Shown one piece after another: positions 1-64,000 of a DNA stretch of 64,000 bases (position 1 is its first letter; every line of letters begins with the position of its first letter). The notes beneath the pieces were generated by a model. It searched no databases. It saw nothing but the letters and a program-made list of their open reading frames with translations, and had not been told where the DNA came from. Origin of the DNA: an uncultured Christensenellaceae bacterium (GTDB taxonomy: Bacteria; Bacillota; Clostridia; Christensenellales; UMGS416); contig CALWDW010000008.1 of NCBI GenBank assembly GCA_944376795.1, positions 124,001-188,000 on the forward strand. The letters run 5' to 3'. Position numbers and translations under genes: made by a program.

Positions 1-980
1 CCACCACCCAGGCTCTGAAGGATGCCGGCCTGTCTCCCAACGAGGTCAGCCGCGTGATCCTGGTGGGTGGTTCTACCCGTATCCCTGCGGTGCAGGAAGC
101 CGTCAAGAAGATCACCGGCAAGGAGCCCTATAAGGGCATCAACCCCGATGAGTGCGTGGCCCTGGGCGCTGCGGTGCAGGGCGGCGTGCTGGGCGGCGAG
201 GTCAAGGACGTGCTGCTCCTGGATGTTACTCCTCTGTCCATGGGTATTGAGACCATGGGCGGTGTGTTTACCCGCCTGATCGATCGGAATACCACCATCC
301 CCACCCGGAAGAGCCAGATCTTCTCTACCGCTGCCGACGGGCAGACCTCCGTGGAGGTTCACGTCCTCCAGGGCGAGCGGGAGATGGCCCGGGACAATAA
401 GACCCTGGGCAAGTTCCAGCTCACCGGCATTCCCGCCGCGCCCCGCGGCGTGCCGCAGATTGAGGTAACCTTCGACATTGACGCCAACGGCATCGTGCAC
501 GTTTCCGCCAAGGATCTGGGTACCGGCAACGAAAACAAAGTGGTCATCACGGCCTCCACCAACCTCTCCGAGGAGGAGATCGACCGGGCTGTGCGCGAGG
601 CTGAGCAGTACGCCGCCGAGGATAAGGCCCGCAAGGAAGCTGTAGAGACCAAGAACAACGCCGACCAGCTGGTCTACAGCACCGAGAAGACCATTGCCGA
701 GCTGGGCGACAAGATCTCTGCCGCTGACAAGGCCCGCATCGAGACCGAGCTGGAGGCCGTCAAGAAGGTCAAGGACGGCGAGGATGTGGAAGCCATCAAG
801 AGCGCTGTGGAACAGCTGACTAAGGTATCCTACGAGGTGTTCGGTTCGGTGTACCAGCAGACCCAGGGCGCTCAGGGTGCCCAGGGGACGGGCGGTTACG
901 ACGCTTCGGCCTCGTCCGGCGCCAATCCTGACGGCACGGTGGACGCCGACTATGAGGTCGTGGACGACGACAAGAAGTAA
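1..980 (+). CDS. dnaK: Molecular chaperone DnaK (Hsp70), 3' part
   Basis: C-terminal part of the ATP-dependent Hsp70 chaperone, which holds exposed hydrophobic peptides in the cytosol with the help of DnaJ and GrpE. The frame is open from base 3, so the start lies upstream of the window. Visible are the end of the ATPase domain ([12 protein letters not shown], from about base 60), the interdomain linker [11 protein letters not shown] (about base 208), the beta-sandwich peptide-binding domain and the helical lid. The protein ends in a Gln/Ala/Gly-rich stretch and the acidic tail YEVVDDDKK, a usual Hsp70 ending. dnaJ follows on the same strand, but a strong hairpin and a new promoter lie in the 196 bases between them, so the two genes are at least partly uncoupled. 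Identity is certain. Confidence 0.98.
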
Positions 981-1043
981 GGCGGGTGGGGGAAACCCCC
1001 TCCGCGGATAAAGGAGGCTTTGACCCGGCAGGGCTGAGCCCGC

Positions 1044-1083
1044 AAGATATTCTGGGGGGGCGGATGCCCTCTCAGAATATCTT
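1044..1083 (+). terminator. Hairpin between dnaK and dnaJ
   Basis: An 11-bp perfect stem (AAGATATTCTG at 1044-1054 with CAGAATATCTT at 1073-1083) extends inward through G-C and G-U pairs to about 17 bp around a CGGATG loop. No long U-run follows (ACTTTAC), so it may be a weak terminator or an mRNA-stabilising or processing hairpin for the dnaK transcript rather than a full stop. Confidence 0.6.
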
Positions 1084-1103
1084 ACTTTACGGAATCCCAT
1101 GGA

Positions 1104-1132
1104 TTGCGGAAAAAAGCATTTTATGGTATGAT
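1104..1132 (+). promoter_or_regulatory. Promoter for dnaJ
   Basis: TTGCGG (1104-1109), a 17-base spacer and TATGAT (1127-1132) form a good sigma-A promoter about 45 bases before the dnaJ start and just after the dnaK hairpin. It would let dnaJ be made independently of the heat-shock operon promoter upstream. Confidence 0.7.
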
Positions 1133-1176
1133 CCACGGGGCTTTCCTGCGCGAGGTTTTTGAGAGGTGACGAGGAC

Positions 1177-2319
1177 GTGGCGGAAAAACGAGATTATTAT
1201 GAGGTGCTGGGGGTCAATAAGGATGCCTCCGACGCCGAGATCAAGGCGGCTTACCGCAAGCTAGCCAAGAAATACCATCCGGATCTCCACCCGGATGACA
1301 AACAGGCCGAGGCGGCCTTTAAGGAGGTCAACGAGGCCTACGAGGTGCTCTCCGACAGCACCAAGCGCAGCAATTATGATCAGTTCGGCACGGCCGATCC
1401 CAGCCAGGGCGGCTTTGGCGGCGGGTATGGCGGCGCGGGCTTTGGCGGAGACGGTTTTGGCTTCGGCGATATCTTCGAGAGCTTTTTTGGCGGGGATATC
1501 TTTGGCGGGGGCCGCAGCCGGAACGCACCCCGTCAGGGACGCAGCCTGGAGGTGGATCTGACCATCACCTTTGAGGAGGCGGCCTTTGGCACCAAAAAGA
1601 CCATCACCGTCCCTCGTGAGGAGAACTGCCCCGACTGTAAGGGAACCGGGGCCAAGGACGGCACCGCCAAGGAGACCTGTCCCGATTGTAAGGGTTCGGG
1701 GACGGTCTATCGGGTGCAGAATACGCCCCTGGGCCGGATGCAGACCCAGAGTGCCTGTCCCAAGTGCCGGGGCACCGGCACCATCATCAAGGAGACCTGT
1801 CCCAAGTGCGCCGGCCGCGGCCGGGTGCGCCGTGCGGCCCGGATCAGCATCAATGTCCCGGCCGGCATCGACAATGGGCAGAAGATTTCCCTGCGGGGCG
1901 AGGGTGAGCCCGGGGTCAACGGAGGGCCGGCGGGAGATCTGTATGTGCGGATAGTGGTGCGGCCCCATAAGCTCTTCCGGCGGGAAGGGTACAATGTCCA
2001 CTGTGACATGCCCATTCCCTTTGCCGTGGCCGCCCTGGGCGGGGAGGTGGAGGTCCCCACGTTGGACGGCAAGGTGAAGTACACCATTCCCGAGGGAACC
2101 CAGACCGGTACGGCTTTCCGGCTGCGGAACCGGGGGATCCAGGTGCTCCAAGGCAAGAGCCGGGGCGACATGATTGTTCACGCCCACATCGAGGTGCCTC
2201 GGGGCCTGAACCAGCAGCAGAAGGACTTGCTGCGGGCCTTTGAGGACTCCCTGACCGGGAAGGAATACAAGGAGCAGAAATCCTTCATCGACAAGATCAA
2301 GGATCTCTTCAACAACTAG
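1177..2319 (+). CDS. dnaJ: Chaperone protein DnaJ (Hsp40)
   Basis: Co-chaperone of 380 residues, the usual length, that delivers unfolded clients to DnaK and stimulates its ATPase. Domains in order: J domain (residues about 4-70, with the HPD tripeptide in KYHPDLHPD), a Gly/Phe-rich linker (about 75-125, many GGF repeats), four CxxCxGxG zinc motifs ([32 protein letters not shown], about 145-215) and the C-terminal substrate domains. I chose the GTG start at 1177 because GAGGTGA at 1163-1169 is an excellent ribosome site 7 bases before it; an in-frame TTG at 1159 lies upstream of that site. prmA starts 8 bases after the stop, so dnaJ and prmA are co-transcribed. Confidence 0.97.
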
Positions 2320-2327
2320 GAGGCAGC

Positions 2328-3278
2328 ATGGATTACGCGGAGGTCACCATACATACCACCACCTTGGGCGCGGAGGTCGCGTGCGCCCTCCTGGACCGGG
2401 TGGGCGTGGGCGGCGCCATTATCGAGGACCGGGCCGATATCGACCTGTACCAGCGGGACGAGGGCGACTGGGACTATATCGACGAGCACATTGCCGACCA
2501 GATGAGCGAGGACGTGCTGGTGAAGGGGTATATGGAAGAGGATGCCCGGCTTCATGACCGGCTGACCATGCTGCGGGGCTACCTTGCCGATGCCTTGACC
2601 ATGGATATGGGCGGGCTGGAACTGGGCACCCTGCAGATGGACGTCCGCCACGTCCGGGAAGAGGACTGGGCCAACAATTGGAAGAAATACTATGTGCCCT
2701 TCCCTGTGGGGGAGCGGCTCTGGGTCAAGCCCATGTGGATCGAAGAGGCCTGCCCCCCGGGGCGGGCGGAGGTTACCATGGATCCGGGCATGGCCTTTGG
2801 CACCGGCTCCCACGAGACCACCTTCATGTGTATGGAGCTTCTCCAGGAATACGTGCGTCCGGGGATGCGGGTCTACGATATCGGCTGTGGGACGGGGATT
2901 CTGGCCATTGCCGCCCTGCGGTTGGGGGCCTCCTGGGCCCTGGCGGTGGATCGCGACCCCGTCTGCGTCTCCGCGGCCTGCAACAACCGGGAGCTCAACG
3001 GCATCGACGCTTCTCAGATGCCGGTGGAACTGGGCAATCTGCTGGACGGCATCGGCCCCAAGTGTGACCTGATGGTGTCCAATATCATTGCCGACGTAAT
3101 CATCCTGATGGCCGAGAGCGCCTGGGCCCACTTGGACGCGGGTGCAGTCTGGATCGTTTCCGGGATCATTCGGGAACGCCGCGGGGATGTGGAAGCCGCC
3201 CTGGACGCGGCGGGATTTGAACAGGTGAATGCCCGCAGCAAGGGCGAGTGGGTGGCCTTGGCCTACCGCAAGCGGTAG
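2328..3278 (+). CDS. prmA: Ribosomal protein L11 methyltransferase
   Basis: S-adenosylmethionine-dependent enzyme of 316 residues that trimethylates ribosomal protein L11. The N-terminal half is the L11-recognition domain; the C-terminal half is a Rossmann-type methyltransferase with motif I YDIGCGTGILAIAAL (about residue 185) and the catalytic-loop segment VSNIIADVI. The conserved WANNWKKYY block before it is typical of the PrmA family. An AGGAGG site immediately precedes the ATG, and the gene sits 8 bases after dnaJ, the usual Firmicutes arrangement. Confidence 0.95.
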   Translation: MDYAEVTIHTTTLGAEVACALLDRVGVGGAIIEDRADIDLYQRDEGDWDYIDEHIADQMSEDVLVKGYMEEDARLHDRLTMLRGYLADALTMDMGGLELGTLQMDVRHVREEDWANNWKKYYVPFPVGERLWVKPMWIEEACPPGRAEVTMDPGMAFGTGSHETTFMCMELLQEYVRPGMRVYDIGCGTGILAIAALRLGASWALAVDRDPVCVSAACNNRELNGIDASQMPVELGNLLDGIGPKCDLMVSNIIADVIILMAESAWAHLDAGAVWIVSGIIRERRGDVEAALDAAGFEQVNARSKGEWVALAYRKR

Positions 3279-3306
3279 CGGCCGCCGCCCCTTTTGAGAG
3301 CGGGAC

Positions 3307-3350
3307 AGCGCCGTGCGGAGGGACTGGGTTCCCTTGCGCGGCGCTTTTTT
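3307..3350 (+). terminator. Terminator of the dnaJ-prmA unit
   Basis: Stem AGCGCCGTGC (3307-3316) pairs with GCGCGGCGCT (3336-3345) with a single G-U, followed by six T (3345-3350): a classic intrinsic terminator about 28 bases after the prmA stop. Confidence 0.88.
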
Positions 3351-3363
3351 GCGGGCTGCGTCC

Positions 3364-3392
3364 TTGCGCTTCCGGCGGGTTTGCATTATCAT
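3364..3392 (+). promoter_or_regulatory. Promoter for mtaB
   Basis: TTGCGC (3364-3369), 17-base spacer, TATCAT (3387-3392), ending 35 bases before the mtaB start and just after the previous terminator. Confidence 0.65.
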
Positions 3393-3427
3393 AGAGGTAT
3401 TACGATGCGCCGGCGGGAGGTGATGGC

Positions 3428-4747
3428 ATGGCGGCAGGCAGGACGGTGGCGTTCCACACCCTGGGGTGTAAGGTGAACCAGTATGATTCGGAGGCCATGC
3501 TGGGCCTTTTCCTGCAGGCGGGATACCGGGAGGTTTCCTTGGAAGAGGGGGCGGACGTGGTGGTGGTCAATACCTGCACCGTTACCGCCGAAGCCGACCG
3601 AAAGTGCCGCCAGATCCTGCGCCAGGCCGCCCAGCGCAATCCTGAGGCGGTGCTGGTGGCGGCCGGCTGCTATGCCCAGCGGGCCGGGGAGGCCCTTCGT
3701 CGGGACTGGGGTGTGGACCTGGTACTGGGAAACCGGGATCGAAACCGGGTGGTCACGTTGGTGGAGGAGATCCTGGACGGAGGCGCGGGAGGAAGCGTGG
3801 TGGCTCCGCTGCAGGGAGCGGACTTTGAGCCCCTGCGCATCCATCGCCCAGGGGAGCACACCCGGGCCAATATTAAGATCCAAGAGGGCTGCGACCGGTA
3901 CTGTACGTACTGTATCATTCCCTATGTCCGAGGGCCCATCCGCAGCCGCCTGGTGGAGGATACTGTGGCGGAGGTGGCGGAGCTGGCCGGGCAGGGAATT
4001 CATGAGTTTGTGCTCACCGGCATCCACATTGCTTCCTACGGACGGGACTGGCCCCAGGGCGGGGACGGACGCTGGCTGCTGGAGCTGCTTCGCCGTTTGG
4101 ACGCGCTGCCCGGGGTGGAGCGGCTTCGCCTGGGTTCGGTGGAACCGGGCCTTTTGGCCCCCGGCTTTGTGAAGGGGCTGCGGGAGATTGCCGGCCTCTG
4201 CCCCCACTTCCATGTCTCCCTGCAGAGCGGCTGTGACGCCACCTTGCGCCGCATGGGACGCCGGTACACCGCCGCCCAGTATCGGGAGGGGCTGGACCGG
4301 CTGCGGGAGGCCTTCCCCCTGTGCGCCTGCACCACCGATGTGATTGTGGGGTTCCCGGGGGAGACCGAGGAGGAGTTTGCCGCCTCCCTTGCCTTCGTGG
4401 AGGAAATGGCCTTTGCCCGGATCCACGTCTTCCCCTATTCCCGTCGGGAAGGCACCCGGGCTGCGGCCTTTCCCGGGCAGCTGACCCGCCAGGTGAAACG
4501 GGAGCGGGCCGCCGCCATGCTGGGCCTGGGCCAGCGGCTCCAGGCTGCCTACTGCGCCCGGTGGGAGGGGCGGGCGGCTTCGGTTCTGCTGGAAGAGGAG
4601 CGGGACGGCGCCTGGGAGGGCTATACGCCCGAATACATCCGCGTCCGGGTGCGCGGCGGTTATGCGCGGGGGCAGAGCGTCCGGGTACGCCTTGCTCCGG
4701 CGGAAAACGGGCAGGAGGCTATGACCGGCCTGCCAGAGGAGGAATAA
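3428..4747 (+). CDS. mtaB: tRNA t6A37 methylthiotransferase MtaB
   Basis: Radical-SAM enzyme (439 residues) that adds a methylthio group to N6-threonylcarbamoyladenosine at position 37 of tRNAs reading ANN codons, giving ms2t6A. The N-terminal domain carries the three cysteines for the auxiliary iron-sulphur cluster (HTLGCKVNQ, NTCTVT, AAGCYAQ); the radical-SAM cluster motif is CDRYCTYC (about residue 157); a TRAM-like RNA-binding domain ends the protein. The ATG at 3428 follows GGAGGTGAT. The gene has its own promoter and is followed after one base by the HIT-family gene, so they form one unit. Confidence 0.95.
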   Translation: MAAGRTVAFHTLGCKVNQYDSEAMLGLFLQAGYREVSLEEGADVVVVNTCTVTAEADRKCRQILRQAAQRNPEAVLVAAGCYAQRAGEALRRDWGVDLVLGNRDRNRVVTLVEEILDGGAGGSVVAPLQGADFEPLRIHRPGEHTRANIKIQEGCDRYCTYCIIPYVRGPIRSRLVEDTVAEVAELAGQGIHEFVLTGIHIASYGRDWPQGGDGRWLLELLRRLDALPGVERLRLGSVEPGLLAPGFVKGLREIAGLCPHFHVSLQSGCDATLRRMGRRYTAAQYREGLDRLREAFPLCACTTDVIVGFPGETEEEFAASLAFVEEMAFARIHVFPYSRREGTRAAAFPGQLTRQVKRERAAAMLGLGQRLQAAYCARWEGRAASVLLEEERDGAWEGYTPEYIRVRVRGGYARGQSVRVRLAPAENGQEAMTGLPEEE

Positions 4748-4748
4748 A

Positions 4749-5087
4749 ATGGAGAATTGTATTTTCTGCAAAATTATCGCCGGGGAGATCCCCAGCAAGA
4801 AGGTTTATGAGGATGAGCAGGTATTGGCTTTTGACGACATTGCGCCCCAGGCCCCGGTGCATACCCTGGTGATCCCCAAGCGGCACGTCCGCAATGTGCT
4901 GGAGGGGGGCGAAGACGCCCAGATGATGGCCGCTCTCATGCACGGCGTGGCGCAGGTGGCCCGGATTAAGGGACTGGACAACGGCTTTCGTCTGATTGCG
5001 AACACAGGGAAGGCTGCCGGCCAGACCGTGGAGCATTTGCATTTCCACATGCTGGGCGGCGGGGATTTCTCCGAGAAGCTCATCTGA
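4749..5087 (+). CDS. hinT: HIT-family nucleotide hydrolase (HinT-like)
   Basis: Small (112 residues) histidine-triad protein, a family of nucleoside phosphoramidases/AMP-lysine hydrolases. The N-terminal CIFCKIIAGEIPS with its two cysteines and the C-terminal triad HLHFHMLGG are diagnostic of the HinT branch. The ATG lies one base after the mtaB stop and uses the AGGAGGA inside the end of mtaB as ribosome site, so it is translationally linked to mtaB. Its physiological substrate in bacteria is not known for certain. Confidence 0.93.
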   Translation: MENCIFCKIIAGEIPSKKVYEDEQVLAFDDIAPQAPVHTLVIPKRHVRNVLEGGEDAQMMAALMHGVAQVARIKGLDNGFRLIANTGKAAGQTVEHLHFHMLGGGDFSEKLI

Positions 5088-5109
5088 TTCTGCAGAAGGG
5101 GGGATCGCG

Positions 5110-5580
5110 GTGAAAAACCCACTGCGAATTTTGGGCGTGGTCTTTACCGTCCTGGGGGCTGCCTTTCTGGTCCTGGGGGTGGCCCTGGGGGCGGCCCTGC
5201 CTCTGGAGGAGGCGCGGCTGGTTTTCCTGGGGACCTTCGGGCTGCTGGGCCTGGTATTCCTGTGCGTGGGCGTGGGCAGTCTGGCGGGGGTAGCCCGGGC
5301 GGCCCGCCGGAAGGAGGAACTCAAGGCCCACGGCGAGGCCATTCCGGCAGAGATCCTGGGGCTGGAGGTGAACCGGTCGATCCGCATCAACGGCCGCTGT
5401 CCCCGCCGGTTGGTCTGCCGGTACGAAGAGGACGGGGTGGCCTATGTCTGCCGCAGCGAAAACCTGATGGGATATCCCACCATTCAGGGCAATACTGTCA
5501 CCGTCTACCGAGATCCCTATGACCGCCGCCGTTACTACGTGGACGTGGAGAGCGTCATGGCGCCTACGGTGGAATTGTAG
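5110..5580 (+). CDS. Small membrane protein, DUF3592-like
   Basis: Protein of 156 residues with two N-terminal membrane segments (about residues 5-27 and 38-62), an Arg/Lys-rich turn and a C-terminal beta-rich domain. The ending, VTVYRDPYDRRRYYVD, resembles the DUF3592 family pattern (value-Y-x-P-x-x-P). GTG at 5110 is preceded by an AAGGGGGGA site; longer in-frame readings run back through hinT and are not credible. It is the last gene of the mtaB-hinT unit. Function unknown; homology call is moderate. Confidence 0.78.
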   Translation: MKNPLRILGVVFTVLGAAFLVLGVALGAALPLEEARLVFLGTFGLLGLVFLCVGVGSLAGVARAARRKEELKAHGEAIPAEILGLEVNRSIRINGRCPRRLVCRYEEDGVAYVCRSENLMGYPTIQGNTVTVYRDPYDRRRYYVDVESVMAPTVEL

Positions 5581-5590
5581 GGACGGGTGG

Positions 5591-5623
5591 CGCTGCGCTC
5601 CCACGGAAATTGCGGCGTTTTTT
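5591..5623 (+). terminator. Terminator of mtaB unit
   Basis: CGCTGC (5591-5596) pairs with GCGGCG (5612-5617, one G-U), followed by six T (5618-5623). The stem is short but placed right after the last stop codon. Confidence 0.6.
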
Positions 5624-5634
5624 CAGAAAAATCC

Positions 5635-5663
5635 TTGACAGAGGGAAGTAGGGAGGGTATAAT
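5635..5663 (+). promoter_or_regulatory. Consensus promoter of infC operon
   Basis: TTGACA (5635-5640), exactly 17 bases, TATAAT (5658-5663): a perfect sigma-A consensus, as expected for a strongly expressed ribosomal operon. Confidence 0.92.
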
Positions 5664-5669
5664 AGCTTC

Positions 5670-5787
5670 GTTAAGCAGAAGCCGTCCGCTTCTCACCTGC
5701 CGCCCTGTTGGCTTCAGGTCTCATGGTACCATGGGTTTTCTGTGCGTATGTGAGTGTGGGTGGATGCGTCTGCCCACACTATTTTTT
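5670..5787 (+). promoter_or_regulatory. Ribosomal protein L20 (infC) leader
   Basis: The roughly 118-base untranslated leader of infC-rpmI-rplT carries CTTCTCACCTG ... CAGGTCTCATGG, with ACCTG/CAGGT pairing around 5695-5720, and ends in an intrinsic terminator. Leaders of this form are the L20-binding autoregulatory RNAs of Firmicutes (Rfam L20 leader), where free L20 promotes premature termination. Assignment rests on position plus recalled motif; a covariance search would settle it. Confidence 0.72.
5753..5787 (+). terminator. Attenuator terminator before infC
   Basis: AGTGTGGG (5753-5760) pairs perfectly with CCCACACT (5773-5780), followed by ATTTTTT (5781-5787). It lies inside the leader, upstream of infC, and so must be conditional. 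Confidence 0.85.
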
Positions 5788-5807
5788 GTGCAACGGGGGT
5801 GTTTTCT

Positions 5808-6320
5808 ATCAAGGCAGAGCTGATGATCAATGAGCAAATTCGGGCACGTGAAGTGCGCGTTGTCGCCAACAACGGAGACAAGCTGGGCATTATGTCCCTG
5901 GCGGAGGCCCAGAGGTTGGCCGACGAGCAGGAGCTCGATCTGGTTCTGATTGCACCGCAGGGCGAACCGCCGGTCTGCAAAATCATGGACTACAGCAAGT
6001 ATCGCTTCGAGCAGGCTAAGCGGGAAAAGGATGCCCGCAAGAACCAAAAGGTCATCACCGTCAAGGAGGTGCGGCTCTCTCCGGTCATTGAGGAGCACGA
6101 CATCGGCGTCCGGCAGAAGAACGCCCGCAAGTTCCTGAGCGATGCCAACAAGGTCAAGGTCGTTGTCGCCTTCCGCGGCCGCCAGATGGCCCACACCGAT
6201 ATCGGGCTGAAGATCCTCGCCGACTTCGCCAAGGAGCTGGAGGATATCGCCGTGGTGGAGCGCCGCCCCCTGATGGAGGGCCGGCACATGTCCATGATCC
6301 TGGCCCCCAAGCCCAACTAA
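5808..6320 (+). CDS. infC: Translation initiation factor IF-3
   Basis: IF-3 (about 165-170 residues) binds the 30S subunit, blocks premature 50S joining and checks start-codon pairing. The body [31 protein letters not shown] and VKEVRLSP is textbook IF-3. The start is the interesting point: GGGGGTG at 5795-5801 is 6 bases before an ATC codon at 5808 (ATC-AAG-GCA-GAG-CTG-ATG), whereas the first ATG at 5823 has only a poor site in front. IF-3 genes often begin with AUU/AUC so that IF-3 represses itself, so I place the start at 5808; 5823 is the alternative. First gene of infC-rpmI-rplT under the L20-type leader. Confidence 0.95.
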
Positions 6321-6352
6321 CCCACGATCCTATTTTGAGAGGAGGAATTCCC

Positions 6353-6556
6353 ATGGCTAAGTATAAGATCAAGACCAGCAAGGCTGCCTCCAAGAGATTC
6401 TCCCTGACGGGCACCGGCAAGGTCAAGCGTGCCAAGGCTTACAAGAACCACATCCTCAACCACAAGTCCCGCAAGACCAAGCGCAACCTGCGCCAGGGCG
6501 GCTATGTGAGCGAGCAGGAGACCCGCACGGTTCTCAAGCTGATCCCCTACAAATAG
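6353..6556 (+). CDS. rpmI: 50S ribosomal protein L35
   Basis: L35, 67 residues, very basic (starts [16 protein letters not shown], with the typical [11 protein letters not shown] block). AGAGGAGGA lies 7 bases before ATG 6353; an in-frame ATG six codons upstream overlaps that site and is unlikely. Second gene of the IF3-L35-L20 operon, 32 bases after infC. Confidence 0.98.
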
Positions 6557-6584
6557 TACCACCATCGAGAGGAGTGTATAGACC

Positions 6585-6944
6585 ATGGCACGTATCAAGA
6601 GAGCTGTCAACGCCGTTAAGAAGCGTCGCAAGATATTCAAGCTGAGCAAGGGCTACTTCGGGGCCAAGAGCAAGCAGTACCGCGTGGCCAAGGAGCAGGT
6701 GCTCAAGTCCCTGCACTATGCCTATGTGGGCCGCCGCCTGCGCAAGCGCGACTTCCGCCGTCTGTGGATCGTCCGCATCAACGCCGCCGCCCGGATGAAC
6801 GGCCTGAGCTACAGCCGGATGATGGACGGGCTGAACAAGGCCGGCGTGGCCATCAACCGCAAGCTGCTGGCCGAGCTGGCCATCAGCGATCCCGCCGCCT
6901 TCGCCCAGCTGGCCCAGATCGCCAAGGACCACAAGAGCGCCTAA
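6585..6944 (+). CDS. rplT: 50S ribosomal protein L20
   Basis: L20, 119 residues, an early 50S assembly protein and in Firmicutes the repressor of its own operon through the leader upstream of infC. Starts [14 protein letters not shown] with a long basic helix, then the globular domain [16 protein letters not shown] and [24 protein letters not shown] precedes the ATG. Followed directly by a strong terminator. Confidence 0.98.
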
Positions 6945-6960
6945 TTCCGAAAAATACCCA

Positions 6961-6998
6961 AACCGCCGCAGGAGAAGCGATTCCCGCGGCGGTTTTTT
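6961..6998 (+). terminator. Terminator of infC-rpmI-rplT
   Basis: AACCGCCGC (6961-6969) pairs perfectly with GCGGCGGTT (6986-6994) and runs into six T (6993-6998). Confidence 0.92.
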
Positions 6999-7275
6999 GC
7001 GTGCCGGGAGGTCTCCGGACAAGGGCCTCCCGCATAGAGCGCGGCCCCATCGGGAGCGGGAAGGGCCTTTGGGTTCTGCCGCCTTCCGGCGCAGGAGGCC
7101 TTTCCTAAAACGTAGGATGTCTTCCTGCCCTTGGAGACCAAGACGCCGCCTCTTGCGGAGACGGACGAAAGCTTCGGGAAAGCGGGAGACCTTTTTGAGA
7201 AAAGGCGTCCCCAGAGGAACCGCGTCTTTTGCCTGCGCGCTTCCCCAAGTTTTCCCCAAAGGGCGAGGGCAGGGA
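6999..7275. other. Gene-free spacer with repeat-like hairpins
   Basis: No credible gene. The readable frames lack ribosome sites and look like translated repeat. It holds a hairpin at 7184-7211 (outer GGGA/TCCC, inner CCTTTT/AAAAGG) and the 13-mer CGGACGAAAGCTT at 7162-7174, which recurs at 24636-24648 beside a similar CCTTTT/AAAAGG palindrome, so this looks like degenerate dispersed repeat. Confidence 0.55.
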
Positions 7276-7309
7276 AAACCCACCGCGAGAGAACCCTCGC
7301 GGCGGGTTT
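7276..7309 (-). terminator. Terminator of the minus-strand lipoprotein genes
   Basis: A 14-bp stem (7276-7289 with 7296-7309, one A-C/G-U position) followed on the minus strand by TTTT, 26 bases after the stop of the lipoprotein gene at 7335. Confidence 0.85.
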
Positions 7310-7334
7310 GCTTTGCTTTCCCGGGAACCGCCGG

Positions 7335-8123
7335 CTAGGAGGCGGAGAGCCCATGGGTTTGGCTCCAGGCATCCAGCCGTTCCTGGTAGTAGGCGGCAAA
7401 GGAGCCGGCTTGGCCCTTGGCCTCCATGTAGCCGTCATAGATCAGCACGTTGGCCAGGAGCTTGGCGTCCTGGAGGAAGGTCACCGTCCCCTGCGCCTCA
7501 TCCAGCACGAGGCGGTTCGCCACCAGGGATTCCCCGGCCTTGGCGTCGTAGGGAAGCGGGATGTCATAACCGGTCTGCTGGGTGTCCTGGAAGAAGTCGA
7601 TAACCTGGGGATAGTCCTCCAGCGTCTTCTCGCTGGGCCATAGGTAGCTGTGGGGCTGGGCCCCCACGGGATAGTTCCGAGGATTGTCCGAGGTGTCGTA
7701 AAGGGTTCCGTCCTCCGCCAGGTAGCTGTCCACCACCGCCTCCCCATACCGTTCGTTCAGGGCTGCCAGCAGCGCGTCCAGCTCAGAGGCGGCGTAGTCG
7801 TACTCGATGCGGTGGAGCATCTCCGCCCCGGCGGCGATATAGACCCGGGCGGGAACTTCCGTGCCCAGGGGACCGGGAAGGGAAACGGAGAGGCACATGC
7901 CCTGGGCGTCGACGGCCGCAGTCCCGTCCGCCTGCGCCTGCTCCAGGTCAATGCCCAGGGCCTTGGCCGCCTCCTCGGCCGTCATGCCCCAGGCCAGGGA
8001 GGAGGCCAGGGGCGGAACCTCTGTCACGTCCACCCCTGTGGCATTGGTCGAACCGGCGCAGCCGGCCAGCAGGCCCAGGGCGAGCAGCAGCGCCGTCAGT
8101 AGGAAAGTCCGCGAGCGTTTCAT
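7335..8123 (-). CDS. Putative lipoprotein, paralogue 1
   Basis: Protein of 262 residues with a lipoprotein signal: basic start MKRSRTF, hydrophobic core and lipobox LLAGC with the lipidated Cys at about residue 22. The mature part begins with SLAWGMTAEEAAKALGID and has YGEAV, DGTLYDTSDNPRNYP and TGYD blocks, all shared with the neighbour at 8248-9045, so the two are tandem duplicates. I recognise no named domain; the WGMT-E motif occurs in several extracellular Firmicutes proteins of unknown role. AGGAGG lies just upstream of the ATG. Likely membrane-anchored on the outer face. Function unknown. Confidence 0.8.
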   Translation of the reverse strand: MKRSRTFLLTALLLALGLLAGCAGSTNATGVDVTEVPPLASSLAWGMTAEEAAKALGIDLEQAQADGTAAVDAQGMCLSVSLPGPLGTEVPARVYIAAGAEMLHRIEYDYAASELDALLAALNERYGEAVVDSYLAEDGTLYDTSDNPRNYPVGAQPHSYLWPSEKTLEDYPQVIDFFQDTQQTGYDIPLPYDAKAGESLVANRLVLDEAQGTVTFLQDAKLLANVLIYDGYMEAKGQAGSFAAYYQERLDAWSQTHGLSAS

Positions 8124-8247
8124 GGGAAGACCTCCTTGGGATGAGAAAAGGGGAGAAGCAGTGCCTTGCAGAGCTTTGGTTCTTTGCTCTCTATCTAGCC
8201 TTAGGGATCCATTTTGGTAAGCCAGTCATGGAGGGTTTTCCGCCTTC

Positions 8248-9045
8248 CTAGGTGCTGGGATCGGCCTGGGGATAGGTTTCGAGCCAGCGTTCCCGTAAGG
8301 CGGTGATGTAATCCGCCAACAGGGGATAGCGGTCCTTGACACCCTGGTAGTCCTGGAAGACCCTGTAGGTGCATGCCCGGGAGCCGTCCTGGGTCAGGGT
8401 CACGGTTCCTGTGCCATCCGGATCGGACAGCGTCAGCTCGACGCGGCACAGGGGATCCTCAGGCTCCAGGCCCAGGGGAGGGCCAAAGGCAGGATCGGGA
8501 TATCCCGTCCGGGACGCGTCGGTCAAGAAGGTCAGCGCATCGGGATGGTCTTTCATGGTCTCCCGGCTGCTCCACCGGGCTACATAGGGTTGGGCGGAGG
8601 CGGGGTAGCTCCGCGGATTTTGGGAAGTGTCATAGAGGGTGCCGTCGTCGTCCCGATAGGTTATGATGACCGCCTCGCCATACTGCTTTTCCAGTGCCTC
8701 CTGCAGGGCCGGAAGCCTATCCGCCGGATATTCGTAGACGATGCTGCACAGCATCTCAGGGTAGCCTGCAATCTGCAGCCGGGCGGGCACATTCTCTCCC
8801 AGCAGCCCAGGCAGCGCGGTGTGAAGGAACATGGCGTCATAGCCCACCTGGACGGCGCCGGATTGAAGAGAGGCCTGGAGATCCATATCCAGAGCACTGC
8901 AGACCTCCGCCGCCGTCATCCCCCAGGCCAGGGACGGGAGAAAGGGTTCCATGGCGTCCCCCAGGACGGCCTCCGGCGCGCAGCCGGCCAGCATCATGAG
9001 GCAGAGAATGGCGAGCAGAGGGAGGGAAAACACGTTGCGGAACAT
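8248..9045 (-). CDS. Putative lipoprotein, paralogue 2
   Basis: Protein of 265 residues with signal MFRNVFSLPLLAIL and lipobox MLAGC (Cys at about residue 22). Shared with the 7335-8123 protein: SLAWGMTA, LPG-LG-VPAR, IAG-EML, YGEAV, DGTLYDTSQNPRSYP, AQP and TGYP, over nearly the whole length. I chose ATG 9045 because GGTGAT lies 5 bases before it; an in-frame TTG four codons upstream is less likely. The stop is 124 bases before the start of paralogue 1, and the start is 23 bases after the AT-rich secreted gene, so all three are probably one unit. Function unknown. Confidence 0.78.
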   Translation of the reverse strand: MFRNVFSLPLLAILCLMMLAGCAPEAVLGDAMEPFLPSLAWGMTAAEVCSALDMDLQASLQSGAVQVGYDAMFLHTALPGLLGENVPARLQIAGYPEMLCSIVYEYPADRLPALQEALEKQYGEAVIITYRDDDGTLYDTSQNPRSYPASAQPYVARWSSRETMKDHPDALTFLTDASRTGYPDPAFGPPLGLEPEDPLCRVELTLSDPDGTGTVTLTQDGSRACTYRVFQDYQGVKDRYPLLADYITALRERWLETYPQADPST

Positions 9046-9068
9046 AGAGATCACCAACTTTTTGGCAG

Positions 9069-9827
9069 TTAAGGGTTGAGGTCCAGCAGGATTACGTCTC
9101 CTGTTGTGTTGCCATTACTAAATTCAATAGCAGAAACACCGGAAGTACAGTAATCTGTATTAAGAATGTCGTTGTTGTGTACGAGGTAATACTCACTGCT
9201 GGGATTGGTGAATGTATATGTGGTGCCTGAAACGGGATTGGTGATTGTTTTACCAGCTACGATACCAGGGTGATCTCCTGTTATCACATCCGAATCATGG
9301 CAATTGATTCCGTGATAGAAAGATCGGACGTATACCGGGTCTGTTCCTATATCTGTCATAACCGTAGTAATTCGGGTAATCCGATAAGAATATCCACCGG
9401 GAAGAGAATGTGACGTCCAGTACATTTTATGGAGAAAATACATATCGCGGTTTGCGTAGTCGCCCTCTAGAGGATTCGCGGAACTCCTGCGACTCAGTTT
9501 TCGTCCGTTATGATCGAAGAAAGCGATAGCAGAGGATACATAGTCCATTTCCACCGTGCCGTCAGCATACGTTGTTACGCCAGCCAACTCTGTGGCGGTA
9601 AATTCCTTGGCATCGGCTGCAGCCTTCCCCTGTGTCCGTACGTCGTCATAGTATTGCTGCCTGGCTAGGGCGATGAGCTGCTCGGTGTCGGAAACTACCG
9701 GATAGGTGATCTTAGAAACGATTTGCGCTGTACTCTCCGGGGGAGCTGCTGCCATGTCGGCAGAGGCGGAGGCAAGGGGCGCGAAGCAGAGGACCATCAA
9801 CAAAGCCAACAGGAGAGAAGAGACCAT
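9069..9827 (-). CDS. Secreted protein of unknown function, AT-rich gene
   Basis: About 252 residues (275 if an upstream GTG at 9896 is used). Hydrophobic signal segment VSSLLLALLMVLCFAPLASA, then a mature domain rich in Tyr, Thr, Asn and Ser with no motif I know. The base composition is visibly lower in GC than everything around it, which suggests recent transfer. The start is a puzzle: a perfect AGGAGG sits at the right place on the minus strand (about 9848), but 4-7 bases after it stand TTA-TTA-AGC-AAA-CGC, with no ATG/GTG/TTG; the first ATG is 22 bases downstream at 9827 and would drop the basic SKRVK that should open the signal peptide. I annotate from that ATG. A near-consensus promoter lies upstream. 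Confidence 0.7.
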   Translation of the reverse strand: MVSSLLLALLMVLCFAPLASASADMAAAPPESTAQIVSKITYPVVSDTEQLIALARQQYYDDVRTQGKAAADAKEFTATELAGVTTYADGTVEMDYVSSAIAFFDHNGRKLSRRSSANPLEGDYANRDMYFLHKMYWTSHSLPGGYSYRITRITTVMTDIGTDPVYVRSFYHGINCHDSDVITGDHPGIVAGKTITNPVSGTTYTFTNPSSEYYLVHNNDILNTDYCTSGVSAIEFSNGNTTGDVILLDLNP

Positions 9828-9987
9828 CTTTACGCGTTTGCTTAATAATCCTCCTCTGTCTTCTTTGCAGCAAAGCGTGCGTGTTGAGGTTTGCACGCTG
9901 TGGATGGGGTTACTGCAGCAGCCCGCGACGTTCTAGCCCATGGGACTCACCTCCGGGGATATGGATGCAATTGATTTATCTACTTGT

Positions 9988-10016
9988 AGTATATGATATG
10001 CAATGGGTTTTGTCAA
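9988..10016 (-). promoter_or_regulatory. Near-consensus promoter for the secreted/lipoprotein unit
   Basis: On the minus strand TTGACA (10016-10011), 17 bases, TATACT (9993-9988): one mismatch to consensus. It would give a leader of roughly 130-155 bases before the secreted-protein gene. Confidence 0.85.
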
Positions 10017-10349
10017 CAAAAATTATTGTAGAATTTCAAGCAGAATAACGAAAATGTTTTCTGCCTATCGAGAGTGCGGCGGAGAAGGCATCCATGACGG
10101 GGCGTGCAATCCCGCAGGTTCCTCTATCTGCTTTCCAGTATAGCGGGAAAAGATAACGCGGCAATCCGTATCGTGCCAAAACCGCTCGCCGGCTGCGCAA
10201 ATGACCCTTTGGCGGTCCCAAAGCGCAGGGGAAAAGACGAGAGTGGAAATCTGCGGATATTGTGCCGTATCCTGGGCCGCGGGCCTTCCATTTCCCCCGC
10301 GCCCATGGTACAATGGAAGGCAGAATGGACCTGTAAGGAGGTACCCGCT
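10017..10349. other. Intergenic region before the oxidoreductase
   Basis: The first 40 bases are AT-rich and belong to the divergent promoter zone. The rest is open in the oxidoreductase frame back to about 10104 but has no ribosome site there, so I read it as untranslated. Nothing else convincing is seen apart from the promoter at 10286-10314. Confidence 0.5.
10286..10314 (+). promoter_or_regulatory. Possible promoter for the oxidoreductase
   Basis: TACAAT (10309-10314) with a preceding TGG (extended -10 like) and a weak TTCCAT (10286-10291) at a 17-base spacing, 35 bases before the start codon. Confidence 0.5.
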
Positions 10350-11324
10350 ATGGTTCGCGTTGGAATGGTCAGCTATTGGCATGTGCATGCCCCTGATTAT
10401 ACGCGGCAGCTCCAGGAATCCGGCCGCTGCCAGTTTGTGGGCGTCTATGACGAAATCCCCCAGCGAGGGAAGGAATGGGCCCAAAAGCTGCAGGTTCCTT
10501 ACTATGAGGATCTGGACGCGCTTCTGGCGCGGGAGGATCTGGACGCCGTAGTGGTGGACGCTCCCACCTCCCGCCACGAGGAGATCATGACCAAGGCCGC
10601 CCGCGCCGGGAAGCATATCTTTACCGAGAAGGTACTCTGCGCCACTTTGGAGGAGGCGCGGCGCACCGTCAACGCCATTCGGGAGGCTGGGGTTGCCTTT
10701 GTTATCTCCTTCCCGCATCGGACCATGCCGGCCAATCTCTTTGTCAAGGAAGTGGTGGACAGCGGGCGCATTGGCACCCCCACCTATATGCGCATGCGCA
10801 ACGCCCATAACGGCACGGTGGGCGGATGGCTTCCCCCTCACTTTTATGACGCGCGGGAGACCTGCGGCGGCGCAATGATCGACCTGGGCGCCCACCCCAT
10901 GTATCTGACCGGCTGGATTCTGGGGACGCCGGCTACCATGGCGTCCACCTTTACCCAGATGGCCAACAAAGGCGTGGAGGACAACGCCGTTTCGGTGATG
11001 ACCTACCGCAACGGGGCCATTGCCGTAGCGGAGACAGGGTTTATGACCCCGGCGTCCCCCTCCTACCTGGAGGTGCAGGGCACCGAGGGAACCGTCCTGG
11101 TGCAGGGGCTGGACCAGTCGGTTTGGCTCCGGGAGCGGGGGAGCGAGGCCTTCGTGCGGGTGGAGAACCTGCCGGCCCCGGGGCGCAGCGCCATGGAGCA
11201 GTTCCTGGACGCCGTGGAGCGGGGGGAGCCTGTGACCTTTGGTCTGGAGGACGCGCTGCAGCTCTCCACGCTGATGGACGCGGCCTATCGGTCCCATGCC
11301 CAGGGGAGGACGGTGGAGCTTTAG
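10350..11324 (+). CDS. Gfo/Idh/MocA-family oxidoreductase
   Basis: NAD(P)-dependent sugar or inositol dehydrogenase-type protein of 324 residues. The N-terminal Rossmann domain starts VRVGMVSYWHVHAPDY and continues with VGVYDE (end of the second strand, acidic residue for the ribose) and VVVDAPTSRHEE; the family's EKPL-like segment appears as TEKVLCATLEEA (Lys about residue 92), and GGGAMIDLGAHPMYL carries the conserved Asp and His of the substrate site. AAGGAGGTA lies before ATG 10350; longer readings have no ribosome site. The substrate cannot be told from sequence. A GNAT gene follows 52 bases later. Confidence 0.88.
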   Translation: MVRVGMVSYWHVHAPDYTRQLQESGRCQFVGVYDEIPQRGKEWAQKLQVPYYEDLDALLAREDLDAVVVDAPTSRHEEIMTKAARAGKHIFTEKVLCATLEEARRTVNAIREAGVAFVISFPHRTMPANLFVKEVVDSGRIGTPTYMRMRNAHNGTVGGWLPPHFYDARETCGGAMIDLGAHPMYLTGWILGTPATMASTFTQMANKGVEDNAVSVMTYRNGAIAVAETGFMTPASPSYLEVQGTEGTVLVQGLDQSVWLRERGSEAFVRVENLPAPGRSAMEQFLDAVERGEPVTFGLEDALQLSTLMDAAYRSHAQGRTVEL

Positions 11325-11376
11325 TCCACGCAATACGCCGGCGCATTTTGCGCCGGGCCAGATTGGATGAGTGACC

Positions 11377-12129
11377 ATGCCAGATTTGATTCAGAAGCAT
11401 ATACGCACCTACCTGCGCTACCGTGGATGGAAGGCCCAGGGCCCTCTGGTCCAGGTGCGGGAGGATGAGAACCTCCATGCCCACTATCCCGTGGCCGCCT
11501 ATTCCATCGGGGGATACCTCTATGTGATGCTGGCGCCCTTCCTCATGCCGGGCAAGGAGATGCTGGAGGGACTGCCGCCCAGCGCCTCCGCCATGAAGAT
11601 CATCTCCATCCTGATGGAGGGGGTTCAGATGCAGCCCGACGCCTCGGGATTTTATACGGTGGATCCCGACCATCTGCAGCCGGCTTCCCCTCCTGCGGGC
11701 GCCGTTATCCGTCCCCTTACCGCGGCGGATGCCGGCATTTGGGAGGAAATGCTGAGCGCCTGCAACCCGCTGGACCGAGAGGCCGGGGCGCTTTCCCTGG
11801 AGGACCCGTTAATTTTAGGGTGCTTTGACGAGACGGGCACGCTGGCTTCGGCGGCATCCTTCTGGTACTGGGGAAAGAACCTGGCGGATATCGGGGTGCT
11901 GACCCATCCGGACCGCCGGGGTCGGGGGTTTGGACGGGCGGTGGTGTCGGCGCTGTGCCGGGAGGGCTTTGCCACCGGGCGGAATATTCAATACCGCTGT
12001 GATGATAAGAATGAGGGCTCCGTGGCCCTTTGCAAAAGCTTAGGCTTCGTGAAATCCTTCTCCATGGAGGGAGTGATCCTCCGCTATCCGGAGGATGATA
12101 TGGACGACGAAGCCGATCACCTAGGATAA
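11377..12129 (+). CDS. GNAT-family N-acetyltransferase
   Basis: Protein of 250 residues whose C-terminal half is a GNAT domain: VLTHPDRRGRGFGRAVVSAL (positions about 175-195) is the acetyl-CoA-binding R-x-x-G-x-G/A loop, followed by the closing CDDKNEGSVALCKSLGF block. The N-terminal 100 residues are a separate region that probably forms the substrate side. Start ATG 11377 is weakly supported; an in-frame GTG at 11371 is possible. Acceptor substrate unknown. Confidence 0.82.
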   Translation: MPDLIQKHIRTYLRYRGWKAQGPLVQVREDENLHAHYPVAAYSIGGYLYVMLAPFLMPGKEMLEGLPPSASAMKIISILMEGVQMQPDASGFYTVDPDHLQPASPPAGAVIRPLTAADAGIWEEMLSACNPLDREAGALSLEDPLILGCFDETGTLASAASFWYWGKNLADIGVLTHPDRRGRGFGRAVVSALCREGFATGRNIQYRCDDKNEGSVALCKSLGFVKSFSMEGVILRYPEDDMDDEADHLG

Positions 12130-12159
12130 TGGGGCATAGGCCCCGGGAGGAAGTACTGT

Positions 12160-12789
12160 ATGCCGCTGCCCACTTTGCACCTGGTTCTTGCCCAAGAGAC
12201 GGCCGCTCTGGCAGGGATCTCTTTGTCCGGCCGTTTCTTGCTGGGGAATCTTGCCCCGGATGCCATCCACATGCGTCCGGGCGCCGACCGCCAGGATAAA
12301 AACCGTACCCATCTGCGGGTACCCGACTGGAACGCCTCCATGGAACGCAGCCGTCAGCTCATCGCTGAGCATGGGGAGGATCCTTTCCTGGCGGGCTGCG
12401 CCCTGCACATCCTGGCCGACGCCATGTGGCTGGCTGGCCCCTGGAAGAGGTTTCGGCAGACGCTGCCCGAAGACATTCCAGAGGCCGAGTGGCGGGCGCT
12501 CTATTATCGGGACACCGACGCGCTGGATCGCTATCTTTTCCGGCAGACGGCGGTACATCAGCTCTGGTCGGCGGCTTTGGCGGCCAAACCCAGTGATTAT
12601 GCCGACCTTGTGACGGCTGCCGAGATAGATGCCTGGCGGAAGGACCGCTACGCCGCCCTGCAGCAGTCCCGACGGATTGAGACGGCTAAGTATATTACCG
12701 TGGGCGTCATGCAGGACTTTATTGCGGAAGCCTCACAGCGCCTGGCGCGGGAGTATGCGCGGGCCAGGGCCTCGCAGGAAAAGGCGTAG
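12160..12789 (+). CDS. Zinc-dependent phospholipase C-like protein
   Basis: Protein of 209 residues resembling the Zn-dependent phospholipase C / metal-dependent hydrolase family: an early His in THLHLVLA-type context (LPTLHLVLAQE), then GRFLLGNLAPDAIHMR, K-N-R-T-H and AGCALHILADAMW, which place His and Asp residues as the family does for three zinc ions. No signal peptide, so it is probably intracellular and its real substrate may not be a phospholipid. A GGGAGGAAG site is present. A terminator follows. Fold call moderate. Confidence 0.65.
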   Translation: MPLPTLHLVLAQETAALAGISLSGRFLLGNLAPDAIHMRPGADRQDKNRTHLRVPDWNASMERSRQLIAEHGEDPFLAGCALHILADAMWLAGPWKRFRQTLPEDIPEAEWRALYYRDTDALDRYLFRQTAVHQLWSAALAAKPSDYADLVTAAEIDAWRKDRYAALQQSRRIETAKYITVGVMQDFIAEASQRLAREYARARASQEKA

Positions 12790-12838
12790 GCGCCAAGGGG
12801 AATGGGGTATTTCCCATGGGTAGGCATGATGGTAAGGG

Positions 12839-12862
12839 AACCGGCTCAATGCAGCCGGTTTT
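12839..12862 (+). terminator. Terminator after the phospholipase-like gene
   Basis: AACCGGCT (12839-12846) and AGCCGGTT (12853-12860) form a perfect 8-bp stem over a CAATGC loop, followed by TTTT. Confidence 0.8.
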
Positions 12863-12932
12863 CTATGATAAAGAGACTTCGCCGCATATTCAGCTCAAAA
12901 CATCAAGTTTCTGTAAATTTCCCACGGAAATG

Positions 12933-12961
12933 TTGCGGGAAGACATGGGAGGGTTTACAAT
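12933..12961 (+). promoter_or_regulatory. Promoter of tilS
   Basis: TTGCGG (12933-12938), 17 bases, TACAAT (12956-12961). The predicted transcription start is at about 12968, the very ATG of tilS, which would make this transcript leaderless. Confidence 0.65.
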
Positions 12962-12967
12962 AAGACC

Positions 12968-14350
12968 ATGGGTATGAGTGCCGCCGGGACTTTGACCAGC
13001 CAGACACGGGAAGCATTGACCCGGTGCCTGGCGGAGGACCCTGCCCCTTCCATTCTGATTGCCCTCTCAGGGGGGATGGATTCGGTGGTGCTGCTGGACG
13101 TGCTTCGGAGCTTGGCCGGAGAAATGGGTCTGACCTTGGCTGCGGCCCATTTGAACCATGGCATGCGGCCGGAAGCGGAGAAGGATGCCGCGTTTGTCGC
13201 AGGGCTTTGCCGGACATGGGGAATCCCTTGCCGGGTGGGATACCGAGACGTTCCGGCGCTGGCCCGGGAGGCGGGTGCGTCTCCCGAAGAAGCGGCGCGT
13301 CGGGCGCGTTATGATTTCCTGGAGGAGGCCCGGCAGGCCATGGGCTGCCGGTGGATTGCCTTAGCCCACCATCGCCGGGATCAGGCGGAGACCATGCTGC
13401 TGCGTCTGGGCCGGGGGACGTCGGGACAGGGACTGGGGGGGATGCGCCCCCGCCAGGGGAGGCTGATCCGTCCTTTCCTGGATATCCCCTGGGAAGCGCT
13501 TCGGGATTATGCCGCAGAGTGCGGGCTCTCCTGGCGCGAAGACGCCACCAATGCTGATTGCTCCATCCCCCGCAACGCCCTGCGTCACAGGGTACTGCCG
13601 GCGTTGGAGGCAGTTTTTCCGGCGGCGCAGGCCCACATGGCCCAAGCGGCCCGCCTTCTCCGGCAGGATGAGGACTGCCTACACACGATGGCAGAGGATT
13701 TGGCGGCGCCGTTGGGCCGGCGAGCAGATGGCAGATGGATGCTGGATTTGGAAAAGCTGGCGTCTGCGCACCCTGCTCTGCAGGGGCGGGCCATCTTACT
13801 GGCGCTGCGGCAGGCGGGCTGCACAGAGAAACTGGGTACGTCCCATGTGGAGGCTGCCCAGGCGCTGCTGACCGCCCAGACCGGCGCAGCAATCGACCTG
13901 CCTGGGGGCTGGCGCCTGTGGAAAGAGCGCCGGGTTCTGGCCCTGGGACGCGCCGGAGAGGCGCCTGCGCCGCTACCGCCCACTCCGTTTCCGAAGGGAG
14001 GCGGCGTGCTGCGCTTGGCCGGCTGGGAGATCCAGGTTGCTCCTGGTTCCTTTGCCGACGGCGGGCAGCCCTTGGACGCGGAGCGTATTCCGGAGGACGC
14101 CGTGCTGCGGCGCCGTCAGCCCGGCGACTGGATGCAGCCCTTGGGTATGGCCGGCCGGCGCAAGGTGAAGGATATTTTGATAGACGATCATGTTCCCCGC
14201 TCCCAGCGGGAGAATCTGCTCTTTTTGGCGGCGGGTTCCCGGGTGCTGCACATTCTGGGAACCCAGCGAATCGACGAAAGCGTCAAAGTGTCGGACTCGA
14301 CACGGGAATCTATCGTCCTGTGGACGAAAAATATTGAGGTGGAATCATGA
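12968..14350 (+). CDS. tilS: tRNA(Ile)-lysidine synthetase TilS
   Basis: ATP-dependent enzyme (460 residues) that turns C34 of the CAU-anticodon tRNA-Ile into lysidine so that it reads AUA. The PP-loop motif SGGMDSVVLL lies at about residue 36, followed by AAHLNHGMR and the family blocks LAHHRRDQAETMLLRL and GMRPRQGRLIRPFL; the C-terminal tRNA-binding domain has RRRQPGDWMQPLGM and KVKDILID. Two ATGs (12968, 12974) sit only 7-13 bases after the -10 box and no ribosome site lies between. The stop overlaps the hpt start (ATGA). The tilS-hpt-ftsH order is the standard Firmicutes one. Confidence 0.96.
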   Translation: MGMSAAGTLTSQTREALTRCLAEDPAPSILIALSGGMDSVVLLDVLRSLAGEMGLTLAAAHLNHGMRPEAEKDAAFVAGLCRTWGIPCRVGYRDVPALAREAGASPEEAARRARYDFLEEARQAMGCRWIALAHHRRDQAETMLLRLGRGTSGQGLGGMRPRQGRLIRPFLDIPWEALRDYAAECGLSWREDATNADCSIPRNALRHRVLPALEAVFPAAQAHMAQAARLLRQDEDCLHTMAEDLAAPLGRRADGRWMLDLEKLASAHPALQGRAILLALRQAGCTEKLGTSHVEAAQALLTAQTGAAIDLPGGWRLWKERRVLALGRAGEAPAPLPPTPFPKGGGVLRLAGWEIQVAPGSFADGGQPLDAERIPEDAVLRRRQPGDWMQPLGMAGRRKVKDILIDDHVPRSQRENLLFLAAGSRVLHILGTQRIDESVKVSDSTRESIVLWTKNIEVES

Positions 14351-14898
14351 AAGAATTGCTGCATCCCGACCTGGAATACGTACTGTATACCAAAGAGGAG
14401 ATCGCCCGGCGGGTGGAAGTCCTGGGAGAAATGATTACCCAGGAATACCGGGGAAAGGAATTGCTCTGTGTGGGCATCCTAAAGGGTGCCGTGGTATTTT
14501 ACGCTGATTTGATCCGCGCCATCCGCTGCGAGCTGGCTACCGACTTCATGGCGGTTTCCAGCTACGGTGCTTCGACCCAGACCAGCGGTACCGTACGGAT
14601 TGTCAAGGACCTCAATGAGGATATCGCCGGCCGGGATGTGTTGATTGTGGAGGATATTCTGGATACGGGGCTGACGCTTCACTATCTTCGCCGCCTGCTC
14701 ATGGAGCGCAACCCGGCCTCCATCCGCATCTGCACCCTGTTTGACAAACGGGAACGCCGGGCGGCGGACATCCAGGCGGATTATGTTGGGTTTCAGATTC
14801 CCGATGCGTTTATTGTGGGCTACGGCTTGGACTATGCTGAGAAGTACCGCAATCTTCCCTATGTAGGCATTCTTAGCAGCCGTGTATACGCGAAGTAA
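14347..14898 (+). CDS. hpt: Hypoxanthine phosphoribosyltransferase
   Basis: Purine-salvage enzyme (183 residues) joining hypoxanthine or guanine to PRPP. The PRPP-binding signature VLIVEDILDTGLTLHYL is at about residue 97, and LCVGILKGAVVFYADL and VGYGLDYAEKYRNLPYVG are the other family blocks. The ATG overlaps the tilS stop by four bases, so it is translationally coupled. Followed by the ftsH promoter. Confidence 0.96.
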   Translation: MKELLHPDLEYVLYTKEEIARRVEVLGEMITQEYRGKELLCVGILKGAVVFYADLIRAIRCELATDFMAVSSYGASTQTSGTVRIVKDLNEDIAGRDVLIVEDILDTGLTLHYLRRLLMERNPASIRICTLFDKRERRAADIQADYVGFQIPDAFIVGYGLDYAEKYRNLPYVGILSSRVYAK

Positions 14899-14921
14899 GC
14901 CCTGATCCGGGCGGCCGTTGA

Positions 14922-14950
14922 TTGCCAGGGTTTCCCGGGTGTGGTATAAT
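14922..14950 (+). promoter_or_regulatory. Promoter of ftsH
   Basis: TTGCCA (14922-14927), 17-base spacer, TATAAT (14945-14950); the -10 is also preceded by TGG. Confidence 0.85.
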
Positions 14951-14982
14951 GCTTAGGATCATCCGGTAAGGAGGACAGCTTT

Positions 14983-16995
14983 TTGAAAAATAACAGAGCG
15001 ATGCGCGGACTCATCGTTTTCATCGTGGTGCTGGGGGCCATTATGACCATGTCCTATCTGTTTTCCCAGCAGATGACGGTGAAGCCCGATGAAATCGTGT
15101 ATTCCGATTTCCTGCAGAAGGTGCAGGCCGGCGAGGTCGACCGGGCCGTGGTTATTGAGCGGCAGCTGGTGGGCCTGTATAAGGACAGCAAGATCAATGA
15201 GCGGAATTTCCCGTCCAGCTATGACTTCATCACCAACATCCCCTCGACCGATGTGCTGATGAGCGACCTGCAGGACCTGGCCGCGGAAAAACTGGGCAAG
15301 GATTCCGCCACATCCGCCGATATTTCTTCGCTGCTGAGCCTGGACACCCAGTCCGCGCCCAAGGAGTCTTGGTGGATCTCGCTGATTCCCTTTATTCTTA
15401 TGATCGTCCTGATGGGCGGCCTGTGGTTCCTGTTTATGCGCCAGATGAACGGCGCCAATAACAAGGCCATGTCCTTTGGCAAGAGCCGCGCCCGTCTGGC
15501 CGATCCCGACCGGAAAAAGGTAACCTTTGGCGACGTGGCCGGCGCCGACGAAGAAAAGGAAGAGCTGGCCGAAATCGTGGAATTTCTGAAAAACCCCAAA
15601 AAGTTCAATGAATTGGGCGCCCGTATTCCCAAAGGCATCCTGATGGTGGGCCCGCCGGGAACCGGCAAAACCTTGCTGGCCAAGGCCGTGGCCGGCGAAG
15701 CGGGCGTACCCTTCTACACCATTTCCGGTTCGGACTTTGTGGAGATGTACGTAGGCGTGGGCGCCAGCCGTGTCCGCGACCTGTTTGAGCAGGCCAAGCG
15801 GAGCGCTCCCTGCATTGTCTTTATTGATGAGATTGACGCGGTGGGACGCCAGCGTGGGGCCGGATTGGGCGGCGGCCACGATGAGCGCGAGCAGACCCTG
15901 AACCAGTTGCTGGTGGAGATGGACGGCTTTGCGGTGAACGAAGGGATTATCATCATTGCCGCCACCAACCGTCCCGATATTTTGGATCCTGCCCTCCTGC
16001 GGCCCGGGCGCTTTGACCGGCGGGTGACCGTGTACCATCCGGATGTGGTGGGGCGGGAGGCCATCCTGAAAATTCATGCCCGGAATAAGCCCCTGGAGGA
16101 GGACGTGGACTTTGGCGTCATTGCCCGGCGCACCCCCTTCTTTACGGGCGCTGACCTGGAGAACGTTATGAATGAGGCCGCCCTTCTGGCGGCGCGGCAG
16201 GGCGCCAAGCGGATCTCCATGGCCCATATCCGGGAGGCCATCAACCGGGTGGAAATGGGACCGGAGAAAAAGAGCCGCAAGGTTACTCCCAAGGATAAGA
16301 AGCTGGTGGCCTACCATGAGGGCGGGCATGCCATTGTGGCCTGGTCTCTTCCCGAGTGCGATCCGGTGCATGAGGTTTCCATCATTCCCCGCGGTCAGGC
16401 AGGAGGCTATACCCAGATGCTGGCTACCGAAGAGGATAGTTTTGTGACCCGGGCGAAGTTTGAGGCTACCATTGCCATGAGCATGGGCGGATACATGGCC
16501 GAAAAACTGGTGCTGGGGGATGTGACGGCGGGGTCTTCCTCGGACATCAAGCACGCCAGCTCCCTGGCGCGGCGCATGGTGACCGAGTGGGGCATGTCTT
16601 CCAAGATCGGCCCGGTCTTCCTGGGCGGCGAACAGGAGGTATTCCTGGGACGCAGCTATGGCCAGACCCATAACTATTCGGAGGAGCTTTCGGCAGATAT
16701 TGACTCGGAAGTGCATAATCTGGTGGAGACCGGCCGGAAGACCGCCGAAAACCTCCTGCTGCTCCACCGGGATAAGCTGGATCTTGTGGCCCAGACGCTG
16801 CTGGAGCGGGAAAAGATTACGGGCGCGGAGTTCGACGCCATCATGCGGGGAGAGACTTTGCCTCCCGTAGAGACGGACGCCCCGGCGCCCCAGCCTGATG
16901 CCCAGGCTACCGAGGATGCGGCGGGGGATCCCATTGTGGATGCCGAGGAGCTGGCGGCAGAGCTTCGTCCACAGGACGAGGATACGAAGGCGTAA
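14983..16995 (+). CDS. ftsH: ATP-dependent zinc metalloprotease FtsH
   Basis: Membrane-anchored AAA+ protease (670 residues) that degrades misfolded membrane proteins and short-lived regulators. Two membrane segments (about residues 7-26 and 127-148) flank a small extracytoplasmic domain. The AAA module has Walker A GPPGTGKT (about 223), the pore motif in [15 protein letters not shown] and Walker [12 protein letters not shown]; the zinc protease motif is HEGGHA (about 444). The tail is Pro/Asp/Glu-rich and disordered. Start codon is TTG at 14983, 8 bases after AAGGAGGA; no ATG competes. Own promoter and terminator. Confidence 0.97.
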
Positions 16996-17020
16996 CGCCG
17001 CGGGCCAGGGGAACAAAACC

Positions 17021-17057
17021 GGAGCGCTGCAGAGGCAAGTCTGCAGCGCTCCTTTTT
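17021..17057 (+). terminator. Terminator of ftsH
   Basis: Perfect 12-bp stem GGAGCGCTGCAG (17021-17032) / CTGCAGCGCTCC (17041-17052), then five T. Confidence 0.93.
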
Positions 17058-17146
17058 CGGTTTTCGTTCCAATCATCATTGCCCCTGCGGGCAAAATGCC
17101 CTAAATGCCTGCTACTGCGAAGGCTGGCGGCTTTTGGAATCGGGGA

Positions 17147-18016
17147 TTAGTTATCCAAGAAAGGCTGGTAGACCTTGGCTGGGAACCGGGGTTCGCTGGT
17201 GAAGACGCGGCCTGACCATTCCTGCAAGGGCTCCGGCAGCACGGCGGGGAAGCCGAGACGGACGGACCAAAGGCAGGGGTGGGTCAAGCCATGGAGCCGG
17301 TTTTTTTCGAAGCTGCCGTACTTGTCGTCTCCCAGCAGGGGATGGCCCAGGTACGCCATGTGGGCCCGGATCTGATGGGTGCGGCCGGTAAAGAGATCCA
17401 CCTCCACCAGCGCTAGGTCCCGGAAGCTGGAAAGGACCCGGTACCCGGTTACGCAGGGCTGCGCACCGTGACAGGGTTCAGCGTGAATATGCACCAGGCT
17501 CTTGTGGGCGTTTTTGGTCAGATATACGGTGGAGACCGCTTGGGAAGGCTGCGGGATCCCTACGGTAATGGCCTGGTAGGTCTTTTGGATGCGGCGCTGG
17601 GCCAGGGCATCGTGGATTATGCTCTCGGCTTCCTGGGTCAGGGCGAAGATCACGAGCCCTCCGGTCCAAACGTCCAAGCGGTGGCACGCACGGGCGCCTG
17701 GGTAGCCGAATTCCCGCAGCAGCACCTCCAGGGTCAGCCCTGATTCCCCGGTGACCTCGATCCCGGGGGCCTTTTCCACCACCAGGAGTTGGCTGTCTTC
17801 GGCTGCGATGACGGGCTTGGGGAGAAATTTCCTTGGGAGCAGGATCTCCAGGGAGTCCCCGGGCTGGAGGGATGCGTTGGCACGGAGCTTGACGCCGTCC
17901 CGGCGGACCAGGCCCTGGCGCATGAGGGTATCTAGGCGCTGGCCGGAAAAGGGAAGAAGCCGTGTCAGCGCCGCCCGGAGGGTGGAGGCTTCCGAAGCCG
18001 TCCAGTGGAGGATCAT
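17147..18016 (-). CDS. RluA-family pseudouridine synthase
   Basis: Enzyme of 289 residues that isomerises uridine to pseudouridine in rRNA or tRNA. An S4-like N-terminal region (LDTLMRQGLVRRDGVKL) precedes the catalytic domain with HRLDVWTGGLVIFA (catalytic Asp; the usual T-S-G reads T-G-G here) and the closing GRTHQIRAHMAYLGHPLLGD. The target uridine cannot be told. The ATG overlaps the stop of the nitroreductase gene by four bases, so both are one unit on the minus strand. Confidence 0.9.
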   Translation of the reverse strand: MILHWTASEASTLRAALTRLLPFSGQRLDTLMRQGLVRRDGVKLRANASLQPGDSLEILLPRKFLPKPVIAAEDSQLLVVEKAPGIEVTGESGLTLEVLLREFGYPGARACHRLDVWTGGLVIFALTQEAESIIHDALAQRRIQKTYQAITVGIPQPSQAVSTVYLTKNAHKSLVHIHAEPCHGAQPCVTGYRVLSSFRDLALVEVDLFTGRTHQIRAHMAYLGHPLLGDDKYGSFEKNRLHGLTHPCLWSVRLGFPAVLPEPLQEWSGRVFTSEPRFPAKVYQPFLDN

Positions 18017-18552
18017 GCCGGCTCCTCCTGGCCGGCGGGGGTATAGCCCTCAAAGTGCAGCTGGCAGGCCTCCAGCTGGGTACGGGGCGCGGGCTGCTCG
18101 GCCGGGTAACCGATGTAGGCGATGCCCAGGGGTATGATATGCTCCGGCAGGGACAGCAGGTCGGAGACCACCTGCACCTGGTGCTCCATGGGGTAGCAGC
18201 CCAGCCATACGCTTCCCAGCCCCAGGCCGATGGCGCCCAGCAGGATATTCTCCATGGCGGCGGAGGCATCCTGTACCCAATACATGCGGGCCGTTCCCTC
18301 CAGAGCCCGATGCATATTGCCGCATACCACAATGGCGGCGGGAGCGTTGTACTTACCGTAGTTCATGCAGGCGCGCAGCTGATCCATGACCACGCCGTCG
18401 GTGACGGCGATGAATTCCCACGGACAGCGGTTCACCGCCGAAGGCGCGGCGGCCGCCAGGCGGCAGAGCTCCCGGAGCGTTTCCCTCTCCACCGGCCGGT
18501 CCAGGAATTTTCGTACGCTGCGGCGGGCGTAAATGGCTTCACATACCTCCAT
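18013..18552 (-). CDS. Nitroreductase-family flavoprotein
   Basis: FMN-dependent oxidoreductase of 179 residues. The opening IYARRSVRKFLDRPVE contains the FMN-phosphate-binding R-R-S-x-R of the family; APSAVNRCPWEF and ENILLGAIGLGLGSVWLG are the other two flavin-site blocks. Start ATG 18552 has AGGAGGT 7 bases upstream; an 11-codon extension is unsupported. The physiological electron acceptor is unknown. Coupled to the downstream pseudouridine synthase by an ATGA overlap. Confidence 0.9.
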   Translation of the reverse strand: MEVCEAIYARRSVRKFLDRPVERETLRELCRLAAAAPSAVNRCPWEFIAVTDGVVMDQLRACMNYGKYNAPAAIVVCGNMHRALEGTARMYWVQDASAAMENILLGAIGLGLGSVWLGCYPMEHQVQVVSDLLSLPEHIIPLGIAYIGYPAEQPAPRTQLEACQLHFEGYTPAGQEEPA

Positions 18553-18624
18553 AGAATGACCTCCTATCCCTGAAACAATGCGCAAGGCGTTGTTTCATCA
18601 TGTCCTTTGCAATGATATAAGAAT

Positions 18625-18633
18625 AGTATAGCA
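18625..18633 (-). promoter_or_regulatory. Possible extended -10 for the nitroreductase unit
   Basis: Minus strand TGC-TATACT (18633-18625), an extended -10; the -35 element is weak. About 73 bases before the nitroreductase start. Confidence 0.45.
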
Positions 18634-18690
18634 TACTTTTGGCTAGTGCGCACCCCTCAGACGGGGTTTTTGCCGGGGTGCAGCTGGCTC

Positions 18691-18719
18691 TTCCTTTTTC
18701 CGCTTTTGTATGGTAAACT
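18691..18719 (+). promoter_or_regulatory. Possible promoter of yerC-pcrA-ligA
   Basis: TTCCTT (18691-18696), 17 bases, TAAACT (18714-18719), 38 bases before the yerC start. Confidence 0.45.
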
Positions 18720-18757
18720 ATCCCCGTAAGTCCTGAAGCCGATAGGGGGAGAAAACT

Positions 18758-19081
18758 ATGCCATATCAGCCAGTCATTCACAGCGAGGAAATCGACAGGC
18801 TCTATCAAGCCATTCTGAAGCTGGATACCTTGGAGGACTGCTATCGGTTCTTCGAGGATCTTTGTACGATCCAGGAGGTGCGCGCCATGGCCCAGCGGCT
18901 CCACGTGGCCCATATGCTGCAGACCGGCACCACCTATCATGATATTGTGGTGGAGACCGGCGCCAGCACGGCGACAATCAGCCGCATTAACCGGTGCCTT
19001 CACTACGGCGCCGGCGGGTATGAGAACGTACTGCGCCGCCTGGCGGAAGAGGGAGATGGAGAGAAACAGGCCGATGAGTGA
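18758..19081 (+). CDS. yerC: YerC/TrpR-like DNA-binding protein
   Basis: Protein of 107 residues of the YerC/YecD family, with a TrpR-type helix-turn-helix: RFFEDLCTIQEVRAMAQRL, then TYHDIVVETGASTATISRI (recognition helix in ATISRI). DNA-binding is inferred from the fold; its target genes are not known. Placement directly upstream of pcrA and ligA matches the Bacillus yerC-pcrB-pcrA-ligA region. The stop overlaps the pcrA start by 8 bases. Confidence 0.9.
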   Translation: MPYQPVIHSEEIDRLYQAILKLDTLEDCYRFFEDLCTIQEVRAMAQRLHVAHMLQTGTTYHDIVVETGASTATISRINRCLHYGAGGYENVLRRLAEEGDGEKQADE

Positions 19082-21302
19082 GCGGGATATTTTTGAGGGG
19101 CTCAATCCCCAGCAGCTGCAGGCGGTGCGCACCACCCGCGGGCCGCTGCTCGTCCTAGCTGGCGCGGGGTCCGGCAAGACCCGGACGCTGACCAGCCGCA
19201 TTGCGTATCTGATCCGGGAGCAGGGCGTGGATCCCCGGCACATCCTGGCCATCACCTTCACCAACAAGGCGGCCAAGGAGATGCGGGAGCGGCTCCGGGG
19301 CCTGGTGGGGGATGTGGTGGACAGCATGGACGTGGCGACCTTTCACGCCGAGTGTGTGAAGATTCTCCGCCGGAATATCGAGCATCTGCCGGGCTATACC
19401 CGGTGGTTTTCCATCTATGATGAAGACGATACCCGCGCCGTGATCAAGCAGTGCCTGACGGCGCTGAATATGTCCGATACGTACTATCCTCCCCGTTCGA
19501 TGCTGGCGTTCATTTCCTCCTGCAAGAACCAGCTCAAGAGCCCGGAGGAGGCTGCGGCCGCCATGGCCAATCGAGACCAGAATGCCGCCATGATGTGCAA
19601 GCTCTATCACGCCTATGAAGAAAAGCTGCATGCCGCCAACGCCCTGGACTTTGACGACCTGCTGATTCGCACGCTGGAGCTTTTCGTCCAGTGTCCGGAC
19701 GTGCTGGGCTACTACCAGAGCCGGTTCCAGTACATCCACGTGGACGAGTACCAGGATACCAATGGGGTGCAGTACCAGCTGGTTAAAATTCTGGCTGCGG
19801 CCTGGGGGAACCTGTGCGTGGTGGGCGATGACGACCAGTCCATCTACGCCTGGCGCGGCGCAGATATTCGGAATATCCTGGACTTTGAGAAGGACTTCCC
19901 GGGGGCTACCGTCATCCGCCTGGAGCAGAACTACCGCTCCACCGTGCGGATCTTGGATGCGGCTAACGCCGTGATTGCCCACAACCTGGGCCGCAAGCAG
20001 AAGCGGCTTTGGAGCGACCGGGGGGAGGGGGAGCTTGTGGTCAGCCGGGAGGCCCATACCGACCGGGAGGAGGCCCAATACGTCACGGCCACCATCGCCT
20101 CTTTGCTGGGGGAATACTCCCTGGGAGAGATTGCCATACTATACCGGATGAATTCCCAGTCCCGGGTGCTGGAGGAAGCGCTGATGCAGGCAGGGTTTGC
20201 CTACCGGATGGTGGGGGGCACCCGTTTCTACGACCGCAAGGAGATCCGGGATCTGACGGCCTACCTCCGGCTCATTGCCAATCCCAGCGACGACGTCAGT
20301 TTTGCCCGGGTGCTCAACGTCCCCCGGCGGGGGATTGGAGAGACGACCCTGGCCACCCTGCGCAGCCGGGGAGAGGAGGAACGCCGCTCCATGATGTCTC
20401 TCTTGGAGGATGCGGACGCCCTGAACCAATGGGTTCCTCGGGCTGCCGGCAAGCTGCGGGCCTTTGCCGGGATGCTTGGCGGCCTGGTGGAGGCGCGGGA
20501 AGGCCTCTCCCTCTCCCAGTGGGTGGATCAGGTGGTGCACGATACCGGGCTGTGGGACCTTTACGCGCTGGATGAATCCGACGAGGCCCAGGGCCGTATG
20601 GAGAACCTGGGAGACTATATCTCGGCGGTGCGGCAGTTTGAGCTGGACCATCCTGAGGCTACGCTGGAGGATTTCCTGGAGCATGTGGCGCTGCAGAGCG
20701 ATCTGGACCGCCTGGATGAGAGTGGCGGCGTAACCCTTATGACCATTCACTCGGCCAAGGGACTGGAGTTTCCCGTGGTTTTCGTGGTGGGCATGGAGGA
20801 GGGGATCTTCCCCCATCAGCGGGCGCTGATCGATCCCACCATGACCCAAATGGAGGAAGAACGCCGCCTGTGCTACGTGGCCATTACCCGGGCGATGCGC
20901 CGGCTCTATTTGACCCACTGCCATCAGCGGATGATCTTTGGTTCGGTGCAGTACACTCCTCCGTCCCGCTTTTTGGGCGAGATCCCGCCGGAACTGCTGG
21001 AGGTACAGGGCGCGCCCGAGCTTCCGCGGGAGGAGCCCCGGGCCTGGGGCCGTCCCGCCAAGCCGCCTCGGCCGCCCATCAACCTGGGCGGGCCGGTGAT
21101 CAAGCCCGCCGCCTCGGCCGCGAAGAAGGAGCCGGTGGAGGGGCTGGGACCGGGGACCCGGGTGGAGCATCCGACCTTTGGCGTGGGCACGGTGATCAGC
21201 GCCACGGGCATGCCGGGAAGGCGGACGCTGACCATTGCCTTTGAGGGCAAGGGGGTTAAGAATCTATCCGAAGCCATGGCCCCCCTCAAGCGGCGGGAGT
21301 AG
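19074..21302 (+). CDS. pcrA: ATP-dependent DNA helicase PcrA (UvrD family)
   Basis: 3'-to-5' superfamily 1 helicase (742 residues) acting in excision repair and removal of stalled complexes. Motif I GAGSGKT (about residue 30), Ia TFTNKAAKEMR, II VDEYQDTN, III VVGDDDQSIYAWRGA, IV QNYRS, V TIHSAKGLEFPVVF and VI YVAITRAMRRL are all present. The last about 60 residues form the family's C-terminal SH3-like tail (VEHPTFGVGTV). ATG 19074 overlaps the yerC stop; an ATG six codons upstream (19056) is possible. ligA follows 54 bases later. Confidence 0.96.
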   Translation: MSERDIFEGLNPQQLQAVRTTRGPLLVLAGAGSGKTRTLTSRIAYLIREQGVDPRHILAITFTNKAAKEMRERLRGLVGDVVDSMDVATFHAECVKILRRNIEHLPGYTRWFSIYDEDDTRAVIKQCLTALNMSDTYYPPRSMLAFISSCKNQLKSPEEAAAAMANRDQNAAMMCKLYHAYEEKLHAANALDFDDLLIRTLELFVQCPDVLGYYQSRFQYIHVDEYQDTNGVQYQLVKILAAAWGNLCVVGDDDQSIYAWRGADIRNILDFEKDFPGATVIRLEQNYRSTVRILDAANAVIAHNLGRKQKRLWSDRGEGELVVSREAHTDREEAQYVTATIASLLGEYSLGEIAILYRMNSQSRVLEEALMQAGFAYRMVGGTRFYDRKEIRDLTAYLRLIANPSDDVSFARVLNVPRRGIGETTLATLRSRGEEERRSMMSLLEDADALNQWVPRAAGKLRAFAGMLGGLVEAREGLSLSQWVDQVVHDTGLWDLYALDESDEAQGRMENLGDYISAVRQFELDHPEATLEDFLEHVALQSDLDRLDESGGVTLMTIHSAKGLEFPVVFVVGMEEGIFPHQRALIDPTMTQMEEERRLCYVAITRAMRRLYLTHCHQRMIFGSVQYTPPSRFLGEIPPELLEVQGAPELPREEPRAWGRPAKPPRPPINLGGPVIKPAASAAKKEPVEGLGPGTRVEHPTFGVGTVISATGMPGRRTLTIAFEGKGVKNLSEAMAPLKRRE

Positions 21303-23357
<2,055 letters not shown>

Positions 23358-23397
23358 CGCCTGCCGGGACGGACGAAGGATAAAAGGGAGACGGAAA

Positions 23398-24390
23398 GTG
23401 TCGATGAGAATTGGAAAACTGACAAACCAGGAGCTGGAAAGCATTGTGCTGTCGGGGCTGGCGCCCCGGCGGGAGGACGTGGTGCTCCGGCCGGGTATCG
23501 GAATGGATTGCGGCGCGGTGCGCATGGGCGGGGAGATCTGCGTGGTGAGCACCGATCCCATTACGGCGGCAGGAAAGCATGCCGGATCCTTGGCGGTGCA
23601 CATCTGCTGCAATGATATTGCTTCCACCGGCGGGGAGCCTGTGGGAATGCTGCTGACCCTCCTGGTGCCGCCCCAGGGGACGCTGGATGAGGTGCGGGAG
23701 GTAATGCACGATGCCCAGCGCGCCGCGGCGTCCCTGAATGTGGAGATCGTAGGCGGGCATACCGAGGTCACCTCCAGCGTCCGGAAGCTGATTATCTCGG
23801 CCACGGCCATGGGCGTGGTGCGGGGCGGCCGGGTGATCAACGGCGCCGGCGCCCGGCCGGGCGATGCGCTGATTATGACCAAGTGGGCCGGCATGGAGGG
23901 GACGGCCATCCTGGCCGGCGACTGCGGCGAGGCCTTGGCTTCGGTGCTGGAACCCAAGGTCCTGGAGGGAGCCAAAAAGCTCATTGACGCCGTCTCGGTG
24001 GTGCCCGAGGGCCGCATGGCATCTTCCCTGCCGGTGACCGCCATGCATGACGTCACCGAGGGCGGTATTTTGGGCGCGGTCTGGGAGGTCTGCGAGGCTT
24101 CGGGGTGCGGCTGCCGGGTTGTGCTGGACGCCATTCCCGTGCTGGAGGTAACCCGAAAGATCTGCGGCCATTTCGGCCTGGATCCTTACCGGCTGATCTC
24201 TTCCGGGTCCATGCTCATGGCGGCCAGCGATCCGGAGGCGGTGCTGGAGGCCCTGCTGGGAGAGGGCATCCCCGCCTGCGTCATTGGGGTCTGCACCCAG
24301 GAGGGCATGCTGATGGAAAAGCAGGGCAGCCTGGCGCCTCTGGAGCCTCCGGGCAGCGATGAACTCTATCGGGTGGTGGCCCGGGACTAG
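23398..24390 (+). CDS. AIR synthase-related protein (HypE/PurM fold)
   Basis: Protein of 330 residues with the PurM/HypE two-domain fold: ATP-binding segment CVVSTDPITAAGKHAG, NDIASTGGEP and VEIVGGHTEVT in the N half, and AMHDVTEGGILGAVWEV in the C half. Such proteins resemble hydrogenase-maturation HypE but here no other hyp gene is near and the C-terminal Cys of true HypE (PRIC) is absent; the end reads YRVVARD. So it is a HypE-like paralogue of unknown substrate. GTG 23398 has GGGAG 7 bases before it; ATG 23404 is the alternative. Confidence 0.85.
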   Translation: MSMRIGKLTNQELESIVLSGLAPRREDVVLRPGIGMDCGAVRMGGEICVVSTDPITAAGKHAGSLAVHICCNDIASTGGEPVGMLLTLLVPPQGTLDEVREVMHDAQRAAASLNVEIVGGHTEVTSSVRKLIISATAMGVVRGGRVINGAGARPGDALIMTKWAGMEGTAILAGDCGEALASVLEPKVLEGAKKLIDAVSVVPEGRMASSLPVTAMHDVTEGGILGAVWEVCEASGCGCRVVLDAIPVLEVTRKICGHFGLDPYRLISSGSMLMAASDPEAVLEALLGEGIPACVIGVCTQEGMLMEKQGSLAPLEPPGSDELYRVVARD

Positions 24391-24722
24391 CGGTCGCCGG
24401 CGAGAAGGGCTTTCACCGCTTTGAATTGCCGAAAACTTCTGGATAAATGTCCGGCACAGGAAAGGCAAGCTTATGCGGTGCGGCTGTATCGGGGAATCTC
24501 TGGCGTGGGGTTCCCCGGCGTCCAACGCCACAGGGGCGTTGGACGTTCTGGCTGCACTCGTGGAAAGGTGGGATTTCGCCCTCTTCGGATGACGACAGGG
24601 CTTTGCCTTCCCACGCCCTCGCCTTTTGCAAAAGGCGGACGAAAGCTTAGGGGATCTATGGCGTGCGTTTTTGATTGGCTGGGGCGGGTTACTGCCGCCT
24701 TTTATCCTGCGGGAAACTATGG
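24391..24722. other. Gene-free spacer with hairpins
   Basis: No credible gene. Contains a perfect 11-bp hairpin (24519-24529 with 24535-24545) that may end the preceding transcript, although no U-run follows; an 18-base perfect palindrome CGCCTTTTGCAAAAGGCG at 24620-24637; and right behind it CGGACGAAAGCTT (24636-24648), the 13-mer also seen at 7162-7174. Confidence 0.6.
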
Positions 24723-24728
24723 TATAAT
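24720..24728 (+). promoter_or_regulatory. Extended -10 promoter of the yicC operon
   Basis: TGG-TATAAT with a perfect -10 at 24723-24728 and an extended TG; the -35 (TTTTAT region) is weak. About 28 bases before yicC. Confidence 0.7.
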
Positions 24729-24755
24729 GAAAAATCCGTAAAGGAGGAGTGCACT

Positions 24756-25634
24756 GTGCAGAGTATGACGGGCTTTGGCCGCATGGAGCTGGCCGAAGAG
24801 GGCCGCCGGATGACGGTGGAGATCAAGTCGGTCAATAACCGGTTTCTGGATCTGAACGTCCGCGGGCCCCGTTCCCTGTCCCTCTTGGAGGAGTGCGTTC
24901 GGGATGAGGTTAAGACCTTCCTGAGCCGGGGACGGGTGGAGGTCTTCATTGGCTACGAAAACACCCGGGAGGATGCCAAGGAGGTTCGGGTGGATGCGGC
25001 CTTGGCCGCGGCATATATGGAGGGCTTTCGAATCCTGCAGGAGGCCACCGGTTTGACCGACACCGTATCGCTGAGCCAGCTGGCCCGGATGGGGGACGTG
25101 CTCCTGGTCAGCGAGCGGGCCGAGGACATGGATGCCTTGGAGGGCCTGCTGCGCCGCACGGTACGGGGCGCCCTGGAGGCACTGACGCTCTTCCGCGCCC
25201 AGGAAGGTGAGAAGCTGCGGGAGGATATCTGCGGCAGGCTGGCCGCACTCCGGGCAGGCATGGAGACCATCGCCCAGGCGATGCCCCAGCTCCTGGCGGA
25301 TTATCAGGCGCGCTTGACCGCCCGGGTGGCTGAGCTGCTGGGGGACAGTGGAGCTGTGGATCCGACCCGGATTGCTACCGAGGTGGCCATTATGGCCGAC
25401 CGGGTTGCCATTGACGAGGAACTGACCCGCCTGGACAGCCACCTCCGCCAGATGGAGGCTACCATGGCCTTAGAGGAGCCGGTGGGACGCAAGCTGGACT
25501 TTATTGTCCAGGAGCTGAACCGAGAGGTCAACACCATCTGCTCCAAGTCGGCCGACGTGCGGGTGACCGCCGTGGGCCTGGATATGAAAAACGAAATTGA
25601 AAAGATCCGGGAACAGGTGCAGAATATCGAGTAA
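24756..25634 (+). CDS. YicC-family endoribonuclease
   Basis: Protein of 292 residues, the usual size for the YicC/YloC family of stress-linked endoribonucleases. It begins with the family hallmark SMTGFGR, followed by EIKSVNNRFLDLNVRGPR, and ends with the conserved block FIVQELNREVNTICSKS. The GTG at 24756 is preceded by AAGGAGGAG 6 bases upstream and puts the hallmark at residues 3-9, as in relatives; the longer reading has no ribosome site. Leads the remA-gmk-rpoZ-coaBC unit as in Bacillus (yloC). Confidence 0.94.
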   Translation: MQSMTGFGRMELAEEGRRMTVEIKSVNNRFLDLNVRGPRSLSLLEECVRDEVKTFLSRGRVEVFIGYENTREDAKEVRVDAALAAAYMEGFRILQEATGLTDTVSLSQLARMGDVLLVSERAEDMDALEGLLRRTVRGALEALTLFRAQEGEKLREDICGRLAALRAGMETIAQAMPQLLADYQARLTARVAELLGDSGAVDPTRIATEVAIMADRVAIDEELTRLDSHLRQMEATMALEEPVGRKLDFIVQELNREVNTICSKSADVRVTAVGLDMKNEIEKIREQVQNIE

Positions 25635-25646
25635 GCGAGGGGTTTT

Positions 25647-25919
25647 ATGAGTATACGCCTGATCAATATCGGATTCGGGAACATTGTGTCGGCCGGCCGG
25701 GTCATCGCCATCGTCAGCCCGGAGTCCGCGCCCATCAAGCGCACCATCCAGGAGGCGCGGGAAGCAGGCCGGCTGATTGACGCCACCTATGGGCGCCGTA
25801 CCCGGGCCGTCATCATTGCTGATAGCGGCCACGTAATCCTGTCGGCAGTGCAGCCGGAGACCGTAGCCTCCCGGGTGGATGCCAAGGAGCTCGATACCAA
25901 TGAGGAGGATGAGGAGTAA
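25647..25919 (+). CDS. remA: RemA-like regulator (DUF370)
   Basis: Protein of 90 residues of the RemA/DUF370 family, a ring-forming DNA-binding protein that in Bacillus switches on biofilm matrix genes. Start [22 protein letters not shown] and the core [21 protein letters not shown] are family signatures. Placed between yicC and gmk, exactly as in Bacillus. The stop overlaps the gmk start by one base (TAATG). What it controls in this organism is not known. Confidence 0.93.
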
Positions 25920-26536
25920 TGGATCGCAAAGGAATGCTGATGGTACTCTCGGGCCCCTCGGGGGTGGGCAAGGATGCCGTGCGGGTGGAGTTCCTGCGGG
26001 AGTGCGCCACCATAGAGTCTTCGGTCTCTGCCACCACGCGGGCCAAGCGTCCCGGCGAGGTGGACGGTGTGGACTATATTTTCTTGACCCAGGAGGCATT
26101 TGGGGGTATGATTGAAGAGGGGAAGTTCCTGGAGCATACCCTCTACAACGGCAACTATTACGGTACGCCGCGGCCCTTTGTGGAGGATCAGCTGCGCTCC
26201 GGGCGGGACGTCCTGCTGAAGATCGAGGTGCAGGGCGCGCTGAATGTGAAAAAGTTCTTCCCCGAGGCGATTTTGGTGTTTATGGTTCCGCCCACGATGG
26301 AGACGCTGTGGCAGCGCCTGGTGGGACGGGGAACCGGCACCCATGAAGATTGCGTCAATCGCTTCAAGCTGGCGTACCGGGAGATGTGCTACGCCGACCA
26401 GTACGACTATGTGGTGGTCAACGACAAGCTCCCGGATACGATCCGCGACCTGTGCGCCATTTATAAGGCGGAGTGCTGCCGCCGGGAGCGCAACATTGCC
26501 CTTTGCAACCAACTCATGACGGAGGAAGTATTATGA
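25919..26536 (+). CDS. gmk: Guanylate kinase
   Basis: Phosphorylates GMP to GDP with ATP; 205 residues. Walker A GPSGVGKD (about residue 12), the GMP-binding SVSATTRAKRPGEVDGVDY block and the YNGNYYGTP segment are intact. ATG shares its A with the TAA of remA, and the stop overlaps the rpoZ ATG (ATGA), so the three genes are tightly coupled. Confidence 0.97.
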   Translation: MDRKGMLMVLSGPSGVGKDAVRVEFLRECATIESSVSATTRAKRPGEVDGVDYIFLTQEAFGGMIEEGKFLEHTLYNGNYYGTPRPFVEDQLRSGRDVLLKIEVQGALNVKKFFPEAILVFMVPPTMETLWQRLVGRGTGTHEDCVNRFKLAYREMCYADQYDYVVVNDKLPDTIRDLCAIYKAECCRRERNIALCNQLMTEEVL

Positions 26537-26793
26537 GTTATACCGGAACCCGATACACCGACTTCAAAAAGGATGAGCATATGGTCTATCCGCCGATTCA
26601 GGAGCTGCTGGAGGATGTAGACTGCCGCTATACGCTGGTGATCATGGCCAGCAAACGGGCCCGCCAGCTGGTGGAGGGCCAGGACGTGCTGGTGGACGAC
26701 TGCCCCTCGGATAAGTGCGTCACCCAGGCCGTATACGAAATTTATGAGGATAAGGTCCGCTGCGAGAGCGAGCTGCCCAACGCCGAGAAATAA
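26533..26793 (+). CDS. rpoZ: RNA polymerase omega subunit
   Basis: Small subunit (86 residues) that helps beta-prime fold. MVYPPIQELLEDVDCRYTLVIMASKRARQL contains the family core Y-x-L-V-x-x-x-A-K-R-A-R, and AVYEIYEDKVRCE closes it. ATG 26533 overlaps the gmk stop and has GGAGGAAG in front. Position after gmk is universal in Firmicutes. Confidence 0.94.
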   Translation: MSYTGTRYTDFKKDEHMVYPPIQELLEDVDCRYTLVIMASKRARQLVEGQDVLVDDCPSDKCVTQAVYEIYEDKVRCESELPNAEK

Positions 26794-26834
26794 TCCGGCC
26801 AAGGCATATGGGCCGTGCCCCGGCCCGCGAGGCT

Positions 26835-26850
26835 CGCCCCGGAAGGGGCG
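26835..26850 (+). terminator. Short hairpin between rpoZ and coaBC
   Basis: CGCCCC-GGAA-GGGGCG, a 6-bp G-C stem with a tight loop, without a clear U-run (GGTCTTGTT). May slow or partly end transcription before coaBC. Confidence 0.35.
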
Positions 26851-26904
26851 GGTCTTGTTGGTGTTTTGGCGGAGGCAGATTTTGCCAGATAAGGAGGAGA
26901 CAGT

Positions 26905-28101
26905 ATGGGGAAGACTGTGGTCATGGGGATCACCGGAGGGATTGCCGCCTATAAGGCCGCCCAGGTGGTGTCTAACCTGCGCAAGGCAGGGGTCGAGGTT
27001 TACTGCATTATGACGCGGCACGCCCAGGAATTTATTACCCCCTTGACCCTGGAGACGCTTTCGGCCCATCCCGTGGTGACGGATATGTTCCGTCGGGAGC
27101 AACCCTGGGAGGTGGAGCACATCAGTCTGGCCCAGCGGGCTGACCTCTTCCTGATCGCGCCGGCAACGGCCAATATTCTGGGAAAGATGGCCCATGGCAT
27201 TGCCGACGACATGCTGTCCACTACGGTGATGGCGACCCGTGCGCCCATTCTTTTGGCGCCTGCGATGAATACCATGATGTATACCCATCCCGCCACCCAG
27301 GAGAACCTGCGGATCCTGCGGGAACGGGGCTGCCGCACCGTGGGGCCGGAGAGCGGGCTCTTGGCCTGTGGAGACGTGGGCGCCGGGCGCATGTCGGAGC
27401 CGGATGTCATTACCGAGGCGGTACTGGCCCTGCTGCATACCCCTCGGGATATGGAGGGGCTGCGGGTGCTGGTGACCGCCGGCCCCACCCGGGAGCCCAT
27501 TGATCCCGTGCGCTATATCAGCAACCGCTCCTCCGGGAAAATGGGATACGCCATTGCCAAAAATGCCCGGGACCGAGGGGCGCAGGTCACGCTGGTCACC
27601 GGTCCGGTGGCCCTGCCGGCCCCCCGGGGAATGGAGGTGGTGCCAGTGGAGACCACCCAGGAGATGATGGACGCGGTGCTGGCCCGCTATGATGGTATGG
27701 ATATCGTCATCAAGGCCGCCGCACCCAGCGACTACCGCTGCGCCCAGGTCAGCCCTGTAAAGCTGAAAAAGGCGCCGGGCGTGCTGCCCTCCTTGGATAT
27801 GGTGGAGAATCCCGATATTGCCGCCGAGCTGGGGCGGCGCAAGGAGGGACAGACGCTGGTGGTTTTCGCCGCCGAAACCCACGACATGCTGGCCCATGCC
27901 GCCGCCAAGCTGGCCCGCAAGGGCGCGGACCTCATGGTGGCCAATGACGTCACCCGGCCCGGATCTGGATTTAATGTGGATACCAACCAGGTGACCTTCC
28001 TGTATCCTGACGGTCGGCAGGAGCCTATGGAGCAGCTGCCCAAGGGGCAGGTAGCCGCCCATATTCTGGATCGGGCGCTGGCCCTGCACCGCAGCGCGTA
28101 G
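26905..28101 (+). CDS. coaBC: Phosphopantothenoylcysteine decarboxylase/synthetase
   Basis: Bifunctional coenzyme A enzyme (398 residues): the CoaB half joins cysteine to 4'-phosphopantothenate with CTP, the FMN-dependent CoaC half decarboxylates the product. N-terminal flavoprotein fold VVMGITGGIAAYKAAQV, with the active-site PAMNTMMYTHPATQEN and SGLLACGDVGAGR; C-terminal CoaB domain from about residue 187 with VTAGPTREPIDPVRYISNRS and KAAAPSDYR. AAGGAGGAGA precedes ATG 26905. Confidence 0.96.
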   Translation: MGKTVVMGITGGIAAYKAAQVVSNLRKAGVEVYCIMTRHAQEFITPLTLETLSAHPVVTDMFRREQPWEVEHISLAQRADLFLIAPATANILGKMAHGIADDMLSTTVMATRAPILLAPAMNTMMYTHPATQENLRILRERGCRTVGPESGLLACGDVGAGRMSEPDVITEAVLALLHTPRDMEGLRVLVTAGPTREPIDPVRYISNRSSGKMGYAIAKNARDRGAQVTLVTGPVALPAPRGMEVVPVETTQEMMDAVLARYDGMDIVIKAAAPSDYRCAQVSPVKLKKAPGVLPSLDMVENPDIAAELGRRKEGQTLVVFAAETHDMLAHAAAKLARKGADLMVANDVTRPGSGFNVDTNQVTFLYPDGRQEPMEQLPKGQVAAHILDRALALHRSA

Positions 28102-28121
28102 TCCCGCGCCGGGCAGCTTTC

Positions 28122-28157
28122 GGCGCGCCTGTGCCGAGGCAGTGCAGGCGCGCCTTT
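28122..28157 (+). terminator. Terminator of the yicC-coaBC unit
   Basis: GGCGCGCCTG (28122-28131) pairs with CAGGCGCGCC (28145-28154), followed by TTTGTGT; the stem is strong but the U-run short. Confidence 0.6.
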
Positions 28158-28173
28158 GTGTATGCGGGGTGGG

Positions 28174-28395
28174 TTAGGAGACGGGGTCGGCCTGCAGGGG
28201 CGGAGGCCCAAAGCCGGACGGCGCGGGTTCCATGCCGTCATCCCGGTTCTCCGGACGCCCGTTTTCGGGGAAGGTATCATGGCCGCGGGGATCGGGCGGA
28301 ATATCCATGGTCTCTTGACGGAGAGCCTGGAGTTCACGCAGTCCCGGGGCCAGCCGGCCGCTTTCGGGCTGTTTGGGACCCTTGGGAGTGGGCAA
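28174..28395 (-). CDS. Small Pro-rich hypothetical protein
   Basis: A 73-residue reading on the minus strand, starting PTPKGPKQPESGRLAPGL and rich in Pro, Asp, Glu and Arg, likely disordered. An AAAGGAG site stands 9 bases before the TTG at 28395; an ATG at 28404 abuts that same site and is less well placed. It lies alone between the convergent coaBC and divergent priA genes, where Bacillus has nothing. No family recognised; plausible but unproven. Confidence 0.42.
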   Translation of the reverse strand: MPTPKGPKQPESGRLAPGLRELQALRQETMDIPPDPRGHDTFPENGRPENRDDGMEPAPSGFGPPPLQADPVS

Positions 28396-28512
28396 AAGGA
28401 TCATCTCCTTTCTGTTTGCTGATACCAGTATGTCCGGATGGCCGGGGAATATGTGCGCTCTGGCCCTGTACGAAAAACGCGCGGGAGCCCGCGCATGGGG
28501 AGGAGGAAAGCC

Positions 28513-30756
28513 ATGTACGCCCGGGTCATTGTGGATATTCAGGCTTCCCAGGTGGACCGTGTCTTTGACTATGCTATCCCTCCGGCGTATGAGGGCCGGG
28601 TGCTTCCGGGGACGCGGGTATCGGTCCCCTTTGGAAGCCGACGGGGCGTCGAGGGCTTTGTGGTGGCGCTCACCGAGGAGACCCAGGTTCCCCTTTCCCG
28701 GATCCGTCCCCTGAACCGCCTCCTGGATCCGGAGCCTGTCCTGCTGCCGGCCATGCTGGACCTGGCGTATTGGGTGCGGGACACCTACCACTGCCTGCTG
28801 GTAGACGCCCTGCGGCTGATGCTTCCCGCCGAGATGCGGGGGGGCCGCGTGCGGGAGAAGACGGAGACGTGGATTTCTCTGGGGGACCTTCCTGCCTGGG
28901 AAGAGGTGGAAGGCCTCTTGGCCCGCAGCCCGGCCCTGCTGCGGGCGCTGCGCCTGCTGCGGGAAGAGGGAGGAACGCTGCCCCTGCCCAAGCTGCGCCA
29001 GGTTTCGCCCCTTTCCGCCGGCCAATTGGATAAGCTCACGGCCCGGGGCTGGGTACGTTTGGAGGAGGTATCCTGCCGCCGCCGGCCGTATACGCGCATT
29101 GTCGGAGAAGAGAGTGGGCCGCCGCCGGCAACCCATGACCAGGAGCGTGCCGTGGCGGCGGTGTGCCAAGCCATTGATCGGGGACGCGGTGCGTTTCTTC
29201 TCCACGGTGTGACCGGCAGCGGAAAGACGGAGGTCTATATGCGCTGCGCCCAGCATGCCTTGGACGAAGGCAAGGGCGTGCTGATTTTGGTGCCGGAGAT
29301 CGCCCTGACGCCCCAGATGGTGGCGCGGTTTACCGGGCGCTTTGGCAGCCGTGCCGCCGTGCTCCACAGCCGGCTTTCCGCCGGAGAGAGGTATGATGAG
29401 TGGCGGCGCATCCGCCGGGGAGAGGCCCAGGTGGTCATTGGGGCGCGTTCGGCGGTGTTTGCGCCCCTTGCGGAGCCGGGGCTGATCGTGGTGGACGAAG
29501 AGCATGAGAACAGCTACCGTTCCGAGCACACCCCGCGCTACGACGCGGTGGAGGTAGCCCGCCGCCGGGCGGACAGCGAAGGGGCCGTGCTTTTGGCGGG
29601 GAGCGCCACTCCGTCAGTGGCCCGTTATCACGAAGCGCTGGCGGGGCGGTATACGCTTCTGACCATGCCGTGGCGCATTGGGGGGCGGCCCATGCCCCCG
29701 GTGGCGGTGGTGGATATGCGGGAGGAACTGCTGCATGGCAACCGAAGCATGTTTTCCGGACGGCTGGTGTCGGAGCTGCATCGCTGCCTTCAGGCAGGAG
29801 AGCAGGCCATCCTCTTTATGAACCGCCGCGGATACGCCAGCTTCGTATCCTGCCGGGCCTGCGGCTACGTGGTCAAGTGCCAGGACTGCGATCTGTCCAT
29901 GACCTACCACAAGCACGGGGAGAGGCTGATATGCCACTACTGCGGCCGGGAGCAGCCGGCGCCGCAGGTCTGTCCCGCCTGTGGGAGCCGGGCCATCAAG
30001 CAGTTTGGGGGCGGCACCGAGCGGATCCAGGAAGAGGTGCTGCGCCACTTTCCGGAGGTCCGGGTGCTGCGGATGGACGCCGACACCACCCGGGGCAAGG
30101 AAGGGCATCTCCCCATTTTGGAGGCCTTTGGCCGGGGGGAGGCCCAGGTGCTGGTGGGAACGCAGATGGTGGCAAAGGGACTGGATTTCCCCCGGGTCAC
30201 GCTGGTGGGGGTGGTGGCTGCCGATATGTCCCTCTATAGCAGCGACTACCGGGCGGCAGAGAGAACCTTCGACTTGATTGCCCAGGTGGCGGGCCGGGCG
30301 GGACGCAGCGAGCGGCCCGGTACGGTGGTGGTGCAGACCTATGCGCCGGAGCATCCCTCGATCCAGGCCGCGGCCCGGCATGATTACGAGGGGTTTTACC
30401 AGGGAGAGATCCAGGGCCGGGAGCTGGCCCAGCTGCCGCCCTTTGCAAACTTTTACCGGCTCATGCTGCAGCATGAGCGGCCGGAGACGGCCGACGGGGA
30501 TCTGGAGGAGCTTTCCCGGCGCCTGGATGCCCTTCTGCAGGAACACCCCCAGTGGCAGAAGCGGATCCTGCTTCGGCAGGGAGGAACGGCGCCTGTGGAG
30601 CGGATTCGGGGGGTGAGCCGGCGGCAGATCCTGATCAAGGCGGCGGCAATTCCTCTGATGGCGGAAGCGGAAGCCGCGCTGGCCGCGCTGGCCAGGGAAC
30701 CGTTGCCGGGGAATTCCGTGATTTGGCTGGAGGTTAACCCCGTCAATATGCTATAA
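28513..30756 (+). CDS. priA: Primosomal protein N' (replication restart helicase PriA)
   Basis: Superfamily 2 DNA helicase (747 residues) that reloads the replisome at collapsed forks. N-terminal 3'-DNA-end-binding domain (YARVIVDIQASQVDRVFDYAIP), Walker A GVTGSGKTEVYMR (about residue 238), DEEH box VVDEEHENSYRSE, eight cysteines of the zinc-binding region (CRACGYVVKCQDCDLS, CHYCGREQ, CPACGS), and helicase motifs V/VI (LVGTQMVAKGLDFP, AQVAGRAGRSERPG). ATG 28513 follows AGGAGGAAAGCC; an upstream in-frame ATG lacks a site. First gene of priA-def-fmt-rlmN. Confidence 0.96.
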   Translation: MYARVIVDIQASQVDRVFDYAIPPAYEGRVLPGTRVSVPFGSRRGVEGFVVALTEETQVPLSRIRPLNRLLDPEPVLLPAMLDLAYWVRDTYHCLLVDALRLMLPAEMRGGRVREKTETWISLGDLPAWEEVEGLLARSPALLRALRLLREEGGTLPLPKLRQVSPLSAGQLDKLTARGWVRLEEVSCRRRPYTRIVGEESGPPPATHDQERAVAAVCQAIDRGRGAFLLHGVTGSGKTEVYMRCAQHALDEGKGVLILVPEIALTPQMVARFTGRFGSRAAVLHSRLSAGERYDEWRRIRRGEAQVVIGARSAVFAPLAEPGLIVVDEEHENSYRSEHTPRYDAVEVARRRADSEGAVLLAGSATPSVARYHEALAGRYTLLTMPWRIGGRPMPPVAVVDMREELLHGNRSMFSGRLVSELHRCLQAGEQAILFMNRRGYASFVSCRACGYVVKCQDCDLSMTYHKHGERLICHYCGREQPAPQVCPACGSRAIKQFGGGTERIQEEVLRHFPEVRVLRMDADTTRGKEGHLPILEAFGRGEAQVLVGTQMVAKGLDFPRVTLVGVVAADMSLYSSDYRAAERTFDLIAQVAGRAGRSERPGTVVVQTYAPEHPSIQAAARHDYEGFYQGEIQGRELAQLPPFANFYRLMLQHERPETADGDLEELSRRLDALLQEHPQWQKRILLRQGGTAPVERIRGVSRRQILIKAAAIPLMAEAEAALAALAREPLPGNSVIWLEVNPVNML

Positions 30757-30789
30757 TACCCCGTATAGAGAAAGGCTAGGAGGAACGGT

Positions 30790-31248
30790 ATGGCGATTCG
30801 AAACATTTTAACCCTGGGCGAGGAGACGCTGCGGAAAAAGTCCCGCCCGGTTACCGACTTTAACGAGAAATTGGGCGCGCTGCTGGACGATATGCTGGAG
30901 ACCATGCACGAAGCCAACGGCGTAGGATTGGCCGCGCCCCAGGTGGGACTTCTCCGCCGCGCGGTGGTGATCGACATTGGCGAAGGCCCCATCGAATTGG
31001 TGAATCCCGTGATTGTGGAAACCTCCGGGCGGCAGGCCTTTGAGGAGGGATGCCTGTCGGTGCCGGGAAAGCGCGGCCTGACCCACCGGCCGGAGCGCAC
31101 GGTGGTGGAGGCGCAGGACCGCCATGGCAATCCCATCCGCGTGGAGGGAGAGGGGCTTCTGTCGGTGGCCCTCTGCCACGAGATCGACCACCTGGACGGC
31201 AAGCTGTACGTGGACATTGTGGAAGGCGAACTGATGGAGGAAGAGTAA
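30790..31248 (+). CDS. def: Peptide deformylase
   Basis: Removes the formyl group from the N-terminal methionine of new proteins; metal enzyme of 152 residues. All three family motifs are intact: [16 protein letters not shown] (metal-binding Cys) and HEIDHLDG (two metal-binding His). AGGAGGAAC precedes the ATG. The TAA shares its last base with the fmt ATG. Confidence 0.97.
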
Positions 31249-32192
31249 TGCGGGTGCTGTTCTTGGGGACGCCGGAGTTTGGCATCCCTTCGCTGCGGAT
31301 GCTGGTGCAGGAGGGGTACGAGATTGCCGGCGTGATTACCCAGCCCGACCGGCCCCAGGGCCGGGGTCACAGGCTTGTGCCCTGTCCCCTGAAGCAGGCC
31401 GCATTGGAGCTGGAGCTGCCGGTTTATCAGTATGAAAGGATCCGCGCCCAGGAGGCGGTGGAGGAGCTGCGGCATTTGGCGCCGGATATTATGATTACGG
31501 CGGCCTATGGGCAGATCCTGACCCAGCGCATTTTGGATATTCCCCCCATGGGGGTGGTGAATGTGCATGGCTCTTTGCTGCCTAAGTATCGAGGCCCTGC
31601 GCCCATCCAGTGGGCGGTTATCCGGGGGGAGAAGGAGACGGGGATTACCACCATGATGACCGCCCGAGGCGTGGACAGCGGGGATATCCTGCTGCAGCAT
31701 CCGCTGGCTATCCGGGAGGGAGAGACGGCAGGGGAGCTCTATGCCCGCATGGGGGAGCTGGGCGCTCAGGTGCTGCGGGAGACGCTGGAGGGCCTGGCGT
31801 CGGGCAGTATCGTGCCGCGGCCCCAGGATGAGGCGGAAGCCACGTACCTTCCCATGTTGGAGAAGGAACACGGGCGCATCGACTGGACCCGGCCAGCCCA
31901 GGCCATTGCCTGCCAGGTGCGGGGCGTCAACCCTTGGCCGGGGGCCTATACGGCCTATGACGGCGGGGTGATGAAGATCTGGGCGGCCGTGCCCCTCCCT
32001 GGGCAGGGCACGCCGGGCTGCGTTGTGCGCGCAGGAGGCGCCGACGGCCTGGTGGTGGGCTGCGGGGAAGGCTTGCTGCGGGTGGATGTCCTGCAGGCGC
32101 CGGGCAAAAAAGCCATGCCGGCTTCGGATTTTTTGCGGGGACGCCCGATCCCGGTGGGGACCATGCTGGGCGAGGAGGCGCAAGGTGGCTGA
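31248..32192 (+). CDS. fmt: Methionyl-tRNA formyltransferase
   Basis: Transfers a formyl group from 10-formyl-THF to initiator Met-tRNA; 314 residues. Starts VLFLGTPEFGIPSLRML; the catalytic region reads VVNVHGSLLPKYRGPAPIQWA (Asn and His of the active site) and GVDSGDIL holds the catalytic Asp. The C-terminal OB-like domain starts about residue 205. Overlaps def by one base and rlmN by eight. In many relatives rsmB lies between fmt and rlmN; it is absent here. Confidence 0.96.
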   Translation: MRVLFLGTPEFGIPSLRMLVQEGYEIAGVITQPDRPQGRGHRLVPCPLKQAALELELPVYQYERIRAQEAVEELRHLAPDIMITAAYGQILTQRILDIPPMGVVNVHGSLLPKYRGPAPIQWAVIRGEKETGITTMMTARGVDSGDILLQHPLAIREGETAGELYARMGELGAQVLRETLEGLASGSIVPRPQDEAEATYLPMLEKEHGRIDWTRPAQAIACQVRGVNPWPGAYTAYDGGVMKIWAAVPLPGQGTPGCVVRAGGADGLVVGCGEGLLRVDVLQAPGKKAMPASDFLRGRPIPVGTMLGEEAQGG

Positions 32193-33249
32193 GAAGGCGC
32201 TGCTGGAACTCTCCCTCCCGGAGCTGCGGGAGGAATTGGCGGGCAAGGGCTTGCCTAAATTTCGCGCCGACCAGGTCTACGGCTGGCTGCTGCGGGGCGC
32301 CGGTTTTGACGAAATGACCAACCTGCCCAAGTCCCTGCGGGAGGCCCTGGCCCGGGAGTACCGCGTGGGGGGTGTTCGGGTGGAGCGCTTCCTCCAGTCC
32401 CAGAAGGACGGGACGGTGAAGTTCCTCTTTGCCCTGGAGGACGGAAACCTGGTGGAGGGGGTGCTGATGCGCCACGACTACGGCAATACCCTGTGCATAT
32501 CCAGCCAGGTGGGCTGCCGCATGGGCTGTGCGTTCTGCGCCTCCACCCTGGAGGGAAAGGTCCGGGATCTCACCGCGGGGGAGATGCTGGGAGAGGTCAT
32601 CGCCGCCTCGGCCTACGCCGCCGCCCGCGGCTTGGTGCGGACCCGGGAGGAGCGGCCCGTGACCAACATCGTGATGATGGGATCGGGGGAACCCTTGGAT
32701 AACTATGAGAATACCGTGCGCTTTCTCCGGATGGTGCGGGATGAAAAGGGACTGGGCATTAGCCTGCGCAATATTTCCCTGTCTACCTGTGGCCTGGCGC
32801 CGGCCCTCCGGCGGTTTACCCAGGAGGGACTGCCGGTAACCCTGTCCCTCTCTCTGCACGCCCCGGAGGACGCGCTGCGTTCCACCATTATGCCCGTGGC
32901 CAAAGCCTATCCTCTGTCGGAGGTTATGGATGCCGTCCGGGCCTATGAGGCGAAGACTTCCCGGCGGGTGGTGTTCGAGTATGCCCTGATGGCGGGGGTC
33001 AACGACCGGCCGGGTCATGCCGCCCAGCTGGCGTCCTTGGTGCGGGGCCTGCGCTGCCATGTGAATCTGATTCCCCTCAACCCTGTGCCCGAATGCGGAA
33101 TTCCGGGGACGCCTCCTGCGGGGATTGAGGCCTTCCGAAGAGCGCTGGAGGAGCGGCACGTCTCTGTGACGGTGCGCCGCAGCATGGGAGAGGATATTGA
33201 AGGGGCCTGCGGCCAGCTGCGCCGTCGGGTTCTGCACGCAAATCCATAA
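32185..33249 (+). CDS. rlmN: Dual-specificity RNA methyltransferase RlmN
   Basis: Radical-SAM enzyme (354 residues) that methylates C2 of A2503 in 23S rRNA and A37 of some tRNAs. N-terminal helical RNA-binding domain (LPKFRADQVYGWLL), cluster motif CRMGCAFC (about residue 112), MGSGEPLDNYENT and ISLSTCGLAP in the barrel; the C-terminal catalytic Cys lies in VRRSMGEDIEGACGQL. GTG 32185 follows GAGGAGG and overlaps the end of fmt. Confidence 0.95.
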   Translation: MAEKALLELSLPELREELAGKGLPKFRADQVYGWLLRGAGFDEMTNLPKSLREALAREYRVGGVRVERFLQSQKDGTVKFLFALEDGNLVEGVLMRHDYGNTLCISSQVGCRMGCAFCASTLEGKVRDLTAGEMLGEVIAASAYAAARGLVRTREERPVTNIVMMGSGEPLDNYENTVRFLRMVRDEKGLGISLRNISLSTCGLAPALRRFTQEGLPVTLSLSLHAPEDALRSTIMPVAKAYPLSEVMDAVRAYEAKTSRRVVFEYALMAGVNDRPGHAAQLASLVRGLRCHVNLIPLNPVPECGIPGTPPAGIEAFRRALEERHVSVTVRRSMGEDIEGACGQLRRRVLHANP

Positions 33250-33278
33250 TCTGCAATGGGTTAGAGAGGAGGGCGCAC

Positions 33279-34031
33279 GTGGCCCGGATGGAGACCTATG
33301 GCATCAGCGACCCGGGGAAGGTTCGCGAGAACAATGAGGACTGCTTCTATATCCCCACGCCGGAAAGCCAGGACCACTTTGTCCTGGTGGCCGACGGCAT
33401 GGGCGGGCATATCGGCGGCGAGGTGGCAAGCTCTACCTGCCGGGACGCCATCTGCCTGCATATGCGGGAGGGCCACAAGCGCGGGCTTCGCGGGCCGGAT
33501 CTGGTGCGCGATGCCATCGCGAAGGCCAACTGGGCCATTTGGGACACGGCCCGGCGCTATGTGCGCTACAGGGGGATGGGAACCACGCTGGTGATGGCCA
33601 TGCTGGAGGCGGGAGAATGGGTGCTGGGCCATGTGGGCGACAGCCGCATTTACCTCTTCCGGGATGGGCGGCTGGCCCAGCTCACCAGCGATCATACCAT
33701 GGTGCAGGAGATGGTTAAAAGCGGTTTCCTGACCCCCGAACAGGCCTTGCGGCATCCCCAGAGGCACCTTATTACCCGCGCCATGGGGGTGGATGATCTG
33801 GTGCAGCCCGACATTATGCGGCTGGCCGCCCGGGGCGGGGACGTTTTGCTGCTGTGTTCGGATGGGCTGACCGATGCCTTGGACGCCGAGGATATTCTGA
33901 TCCTGCTGAGTTTGCCGGATTCCTTGGAGCGGCGGGCCAAGAGGTTGGTGGCGGTGGCCAATCAGCGGGGCGGACCGGACAATATCACCGTGGTGCTGGC
34001 CCAGCTGCCGGAGGGTGTCAACCATGGATGA
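33279..34031 (+). CDS. prpC: PP2C-type serine/threonine phosphatase (PrpC/Stp)
   Basis: Metal-dependent phosphatase (250 residues) that reverses phosphorylation by the PASTA kinase encoded next. Motifs: VRENNEDCFY (metal Asp), LVADGMGGHIGGEVAS, GMGTTLVMAML, VGDSRIYLFRDG, TRAMG, LLCSDGLTDAL and GGPDNITVVLAQ. GTG start with AGAGGAGGG before it. Ends eight bases inside the start of prkC, the standard prpC-prkC arrangement. Confidence 0.96.
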   Translation: MARMETYGISDPGKVRENNEDCFYIPTPESQDHFVLVADGMGGHIGGEVASSTCRDAICLHMREGHKRGLRGPDLVRDAIAKANWAIWDTARRYVRYRGMGTTLVMAMLEAGEWVLGHVGDSRIYLFRDGRLAQLTSDHTMVQEMVKSGFLTPEQALRHPQRHLITRAMGVDDLVQPDIMRLAARGGDVLLLCSDGLTDALDAEDILILLSLPDSLERRAKRLVAVANQRGGPDNITVVLAQLPEGVNHG

Positions 34032-35976
34032 GTGGATTGTAGCCGGCCGTTACCGGGTGGAGTCCCTCATTGGCATCGGGGGGACGGCCCATGTGTACAA
34101 GGCGGTGCGGGTGGATACGGGGGAGACCGTTGCCATCAAGATGCTTCGCCCTGAGCTGAGCCAGGACGCCTCCTTCATCCGCCAGTTCCGCAAGGAGGCA
34201 CAGATTGCGATACGCTATCACCATCGCAATATTGTGGAGACCCTGGAAGTAGGGGACGAGGACGGCGGACTCTATATCGTGATGGAGTACATCCAGGGCA
34301 ATACCCTCAAGGATATTATTAAGACCCAAGGGCCCCTCAGCCATGCCGTGGCGGTGGACTATGCGGTGCAGATTGCCGAAGCCTTGGCCTATGCCCATTC
34401 CCATCAGCTGGTGCATCGGGACATTAAGCCCCAGAATATGCTGATTGACGGCCGGGGGGTGCTGAAGGTCTCGGACTTTGGCATTGCCCGGGTGGCTTCG
34501 GTCTCCACCATGACCATGACGGGGAAGAATGTCATGGGTTCGGTGCACTACCTTTCCCCGGAGCAGGCCCAGGGAGGGTATGTGGATACACGATCGGACC
34601 TGTACTCCCTGGGCGTGGTGCTCTATGAAATGGTGACAGGCCGGGTGCCCTTCGACGGGGATACGGCGGTCAGCGTGGCGATCAAGCACATCCAGGACCG
34701 GGTGATTCCGCCGCGCCGCATCCGGGAAAATATCCCGCCCTCCCTGGAAAAGGTCATTCTCAAGGCCATGCAGAAGCGGCCTGCCCAGCGCTATCAGTAC
34801 GCGGCCGAGATGATTAACGACCTGGTGCGTACCCTGGAGGAGCCGGATGGGGACTTTGTCAAGCTGGCGTCCGGGGCCGTGCGCATGCCCAGCGGTTCCG
34901 AAACGGAGAACGAAGGGGAGCAGAAGCCGCTTGTCTATCTGGGAACGGGGAAGAAGCAGGGCAAGCTGCGGCGTAAGCTTCCCCGCCGGGTGATCTGGCG
35001 GCGGGTGCTGATTGTGTTCCTGCTGCTGTGTTTTGCGGCGCTGGGAGTCCTGGGGGTGCGTTGGCTGCAGCTGCGATCCCAGGCCGCCTACCAGGCGTCG
35101 CTGATTACCGAGCCGCTGCCCCGCTTTATCCAGATGGAGGAGACGGAGGCTGTAACCCTCCTTCGGGATATGGGGCTGGAGGCGCTGATTCAGACGGCGT
35201 ATTCGGACGAATACCCGGCGGGAACCGTGATATCCCAGCTGCCCGAGCCGGATGTCCGGATGCAGCAGGGGGAGACGGTGACCCTCACTGTGAGCCTGGG
35301 AGAGGAACTGCTACCCATTCCCAATGTGGAGGGCCTCTCCCTGGACGAGGCGCGGACAGAGATTGAAGCCGCGGGTTTCCAGGTGGGAGCGGTGACGGTG
35401 CAAAGCAGCGATGCGCCGCGGGATACCGTGCTGGCCCAGTCGCCGCTGCCTGCCGAAGAGGCCGTATTGAAGCGCGGCTCCCTCATCGATCTCTGGATTG
35501 CCCGGGATGCAGAGGGAGGCAGCCAGGCTACCATGCCCCCTGTGGTGGGCATGGGGGAGCAGGCAGCCTTGGATTACCTGGAAAGCCTGGGCTTGACCGC
35601 CACAATTGCCGGGGAAGAGCCCTCGGAGATCTATGCCATGGGCCTGGTAGCCCGGCAGAGCCCGGAGGTGGATTCCCCCATTGACGCGGATACGGAGATC
35701 ACGCTTTGGATCAGCAGCGGCATACTCCAGCAGTGGACCTATGAGTACGCGGCTCGGCTGGAGGTGGAGGAGAACGATACCCAGGTGGTGATCTGGTTCG
35801 ATGAGAACGGGCCCGATGCCGCCAAAATCTACGACGAAACGCTGGGGCAGGGACGGTACGGCCCGATTCAGTTGACGGCGGTGGGCACGCAAGGAGGCAA
35901 TAAGACCATTACCATCTATTACAACGGCGTTCTGCACAGCAGTGAGACGCTGAGCCCCAAGGAGGAGGAATCATGA
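34024..35976 (+). CDS. prkC: PASTA-domain Ser/Thr kinase (PrkC/StkP type)
   Basis: Membrane kinase (650 residues) that senses muropeptides or lipid II and tunes cell-wall work, division and spore germination. Cytosolic kinase domain (about 10-270): glycine loop IGIGGTAHVY, catalytic Lys in VAIKML, HRDIKPQN, DFGIARV. A basic juxtamembrane stretch (KLRRKLPRRVIWRR) precedes one membrane segment (about 325-348). Outside are three PASTA repeats (about 355-565) and a C-terminal beta-rich extension with no name I know. ATG 34024 follows GGAGGGTG; it overlaps prpC. rsgA is coupled behind it. Confidence 0.95.
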   Translation: MDEWIVAGRYRVESLIGIGGTAHVYKAVRVDTGETVAIKMLRPELSQDASFIRQFRKEAQIAIRYHHRNIVETLEVGDEDGGLYIVMEYIQGNTLKDIIKTQGPLSHAVAVDYAVQIAEALAYAHSHQLVHRDIKPQNMLIDGRGVLKVSDFGIARVASVSTMTMTGKNVMGSVHYLSPEQAQGGYVDTRSDLYSLGVVLYEMVTGRVPFDGDTAVSVAIKHIQDRVIPPRRIRENIPPSLEKVILKAMQKRPAQRYQYAAEMINDLVRTLEEPDGDFVKLASGAVRMPSGSETENEGEQKPLVYLGTGKKQGKLRRKLPRRVIWRRVLIVFLLLCFAALGVLGVRWLQLRSQAAYQASLITEPLPRFIQMEETEAVTLLRDMGLEALIQTAYSDEYPAGTVISQLPEPDVRMQQGETVTLTVSLGEELLPIPNVEGLSLDEARTEIEAAGFQVGAVTVQSSDAPRDTVLAQSPLPAEEAVLKRGSLIDLWIARDAEGGSQATMPPVVGMGEQAALDYLESLGLTATIAGEEPSEIYAMGLVARQSPEVDSPIDADTEITLWISSGILQQWTYEYAARLEVEENDTQVVIWFDENGPDAAKIYDETLGQGRYGPIQLTAVGTQGGNKTITIYYNGVLHSSETLSPKEEES

Positions 35977-36857
35977 CGCAGGAGGGCCGCGTGCTCAAGG
36001 GCGTAGGCGGATTTTACACGGTGCGCAGCGAGGAGGGCGCCCTGTATACCTGCATGGCCCGGGGGAAGTTCCGCAAGGAGAAGCTGACGCCCACCGTGGG
36101 GGACTATGTGGAGTTTGACCCCGGGGACGCGGTAACCGAGGGGTATCTGCTGCGCATCCTGCCCCGGAAGAACCTCCTGCGCCGTCCCCCGGTGAGCAAT
36201 GTGGACCTGGTGGCGGTGGTCATAGCCTGGAAGGATCCGGATCCTGATATGCTGCTGGCCGACCGCCTGCTGGCCCAGGCGGAGGAGTGGGGCCTGGAAG
36301 CGGCCCTGGTCATCAACAAGTGCGATCTGGCCGAGCCGGAGGCTGTGGAGGACCTTGCGGCAGGCTACCGGCATCTGGCGGGCGTGCTGCCGCTTTCGGC
36401 GCGAACCGGCGTGGGTGTGGATGCCCTGCGCCCGTTGATCCGGGGCAAAACCTTTTGCGTGGCGGGCGCCTCCGGGGTGGGCAAGTCCTCGCTTCTTCGC
36501 TACTTTGCCGGGGAGGAATTGGCCGTGGGCAGTGTCAGCCGGCGTCTCGGCCGGGGCAGGCACACCACCCGCCATGTGGAGCTCTTTCCCACGGGAGACG
36601 GCGGGTATGTGGTGGACACGCCGGGCTTCAGCCTGCTGGAGATGGAACCCATGGATCCTCTACGGCTGGCGGGGCTCTACCCTGATTTCTTTCCCTACCG
36701 GGAAAACTGCCGCTTCGTGGGCTGCCGCCACCTGAAGGAACCGGGCTGCGGTGTGAAGGCCGCCGTGCAGGACGGGCATATCCATCCCGGCCGCTACCAA
36801 CGATACGTCCAGCTTATGGACGAGCTGGAAGAAATGTGGAGAAACCGTTATGAATGA
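35973..36857 (+). CDS. rsgA: Ribosome small subunit GTPase RsgA
   Basis: Circularly permuted GTPase (294 residues) for late 30S assembly. OB fold (about 1-75), then G domain in the permuted order G4 (VINKCDL), G1 (GASGVGKSSLL, about residue 165) and G3 (DTPGFS), and the zinc-binding tail CRFVGCRHLKEPGCGV with Cys-His ligands. ATG overlaps the prkC stop (ATGA). The stop overlaps rpe by eight bases. Confidence 0.95.
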   Translation: MTQEGRVLKGVGGFYTVRSEEGALYTCMARGKFRKEKLTPTVGDYVEFDPGDAVTEGYLLRILPRKNLLRRPPVSNVDLVAVVIAWKDPDPDMLLADRLLAQAEEWGLEAALVINKCDLAEPEAVEDLAAGYRHLAGVLPLSARTGVGVDALRPLIRGKTFCVAGASGVGKSSLLRYFAGEELAVGSVSRRLGRGRHTTRHVELFPTGDGGYVVDTPGFSLLEMEPMDPLRLAGLYPDFFPYRENCRFVGCRHLKEPGCGVKAAVQDGHIHPGRYQRYVQLMDELEEMWRNRYE

Positions 36858-37503
36858 AGTGATCCTGTCGCCTTCCCTGCTGGCTGCTGATTTTGCCCGG
36901 GCGGGAGAGGCTTTGGCCCTGGTCCGGGAGGCCGGGGCGCCGTGGATTCATCTGGATGTGATGGACGGGCACTTTGTCCGGGCCGTCACCTTTGGCGGGC
37001 AGATGGTGGCTGCCCTGCGCCGCTGCAGCGACCTTTTCCTGGATGTACACATTATGGCCGACCGCAACGGCGCCTTGGCCGAGGATCTGATGCAGGCCGG
37101 AGCGGACAGCATTACCTTCCATATAGAGAGCGAAAAGGACCCGGCGGCCCTGCTGCAGAGGATTCGGGCCGGGGGCTGCAGGGCCGGGCTGGCCCTCAAA
37201 CCGGCTACTCCGGTGGAGCAGGTGTATCCCTACCTTCCCCTCTGCGACATGGTCTTGGTCATGACCGTCGAGCCGGGGGCGGGTGGGCAACCCTTGATTC
37301 CCGAAACCCTGGAAAAGGTGCGGGCACTCCGCAACCGGGCCCCGGAACTGGATATTCAGGTGGACGGCGGAATTAATGAGCGGACCGCCGCTGCCGCGCG
37401 GGAGGCGGGCGCCAATGTGCTGGTGGCTGGCTCGGCGGTTTTTGGAAGCAGCGATCCCGCTGGGGCCATTGCCCGGCTGCGGGGAGGCGCCCCATGCGCG
37501 TAG
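36850..37503 (+). CDS. rpe: Ribulose-phosphate 3-epimerase
   Basis: Pentose-phosphate TIM-barrel enzyme (217 residues) interconverting ribulose-5-P and xylulose-5-P. ILSPSLLAADFARAGE, HLDVMDGHFV (metal Asp), DVHIMADRN-type His, VLVMTVEPGAGGQ and VDGGINERTA are the family blocks; the usual second metal His at LDVHIM is present. Overlaps rsgA upstream and thiN downstream. Confidence 0.95.
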   Translation: MNEVILSPSLLAADFARAGEALALVREAGAPWIHLDVMDGHFVRAVTFGGQMVAALRRCSDLFLDVHIMADRNGALAEDLMQAGADSITFHIESEKDPAALLQRIRAGGCRAGLALKPATPVEQVYPYLPLCDMVLVMTVEPGAGGQPLIPETLEKVRALRNRAPELDIQVDGGINERTAAAAREAGANVLVAGSAVFGSSDPAGAIARLRGGAPCA

Positions 37504-38141
37504 CCATTCTGCTGGGAGGAGAGCGTCCGGACGCCGCGGACCTGCAAAGGGAGCTTGCAGGCTGCCAAAGAGTAATCTGTGCCGACCATGGCGCCGACTG
37601 GGCCCTGGAGGCCGGGTACGTTCCCAGCCTTCTGCTGGGCGATATGGATTCGGTGTCGCCGGAAACCCGGGCGGCATTGGTTGGGATGGGGGTGCCGGAG
37701 GCGCTCTCCCCCGTCCATAAGGATGAGACCGACGGCCAGCTGGCGGTGGACTGCGCCCTGGAATGGGGCGCCGGCGAGGTGGTGCTCCTGGGCGGTTTCG
37801 GCGGGCGGTACGATCATGCCCTGGCCACCTATTCGCTGCTGCGGCGGCTGGCGGAGGCCGGCGTACGGGCCTGGGCCGTAGGCGGCGACGGCCGGGTGGA
37901 AGCGCTGGGGCCTGGACGCGAGATGTGCATCAGCGGCCGGCCGGGAGAGACCTTCTCGGTGATGCCTTTCTCCGACGGCGTAGTGGTGGAGTATCTTACC
38001 GGGGCGGAGTATCCCCTGCAGGGCGGGGTCCCGCTGCCGATGGACCGTACCTTGGGCGTAAGCAATGTGCTGGCGGGGGTCTGTGCTCGCCTGCGTCTGC
38101 GCTCCGGCTGGGCCTTGGTGTTTACCGGGGTGCGGGCGTAA
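37494..38141 (+). CDS. thiN: Thiamine diphosphokinase
   Basis: Transfers pyrophosphate from ATP to thiamine, giving the active cofactor; 215 residues. VICADHGADWALEAGYVPSL, LLGDMDSVS, KDETDGQLAVDCAL and GGFGGRYDHALA are the conserved active-site blocks of the TPK family. It starts 10 bases inside rpe. In Bacillus the order rpe-thiN-spoVM is the same. Confidence 0.93.
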   Translation: MRVAILLGGERPDAADLQRELAGCQRVICADHGADWALEAGYVPSLLLGDMDSVSPETRAALVGMGVPEALSPVHKDETDGQLAVDCALEWGAGEVVLLGGFGGRYDHALATYSLLRRLAEAGVRAWAVGGDGRVEALGPGREMCISGRPGETFSVMPFSDGVVVEYLTGAEYPLQGGVPLPMDRTLGVSNVLAGVCARLRLRSGWALVFTGVRA

Positions 38142-38196
38142 GCCAGAGCGGGGCGTCAGGGAGAGGGGACGGCCCGGCTGGCGGAGGGGAAATACG

Positions 38197-38280
38197 ATGC
38201 ATAGAAGGGGAGCCTGCGCGAAACGGTGTGCGCGGAAGCCGCACCGGGAGGCAGGCTCTATGCTGCAAAGGGCTGCGTAA
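38197..38280 (+). CDS. Possible 27-residue basic peptide over a structured RNA
   Basis: GGAGGGG 7 bases before ATG 38197 opens a 27-codon frame (MHRRGACAKRCARKPHREAG and seven more residues), about one third Arg/Lys. The same stretch folds as RNA: GAGCCTGC (38210-38217) with GCAGGCTC (38251-38258) enclosing CGGTGTG/CGCACCG, followed by the terminator. Either the peptide or the RNA fold may be the real feature; neither is proven. Confidence 0.3.
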   Translation: MHRRGACAKRCARKPHREAGSMLQRAA

Positions 38281-38290
38281 GCCCTTTTTT
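38268..38290 (+). terminator. Terminator after thiN
   Basis: AAGGGCT (38268-38274) pairs with AGCCCTT (38280-38286) over a GCGTA loop and runs on into T (to 38290). Confidence 0.8.
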
Positions 38291-38415
38291 GTTGGGAACC
38301 TTTGGGGCATAGACTGTACGGATCCAGCTTTTGCGGGGAATTCCGCTGCGAGCAGGCATGACGGGGCAGAGGGGCGCATAGGCTTCCATGAAGAGGGATG
38401 GTGGAGGGGAATGCC

Positions 38416-38607
38416 ATGATGAATCTGCCCCACGTGCTGGAATGCTTCCGGCGGTGCTGCTGCCGGCGGGAGAAAATATTGCGCTACATAAGCTGGGGTT
38501 TGGTGGCCATCGGCGCGATTCTGGTGATTTGTTTTGTTCCCATGGAGTTCTGGCTGGTCATCCTAGGAATTGTGCTGATTCTTCTAGGAGTTTTGCTGAT
38601 CCTGTGA
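38416..38607 (+). CDS. Small membrane protein upstream of spoVM
   Basis: Protein of 63 residues: a Cys/Arg-rich head (RRCCCRREK), then two close hydrophobic segments (about 25-40 and 44-63). GGAGGGG stands 6 bases before ATG 38416. It lies between thiN and spoVM and ends 14 bases before spoVM, so it may be made with it, perhaps in sporulation; that is inference from position. No family recognised. Confidence 0.62.
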   Translation: MMNLPHVLECFRRCCCRREKILRYISWGLVAIGAILVICFVPMEFWLVILGIVLILLGVLLIL

Positions 38608-38621
38608 CGGGAGGTGAGGGG

Positions 38622-38696
38622 ATGAAGGTGGTTTTTGTCAAGACGCCAGGGTTTGTAACCCGCATGCTGAAGAAATTGCTGCGCAGGAAGGCGTGA
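38622..38696 (+). CDS. spoVM: Stage V sporulation protein M (SpoVM), 24 residues
   Basis: A 24-residue amphipathic peptide, MKVVFVKTPGFVTRMLKKLL plus four more residues, preceded by GGGAGGTGAGGGG. SpoVM of Bacillus (26 residues, also M-K-x-x-x-x-K-x-P) sits on the curved forespore membrane and anchors SpoIVA to start spore-coat assembly. The shared start, the Pro at position 9, the basic amphipathic helix and the location after rpe-thiN, exactly as in Bacillus, make the call strong in spite of the tiny length. Confidence 0.85.
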   Translation: MKVVFVKTPGFVTRMLKKLLRRKA

Positions 38697-38884
38697 ATGC
38701 ATCGCGTCTGCGGCCTGGTATGAAGTCGTATCGCGGAGACCCTGGGTTGCATCGCGTTTTTTGCCTTTTGCGAAAGCCGGCGGGCAAAGAACTGCGCTGC
38801 GGCAGAGCTCCGCGCCAAAAGAAAAACGGCGCGGCCTATGGACCGCCCGCTGCGCAGGCCTTGCGCAATAACCGAGCAAAAAGC

Positions 38885-38932
38885 CCAAGCACGGCAGGAG
38901 AGCCCTTTTCCGGACTGTCCTGCCGTGCTTGG
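38885..38932 (-). terminator. Terminator of the glycosidase-like gene
   Basis: Perfect 15-bp stem CCAAGCACGGCAGGA (38885-38899) / TCCTGCCGTGCTTGG (38918-38932); on the minus strand it is followed by GC-TTTTT (38882-38878). Confidence 0.75.
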
Positions 38933-38962
38933 TTTGCGGGCCGCTTTGCAATGGGGCCCTCC

Positions 38963-39008
38963 TAGGGAAAGGCTTTTGTGGGAAGCAGGGCCTTTCCCTA
39001 CGTTTTTT
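38963..39008 (+). terminator. Terminator in the convergent spacer
   Basis: TAGGGAAAGGC (38963-38973) pairs perfectly with GCCTTTCCCTA (38990-39000), then CGTTTTTT on the plus strand. Confidence 0.75.
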
Positions 39009-39022
39009 GGATGGCGGCCAAA

Positions 39023-40684
39023 CTAGAGCCTGACAAGGAGCACGGCAATGCCTCCGGGAGGAACCGTGACCTGCCAGGTGTCCTCAGCGGGGTGGGCGAG
39101 ATCCTTCCCGCCCCAAAGGGGCTCCAAGGCCAACGGCCGCAGGGGATGCAGGCTGACCCGGGAAGCGCTTCCCGGCAGGGACCTATCCCCGTGATCCACC
39201 GAGCGCTCTATGCCCTCGTTGTGGAGTAAAGCCAACAGATAGCCGTCAGAAACCCGGTTCAGCATAGCCTCGATGCTTCCCTCGATCCGCAGGGGGAGCG
39301 CGGCCTCCAGAGTGCGCCGGATGGCGGGACCGAGCACGTCCCAGTCTTCGGTCAGCCGCAGTACCTGGCTGTAGCGCGCCAGTGCGCCGGAGGGAGCGTC
39401 CTCCCAGAGGATATCGAAAGCATCCGGATAGGGGCTGTTGGTCAGGGCATGCCCTTCGTTGCCGAGATGGGGCTGGGGATTGGCGAAGATCTGCCGCAGC
39501 GCTTTGCGCACCTTCTGGGCGTCGGACAGCGCGCCCTCCGTCAGGGCATACCCCATCAGATAGGAGGGAGCAGCATCTTCCCGGGCGAGGAAGGACAGAT
39601 CCAGGATGGGAAGGCTCCGCGGCAGCAGCAGGGCGATGGGGGTTACCAGATCTCCGGCCTCCGGATAGGCCCGGGCGAAGTCCAGGAATTCCTTCTTGAC
39701 CCGCCCATAGGACGACAGCGCGAAGTCGTGATGGTCCTGGAAGGTGTTGCACGTGCCGTGCTCATCACTGAGATAGGCCGCCCCGGCAAAGAGGCTGTGG
39801 AAGTAAATGCGCCGCTGCAGGGCCCGGGAGCTGCCGCCGTTTTCCCCGAGAATGGAGAAGGGCGTGGCCAAGGGTTCCCCGTCATCCTCGCCGGAGAGCC
39901 ATTCATTGTCCCCGCCGGTGTGGCAGCTGCAGCAACTGAAAGGGTTCCCTCCCCAGGGTTCGTAATAGGCCCCGAAATCTATGCCCCAAGCCCGGGCCAT
40001 TCCACGGTTCAGCGCGGTTTGGATCCGGGTGAAGGGGGTCTGGGCGCCGAGCTCGGGCATCAGGTGCCGCACGCCGGCCTCGGTCTCCAGCCGCGCTGCC
40101 TGGAAGCAGCTGTCTGCCGCCACGAGCCGGCCGCCGGTTTCCTCCATGCGCCGCTGCAAGAGCTTGCGGGAGGCCGCCAGGAAGGCGGGAATATCGGAGG
40201 GGAAGGGAATCTGGGAGAATTCCTTGGCGCTGCCGGCCTCCAGATAGATTACGCCGGGAAGCTGCGGGAAAGCAGCCTGCAGCCCTTCCACGATGGCGGA
40301 TTCGCTCCAGGGCGCCGGCGCAGAGAGGGCCTTTTCCAAGCGGAGCCAATCCTGACGGAGGTTAGAGCTCCACTCGTGGAGTTGGAAGCCTAGAAAGCGG
40401 GGTCCCAACCGCTCCTCTATGCGTCGCAGCAGGGACGCATCCCAGGGATACTGGTAATAGTAGGTGCCGCCCATGAGGCGGTCGATGTAGAACAGGGGCT
40501 TGTACGCCTCCAGCGCGGCGTCCAGCGGGCTGCCCGGCGCCGCCAGGGTATTGAAGGACCGCGGTGAACCGGGGACATGGGCGCCGCAGTGGGTGATTTT
40601 CAGTCCGCTGTCCGCGCCAAAGAGGCCGCTGCGGACCAGCGCCGGAAATGACTCCGGCAGGTATCCATGGATAAAGGTCAGCAT
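39023..40684 (-). CDS. Glycosidase-like protein of unknown family
   Basis: Protein of 553 residues without signal peptide. I recognise no named family. It has the look of a TIM-barrel glycosidase: aromatic and acidic clusters (FYIDRLMGG, QLHEWSSNL, DFGAYYEPWGGNPFS, GAAYLSDEHG) and a C-terminal beta-sandwich-like end (IEGSIEAMLNRVSDGYLLALLHNEG ... VPPGGIAVLLV is shared style with many glycoside hydrolases). Cys-Cys-Ser-Cys-His near residue 258 could bind metal. AGGGAGGATTTTTT precedes the ATG; it has its own promoter. It lies downstream of the Fur gene. Confidence 0.6.
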   Translation of the reverse strand: MLTFIHGYLPESFPALVRSGLFGADSGLKITHCGAHVPGSPRSFNTLAAPGSPLDAALEAYKPLFYIDRLMGGTYYYQYPWDASLLRRIEERLGPRFLGFQLHEWSSNLRQDWLRLEKALSAPAPWSESAIVEGLQAAFPQLPGVIYLEAGSAKEFSQIPFPSDIPAFLAASRKLLQRRMEETGGRLVAADSCFQAARLETEAGVRHLMPELGAQTPFTRIQTALNRGMARAWGIDFGAYYEPWGGNPFSCCSCHTGGDNEWLSGEDDGEPLATPFSILGENGGSSRALQRRIYFHSLFAGAAYLSDEHGTCNTFQDHHDFALSSYGRVKKEFLDFARAYPEAGDLVTPIALLLPRSLPILDLSFLAREDAAPSYLMGYALTEGALSDAQKVRKALRQIFANPQPHLGNEGHALTNSPYPDAFDILWEDAPSGALARYSQVLRLTEDWDVLGPAIRRTLEAALPLRIEGSIEAMLNRVSDGYLLALLHNEGIERSVDHGDRSLPGSASRVSLHPLRPLALEPLWGGKDLAHPAEDTWQVTVPPGGIAVLLVRL

Positions 40685-40716
40685 AAAAAATCCTCCCTGC
40701 TATCACTGTGACAGAG

Positions 40717-40745
40717 AGTATAGCAGAGAGGGTCCGGCAAAACAA
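40717..40745 (-). promoter_or_regulatory. Promoter of the glycosidase-like gene
   Basis: Minus strand TTGTTT (40745-40740), 17 bases, TGC-TATACT (-10 at 40722-40717). An inverted repeat CTGCTAT/ATAGCAG (40697-40703, 40720-40726) spans from the -10 to the leader and could be an operator. Confidence 0.7.
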
Positions 40746-40835
40746 CCTGCCTCGCCAAGAGGGTCAAAATCGGATATAGTCTAGGTTACTGGAAACGGGG
40801 TGGCCGCTGCGGACAACCGCATGCCTGGAGAGGGA

Positions 40836-41231
40836 TTACTTTTTTCTACACTCAGGACAGTAGCCATAGATTTCCAGACGATGATCCTGAATGGTAAAAC
40901 CCGTGTCCCGCATGAGCTCCTGCTCCAGCGCGTGAAGGGGACAGTCGGGCAGGGGGATGGAGCGGTTGCAGCCCAGGCAGATCAGAGAATGCCCGTGGGA
41001 ACGGGGCGCTAAATCAAAACGCGTCACCCCATCGGAGAACATGCTGCGGCGTGCCAGTCCCTGGGCCGTCAGGTTCTCCAAATTGCGGTAGACGGTGGTC
41101 AGCGCCAGGTTGGGAAACTGTTTCCGGGCAGCCTGCCAAATCTCTTCGGCGGAAAGGGCGGCCTGTCCCTGCCGGAGAATCTCCATGATGCACTCCCGTT
41201 GGGGCGTACGGCGGGTGGACTTACCTGCCAT
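40836..41231 (-). CDS. Fur-family transcriptional regulator
   Basis: Metal- or peroxide-sensing repressor of 131 residues. Winged helix: STRRTPQRECIMEILR, LSAEEIWQAARKQFP, LALTTVYRNLENL; dimer/metal domain with HGHSLICLGCN and CPEC (two CxxC, structural zinc). Whether it is Fur, PerR or Zur type cannot be read safely. ATG 41231 is preceded by GGGAGGTGAGAAT; a longer reading is not supported. Own promoter. Confidence 0.9.
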   Translation of the reverse strand: MAGKSTRRTPQRECIMEILRQGQAALSAEEIWQAARKQFPNLALTTVYRNLENLTAQGLARRSMFSDGVTRFDLAPRSHGHSLICLGCNRSIPLPDCPLHALEQELMRDTGFTIQDHRLEIYGYCPECRKK

Positions 41232-41250
41232 ATTCTCACCTCCCTCTCCT

Positions 41251-41279
41251 ATTATGGCCCTTTTTTTCGGGTTCGTCAA
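41251..41279 (-). promoter_or_regulatory. Promoter of the Fur-family gene
   Basis: Minus strand TTGACG (41279-41274), 17 bases, CATAAT (41256-41251), 20 bases before the start codon. Confidence 0.78.
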
Positions 41280-41370
41280 CCATAGGGGGCAGAATGGGAG
41301 GGGAAAGGAACCTGACGCATACCCTGCCGGGGATTACAGGGCTATGATGGATAGAAGGCGCGACGCCGGC

Positions 41371-41943
41371 TTACAGGGCCTCCGAATCCCCGAAGAGGGC
41401 CGCCTCGATCTGCAGGCAGAAGGCGTGATACATGCGGATATGCTCCTCCTGCACGCGGTAGGTTTCGGTGCAGCCGGCCCGCAGGAGGATATCGCACAGA
41501 GAGGCCATGCGCCCGCCATTGGCGCCGGTCATTCCCAAGGTTTCCATGCCCAGCGCCCGGGCTACGGTCAAGGCGCGGCAGACGTTCTCAGCGTTGCCCG
41601 ACGTGGAGATACCCAGAAGCATATCGCCGGGCCGCCCATAGGCCAAGACCTGCTGGGCATAGCAGGACTGGCCGTCTATATCGTTGGTCACGGCGGCAAT
41701 GAGCGGTCCTTGACAGGTCAGGTCAAAGGCAGGCAGGCCCTGCTGGAGATGCGCGGCCCAGGCCAGGCCGATGCGCGCCAGCAAGGGGCCGGGCAGCGGG
41801 CGGCGGGACCGGAACCCTTTGGCCAGCTCGCCCACAATGTGGCCGCAGTCGGCTGCGCTGCCTCCGTTGCCGCAGAGGAGCAGCTTTCCGCCCCTGCGGA
41901 AGCAGGCAGTGATGACCTGTGCCGCTTGCTCAATGGAATGCAT
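41371..41943 (-). CDS. SIS-domain phosphosugar isomerase (GmhA-like)
   Basis: Protein of 190 residues with a single SIS domain: LLLCGNGGSAADCGHIVGEL (phosphosugar-binding G-N-G-G-S-A), then LLGISTSGNAENVCRAL. The pattern resembles sedoheptulose-7-phosphate isomerase GmhA and DiaA. AAGGAGGAAC stands before ATG 41943, inside the end of the ROK gene (14-base overlap), so the pair works together, probably an isomerase acting on the sugar phosphate made by the kinase; substrate unknown. Confidence 0.85.
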   Translation of the reverse strand: MHSIEQAAQVITACFRRGGKLLLCGNGGSAADCGHIVGELAKGFRSRRPLPGPLLARIGLAWAAHLQQGLPAFDLTCQGPLIAAVTNDIDGQSCYAQQVLAYGRPGDMLLGISTSGNAENVCRALTVARALGMETLGMTGANGGRMASLCDILLRAGCTETYRVQEEHIRMYHAFCLQIEAALFGDSEAL

Positions 41944-42850
41944 GGGGTTGTTCCTCCTTATATCCGTTCCACGCGACGGTGATGGCCGCCACGTCGCCGA
42001 TGCGGTCCCCCAATTGGGCAGGAAGCACCTGGCAGGCTGCAAAGGTGTAGGGAAGCGCCTCCTGCCGGGCTACCGCCAGCGCCGTATCCGCAAACCATCG
42101 GGTGGCGCGGGCGTAAATGCTGCCCAGGATGATGCGCTGGGGATTCAGAAGATCCATCAGCAGGGCCAGACCGCGTCCCAGGATCTCCGCGCTTTCCCGG
42201 AGTACAATTTGCGCGCCGGGGTCGCCCGCATCCGCGCGTGAAACCAGTTCCTTGGCCGACAGGGCCTGCCCAAGCCGCAGCTTGGCCAGGTTTTGCAGGC
42301 CGCCGCCCGAGCAGAAGCCTTCCCAGGATCCCTCTTTCCCGTAGCCCACAGGCCCGCGCGGCGCCATCCGGATGTGTCCCAATTCCCCTGCCATACCGCA
42401 GGCGCCGCGGTATAGGGAACCCTGGAGGATGAGGCCCGCGCCCAGTCCGGTTCCGAAGGTCAGAAAAATCATGGTTTCCGCGCCGCGTCCCGCCCCGTAA
42501 CGCCACTCCGCCAGCGCGCAGGCATCGGCGTCGTTCTGCAGATAGGCGGGACAGCCGATCCGATCCCGCAGGTAGGCGGTGACGGGGACGTCCACCCAGC
42601 CGGGCAGATTGGGCGGGGAGAGGATGGTTCCCTGCTGGGCGTCCAGGGGGCCGCCGCAGCTGACTCCCACCGCCAGCGGATAGGCGTAGACAGGGGGAAC
42701 GGCATGGCAGAGCGTATGGAGCAGTGTCTGCCAGTGGGGACAGCGGGCGGTGGCGATTTCCTGGCGGAAGAGGATTTCTCCCGCTTTGCTGCCTACGCAC
42801 AGGGCCGACTTGGTGCCGCCGATATCCAGACCCCAAACATAGCGGGTCAT
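41930..42850 (-). CDS. ROK-family sugar kinase
   Basis: Protein of 306 residues: phosphate-1 loop GLDIGGTKSALCV, sugar-binding QNDADACALAEWRYG (catalytic Asp), phosphate-2 FLTFGTGLGAGLI and the ROK segment GELGHIRMAP. The usual CxCGxxGCxE zinc motif is degenerate here (GYGKEGSWEGFCSGGG), with only one Cys. GGGAGG precedes ATG 42850, which overlaps the stop of a 25-codon upstream ORF. It lacks a helix-turn-helix, so it is a kinase rather than a repressor. Substrate unknown (glucose or an amino sugar are typical). Confidence 0.88.
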   Translation of the reverse strand: MTRYVWGLDIGGTKSALCVGSKAGEILFRQEIATARCPHWQTLLHTLCHAVPPVYAYPLAVGVSCGGPLDAQQGTILSPPNLPGWVDVPVTAYLRDRIGCPAYLQNDADACALAEWRYGAGRGAETMIFLTFGTGLGAGLILQGSLYRGACGMAGELGHIRMAPRGPVGYGKEGSWEGFCSGGGLQNLAKLRLGQALSAKELVSRADAGDPGAQIVLRESAEILGRGLALLMDLLNPQRIILGSIYARATRWFADTALAVARQEALPYTFAACQVLPAQLGDRIGDVAAITVAWNGYKEEQPHAFH

Positions 42851-42924
42851 GGGCGGGCCTCCCGGGGCAGATAACCGAAGGAAGCCTCCGGAACCGCATG
42901 GGAAACGGAAAACATTCTATGCAT
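42847..42924 (-). CDS. 25-residue upstream ORF coupled to the ROK kinase
   Basis: AGGAGG stands 8 bases before ATG 42924 and opens MHRMFSVSHAVPEASFGYLP plus five residues (REARP), whose TGA overlaps the ATG of the kinase (ATGA). An ATG five bases earlier, in another frame, is only 3 bases from the site and too close. The spacing, the strong site and the stop-start overlap point to real translation, either a leader peptide or a small subunit; no family is recognised. Confidence 0.5.
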   Translation of the reverse strand: MHRMFSVSHAVPEASFGYLPREARP

Positions 42925-42947
42925 GGCATTTTCCTCCTACGCCTTGC

Positions 42948-42976
42948 AGTATATACGCTGGGCTTCTGGGTTTCCA
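42948..42976 (-). promoter_or_regulatory. Promoter of the ROK/SIS unit
   Basis: Minus strand TGGAAA (42976-42971), 17 bases, TATACT (42953-42948), about 24 bases before the upstream ORF. Confidence 0.6.
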
Positions 42977-42996
42977 CGCAAAAACTATGGTGTTTA

Positions 42997-43024
42997 TTGC
43001 AATTTTTACGATGCATGGTACAAT
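42997..43024 (+). promoter_or_regulatory. Promoter of the AraC-family gene
   Basis: TTGCAA (42997-43002), 16 bases, TACAAT (43019-43024) with TGG just before; divergent from the kinase promoter 20 bases away. Confidence 0.7.
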
Positions 43025-43045
43025 ACCTCCCAAGGAGGAACCGCC

Positions 43046-43888
43046 ATGACCGCCACCGCTGCCTGCATTACCCTGCATCACCCGCTGAACCAGGAATCCG
43101 TTGCCTGCTGCCAGCTGCTGCTGCAGCGCTGTCTCATCCGGGACGACGTGCCCCTGCATTGGCACACCTACTACGAACTGGAGCTGGTGCTGGACGGTGC
43201 GGGAGTGCAGTGGATCAACGGCCGCCAGCTGCCGCTGGGCGCCGGCAGTCTCTACCTGATGACGCCCGAAGGCCTGCATCGGCTGCAGGCTCGGCAGCCC
43301 ATGGATATCCTCAGCCTGAAGCTTCCCGCCAGCGGCCTGCCCTCTTATCTGCAGGGGATGCTGGGGCAGTACAGCCAGCCGGCCTTCTGCCAGCTGGAGT
43401 CTCCGGCCTGGGAGGAGTGCCGGAGCGATTTCATGCGCATCTATCGGGAAATGCAGCAGCCTGGTTTGGACGGGGATGCCTGTATCTATAGCCTGGCGGC
43501 GCTGCTGCTCTGCGCCCTGCGGCGCCGGGATGCGCTGCATACCACCGCCCCCGTTCCCGACCACGCGCTGATGCGGATGCAGACGGTGATGGAATACATC
43601 CAGGCGCATTTCCGGGAGCCGCTGACCTTAGCGGATACGGCGCGGAGCGTGGGACTGACGCCGAACTACCTCAGCGCGCGTTTTACCCAGGTAATTGGCT
43701 GCGGCTTTTCGGCCTATGTGGCCGGGCTGCGGGTGGAGTATGCGCGCCAGCTGCTGGCCCAAGGGAATGTGAGCGTGACCGAAGCGGCCTTTGAAAGCGG
43801 GTTTGGAAGCCTTTCCCATTTTCTGCGAACCTTTAAGCGGCTCTGCGGCGTATCGCCGGGCGCCTACCGTCGAGGAACCCTTTTCTGA
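43046..43888 (+). CDS. AraC-family transcriptional regulator
   Basis: Protein of 280 residues: N-terminal cupin-type sensor (LHWHTYYELELVLDG, about residues 35-90) and two C-terminal helix-turn-helix motifs (LTLADTARSVGLTPNYLSARF and VSVTEAAFESGFGSLSHFLRTF) ending in the family signature FKRLCGVSPGAYR. AAGGAGGAAC precedes ATG 43046. It faces the ROK/SIS unit across a shared promoter region and most likely controls it in response to a sugar; this is inference. Confidence 0.92.
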   Translation: MTATAACITLHHPLNQESVACCQLLLQRCLIRDDVPLHWHTYYELELVLDGAGVQWINGRQLPLGAGSLYLMTPEGLHRLQARQPMDILSLKLPASGLPSYLQGMLGQYSQPAFCQLESPAWEECRSDFMRIYREMQQPGLDGDACIYSLAALLLCALRRRDALHTTAPVPDHALMRMQTVMEYIQAHFREPLTLADTARSVGLTPNYLSARFTQVIGCGFSAYVAGLRVEYARQLLAQGNVSVTEAAFESGFGSLSHFLRTFKRLCGVSPGAYRRGTLF

Positions 43889-43969
43889 AGGATGCCGGCA
43901 GGCTTCTCGAAAGCTGCCCGACGGAAAGGTCGTACGGGGGAAGCGATCGCCCTTGCGCTTTCTTCCGAA

Positions 43970-44018
43970 AGTAGCCGCGGCAGGACATCCATGGTCCTGC
44001 CGCGGCTACTGTTTTTTT
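43970..44018 (+). terminator. Terminator between AraC and the phosphatase gene
   Basis: A 16-bp perfect stem (43970-43985 with 43995-44010), followed by G and seven T. The reverse strand carries CTTT, so it may also serve the convergent gene. Confidence 0.93.
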
Positions 44019-44736
44019 ACTCCGCCCCTTCCCGATAGACCTCGGTGAAGAGTCCTGCCCGGGAGAAGGGTTCGCCGCCCATCTCCAGGTGGGTTACACT
44101 GCCTAGGCGGATGCAGCGAAAAGCTGCCTCGCCCTGCACCCGTTCCTCGGTGACCAGCGTGGTGATGGAGGTGGGCGCGGCGAAGAATCCGTGCCACAGC
44201 TGGGTGGGGGCGATCCCCAGCAGATGGCTGAGCATCACCAGCTTGATCCCCATGTGGCAGAAGATGACCACGGTGTCCTCGTTCCCCGCCTGGGTGCGGT
44301 ACAGGCCGCGGTCCCGGATGTAGCCGTAGGAGGCCAGCAGTTCGTCCAGTGCCTGACAGACCGTTTTGTAAGCGGCTTCCACGTCCCCGGTCTGCATCAC
44401 CGGGTGCCGGTACCAGCCGTCCTTGTCGTAAAAGGCGGGCTGTTCGGTCCAGTAGCCGGGCATAAAGTCCCAGGGAATTCGAGGCTTCCCCGTGTCGGGA
44501 TCGGTGACCGGATGGAAGAATTCCTGCATCCAGTCACAGATGCGGGCGGTACGGCCCACCCGCTGCAGGGTCAGGGAGGCGGTGTCCCGCGCCCGCCCCA
44601 AGGGAGAACAATAGTAGTCGGTTACCGGGATATTTTCTAGGTAATCGGCCAGTAGGGCGGCTTCCCGCCAGCCCTTTGGGGTGAGGGTGTCCCGGGCATA
44701 ATCGGGGTCGCCGTGGCGGACGATCATGATCTTCAT
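44017..44736 (-). CDS. Histidine phosphatase family protein
   Basis: Phosphoglycerate-mutase-fold enzyme of 239 residues. Catalytic RHGDPDY near the start (variant of RHG-x-T), the Arg of CSPLGRARDTASLTL and the second His in VIFCHMGIKLVML are intact. A long insert (about 85-150, rich in aromatic residues) distinguishes it from house-keeping mutases. AAGGAG lies before ATG 44736. Substrate unknown; stands alone. Confidence 0.87.
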   Translation of the reverse strand: MKIMIVRHGDPDYARDTLTPKGWREAALLADYLENIPVTDYYCSPLGRARDTASLTLQRVGRTARICDWMQEFFHPVTDPDTGKPRIPWDFMPGYWTEQPAFYDKDGWYRHPVMQTGDVEAAYKTVCQALDELLASYGYIRDRGLYRTQAGNEDTVVIFCHMGIKLVMLSHLLGIAPTQLWHGFFAAPTSITTLVTEERVQGEAAFRCIRLGSVTHLEMGGEPFSRAGLFTEVYREGAE

Positions 44737-44857
44737 GGAAGGGCTCCTTTGCAGCAATCTCTCCGCCCCGGCGCCCGCCGTCATGGGAACGGCGCAGGAA
44801 ACGCCAAGGCATCGTTCGCCATTATAGCACAAAATTCTTCCGGCCAAAACCGTTGGT

Positions 44858-46678
44858 TCAGGGAAGATCCGTGGCGTCCGGTTCCCAGCCCATGAAGGCG
44901 CGCAGGTCTTCGGTACGCAAGTCCATGCCCCGGTCCTGGGAGGAGCGGTCCGCCAGGGTGACGTACATGGCCCGCTCCTGGGGATTGGCGCCGCCCACCA
45001 GGACGACGTACTGGTCGTCGATGGGGTATGCCCGGATATAAAGTCCGCTGCCGGTTTCCTCATACGCATATCCCTGGAAGTCCTGCCAATCCAGGGCCTC
45101 GCCCCGGCTCTCCGTCAGGGAAAGCAGCGCATCCCAAGTCAGCGGCGCACCGGCCTGCAGGAAGTCGAAAATCTCCAGCCAAAGACCGGCGTCGATGGCC
45201 GCGATGAACTGGTAGGGCTTTTCCACGTAATAGGTGGGATTGCCCTGGGCATCCGGCTCTCCGGCGTAGACATAGTAAATCCTTTCCAGGTTGTTCTCCC
45301 CCGCCTGGATGCGGAGGTAACGGCCGGAAGCATCGGTGGGAAGGTCGCTGGCGCTGAGGCGGCTGCCGCGGTCGGGCAGGAGCGCCATGAGCGCATCCAC
45401 CGTTTCCTTGTCCGCGAGGGTGGTGGTTTCCAGGGGCTGATGGGAACCGTCATAGAGGGTCAGGTAAGCGGGATAGCGGGTGATCCGGGAGATATCTTCC
45501 GCCAGGTAGACCGGGGGAGAGGACTCCTGTACCGTGGTGTAGCCGACCTGGATCCAGTCGCCGGGGGCCAGCTCAGGCAGGACGGCGTCCTCCGACCAAG
45601 CGATATAAACCGTTTCTTCTCCGGCTTCGTCGGATCGGACCGCTTCCAGCCGATCCTCCAGGACGGCGCGCACCTGCACATCCAGGACGGCGAGGACCTG
45701 GGAGTCATCAGGAACCGGCGCGGCCGCCGGAGGATTCCCGAGGGCCAGAAAGGCGGCGGCGGCGGCCGCCGCCGCTGCCAGGGCAACCCCCCAGAAAACC
45801 GGCCGGCGGTAGCGGAGAATGCGCCGGATACGCGCCGGGATGCCGCCCTCCCCAAAGGCCAGTCCGGCGGAAGCCAGACCCCGGCCGGGACCTGCCAGGC
45901 GAAGCAGGGACTGGCTGTAGTCGGCACGGCGTTCCGGCCCCAGGGAGCGGAGTACCGCCTCATCGCAGTCCATCTCCATGTCGCGGCTCATCAGCGCCAG
46001 TGCCCACCACAGCAGTGGATTGAACCAATGGACGGACAGGGCAAAGAAGGCTGCGAGCTTGATCCAGGGATCATGACGGCGGATATGGGCCTGTTCGTGG
46101 AGAAGGATAAAGCCGCGGTCTTCGGGGTCGAGGTCCAGGGGCAGGTAGATCCGATGGCGCCAGACACCCAGTACGAAGGGAGAGGCAATGCGGTCGGTCT
46201 CATAGACCGCGCCGCCGGTGTGCACCGCCGTGGAGACCCTATGCCGCAGCCGCAGGAAGGATCCCAGACCGTACAGCAGCATCCCGGCCGCGCCTCCCAG
46301 CCAAAGGAAGCCCGCTATGCGCCACAACGTCTGCATCGGAGCCGCAGCCTGTTCGGCGCCGTCGGGCTGGGTGACGGGGGACGGCTCCTGCGCGTCGTGG
46401 GTCTCCCGGGGCGCCTCGGACACGGCGGCGCTGGAAATATACTCCATGCGGCCATCCACCGGCGCCGGCGCCTGCCATGCGGGGAGGCCGCCTCCGAGGA
46501 AGGACAGCGGGAGGGAGAAGGATACCGGACAGAGCATGCGAAAGAGCAGCACCAGCCAAAGAACGCGGGTCAGGATCTTGGGCGACCTTTTGAGCGCCAG
46601 GCGCAGCAGCAGGATCCAGAGCAGAATCCACGAAGCGGTAATGCTCATGTTCAGTACGGTGACAAATAAACCCTCCAT
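44858..46678 (-). CDS. BlaR1/MecR1-family M56 metallopeptidase
   Basis: Membrane sensor-peptidase of 606 residues. Four N-terminal/central membrane segments (about 10-28, 38-58, 115-135, 300-320) surround the cytosolic zinc protease motif HEQAHIRRHDPW (HExxH, about residue 194) and EMDCDEAVLRSLG. After the last membrane segment comes a long outside region without the penicillin-binding SxxK/SDN motifs, so it does not sense beta-lactams the BlaR1 way. ATG directly abuts the BlaI stop (one shared base). In known systems such a peptidase cleaves the partner repressor. Confidence 0.88.
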   Translation of the reverse strand: MEGLFVTVLNMSITASWILLWILLLRLALKRSPKILTRVLWLVLLFRMLCPVSFSLPLSFLGGGLPAWQAPAPVDGRMEYISSAAVSEAPRETHDAQEPSPVTQPDGAEQAAAPMQTLWRIAGFLWLGGAAGMLLYGLGSFLRLRHRVSTAVHTGGAVYETDRIASPFVLGVWRHRIYLPLDLDPEDRGFILLHEQAHIRRHDPWIKLAAFFALSVHWFNPLLWWALALMSRDMEMDCDEAVLRSLGPERRADYSQSLLRLAGPGRGLASAGLAFGEGGIPARIRRILRYRRPVFWGVALAAAAAAAAAFLALGNPPAAAPVPDDSQVLAVLDVQVRAVLEDRLEAVRSDEAGEETVYIAWSEDAVLPELAPGDWIQVGYTTVQESSPPVYLAEDISRITRYPAYLTLYDGSHQPLETTTLADKETVDALMALLPDRGSRLSASDLPTDASGRYLRIQAGENNLERIYYVYAGEPDAQGNPTYYVEKPYQFIAAIDAGLWLEIFDFLQAGAPLTWDALLSLTESRGEALDWQDFQGYAYEETGSGLYIRAYPIDDQYVVLVGGANPQERAMYVTLADRSSQDRGMDLRTEDLRAFMGWEPDATDLP

Positions 46679-47046
46679 TAGGATTCCTCCCTCCGGTGGG
46701 CGTCAATCAGCGCCTGCAGCTCCTGGGCTTCACTGGGAGAGAGGGTCTTTCCGCCGCCCAGGAAGGCCGCCACAAACTGGGGCAGGGATCCGCCGAAGCT
46801 GCGCTCCAACACGGCGCGGCTTTCGTAGCGCTGGATCTGCTCTTTCCCCACCAGGGAGCGCACTACCGCCGATTCGTTGATGAGGATCCCGCGATTGCAC
46901 AGCTTCTTAAGCACCGTATAGGTGGTGGTACGTTTCCACCCCAGCCTTTCCTGGGCGAGGCGGGCCAGCTCCCCCGAGGGAATGGGTTCCCGTTCCCAAA
47001 CGAGCTGGACCAAGCGGTATTCGGCATCAAAAAGTTTCAAATCCAT
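46678..47046 (-). CDS. BlaI/MecI-family repressor
   Basis: Winged-helix repressor of 122 residues: DAEYRLVQLVWEREPIPSGELARL, then WKRTTTYTVLKKLCNRGIL (recognition helix) and a C-terminal dimer helix. GGAG is 9 bases before ATG 47046, better than the ATG three codons upstream that abuts it. Two tandem 18-base palindromes overlap its promoter, so it represses itself and the peptidase gene it overlaps by one base. Confidence 0.93.
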   Translation of the reverse strand: MDLKLFDAEYRLVQLVWEREPIPSGELARLAQERLGWKRTTTYTVLKKLCNRGILINESAVVRSLVGKEQIQRYESRAVLERSFGGSLPQFVAAFLGGGKTLSPSEAQELQALIDAHRREES

Positions 47047-47059
47047 TCCGGCCATCTCC

Positions 47060-47077
47060 AGTCTATTATGATAGACT
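47060..47077. promoter_or_regulatory. BlaI-type operator 1
   Basis: AGTCTATTATGATAGACT: 7-base inverted arms AGTCTAT/ATAGACT around TATG, just upstream of the repressor start. Confidence 0.75.
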
Positions 47078-47078
47078 C

Positions 47079-47107
47079 AGTCTATCACGATAGACTCGCG
47101 GCGTCAA
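47079..47107 (-). promoter_or_regulatory. Promoter of the BlaI/BlaR1 pair with operator 2
   Basis: Minus strand TTGACG (47107-47102), 17 bases, TAGACT (47084-47079). The second palindrome AGTCTATCACGATAGACT (47079-47096) covers the -10 and most of the spacer, so a bound repressor would block polymerase. Confidence 0.75.
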
Positions 47108-47122
47108 GCCCTTGGATGCAGC

Positions 47123-47404
47123 TTACAGAGGATAGCGCGCCAGAATGCTCTTCAGCGCCGAGGCGCTGCTGCTGTGACAGCGCTCGATGATGGTGCTTTT
47201 TCCGCGGACTTCAGCCATGGCGCACTGGATCATTTTGTGGGATACGGTGTTGGTAAAAAAGATCATCATATCGGGTTCGCCGATCTGCCGGCGCAAGGCG
47301 GCTTGCATCCGGGTGAAGACCTTGGCCCGATGCCCGTGGGCACGGCACAGGGCGCGGTACTGGCACTCCATGCATTCGTTGCCGCCAATGATTACAATGC
47401 TCAT
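47123..47404 (-). CDS. DUF2325-family protein
   Basis: Protein of 93 residues with a Rossmann-like start MSIVIIGGN, two cysteines in ECMECQYRALC and the closing K-S-T-I-I-E-R-C-H-S-S-S block; the pattern fits DUF2325 proteins, often found near metal and redox genes. AGGAGG is 5 bases before ATG 47404. An 18-base palindrome lies about 60 bases upstream. Function unknown. Confidence 0.78.
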   Translation of the reverse strand: MSIVIIGGNECMECQYRALCRAHGHRAKVFTRMQAALRRQIGEPDMMIFFTNTVSHKMIQCAMAEVRGKSTIIERCHSSSASALKSILARYPL

Positions 47405-47462
47405 CACAACCTCCTCAACGTAAGAAAAGGGGACCTGACATATGTGTTGGGGTCTTTACTGG

Positions 47463-47480
47463 AGTTAGTTAAAACTAACT
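47463..47480. promoter_or_regulatory. 18-base palindrome upstream of the DUF2325 gene
   Basis: AGTTAGTTAAAACTAACT: 8-base perfect arms around AA. The shape recalls operators of DtxR/MntR-type iron or manganese repressors; the identity of the binding protein is inference. Confidence 0.55.
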
Positions 47481-47495
47481 ACACGGCAAAAATAA

Positions 47496-47547
47496 CATGC
47501 CCGCCGCCGTCTGTCAAGCCCCTGGGGGAAAAACGGCGGAGGGCATG
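47496..47547 (-). terminator. Terminator of the HD-domain gene
   Basis: Nested stem: CATGCCC/GGGCATG (47496-47502, 47541-47547) and GCCGCCGT/ACGGCGG within; followed on the minus strand by TTATTTTT. Confidence 0.7.
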
Positions 47548-47560
47548 CCTGCCGGCAGGG

Positions 47561-48136
47561 CTATTCGGCCATTTGGTCGGCGATGGCGGCCTCACAGGCC
47601 TTCATGGCCGCCAGGGTACGCTCCAGCAGGGTGTCCAGCTCCCACCCCAGCATGTCCGCACCGCTGCGGATGACGTCCCGGGAACAGCCGGCCGCGAACT
47701 TTTTGTCCTTAAACTTCTTTTTGAGGCTGGAGAGCTCCATATCCTGCACGCTCTTGGAGGGGCGCATAAGGGCGGCGGCGCTGATCAGCCCGGTGAGCTC
47801 ATCCACCGCGTAGAGTACCTTCTCCATCTCGTGCTCGGGCGCCGTGTTCCCGGCCAGCCCGTAGCCATGGCTGCACACCGCGTGGATCAGCGCCTCGGAG
47901 GCGCCGGCGTCCCGGAGAATGTCCGCCGCCTTGACGCAGTGTTCCTGGGGATAGCGCTCATAATCGATGTCGTGGAGCAGCCCTGCCTGGCTCCAGAAGG
48001 CCTCTTCCGCACCGTAGCCAAGCTCCCGGGCGAACCAGCCCATGACGGCCTCCACCGTCAGGGCATGCTGAATGTGAAAACTTTCAGTATTGTATTGCCG
48101 CAGCAGCTTTAGAGCGGCTTCGCGGTTGGTATCCAT
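47561..48136 (-). CDS. HD-domain hydrolase
   Basis: Protein of 191 residues with an HD phosphohydrolase core: HIQHALTVEAVM (first His), GLLHDIDYERYPQEHC (HD pair) and CSHGYG further on, then a basic KKKFKDKKFAAG stretch typical of the clostridial HDIG-like group. GGAGGGAAC precedes the ATG. Possible substrates are nucleotides or phosphate esters; not determinable. Confidence 0.88.
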   Translation of the reverse strand: MDTNREAALKLLRQYNTESFHIQHALTVEAVMGWFARELGYGAEEAFWSQAGLLHDIDYERYPQEHCVKAADILRDAGASEALIHAVCSHGYGLAGNTAPEHEMEKVLYAVDELTGLISAAALMRPSKSVQDMELSSLKKKFKDKKFAAGCSRDVIRSGADMLGWELDTLLERTLAAMKACEAAIADQMAE

Positions 48137-48168
48137 GTGTTCCCTCCGTTCTATGCAAGCTATGCTCT

Positions 48169-48197
48169 ATTCTGCTCCAGCGCGTCCCGTTTGTCAA
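48169..48197 (-). promoter_or_regulatory. Promoter of the HD-domain gene
   Basis: Minus strand TTGACA (48197-48192), 17 bases, CAGAAT (48174-48169), about 32 bases before the start. Confidence 0.65.
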
Positions 48198-48331
48198 GGA
48201 CGGTTCCTGGGGCTTTCGAAGAAGGAAAACCTTGCGTACCCTCGAATTGATACAGTAAAGGCCCAGGAATATGGAGGACAGCGCGTCCCGCCGGCTTGCC
48301 CGGATTTCCGGCTGCGTAAAGGAGGATGACC

Positions 48332-49786
48332 ATGCGCATCTTGTTTGTTGACATCGATACCCTGCGTCCCGATCATATGAGCTGCTACGGCTATCAGCGC
48401 CGCACCACGCCCAACCTCGACCGGATCGCCCGGGAGGGGGTCCGCTTCACCAATTATTATTGCTCCGACGCGCCCTGCCTGCCCTCTCGGGCGGCGCTGG
48501 TCAGCGGTATGTTCGGCATCCGCAACGGCGCTGTGGGTCACGGCGGCACCGCAGGCGACCGCAAGCTCACCGGAGCCACCCGTGACTTTAAGGATCCGGT
48601 GGATGTGGGGAATTTCCACAATATTTTCCGCCGGGCAGGGCTGTACACCGTCTCGGTCTCGACCTTCCCTGAGCGCCACTCCTCCATGTGGTTCAGCGCC
48701 GGGTTTAACGAGACCTACAACGTGGGGAAGTCCGGCAATGAGTCGGGGGAGGAGGTCCTGCCCTATGCCCTGGACTGGCTGCGCCGGAACCGGGACCGCA
48801 GCGATTGGTTCCTTCACTTCCACATCTGGGATCCCCACACGCCCTACCGGGCGCCCCTCTCCTTTGGCGAACCTTTTGCCCAGGATCCGCTCCCGGATTG
48901 GATTACCCCTGAGGTGCTCCAGCAGCACATTCACCACACCGGCCCCCATTCCATCAGCGAGATCAACATGTTTGACGACGCGGAGAACCCCGCAACCCCC
49001 CGGCATCCGGGGAAGGCAACCGACATGGCGGGCCTGCGCCGGATCATCGACGGGTACGACACCGGCGTACTCTATGCCGACTTCATTGTAGGCAAGCTCT
49101 TCCAGGAACTGGAGGATCAGGGAATCTATGACGATACCTACATCATCGTGACCTCGGACCACGGGGAAAATCTGGGCGAGCTGGGCCTGTATGCCGAGCA
49201 CGGCACCGCCGATGGCATCACCTGCCGGATCCCCATGCTGATCAAGGGGCCGGGCATCCGGGCCGGGCATGTGGATGGAGACCTGCATTACAGCCTGGAC
49301 GCCTGTCCCACGGCGGCGCAGCTGCTGGGGGTCGCCGCCAATCCCCAATGGGATGGCGTCAGCTATGCCCCCGCCTTGACCGAGGGGGCCTCCTGCGGAC
49401 GGGATCACCTGATCCTCTCCCAGATGGCCCACGTGTGCCAGCGTTCGGTGCGTTTTGACGACTATATCTACATCCGTACCTACCACTGCGGTTTCCATCT
49501 CTTTGATAAGGAGATGCTCTTCAACCTCAAGGAGGATCCCCATGAGCAGCACAACCTGGCAGCCCAGCATCCCGAGCTCTGCCAGAAGGCGGCGGCCATG
49601 CTTCTGGATTGGCATGACGAAGCCATGATGAAGAATGGCGACGGGGTGGATCCCATGTGGACCGTACTCAAGGAGGGAGGGCCTTTCCACACCTGGGGCG
49701 CCCTGCCCGCCTACATCGAGCGCCTGGAGAAAACCGGCCGTGCCGACGGCGCCCAAAAGCTGCGGGAGAAGTACCTGAAATCCTAG
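48332..49786 (+). CDS. Sulfatase, Cys-type
   Basis: Alkaline-phosphatase-superfamily sulfatase of 484 residues without signal peptide, so it works inside the cell. FVDIDTLRPDHMSCYGY provides the first metal Asp residues; DAPCLPSRAALVSG (about residues 47-60) carries the C-x-P-S-R signature whose Cys must be changed to formylglycine; TSDHGENLGE gives the other metal ligands. The maturing enzyme (anSME radical-SAM) is not in this window. Start 48332 is 6 bases after AAAGGAGG; ATG 48326 abuts that site. Substrate unknown. Divergent from the HD gene; strong terminator behind. Confidence 0.92.
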   Translation: MRILFVDIDTLRPDHMSCYGYQRRTTPNLDRIAREGVRFTNYYCSDAPCLPSRAALVSGMFGIRNGAVGHGGTAGDRKLTGATRDFKDPVDVGNFHNIFRRAGLYTVSVSTFPERHSSMWFSAGFNETYNVGKSGNESGEEVLPYALDWLRRNRDRSDWFLHFHIWDPHTPYRAPLSFGEPFAQDPLPDWITPEVLQQHIHHTGPHSISEINMFDDAENPATPRHPGKATDMAGLRRIIDGYDTGVLYADFIVGKLFQELEDQGIYDDTYIIVTSDHGENLGELGLYAEHGTADGITCRIPMLIKGPGIRAGHVDGDLHYSLDACPTAAQLLGVAANPQWDGVSYAPALTEGASCGRDHLILSQMAHVCQRSVRFDDYIYIRTYHCGFHLFDKEMLFNLKEDPHEQHNLAAQHPELCQKAAAMLLDWHDEAMMKNGDGVDPMWTVLKEGGPFHTWGALPAYIERLEKTGRADGAQKLREKYLKS

Positions 49787-49815
49787 GCTCTGCCTCCGGG
49801 AAGGGCGGCGGATTC

Positions 49816-49851
49816 CCTCGGGCCGGCTGCGGCCGGCCCGAGGTCTTTTTT
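49816..49851 (+). terminator. Terminator of the sulfatase gene
   Basis: CCTCGGGCCGGC (49816-49827) pairs perfectly with GCCGGCCCGAGG (49832-49843), followed by TCTTTTTT. Confidence 0.92.
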
Positions 49852-49866
49852 CGTACGCCCGCCTCT

Positions 49867-49874
49867 GGTATAAT
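49867..49874 (+). promoter_or_regulatory. Extended -10 for the zinc-ribbon gene
   Basis: TGG-TATAAT with a perfect -10 at 49869-49874; the -35 position falls in the T-run of the preceding terminator. Confidence 0.6.
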
Positions 49875-49910
49875 GGGGACGATGGGATTTGTCGGCAAGG
49901 AGGTTTTGCT

Positions 49911-50498
49911 ATGCCATATTGCATGGATTGCGGCGCGGAAGCGCCTGAGGGAGCGGAGTACTGTATCCACTGCGGCGGCGAAGTGAGAGAGGAGCGTCCC
50001 CACAGCGCGCCGGAGAAGGAATTGGCCCGGCCGCCGGTGCACCGGGAGCCTATGCCGCGGCGGTCTGCGCCCACGGCCGGATCGCGCCCGGCGCCGCGCG
50101 CTTCGGACGCCTACGCGCGGCCACCCCGGCGGGAGGTTCCTGCTGCGGAGCCCTCCGATCGGGCGGCCAGCCGGCCGGTTAAGAGGGAGGCTCTGTCGGT
50201 AGGCGGCTATTTGGGCTCGCTGATCTTAATGTGCCTACCGGTAATCGGCTTGGTGATTACGATTGTCTGGGCCTGCGGCGGCACGTCCCAGCCCAGCCGG
50301 AAGAACCTGGCCCGCGCCTTTTTGCTGTTCTCCGTCATAGCGCTGGTGGTGGCGGTTCTGGCAGGGATCCTGGTGGCCGGCCTCATCGATTACTACTTTG
50401 GGGACCTGATCCGGGAATTCGGCAACCTTTACGGCGCCTTGGGCGGGGCCCAGGGGGCGGGGAGCATTATCGACCTGGTGGGAAGCCTGAACCCGTGA
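49911..50498 (+). CDS. Zinc-ribbon membrane protein
   Basis: Protein of 195 residues: N-terminal zinc ribbon (CMDCG ... YCIHCG), a disordered Arg/Pro-rich linker of about 75 residues, two membrane segments (about 100-120 and 140-165) and a short soluble end. AAGGAGG lies 9 bases before the ATG. Such ribbon-linker-membrane proteins are common in clostridia with no assigned role. Confidence 0.82.
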   Translation: MPYCMDCGAEAPEGAEYCIHCGGEVREERPHSAPEKELARPPVHREPMPRRSAPTAGSRPAPRASDAYARPPRREVPAAEPSDRAASRPVKREALSVGGYLGSLILMCLPVIGLVITIVWACGGTSQPSRKNLARAFLLFSVIALVVAVLAGILVAGLIDYYFGDLIREFGNLYGALGGAQGAGSIIDLVGSLNP

Positions 50499-50579
50499 CA
50501 GGCCGGCAGATTTGCCGCCTCGCGTTAGCTTGAAAAGGATCCGGCGCTGGGTTTGGCCGCCGGGGAAGGGAATATAAGC

Positions 50580-51404
50580 ATGCGTGCACTCTCGATTGGA
50601 AACAGTTTTTCGGATGATGCCCAGGCCTTTGCCCACGCTATTGCCCAGGCCGGCGGGGAGGAACTGGAGGTATGCAATCTCTACATTGGCGGCTGCTCTC
50701 TGCAGACCCATTGGGAGAATGCCCAAAACGGATGGGACCGCTACCAGTATAACCGTAATGGCGAGCCGGTAGGTCTTACCAACCTGGAGACCGGTGTACT
50801 GGATGGCCCTTGGGATGTTGTTACTTTGCAGCAGGCCAGCCATGATTCGGGACGCTACGAGACCTACCAGCCCTACCTGGAGCAGCTGGCGGACTATGTC
50901 CGGGAGCGGGCGCCTGGGGCGCGGCTCATGCTTCACGAGACTTGGGCCTATGCCTGGGACAGCCAGCATCCGGGTTTTGCCGCCTATGGCTGCGATCAGC
51001 GCCGGATGTGGGACCAGGTACATGCCGCCTATGCCAGAGCGGCATTCGAGCTGGGAGGGATTCCGGTCATCCCCTGCGGCACGGCGGTGCAGCGGGCCCG
51101 CCAGGAGCCGGCGTTTGATGAAGCCTATGGGGGAAAATCCCTGTGTCGGGATGGCTTCCACATGCATCTGACGCTGGGAAGGTATCTGCTGGGCGCGGTC
51201 TGGTTTGCCTTCCTGACCGGCAGGAGCGTCTTGGAGAACGGCTTTGTGCCCAAGCTCTACCGCTACGCGGGCCATACGGGAGAGGGAGAACATTTTACTC
51301 CCCGGTTTGCCGAACGGCCGGAGTTTACCCCTACGCCGGAGGAGCTTGCGGTGCTGCGCCGGATTGCCCAGGAGACGGTGGACGAGGCCTTGGGCAGGAA
51401 ATAG
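50580..51404 (+). CDS. SGNH/GDSL-type hydrolase (DUF4886-like)
   Basis: Protein of 274 residues without signal peptide. The nucleophile block reads LSIGNSFSDDA (Gly-Asn-Ser in place of Gly-Asp-Ser), Gly and Asn of blocks II/III are in NLYIGGCS and LQQASHDSG, and the catalytic Asp-x-x-His is in CRDGFHMHLTLGRYLLG. This is the DUF4886 arrangement, probably an ester hydrolase on sugars. AAGGGA 8 bases before ATG 50580 is a moderate site. Confidence 0.83.
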   Translation: MRALSIGNSFSDDAQAFAHAIAQAGGEELEVCNLYIGGCSLQTHWENAQNGWDRYQYNRNGEPVGLTNLETGVLDGPWDVVTLQQASHDSGRYETYQPYLEQLADYVRERAPGARLMLHETWAYAWDSQHPGFAAYGCDQRRMWDQVHAAYARAAFELGGIPVIPCGTAVQRARQEPAFDEAYGGKSLCRDGFHMHLTLGRYLLGAVWFAFLTGRSVLENGFVPKLYRYAGHTGEGEHFTPRFAERPEFTPTPEELAVLRRIAQETVDEALGRK

Positions 51405-51571
51405 ACCGCCCAAAGGAGAAGGTACGGCAAGCTTTTCTTTGAGAGAGAAGATTTCGGAATAAAGGAAGGGAATGGCTGCATGATGATGGCAGCTGTTCCC
51501 TTCCTTATTCAGTCATTTACAAAACGGGGCAGCGTGTACGGCGCGTTTTGCCCGGTGCAAAACAGCAGCGT

Positions 51572-51913
51572 GCGGGGAGAGGAACCTGTTTTCGTCGGGA
51601 TGCGGAGGCCGGACGGAGAAGGGCCGGCTTTGGGCCTGGGGTTCCGGGAGCTTGTCTCCGGGAAAAGCAAGGCATCCGGCAGCGAAGGAAGCGCCTGGTT
51701 CCCCCTCTGCCCTTCCCCTTAAAGTTTGGGAAGGGAGGGGGCGCGGGGAGAGGAACCTGTTTTCGTCGGGATGCGGAGGCCGGACGAGGAAGGCCCGGCT
51801 TTGGGCCTGGGGTTCTGGGAGCTTGTCTCCGGGAAAAGCAAGGCATCCGGCAGCGAAGGAAGCGCCTGGTTCCCCCTCTGTCCTTCCCCTTAAAGTTTGG
51901 GAAGGGAGGGGGT
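51572..51913. repeat. 171-base tandem direct repeat, two copies
   Basis: Copy 1 at 51572-51742 and copy 2 at 51743-51913 have an exact 171-base period and differ at about six positions by eye (96 % identity). Each copy runs from GCGGGGAGAGGAACCTG to AAAGTTTGGGAAGGGAGGGG. The sequence after 51914 begins a third, diverged copy. Confidence 0.9.
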
Positions 51914-51955
51914 GCGGGGGAGGGAAACCTTTCTCAAAAGGTTTCCCTCCCCCGC
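51914..51955. repeat. 19-bp perfect hairpin at the repeat end
   Basis: Arms 51914-51932 and 51937-51955 are perfectly complementary around CTCA; core GGGAAACCTTT/AAAGGTTTCCC. No U-run on either side, so not a normal terminator; it resembles repetitive extragenic palindromes. Confidence 0.85.
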
Positions 51956-52086
51956 AGGAACCCACAAAAACTTTCAGGATGGGCATGGGACGTGGACGTG
52001 GGTCTCCATAGCCGGTGCAATTGCGTCCATAGACATGCCTTGAATTCCAGCCTATAATTAAAGAAAACACAAAAGGAGATCGGAGC

Positions 52087-53376
52087 ATGCAAAGACTGCG
52101 GGTGCATCCCCAGGGACGGTATCTGATGACCGAAGACGGGACGCCTTTCTTTTACCTGGGCGACACGGCTTGGGAGCTGTTCCACCGCCTGACCCGGGAA
52201 GAGGCCGTCCACTACCTTACAACGCGGCAGAAGCAGGGCTTCCGCGTGATACAGGCCGTGATTTTGGCTGAATTCGAGGGCCTTACTGTGCCCAATGCCT
52301 ATGGCCGCCTGCCGCTGCGGATGGGTCCTGGCGGCCCCGATCCTCTGGCGCCTGATCTGGAAGGACCCTACAGCTATTGGGATCATGTGGATTTTGTGGT
52401 GGCGGAGGCCGAACGCCGGGGACTCTATGTGGCCCTTCTGCCCACGTGGGGGGACAAGTACAATCTGGCCTGGGGAAAGGGGCCGGTGATCTTTGATTCG
52501 GAAAATGCCCGGGCCTATGGACGTTTCGTGGGAGAACGCTACCGGGATGCCGCCAATGTCCTGTGGATGCTGGGCGGCGACCGCCCCCTGGAGACCCCGG
52601 AGCATTGCGCCATCGTGGACGCCATGGCCCGGGGCCTGGGGGAAGGGGACGGCGGGACCCATCTGATTACCTTCCATCCTTCGGGAGGATGCTCCTCGGC
52701 GGACTTTGCGGCGGATCGGGACTACATGGATTTTCACACCGTCCAGTCGGGGCATCATGTGGACGCTTACGACAGCTGGCGGCTGCTTCGCCGTACCGCC
52801 CGGAAGGAGGACAAGCCTTTTATGGATGCCGAACCCCGGTATGAGGATCATCCGGCTTGCTTTGACGCGTCTTTGGGCTACTATTGGGACGCCGATGACG
52901 TGCGCCAGAACCTGTATTGGGATCTCATGGAGGGCGTCTGCGGCCACACCTATGGCAATCACTGCATTTGGAGCTTCCATCGGGAGCCCAGTGATTACTA
53001 TCCCTATGCCTGGACGGAAGCGCTGGAGCATCCCGGGGCCTGGCAGGCCGCCTTGGCCGTCCAGCTGCGAATGTGCCGTGACTATTTCTCCTTCCGTCCG
53101 GCGCCCGAGCTGGTGGAGGACGATGGTGCGGTGATGGCACATATTGCCGCAGGCAGGGGTACGGATTATGCGTACATTTATACACCGCTGGGGCAGCCTA
53201 TCCGGGCGCAGCTGCAGCGCATGGAGGGGAAGATCCTCCGTGCCTCCTGGTTTGATCCCCGGACCGGGGAGGAGAAGCCCTTTGCCATCCTGCCGGCGCG
53301 GGAGACGCTGCTGGTTCCCCCCACCCAGGGGAAGGGCCAGGATTGGATTTGCGTCATCGATATCGTGGGAAGATAA
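52087..53376 (+). CDS. Glycoside hydrolase, DUF4038/GH140-like (apiosidase type)
   Basis: Protein of 429 residues, no signal peptide. The opening RYLMTEDGTPFFYLGDTAWELFHRL is the mark of the DUF4038 TIM-barrel domain, whose characterised members (GH140) release apiose from pectin side chains. Further blocks: GFRVIQAVILAEFEG, LLPTWGDKYN, VLWMLGGDRP and FHTVQSGHHVDAYDSW; a C-terminal beta domain ends it. AAAGGAGATCGG precedes ATG 52087. Being cytosolic it would act on imported oligosaccharides. Exact sugar is inference. Confidence 0.85.
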   Translation: MQRLRVHPQGRYLMTEDGTPFFYLGDTAWELFHRLTREEAVHYLTTRQKQGFRVIQAVILAEFEGLTVPNAYGRLPLRMGPGGPDPLAPDLEGPYSYWDHVDFVVAEAERRGLYVALLPTWGDKYNLAWGKGPVIFDSENARAYGRFVGERYRDAANVLWMLGGDRPLETPEHCAIVDAMARGLGEGDGGTHLITFHPSGGCSSADFAADRDYMDFHTVQSGHHVDAYDSWRLLRRTARKEDKPFMDAEPRYEDHPACFDASLGYYWDADDVRQNLYWDLMEGVCGHTYGNHCIWSFHREPSDYYPYAWTEALEHPGAWQAALAVQLRMCRDYFSFRPAPELVEDDGAVMAHIAAGRGTDYAYIYTPLGQPIRAQLQRMEGKILRASWFDPRTGEEKPFAILPARETLLVPPTQGKGQDWICVIDIVGR

Positions 53377-53413
53377 CGGCCATGCGCCGCCATTACCCTA
53401 TATGACCCTTGTG

Positions 53414-53441
53414 CGGGGCCGGAAATTCCGGCCCCGTTTTT
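53414..53441 (+). terminator. Terminator after the GH140-like gene
   Basis: CGGGGCCGGA (53414-53423) pairs with TCCGGCCCCG (53427-53436), tight loop, then five T. Confidence 0.88.
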
Positions 53442-53528
53442 CTGTGAAGAAACCGTCACCAAATCCGGAAAGACGGCACATATTGGTAGGGGAGAGAGAT
53501 TCCCAGAACCCTTGCAAAGGAGCAAAGC

Positions 53529-54614
53529 ATGATTACCATCAGCCTGTGTATGATAGTCAAAAACGAGGCCGGCGTACTGGAAAGATGTCTTGCGGACGCA
53601 AAGGACATTGCCGACGAGATCATCCTGGTGGATACCGGCTCGACCGATGAGACGGTGGACATTGCCCGCCGGTTTACCGATCAGATCTATGATTTCCCGT
53701 GGATTGACGACTTTGCGGCCGCGCGAAATTTTTCCTTTTCCAAGGCGTCGATGGACTACTGCATGTGGCTGGACGCCGACGACCGGATCCTGCCCCAGGA
53801 CCAGGAAGCCCTGCTGAAGCTGAAGGAAGAACTGGATCCGGCCACCGATGTGGTGATGATGCGCTACCACGCCTCGGTAAATTCCACGGGAAAGCCGCTG
53901 TTTACCTACTACCGGGAGCGGATTGTGCGGAACCGGGCGGGATTTGTCTGGGCGGGTGCGGTGCACGAAGCTATAACCCCCCGGGGACGCATCGTGTACA
54001 GCGACATTGCCATTACCCACGATAAGGTAGGCCAAGGCGACCCCGACCGGAACCTTCGCATTTATGAGCGCCAATTGGCTCAGGGGGTCGCGTTGGATCT
54101 GCGGGGCCAGTTCTACTATGGCCGGGAACTCTACTACCACGCCCGTTACCAGGACGCCATCCGGGTGCTGGAGGGCTTTTTGACCGACCCGCACGGCTAC
54201 CTGGAGAACCAGATTGAGGCCTGCAGGGTGCTGGGCTGGTGCTACCGCGCCCTGGATGACCGGGAAGGCGCGCTGCGGTCGCTGCTTGCCAGCCTGCGGT
54301 TTGACACGCCGCGGGCCGAGGTGTGCTGCGACATCGGGCAGGTGCTCATGGACATGGGGCGCTACCGGCAGGCCATCTTCTGGTATGAAACGGCCCTGGC
54401 GCGTCCCAGAAATGACAATTCGGGGGCCTTTGTGCTCCCTGAATGCTACGGCTATCTGCCGAGTATCCAACTTTGCCTCTGCTATGACAAACTGGGCGAT
54501 TTGGCTGCCGCCCGCCGGTACAACGACCTGGCGGGGCAGTATCGCCCGGATTCGGAGGCATATGCCTACAACAAAGCGTATTTCCAAAGAAAGACGCAGT
54601 CTGCTTCACAATAA
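53529..54614 (+). CDS. Glycosyltransferase family 2 with TPR-like repeats
   Basis: Protein of 361 residues. N-terminal GT-A domain: ISLCMIVKNEAGVLERCL, ILVDTGSTDETVDIA and the metal-binding WLDADDRILP (D-x-D). The C-terminal half is helical with tetratricopeptide-like repeats (YYGRELYYHARYQDAIRVLE, GWCYRALDDREGALRSL, MGRYRQAIFWYETAL). GAAAGGAGC-type site before the ATG (GCAAAGGAGC). It ends 27 bases before a collagen-like gene; glycosyltransferase-collagen pairs are known for BclA-type spore proteins, so this enzyme probably glycosylates the Thr-rich collagen stalk. Confidence 0.9.
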   Translation: MITISLCMIVKNEAGVLERCLADAKDIADEIILVDTGSTDETVDIARRFTDQIYDFPWIDDFAAARNFSFSKASMDYCMWLDADDRILPQDQEALLKLKEELDPATDVVMMRYHASVNSTGKPLFTYYRERIVRNRAGFVWAGAVHEAITPRGRIVYSDIAITHDKVGQGDPDRNLRIYERQLAQGVALDLRGQFYYGRELYYHARYQDAIRVLEGFLTDPHGYLENQIEACRVLGWCYRALDDREGALRSLLASLRFDTPRAEVCCDIGQVLMDMGRYRQAIFWYETALARPRNDNSGAFVLPECYGYLPSIQLCLCYDKLGDLAAARRYNDLAGQYRPDSEAYAYNKAYFQRKTQSASQ

Positions 54615-56129
<1,515 letters not shown>

Positions 56130-56219
56130 CAGCGTGAAATCCGCGGAAAGGTGAACTGGCGCCGGAGCGCGGCGGCGGAACCAAAGATAAGAATATGAGA
56201 TCAAGACAAAAGATAAAGA

Positions 56220-56254
56220 GGGACGCCTCCGCCGCCGGGAGGCGTCCCATTTTT
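56220..56254. terminator. Bidirectional terminator between collagen gene and MATE gene
   Basis: GGGACGCCTCC (56220-56230) pairs with GGAGGCGTCCC (56238-56248); ATTTTT follows on the plus strand, CTCTTTATCTTTT on the minus strand. Confidence 0.85.
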
Positions 56255-56293
56255 GTGCTGCCTTGATGATCTTGGCCGACCCGGAAGACGGCG

Positions 56294-57658
56294 CTAGCTG
56301 AGATCGGACACCGGCCGGATCCAGCGCCGGGAGCGGAAGCGCACCAGGCAAATGGCAACCTTGACAATATCCTCGGTCAAAAGCATCACCAGGTACGTCC
56401 ATACGAAGGGAACGTGCCATACAATGCCGCACAGGAAGGTCAGAGGCAGCGCCATGAGCCACACGGCGAGGATGTCGCACATGAGGCCGATCCGGGTGTC
56501 GCCGCCCGCACGGAAAATACCTACGATCATGTTGTAGGGGATATTGCGCAGGCCCAGCTCCAGTCCATAGATCAGAATGATGGTCTTGGCGGTCTCAGCC
56601 ACTTCGGGGGCTACATTGAAGGGGAGGAGAAGGACGGGGCGCAGGGCGATCATCACCAGTCCCACTGCTACCGAAAGCAGCGGGATAATCAGGGCGTACC
56701 GCCGCCCATCGGCGGTGGCTTGGTCGTAGTCGCCGTGGCCCACGGACTTCCCCACCTGCACAGCGCAGGCGTGGCATAGTCCCACAAAGAATACAAAGGT
56801 CAGCCCTTCGATGGAGCGGAACACCGTAAGCGCCGAATAGTGCTGGGTGCCCATGTGGCCGAAGATCATATTGTAGCAGACGGTGCCGCCCGCCCAGATG
56901 GATTCATTGAGCAGCACCGGCAGGGATACCACCACATATTGGCGCACAAAGGCCCAGGAGAAGCCGAACATCCGGGAAACCGGCACGCGCAGTATGTTTT
57001 TCCTGGCCCAGGAAATAGCGTAAAGGAGAATGGGCGAGATCCAGCTGGAGATGGCGGTGGCCAGGGCCGCGCCCCGCACGCCCATGGCCGGGGCTCCCAA
57101 CAGGCCGTAAATGAATACGGCGTTGAAGAAGGCGTTGGCTGCCACGGAGACCATGGAGATGTACATGGGAAGCTTTACCTCCTCGGTAGAGCGCAGGGCG
57201 GTGCACGCCACCTGGTTGATGGCGATGCCCACATAGGACCAGCAGGCGTAGCGCAGGTATTCCGCCCCCAGCTCGATGACCACGGGATCCGGGCTGAAGC
57301 AGCGGATCACCCATTCCGGCGCGGCAAATCCCACCGCCGTAAAGAGCAGGGCGATGACGGAAGCGCCGGAAAGGGCCAAGCCATAGGTGTGGTGGATACC
57401 TTCCATCTGCCGGCGTCCCCAGTACTGGGCAATGAATACCGACGCGCCCGAGGTGAAGCCAAACATAACGATATTCAGCAGCCAGGACCACTGGCCGGCC
57501 ATGCCTACCGCTGCCAGCGGCACATCCCCCAGGCTGCCCACCATGATGGTGTCTACCAAGGCAAAGGAGCTGGTCAGAAGATTCTGAAAGGCAATGGGCA
57601 GCGCCAGGCGCAGGGAAGCCTTCCAAAACGTACGGTTGCCAAACCATTTCGCAAGCAT
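56294..57658 (-). CDS. MATE-family efflux transporter
   Basis: Membrane protein of 454 residues with about twelve segments in two related halves. FQNLLTSSFALVDTIMVGSLG and GMAGQWSWLLNIVMFGFTSGASVFIAQYWGRR in the first half and QVGKSVGHGDYDQA in the second half are MATE signatures. GGAGGATCGC precedes ATG 57658; a 34-codon extension is not supported. Exports drugs or metabolites by Na+ or H+ exchange; substrate unknown. Confidence 0.93.
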   Translation of the reverse strand: MLAKWFGNRTFWKASLRLALPIAFQNLLTSSFALVDTIMVGSLGDVPLAAVGMAGQWSWLLNIVMFGFTSGASVFIAQYWGRRQMEGIHHTYGLALSGASVIALLFTAVGFAAPEWVIRCFSPDPVVIELGAEYLRYACWSYVGIAINQVACTALRSTEEVKLPMYISMVSVAANAFFNAVFIYGLLGAPAMGVRGAALATAISSWISPILLYAISWARKNILRVPVSRMFGFSWAFVRQYVVVSLPVLLNESIWAGGTVCYNMIFGHMGTQHYSALTVFRSIEGLTFVFFVGLCHACAVQVGKSVGHGDYDQATADGRRYALIIPLLSVAVGLVMIALRPVLLLPFNVAPEVAETAKTIILIYGLELGLRNIPYNMIVGIFRAGGDTRIGLMCDILAVWLMALPLTFLCGIVWHVPFVWTYLVMLLTEDIVKVAICLVRFRSRRWIRPVSDLS

Positions 57659-57688
57659 TGCGATCCTCCTCCAACATGCTACCCAGCT

Positions 57689-57718
57689 ATTGTAGCATGG
57701 CGAAAAGAAAAAGAACAA
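57689..57718 (-). promoter_or_regulatory. Promoter of the MATE gene
   Basis: Minus strand TTGTTC (57718-57713), 18 bases, TGC-TACAAT (-10 at 57694-57689). Confidence 0.62.
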
Positions 57719-57767
57719 GCCCCCGAAAGAGGCCTGTTCATGGAGAATTCTGACGTCCACAGCGAGG

Positions 57768-59093
57768 CTAGCAGCTCTGGTGGAACATGGGCAGCCAATC
57801 CTTCCCGGCTTGGAGCATCTCCTGGACCATGGAGCGGATCTCCGCCAGGGAGAGCTGGGCGCTTACCAGGGGATCGTAGTAGCAGGCCTGGGTGAGCAGC
57901 GTGGGGTCACCGGTGAGGGCGGCCTGTACGGCCATCTCCTCGATCTGGGAGCTGATGGAGGTGAGCAGCGCCAGCTGAGGCGGGAGGGCCCCCACGTGCA
58001 TGGCGCGGAAACCGGCTTTGCTGGCCAGCACCGGCACCTCGACGCAGGCGCCATAGGGCAGGTTGTCGATGAGGTGGAAGTTGCGGACGTTGCCGTTGAA
58101 TTCAAAAAGGGTATTGTCGCCGAAGCAGGCGTTGAAAATATAGGCGGCATACTCGTGGCCGCGGGCCAGGTCCAGGGGCTTTTCCATCCACTCGGCGACC
58201 TGCTTGGCGCGGTTTTCGTTGGTGCGGCGCGCCAGGGTTTGGGATACGTCCTGGGTGTGGCCGGGGTTCCAGCCTGTGCCATGGGTGCAGTACTTCTCCA
58301 GCAGGTCGGGGCGCTTGCGGAACCAGGCGACGTACTCGGAATTGTGGCCGCTGGATTCGGTGACGTAGTAGCCCAGGTGGAGGAACATCTCATTGCGCAC
58401 CTGCTCTTCATTGAAAATGGCCGGATCCTCCATGGCCTTGCGGATCCGGGGGTAGGCGTCTTCACCATTGACACGGTAGTCCAGATAGAAAGCCTGGTGG
58501 TTGATACCGGCGCAGGTATAGGTGACGTCCTTCATGTCCGCGCCGATCCAGCGGGCCAGCATCTCGGCGGTGCCCTGCACCGAGTGGCACAGGCCGGTGG
58601 TGCGCACGGGGCTTACCTCCTGGATGGCCCGGCAGAGCATGGCCATGGGGTTGGTGTAGTTGAGGAAAATGGCGTCGGGGCAGTACCGCTCCAGGTCGCG
58701 GACGATCTCCAGCATCCGCGGCCATGTCCGCAGGAAGCGGAAAATCCCCTGGGGACCGCGGGTGTCGCCGATATTGGTGGAGATGCCGTACTTGGCGGGA
58801 ATCCCAATATCCACTGCCACGCCGTCGGCCGGCTCGGCCAGAATGGTGCACACTACGCCGTCAGCCCCGGCAAGAACCTCCGTACGGTCCAGAGCGGCGG
58901 TAACCCTGGCGGGATAGCCTCCGCCCTGGATGATGTGGTTGACCATCTTCTGCGCCAGCTCCAGGTGAACGGGGTTGATGTCCACCAGGGCGATCTCCGC
59001 GTCGGCAAAGCTTGGAAAGGTCAATAGGTCGCGGACCAGGTTGCGGGTAAAGGTCAGGGAACCCGCGCCGATAAATACGATCTTTTTGGGCAT
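57768..59093 (-). CDS. Family 4 glycosidase (MelA-like alpha-galactosidase/glucosidase)
   Basis: NAD+- and Mn2+-dependent glycosidase of 441 residues; GH4 enzymes cleave by oxidising C3 of the sugar. Rossmann start [39 protein letters not shown], the metal-binding [13 protein letters not shown] and [12 protein letters not shown] are family blocks; the CHS type points to alpha-galactosidase or alpha-glucosidase. AAGGAGGAATG precedes the ATG. Not linked to a transporter here; a GH36-like gene lies 3 kb away. Confidence 0.93.
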
Positions 59094-59247
59094 GATGCAT
59101 TCCTCCTTGGATTGGTGGGGGGGAAAACCTTATAGCGTTTACGGATTTGCCCCAAGCATACACCGGCTGCGGGTTCCCTGGCAATAGGCAAGTTTACCAA
59201 AGAACCCGGCGGCACCCAGGAGAATTGCCTAGCCGGCGAATTTGCGT

Positions 59248-59276
59248 TTGCACAATGGCGGGGCTGGAGCTATACT
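59248..59276 (+). promoter_or_regulatory. Promoter of HD/M32 unit
   Basis: TTGCAC (59248-59253), 17 bases, TATACT (59271-59276); TATAAT at 59276-59281 is an alternative -10. Confidence 0.65.
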
Positions 59277-59324
59277 ATAATTACAGCCGGTGTATCACTG
59301 CTAAAAAAGAATGGGAGTGTGCAT

Positions 59325-59897
59325 ATGAACGTCTACGAGGAGCAGCTTCGGGCCCATGGCGTTTGCGGGGCGGCTCTGTCTCTCTTTACGCAGTTTGCCG
59401 GGAGGATCCTCCCGGAGTTGTTTTTTGCCCCGGACGGCATTCACGGAATGGGACATGCGCGGCGGGTGCTTTTCTATGCGGTGCTGATCGCGGATCACGA
59501 GAAAATCTCCCTGGAGGATCAGCGCTTGGCGGCCGCCATGGCGGTGTACCACGACATCGGAAGGGTGGACGACAGCTATGACCTTCGGCATGGGGTGCTG
59601 AGCTGGAAAAAGGCCTCGGGTTTGCGGCTGTTAGAGGATTTCTCTCCCGTGGCCCAGGAGCAGATCCGCTTCTGCATCGAAAATCACTGTGGACGCATTC
59701 CTATTACGCAGTATGACCTGCCGCCTGCCCTGCATCCGGCCACCCTGCGCCTGCGAAAGATCCTGAAGGACGCTGACGGGCTGGACCGTTGGCGCTTTGG
59801 TGCGGACAGCGTAGATCCCCGGTATATGCGCACCGCTACGGCCCGGTGGATTTTTGCCCATCGGGACGATTTTTATCCTATCCTGTATACCCTATGA
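59325..59897 (+). CDS. HD-domain protein
   Basis: Protein of 190 residues: IHGMGHARRVLFYAV (first His), AAAMAVYHDIGRVDD (HD pair) and ENHCGRIP and LKDADGLDRWRFG (later His and Asp) form a metal phosphohydrolase site. GGGAG is 8 bases before ATG 59325. It is read together with the M32 carboxypeptidase 12 bases downstream. Substrate unknown. Confidence 0.87.
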   Translation: MNVYEEQLRAHGVCGAALSLFTQFAGRILPELFFAPDGIHGMGHARRVLFYAVLIADHEKISLEDQRLAAAMAVYHDIGRVDDSYDLRHGVLSWKKASGLRLLEDFSPVAQEQIRFCIENHCGRIPITQYDLPPALHPATLRLRKILKDADGLDRWRFGADSVDPRYMRTATARWIFAHRDDFYPILYTL

Positions 59898-59909
59898 GGA
59901 GGCCCTGCT

Positions 59910-61412
59910 ATGACCATTTCGGAAGCCCTGCAAAAGCTTGAAACCCTGCAGAAGCAGCTCTACGCCTATGGGCACGCCATGAGCATTCTGTACATTGACG
60001 CGGTAACCGCCGCACCCCCCGATACCGCTGCCGGCCGTGGGGAAACCCTGGGCGTGCTGTCGGCCGCGTCCTACCAGCTGAAGACCGATCCGTCCGTCCC
60101 CGAGATGCTCTTCTTCCTCCGGGACCACCGAAGCGAGATCTCCGACCTGGCCGGGCGGCAGGTGGACAAGCTCATCGAGGAATATGAAAAAATGAGCAAG
60201 GTGCCCATGGACGAATACGTCGCCATCCAGCAGCTGCTCAATACCTCGGAGAACGTCTGGCACAAGGCCAAGGCGGAGAATGACTTCGCCAGCTTTGCCC
60301 CCTATCTGGAGAAGGTCATTGCCTCACGGATCCGGCTGGCCGGGTATTACGCCCCGGAAAAGGATCCCTATGACTATTGGCTGGAGGAGCATGAAAAGGG
60401 TTTTACCACCGAGAAACTGGACGTTTTCTTTTCTCAGCTCCGGGAAAAAATCGTTCCCCTGATCCGGGCCGTGGGCCAGTGCCCGCCCATTGACGACAGC
60501 TTCCTTTTCCACTGCTATCCTGTAGAGGCCCAGCGGCAGCTCAGCGATGCGCTGATGAAGATTCTCTGCATCGACCGGGGGCATTGCTCCATTGCCGAGA
60601 CCGAGCATCCCTTTACCTGCGAGCTGAATAAGTACGATGTGCGTATTACCACCCATTACTATGAGGACAACGTGGCCAGCTCCATGTATTCGGTGATCCA
60701 CGAGGGAGGACATGCCCTCTACGAGCTGGGCGGCGGAGATGCGCTGCAGTATACCTGTCTGGCCGGCGGTACCTCCATGGGCATCCATGAGAGCCAGTCC
60801 CGGTTTTTTGAGAATATGATCGGGCGCAGCCGGGGATTCATCGACTTTGTCTTTCCTTTGGTGCAGGAGCTCTTCCCCCAGCAGTTGGCCGGCGTGGAGG
60901 CCGAGGACTTTTATCGGGCGGTCAACAAGGCCCAGCCCTCGCTGATCCGGATTGAGGCGGATGAACTGACCTATTGCCTCCACATCATGGTGCGCTATGA
61001 GCTGGAGAAGCGGCTTTTCCGTGGGGAACTGGCTGTCAAAGAGCTTCCTGCGGCCTGGAATGCCCTTATGCAGGAATACCTGGGGCTGGAGGTTCCCGAC
61101 GACACCCACGGCGTGCTGCAGGATTCCCACTGGGGCGGCGGCATGATGGGCTATTTCCCTTCCTATGCCCTGGGCAGCGCTTATGCCGCCCAAATGCTGG
61201 CGGTGATGCGCCGCAGCCTGGATGTGGACGCCCTGACGGCCCGGGGAGAATTGGCGCCCATTATTGGCTGGCTCAGGGAGAGGATCCATCGCTATGGCAG
61301 CGCCCGCAAGGCCGACGAGGTGCTTTCCCTGGCCTTGGAGGGGGAGCCCTTTGATCCCACGTACTATACGGACTATTTGGTGGACAAGTATTCCGCTCTC
61401 TACGGCCTATAG
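59910..61412 (+). CDS. M32 (Taq-type) metallocarboxypeptidase
   Basis: Zinc carboxypeptidase of 500 residues, the family's usual size, removing C-terminal residues from peptides in the cytosol. The active-site motif SVIHEGGHALYELG (HExxH, about residue 267) is followed by the M32 hallmark GIHESQSRFFEN; IRIEADELTYCLHI and VQDSHW-like LQDSHWGGGMMGYFP complete the set. AGGAGGCCCTGCT precedes the ATG. Confidence 0.95.
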   Translation: MTISEALQKLETLQKQLYAYGHAMSILYIDAVTAAPPDTAAGRGETLGVLSAASYQLKTDPSVPEMLFFLRDHRSEISDLAGRQVDKLIEEYEKMSKVPMDEYVAIQQLLNTSENVWHKAKAENDFASFAPYLEKVIASRIRLAGYYAPEKDPYDYWLEEHEKGFTTEKLDVFFSQLREKIVPLIRAVGQCPPIDDSFLFHCYPVEAQRQLSDALMKILCIDRGHCSIAETEHPFTCELNKYDVRITTHYYEDNVASSMYSVIHEGGHALYELGGGDALQYTCLAGGTSMGIHESQSRFFENMIGRSRGFIDFVFPLVQELFPQQLAGVEAEDFYRAVNKAQPSLIRIEADELTYCLHIMVRYELEKRLFRGELAVKELPAAWNALMQEYLGLEVPDDTHGVLQDSHWGGGMMGYFPSYALGSAYAAQMLAVMRRSLDVDALTARGELAPIIGWLRERIHRYGSARKADEVLSLALEGEPFDPTYYTDYLVDKYSALYGL

Positions 61413-61429
61413 CCGTGGGAAGGGACGGT

Positions 61430-62140
61430 TCAAGGCTGCTTCTCGGCCCGGAGCATGGGCGTATGGTCATCCTCCGGTAGGAAGCCCACCACCTCAACCC
61501 GGGAGAAGCCTCCGTCCCGGAGGGCTTGCAGCTCGTGCTCCAGGGTGAGGGGCGTATCAAAGTGGACGAAGACGCCGTCGGGAATGCCATCTCGCCGGCG
61601 TTTTCTGGCGCATTCGGCGAAGGCCAGGTCTTCTATGGCCTGGGAGACGGCAATGTAGTCGCATTCCAGGTAAATCCCTCCCGGCTTTAGGCACCGATGG
61701 ATTTGACGGAATAGCCCGGCTTTCTTGGAGGCAGAGAAGTGGTGCAGCGTCTCGAAGGAAACCACCGCATCGTAAAGCGCCTCCCCCAGGTCGAGGGCAA
61801 AATAGTCGCCCTGGACCAGCGCCAGACGCTTGTCCGGGTGCTTCTGCTCCAGCCTGGCCAGCATGGGGGCGGACAGGTCGATGCCCGTAACCTGCAGATC
61901 CGGAAAACGGGCGAATATGGCGTCCAGCTCCAGGCCGCTGCCGCAGCCCAGGTCCAGCAGCGTTTGGACGGAGGAGGGTAATAGGGAGGCCATCCAGGGA
62001 TAGTGCTTTTCCCATGGGGACATGTGAGCCTCATAGCTATCGATGCGGGCGTCAAAGAACCCAGCCATGGTTTCCAGTGGCACATCCTGGGTGGCGTCGA
62101 GCCATGCTGTAAGCGCTTGCAGAGCTTCCTCGTGCGTCAT
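61430..62140 (-). CDS. Class I SAM-dependent methyltransferase
   Basis: Protein of 236 residues with a Rossmann methyltransferase domain: LLDLGCGSGLELDAI (motif I, about residue 68), VTGIDLSAPML (acidic end of strand 2), GDYFAL and LKPGGIYLECDYI. AAGGAGGAATTCT precedes ATG 62140; a longer reading upstream has none. Small-molecule or protein target unknown. Convergent with the carboxypeptidase gene. Confidence 0.88.
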   Translation of the reverse strand: MTHEEALQALTAWLDATQDVPLETMAGFFDARIDSYEAHMSPWEKHYPWMASLLPSSVQTLLDLGCGSGLELDAIFARFPDLQVTGIDLSAPMLARLEQKHPDKRLALVQGDYFALDLGEALYDAVVSFETLHHFSASKKAGLFRQIHRCLKPGGIYLECDYIAVSQAIEDLAFAECARKRRRDGIPDGVFVHFDTPLTLEHELQALRDGGFSRVEVVGFLPEDDHTPMLRAEKQP

Positions 62141-62266
62141 AGAATTCCTCCTTTTGTTAAGGGACGCAAGGACGTTGCGGGGGAGGGATGGGATGCCCCT
62201 TTCCTTGTGCGGATAGGGCGGCGCATCGGCGGTAAGGGCTTCGCCTTGCGCAGACACAAAACGGAC

Positions 62267-62294
62267 AGGCGCCGCGGAATGCTCCGCGGCGCCT
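62267..62294 (-). terminator. Hairpin after the alpha-galactosidase-like gene
   Basis: AGGCGCCGCGGA (62267-62278) pairs perfectly with TCCGCGGCGCCT (62283-62294); on the minus strand GTCCGTTTTG follows, so the U-run is short and displaced. Confidence 0.65.
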
Positions 62295-62315
62295 GCTATG
62301 CGTAGCTAGGGCGCG

Positions 62316-64000
62316 CTACGGAAAGATTTCCAGGATGGTAGACTCCCAGGGGGCCAGATCCAGCTGCAGCGTGCCTTGATAGGAGCGGGATGCGCCGCTC
62401 CAGAGATCCTCATAGCGTCCCTGCTCGGGCAGACCGCAGGAGGCGGCATCGATTCCCAGGGACTGCGGCTGCTGGGTGAAGTTGAAGAAGGCGGCGTAGT
62501 ACCGGCCTTCATGGCAGAGGGTGTAGACCGGGGAGGCATCCACCCCCAGGGCCTTGACCGGGCGGAAGGCCTGCCCCAGCCTGGCCACAGCGTTCACCCG
62601 GGGATTGGTGGCGATCTCCAGCGCCCGCTGCCGTGCGGCCTGGTGGAGTGCGGCGTCTCCCTCGGGGCCGTAGTTGTCGCTGAGCATCATCACCGTACCC
62701 GAGATGGCTGCGCCGTTGTACCGGGCGCGGGACTCTTCCAGGGTCATGGGACTGCGGCCGTCCACCACGCTCTGGTAGAGGGCGATGTGGTCGGGATCGC
62801 AGAAGTGATAGAGGCGGCGGTTCAGCCACCAGGCGTTGGTCAGGGCGTTGAGCATATACTCGGTGTCGTCCATGTGGCCGAAGGCGTCGCAGGAACAGCG
62901 GCGGGCGTGGCCGTAGCCGTGGGGGAAGAGGGGGGCGATGGACAGGCTGATGAAGAAGGGGCGGCCGATCCGCTGCGGATCCAGGATCTCGCAGAGGGTG
63001 CGGTAGCCGTAGTTGATCACCTGGCGGCCGGTGCGGAAGGACTTGTCATAATAGTTGCCCTCCAGGGCGCCATGGGCCATGAAGTCCACCTTCACATAGT
63101 CAAAGCCCCAGTCGATGAACTGCTGGAAGGTGTGCTGCACGTGCTGTTTCCAGGCAGGATGGGTCAAATCCAGAGCCACCAGGCTGTTGTCCACCGGGGG
63201 AAGGGGGTTGCCGTCAAAGTCCTTGAGGCGCAGCTCCCTGTAGGTGAGGTCGGTACCGGAGACCGGCTGGTCATCAAAGAAGGAGATGGTGATGAAGGGC
63301 CCGGCATAGATGCCGGCCTTTTGTCCCCGGGCGTGGAGATCCCGGACAAACTGCTTCATGGCTTCTTCGTCAAAGCGATTCCACCCGGCGTCCAGGTTGG
63401 CATAGGTGACGCCTTCGTCATTGCCGTAGCTGCGGGGGGCCAGTTCCTGCTGCATCAGGTCGCCGGCGGCCTTCCAGCCGTCCAGGGTCAGTTGTCCCGC
63501 CAGGCCGGAATAGCTGTTCCAGCCGAAGGGGACGCCGCCCTCCCAAGCCAGCGGCGGGCGCACGGCGGCCACCAGGTCGCCGTAGGCTTCCAGCCCCTGG
63601 CGCACGTCCTCATACCAGCCCATGATGAAGCGGTCGGAAGGCACCTCATCCCCGATGATGGTGCCGTGAGGCAGGGTGTCATGGGTGCAGGCGTCCGCCG
63701 CGCCGCAGTAGGCCGTCAGGGTGCGGGCATCGCAGCTGGTGCAGGCAATGGCATTCTTCCAGGTATCGTGGTCCAGGGAACCGATGACCAGGCCGCGGTA
63801 GTCGGTGGGGTCGAACAGGCAGGTATAGTCGTAGCTGGTGCGTCCAGGACGCAGAGGCGCGGTCTCGTAGCGGACCCACATGTCGTTGTCGTAGGGGGCC
63901 AGCACCATGCGCTGGGCGTAGGTCAAAAAGAGGGGCTCCACATCTCTTCCGGGATAGACCAGGTCGATGGGGGCCAGGTAGCGGGTCTCCACAGGACCGT
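62316..64000 (-). CDS. Alpha-galactosidase-like glycoside hydrolase, partial
   Basis: At least 561 codons; the frame is open to the window edge and the GTG at 63992 has no ribosome site, so the start most likely lies beyond. The barrel has PFGWNSYSG, YANLDAGWNRFD, and DYVKVDFMAHG with the nucleophile Asp after VKV, as in GH27/GH36 alpha-galactosidases; a C-terminal beta domain ends YRTLQLDLAPWE-style (LDLAPWESTILEIF). No membrane or signal segment is seen in the visible part. With the GH4 gene it suggests use of alpha-galactosides. Confidence 0.85.
   Translation of the reverse strand, partial: GPVETRYLAPIDLVYPGRDVEPLFLTYAQRMVLAPYDNDMWVRYETAPLRPGRTSYDYTCLFDPTDYRGLVIGSLDHDTWKNAIACTSCDARTLTAYCGAADACTHDTLPHGTIIGDEVPSDRFIMGWYEDVRQGLEAYGDLVAAVRPPLAWEGGVPFGWNSYSGLAGQLTLDGWKAAGDLMQQELAPRSYGNDEGVTYANLDAGWNRFDEEAMKQFVRDLHARGQKAGIYAGPFITISFFDDQPVSGTDLTYRELRLKDFDGNPLPPVDNSLVALDLTHPAWKQHVQHTFQQFIDWGFDYVKVDFMAHGALEGNYYDKSFRTGRQVINYGYRTLCEILDPQRIGRPFFISLSIAPLFPHGYGHARRCSCDAFGHMDDTEYMLNALTNAWWLNRRLYHFCDPDHIALYQSVVDGRSPMTLEESRARYNGAAISGTVMMLSDNYGPEGDAALHQAARQRALEIATNPRVNAVARLGQAFRPVKALGVDASPVYTLCHEGRYYAAFFNFTQQPQSLGIDAASCGLPEQGRYEDLWSGASRSYQGTLQLDLAPWESTILEIFP

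Follow-up and report, generated by a model that had tools for sequence, protein, structure and literature searches.

Organisation of the ROK-SIS locus

The window, that is the whole stretch of 64,000 nucleotides analysed here from an uncultured Christensenellaceae bacterium, carries on the minus strand a gene for a ROK-family sugar kinase followed by one for a SIS-domain protein and, divergently oriented, the gene of an AraC-family regulator. The features of this region, in window coordinates, are the following:

41371–41943, minus strand: SIS-domain protein, GmhA-like (under NCBIfam cut-offs), 190 aa; Pfam SIS_2, 2.5e-20
41930–42850, minus strand: ROK-family sugar kinase, 306 aa; Pfam ROK, 8.4e-54
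42847–42924, minus strand: 25-codon upstream ORF (uORF), MHRMFSVSHAVPEASFGYLPREARP; assessed by ORF list, codon score and shuffles
42857–42906, minus strand: predicted hairpin closing SD2, obtained by folding; GUUUCCC (42906–42900) with GGGAGGC (42863–42857)
42858–42863, minus strand: GGGAGG, the ribosome site belonging to the kinase (SD2), seen in the sequence within the last uORF codons
42933–42938, minus strand: AGGAGG, the uORF ribosome site (SD1), seen in the sequence with a spacer of 8 nt to the uORF ATG
42948–42976, minus strand: promoter-like site TGGAAA-17-TATACT from a consensus scan; its match at 9 of 12 positions is no proof of function
43046–43888, plus strand: divergent AraC-family regulator, 280 aa; Pfam HTH_18, HTH_AraC and AraC_binding

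The kinase scored 183.5 bits against the ROK profile, above the curated cut-off of 22.9, and its ATG at 42850 is backed by the N-termini of its relatives (MENNYVWGLDIGGTK in locus L033 and MTTSNIIWGLDIGGTK in locus L034). An N-terminal extension was discarded, as there is no in-frame start 5' of 42850 before a stop and the relatives begin at about the same place. The divergent AraC gene, which the sequence-only reading had placed here, was confirmed by the HTH_18 and AraC_binding domains and by a start at 43046 behind AAGGAGG, preferred to a longer start at 42923 that has no visible SD; a search of the 395 further genomes in our order sample gave no relative of this regulator at E ≤ 1e-30. The start regions of kinase and regulator, on opposite strands (42845–42867 and 43029–43051), are 74% complementary over 23 nt, a likeness that probably reflects two similar ribosome sites and the ATGACC starts. 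A direct repeat, ATGCATGG, was also observed in the divergent promoter region at 42919–42926 and 43011–43018, 92 nt apart, and its copies could be half-sites of the regulator, or chance. On the other side of the ROK-SIS pair, 3' of it and beyond a Fur/PerR-type regulator, lies the gene of a 553-aa protein (39023–40684, minus strand), for which neither Pfam nor NCBIfam gave a match at E ≤ 0.001.

Read on the minus strand from about 42945, the leader runs AAGGCGTAGGAGGAAAATGCC-ATG, with the ATG at 42924, followed by 24 codons and TGA. The 20 nt 5' of the uORF start are predicted to form with the anti-SD a duplex of −10.2 kcal/mol. At 42850–42847 the sequence is ATGA, in which the uORF TGA (42849–42847) and the kinase ATG (42850–42848) share bases. 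Thus, the AGGAGG with its 25-residue ORF and the overlap of its stop with the kinase start, both reported in the sequence-only reading, were found again in the sequence and, for the ORF, in the ORF list, and that observation was mostly right. A second ATG, 3 nt past AGGAGG, opens a 352-aa frame overlapping the kinase and was set aside, the spacing being too short. As the promoter-like site ends at 42948, transcription would start only a few bases 5' of AGGAGG, at about 42941–42945, and the uORF would be the first cistron of the transcript.

The kinase has a ribosome site of its own

It had been presumed that the kinase lacks a ribosome site of its own, and this did not hold: GGGAGG ends 7 nt 5' of the kinase ATG, and the 20 nt 5' of the kinase start are predicted to pair with the anti-SD at −10.3 kcal/mol, equal to SD1. 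The related statement that AGGAGG is the only strong site before the ROK-SIS pair is correct 5' of the kinase for the literal hexamer, but not for pairing strength, and it also fails for the SIS gene, which carries UAAGGAGG 9 nt ahead of its ATG. For a ribosome site, therefore, the kinase need not rely on the uORF. Judged by its sequence and position, the embedded GGGAGG is the "SD2" of a two-cistron layout.

Predicted folding of the leader

In the predicted transcript SD2 is closed, with a mean unpaired value of about 0.005–0.006; its partner is GUUUCCC in the uORF or, in a shorter fold, GGCUUCCU. To place these values, we used a sample of the same genome, 2.68 Mb in size, made of the window and 20 further stretches and adding up to 449,783 bases, in which genes and operon-first genes were called by a crude codon-score method; this method also underlies the codon score and the uORF frequencies given below. 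In this sample, 8 of 309 SD-bearing starts, SD2 counted in, were as closed as SD2. The SD of the gene for the 553-aa protein was likewise predicted to be fully paired. In sets of 1000 each, a closure of 0.02 or less was reached by 82 dinucleotide shuffles, 69 codon permutations and 61 random segments of the window, and the leader was not more stable than shuffles (z 0.25 and z −0.12). SD2 deprived of its 5' partner was still mostly paired elsewhere (0.05–0.33 unpaired, with one position at 0.99). With the fold extended 60 or 100 nt into the kinase, SD1 was unpaired at about 0.6–0.8 at most positions and the uORF AUG was mostly paired (0.01–0.22 unpaired); with 30 nt of the kinase, SD1 was half paired. 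Considering the rearrangements, the stability, the removal of the partner and the paired uORF AUG, the predicted closure of SD2 by structure is no more than suggestive of a selected feature.

Searches for attenuators, riboswitches and CsrA

The sequence-only reading had proposed a leader peptide or a translational coupler. For a leader peptide in the sense of attenuation the result was negative: the leader contains no terminator-like site, the sole one between 41000 and 44100 being at 43970–44010 on the opposite strand; the uORF has no run of one amino acid and no repeated sensor codons; and Rfam gave no matches up to E = 1 within 41900–43200. An attenuator or a riboswitch was rejected on the absence of a terminator-like leader site and of an Rfam match. 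Since no CsrA gene was found in the genome of the window (0 of 1 genome, 95% complete), control by CsrA is unlikely and was rejected as well. The anatomy supports the coupler part of the proposal, with SD1, a short cistron, an embedded SD2, the ATGA overlap, a predicted pairing of SD2 and a promoter-like site all in place.

Chance expectation and frequency in the genome

The 195-nt leader was shuffled 20,000 times with conservation of dinucleotides. An AGGAGG-ATG frame of 15 or more codons with exactly the 4-nt overlap on the kinase start was obtained in 7 shuffles, and an AGGAGG-ATG of whatever length in 50; a looser SD-uORF (one of four 5-nt SD cores, ATG, GTG or TTG as start, at least 10 codons, end at −10 to +30) was obtained in 324. 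The arrangement is real and non-random, and the shuffle figure overstates its significance, because a single leader was chosen for this very feature and tested after the fact.

The codon score of the uORF was 0.189 bits per codon, compared with 0.216 (sd 0.22) for stretches of real genes and −0.157 (sd 0.35) for wrong-frame stretches, 21% of which match or exceed the value of the uORF; in the training of the score, the kinase itself was left out and two spurious ORFs from its region were used in its place. The codon usage of the uORF thus appears coding-like, and is not decisive.

Of the 263 operon-first genes in the genome sample, 2 have an AGGAGG-ATG uORF that reaches 4 nt into the gene and overlaps no other called gene, namely the uORF of the window and one at a doubtful GTG-started call in stretch L124. 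With the conditions relaxed to any 5-nt SD core, any start codon, 8–70 codons and an end at −10 to +30, some uORF was seen for 11 of 263, several of them overlapping other genes. Such a uORF is not habitual for this genome. The ORF in L124 (3703–3876, minus strand) has 57 codons and an AGGAGG, and overlaps the called gene by 4 nt; it may be another coupler, a small gene or an artefact of gene calling.

Comparison with related kinase loci

Homologous kinases were collected by tblastn at 150 bits or more, giving 97 loci in which the window is counted once, its copy L001 and lower scorers having been dropped; one of the searches behind the set contributed its best 80 of 102, and some loci look like the same genome taken from two collections (e.g., L008 and L073, with identical gene ends). 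Kinase starts were picked by rule, and upstream genes were defined mechanically as ORFs of at least 100 codons. In 23 of the 97 loci the kinase start overlaps the stop of such an ORF by 4 or 1 nt, and in 48 it lies within −15 to +30 of the end of one. Stop-start closeness being common in this kinase family, what sets the window apart is the 25-codon cistron in that slot.

The nearest kinases (L033, L034, L004 and L005) are 59–62% identical to that of the window. In L033 and L034 the gene order is the end of a GH38-like gene, a GH2 glycosidase, ROK and SIS (the GH2 label comes from Pfam, the GH38 and SIS labels from reading the sequences by eye), which suggests that the ROK-SIS operon of these loci serves the use of mannosides or similar glycans. 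The kinase SD (CCGGGAGG) lies there within the last GH2 codons, and the stop-start overlap with GH2 is ATGA in L034, as in the window, and 11 nt in L033.

The uORF of the window was found in no relative among the 97 kinase loci and the 395 further genomes in the order sample, none of them of the same genus, and there is therefore no evidence of selection on it. The order sample consisted of 396 genomes drawn evenly from a larger order, with that of the window included, and the family comparison set of 8 genomes, again with that of the window. In the 395 genomes the uORF peptide gave three weak matches (E 0.026–0.068, two of them inside frames of more than 450 aa) and the leader DNA gave 12 matches of 19–36 nt; all were taken as chance. 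We also considered the 35 other kinase loci in which no ORF of 100 codons or more ends at −60 to +40, 5 of which have less than 500 nt upstream. An ATG-started, SD-bearing uORF of 8–60 codons ending at −15 to +30 occurs in none of the 35; TTG frames were seen in six, with 9 codons and use of the kinase's own SD in five of them and with 14 codons in the sixth.

Loss of the ORF in relatives whose kinase keeps its own site had been named as the observation that would speak against a functional uORF. This is seen by half: the uORF is in no relative, and 56 of the 97 kinases, the window counted in, carry their own SD core. Coupling is not refuted by this, because the nearest relatives are so distant and because in L033 and L034 the glycosidase fills the place of the uORF.

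Interpretation of the uORF

The reading that we favour, with a confidence somewhat above even, is that the 25-codon ORF is a natural translational coupler cistron. From the anatomy and its rarity in shuffles, taken together with a predicted promoter and a predicted hairpin, we infer translation, coupling and a benefit. RNA polymerase would start a few bases 5' of AGGAGG; ribosomes would load on this site and read the 25 codons, and in doing so would unfold the hairpin that hides the GGGAGG of the kinase. On reaching the TGA that overlaps the kinase ATG they would stop, and either the same ribosome would restart at the ATG or another would bind the GGGAGG, by then accessible. The peptide as such is probably without function. 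The reading agrees with the frequent start of kinases of this family on the stop of an upstream ORF and with the precedents described below. Against it stands the good SD of the kinase, with which the uORF might be dispensable.

If so, the kinase would simply start from its own GGGAGG, and the AGGAGG with its 25 codons would be incidental, neutral or weakly translated, which we consider rather unlikely. Several observations agree with it: the kinase SD matches that of the uORF in predicted strength, the uORF has no counterpart in the relatives found, 6–8% of the rearrangements reach the predicted closure of SD2, the uORF AUG is itself predicted to be mostly paired, and a fifth of wrong-frame stretches (21%, as above) score as well. 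It is opposed by the finding of the combined features in just 7 of the 20,000 leader shuffles, by the position of the uORF as the first on the predicted transcript and by SD1 being more open than SD2 in the fold. The uORF might instead be a relic, i.e., the tail end of a gene that once lay upstream, for instance a GH2, of which the rest was deleted while a new start and a promoter were gained. The order GH2-ROK-SIS in L033 and L034, with the kinase SD within the GH2 end and the ATGA overlap in L034, would fit this origin, as would the fact that the best GH2 match in this genome (95% complete) is just 31% identical. The alignments, however, give it no support: over the 40 nt 5' of the kinase, 41 of 72 control GGGAGG-ATG sites score as high against L034 as the window does and 29 of 72 against L033, at 24, 30, 60 and 80 nt the controls scoring as high are 14 to 46 of 72, and GH2 proteins compared with the leader by tblastn gave no match up to E = 10. 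The match CTGCC(CC)GGGAGG to L034, suggestive by eye, was for this reason rejected as a trace of GH2. A relic could be unrecognisable at such divergence; overall we regard this origin as quite improbable.

Very improbable, in our opinion, is a regulatory leader peptide that senses an amino acid, an antibiotic or its own nascent chain by ribosome stalling. The leader allows alternative pairings and contains a short ORF, which is compatible with such a peptide, and the uORF ends in Arg-Pro-stop; proline before a stop slows termination. Against it are the leader, without terminator-like site, sensor codon repeats or Rfam family, the lack of a CsrA gene in the genome searched and the lack of a convincing peptide relative in the order sample. 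A further possibility concerns the origin of the coupler and seems to us unlikely: the uORF would serve as a minimal stand-in after the loss of an upstream gene, a 25-codon cistron kept or rebuilt to maintain the ribosome feed after the ROK-SIS pair had come directly behind its own promoter, in a kinase family often fed by the ribosomes of the preceding gene.

Comparison with known systems

The proposed coupler cistron has the parts of the bicistronic design (BCD), for which PMC5995908 cites Mutalik 2013. The family itself offers a first comparison: ROK kinases of the relatives stand behind SIS or glycosidase genes, overlapping the preceding stop in the 23 loci mentioned and having their SD in the end of the preceding gene in L033 and L034, whereas their upstream cistron has at least 100 codons and that of the window 25, straight behind a promoter-like site. 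The synthetic design, as outlined in PMC5995908, consists of SD1, a short first cistron, SD2 at its 3' end and a close stop and start; compared with that outline, it is engineered with a first cistron of fewer than 20 residues, while the layout of the window is natural, with 25 codons and ATGA, the parts being otherwise alike.

A close natural parallel is ORF27-iraD of E. coli, for which PMC5574718 describes a 27-codon uORF whose stop overlaps the iraD start and an iraD SD held in RNA structure. According to the same account, translation of ORF27 would open the structure closing the SD, coupling of iraD was shown by experiment, and CsrA represses via this coupling. On that description, both systems have a short uORF with its own SD and a stop-start overlap, and the structured main SD of iraD would have its counterpart in the predicted closure of SD2; iraD, however, is an anti-adapter with a CsrA route, and the window has a sugar kinase, in a genome where a CsrA route like that of iraD is improbable since no CsrA gene was found. 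For ppe2 of M. tuberculosis, PMC11260477 describes uORF translation as essential for the downstream gene, primarily through termination-reinitiation; the uORF of that account accompanies a B12 riboswitch, unlike the leader of the window, which has no Rfam match. As stated in the review PMC12548453, −4 and −1 nt are the commonest spacings of adjacent genes, the unfolding and scanning models are not mutually exclusive, and some short ORFs only deliver ribosomes. No paper on a uORF of a ROK kinase was found in the open-access literature searched.

The uORF of the window is probably a new instance of a layout known from other bacteria, and the coupler is no new class of mechanism. If the stand-in origin were true, it would be the natural counterpart of the engineered bicistronic design, born of operon decay. 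If the coupler works as proposed, it would add another natural short ORF that serves only to supply the following gene with ribosomes, here in the sugar-kinase operon of a genome that its nearest named relatives mark as probably clostridial, and, if this is true, gene finders that skip very short ORFs would miss the first cistron of such operons.
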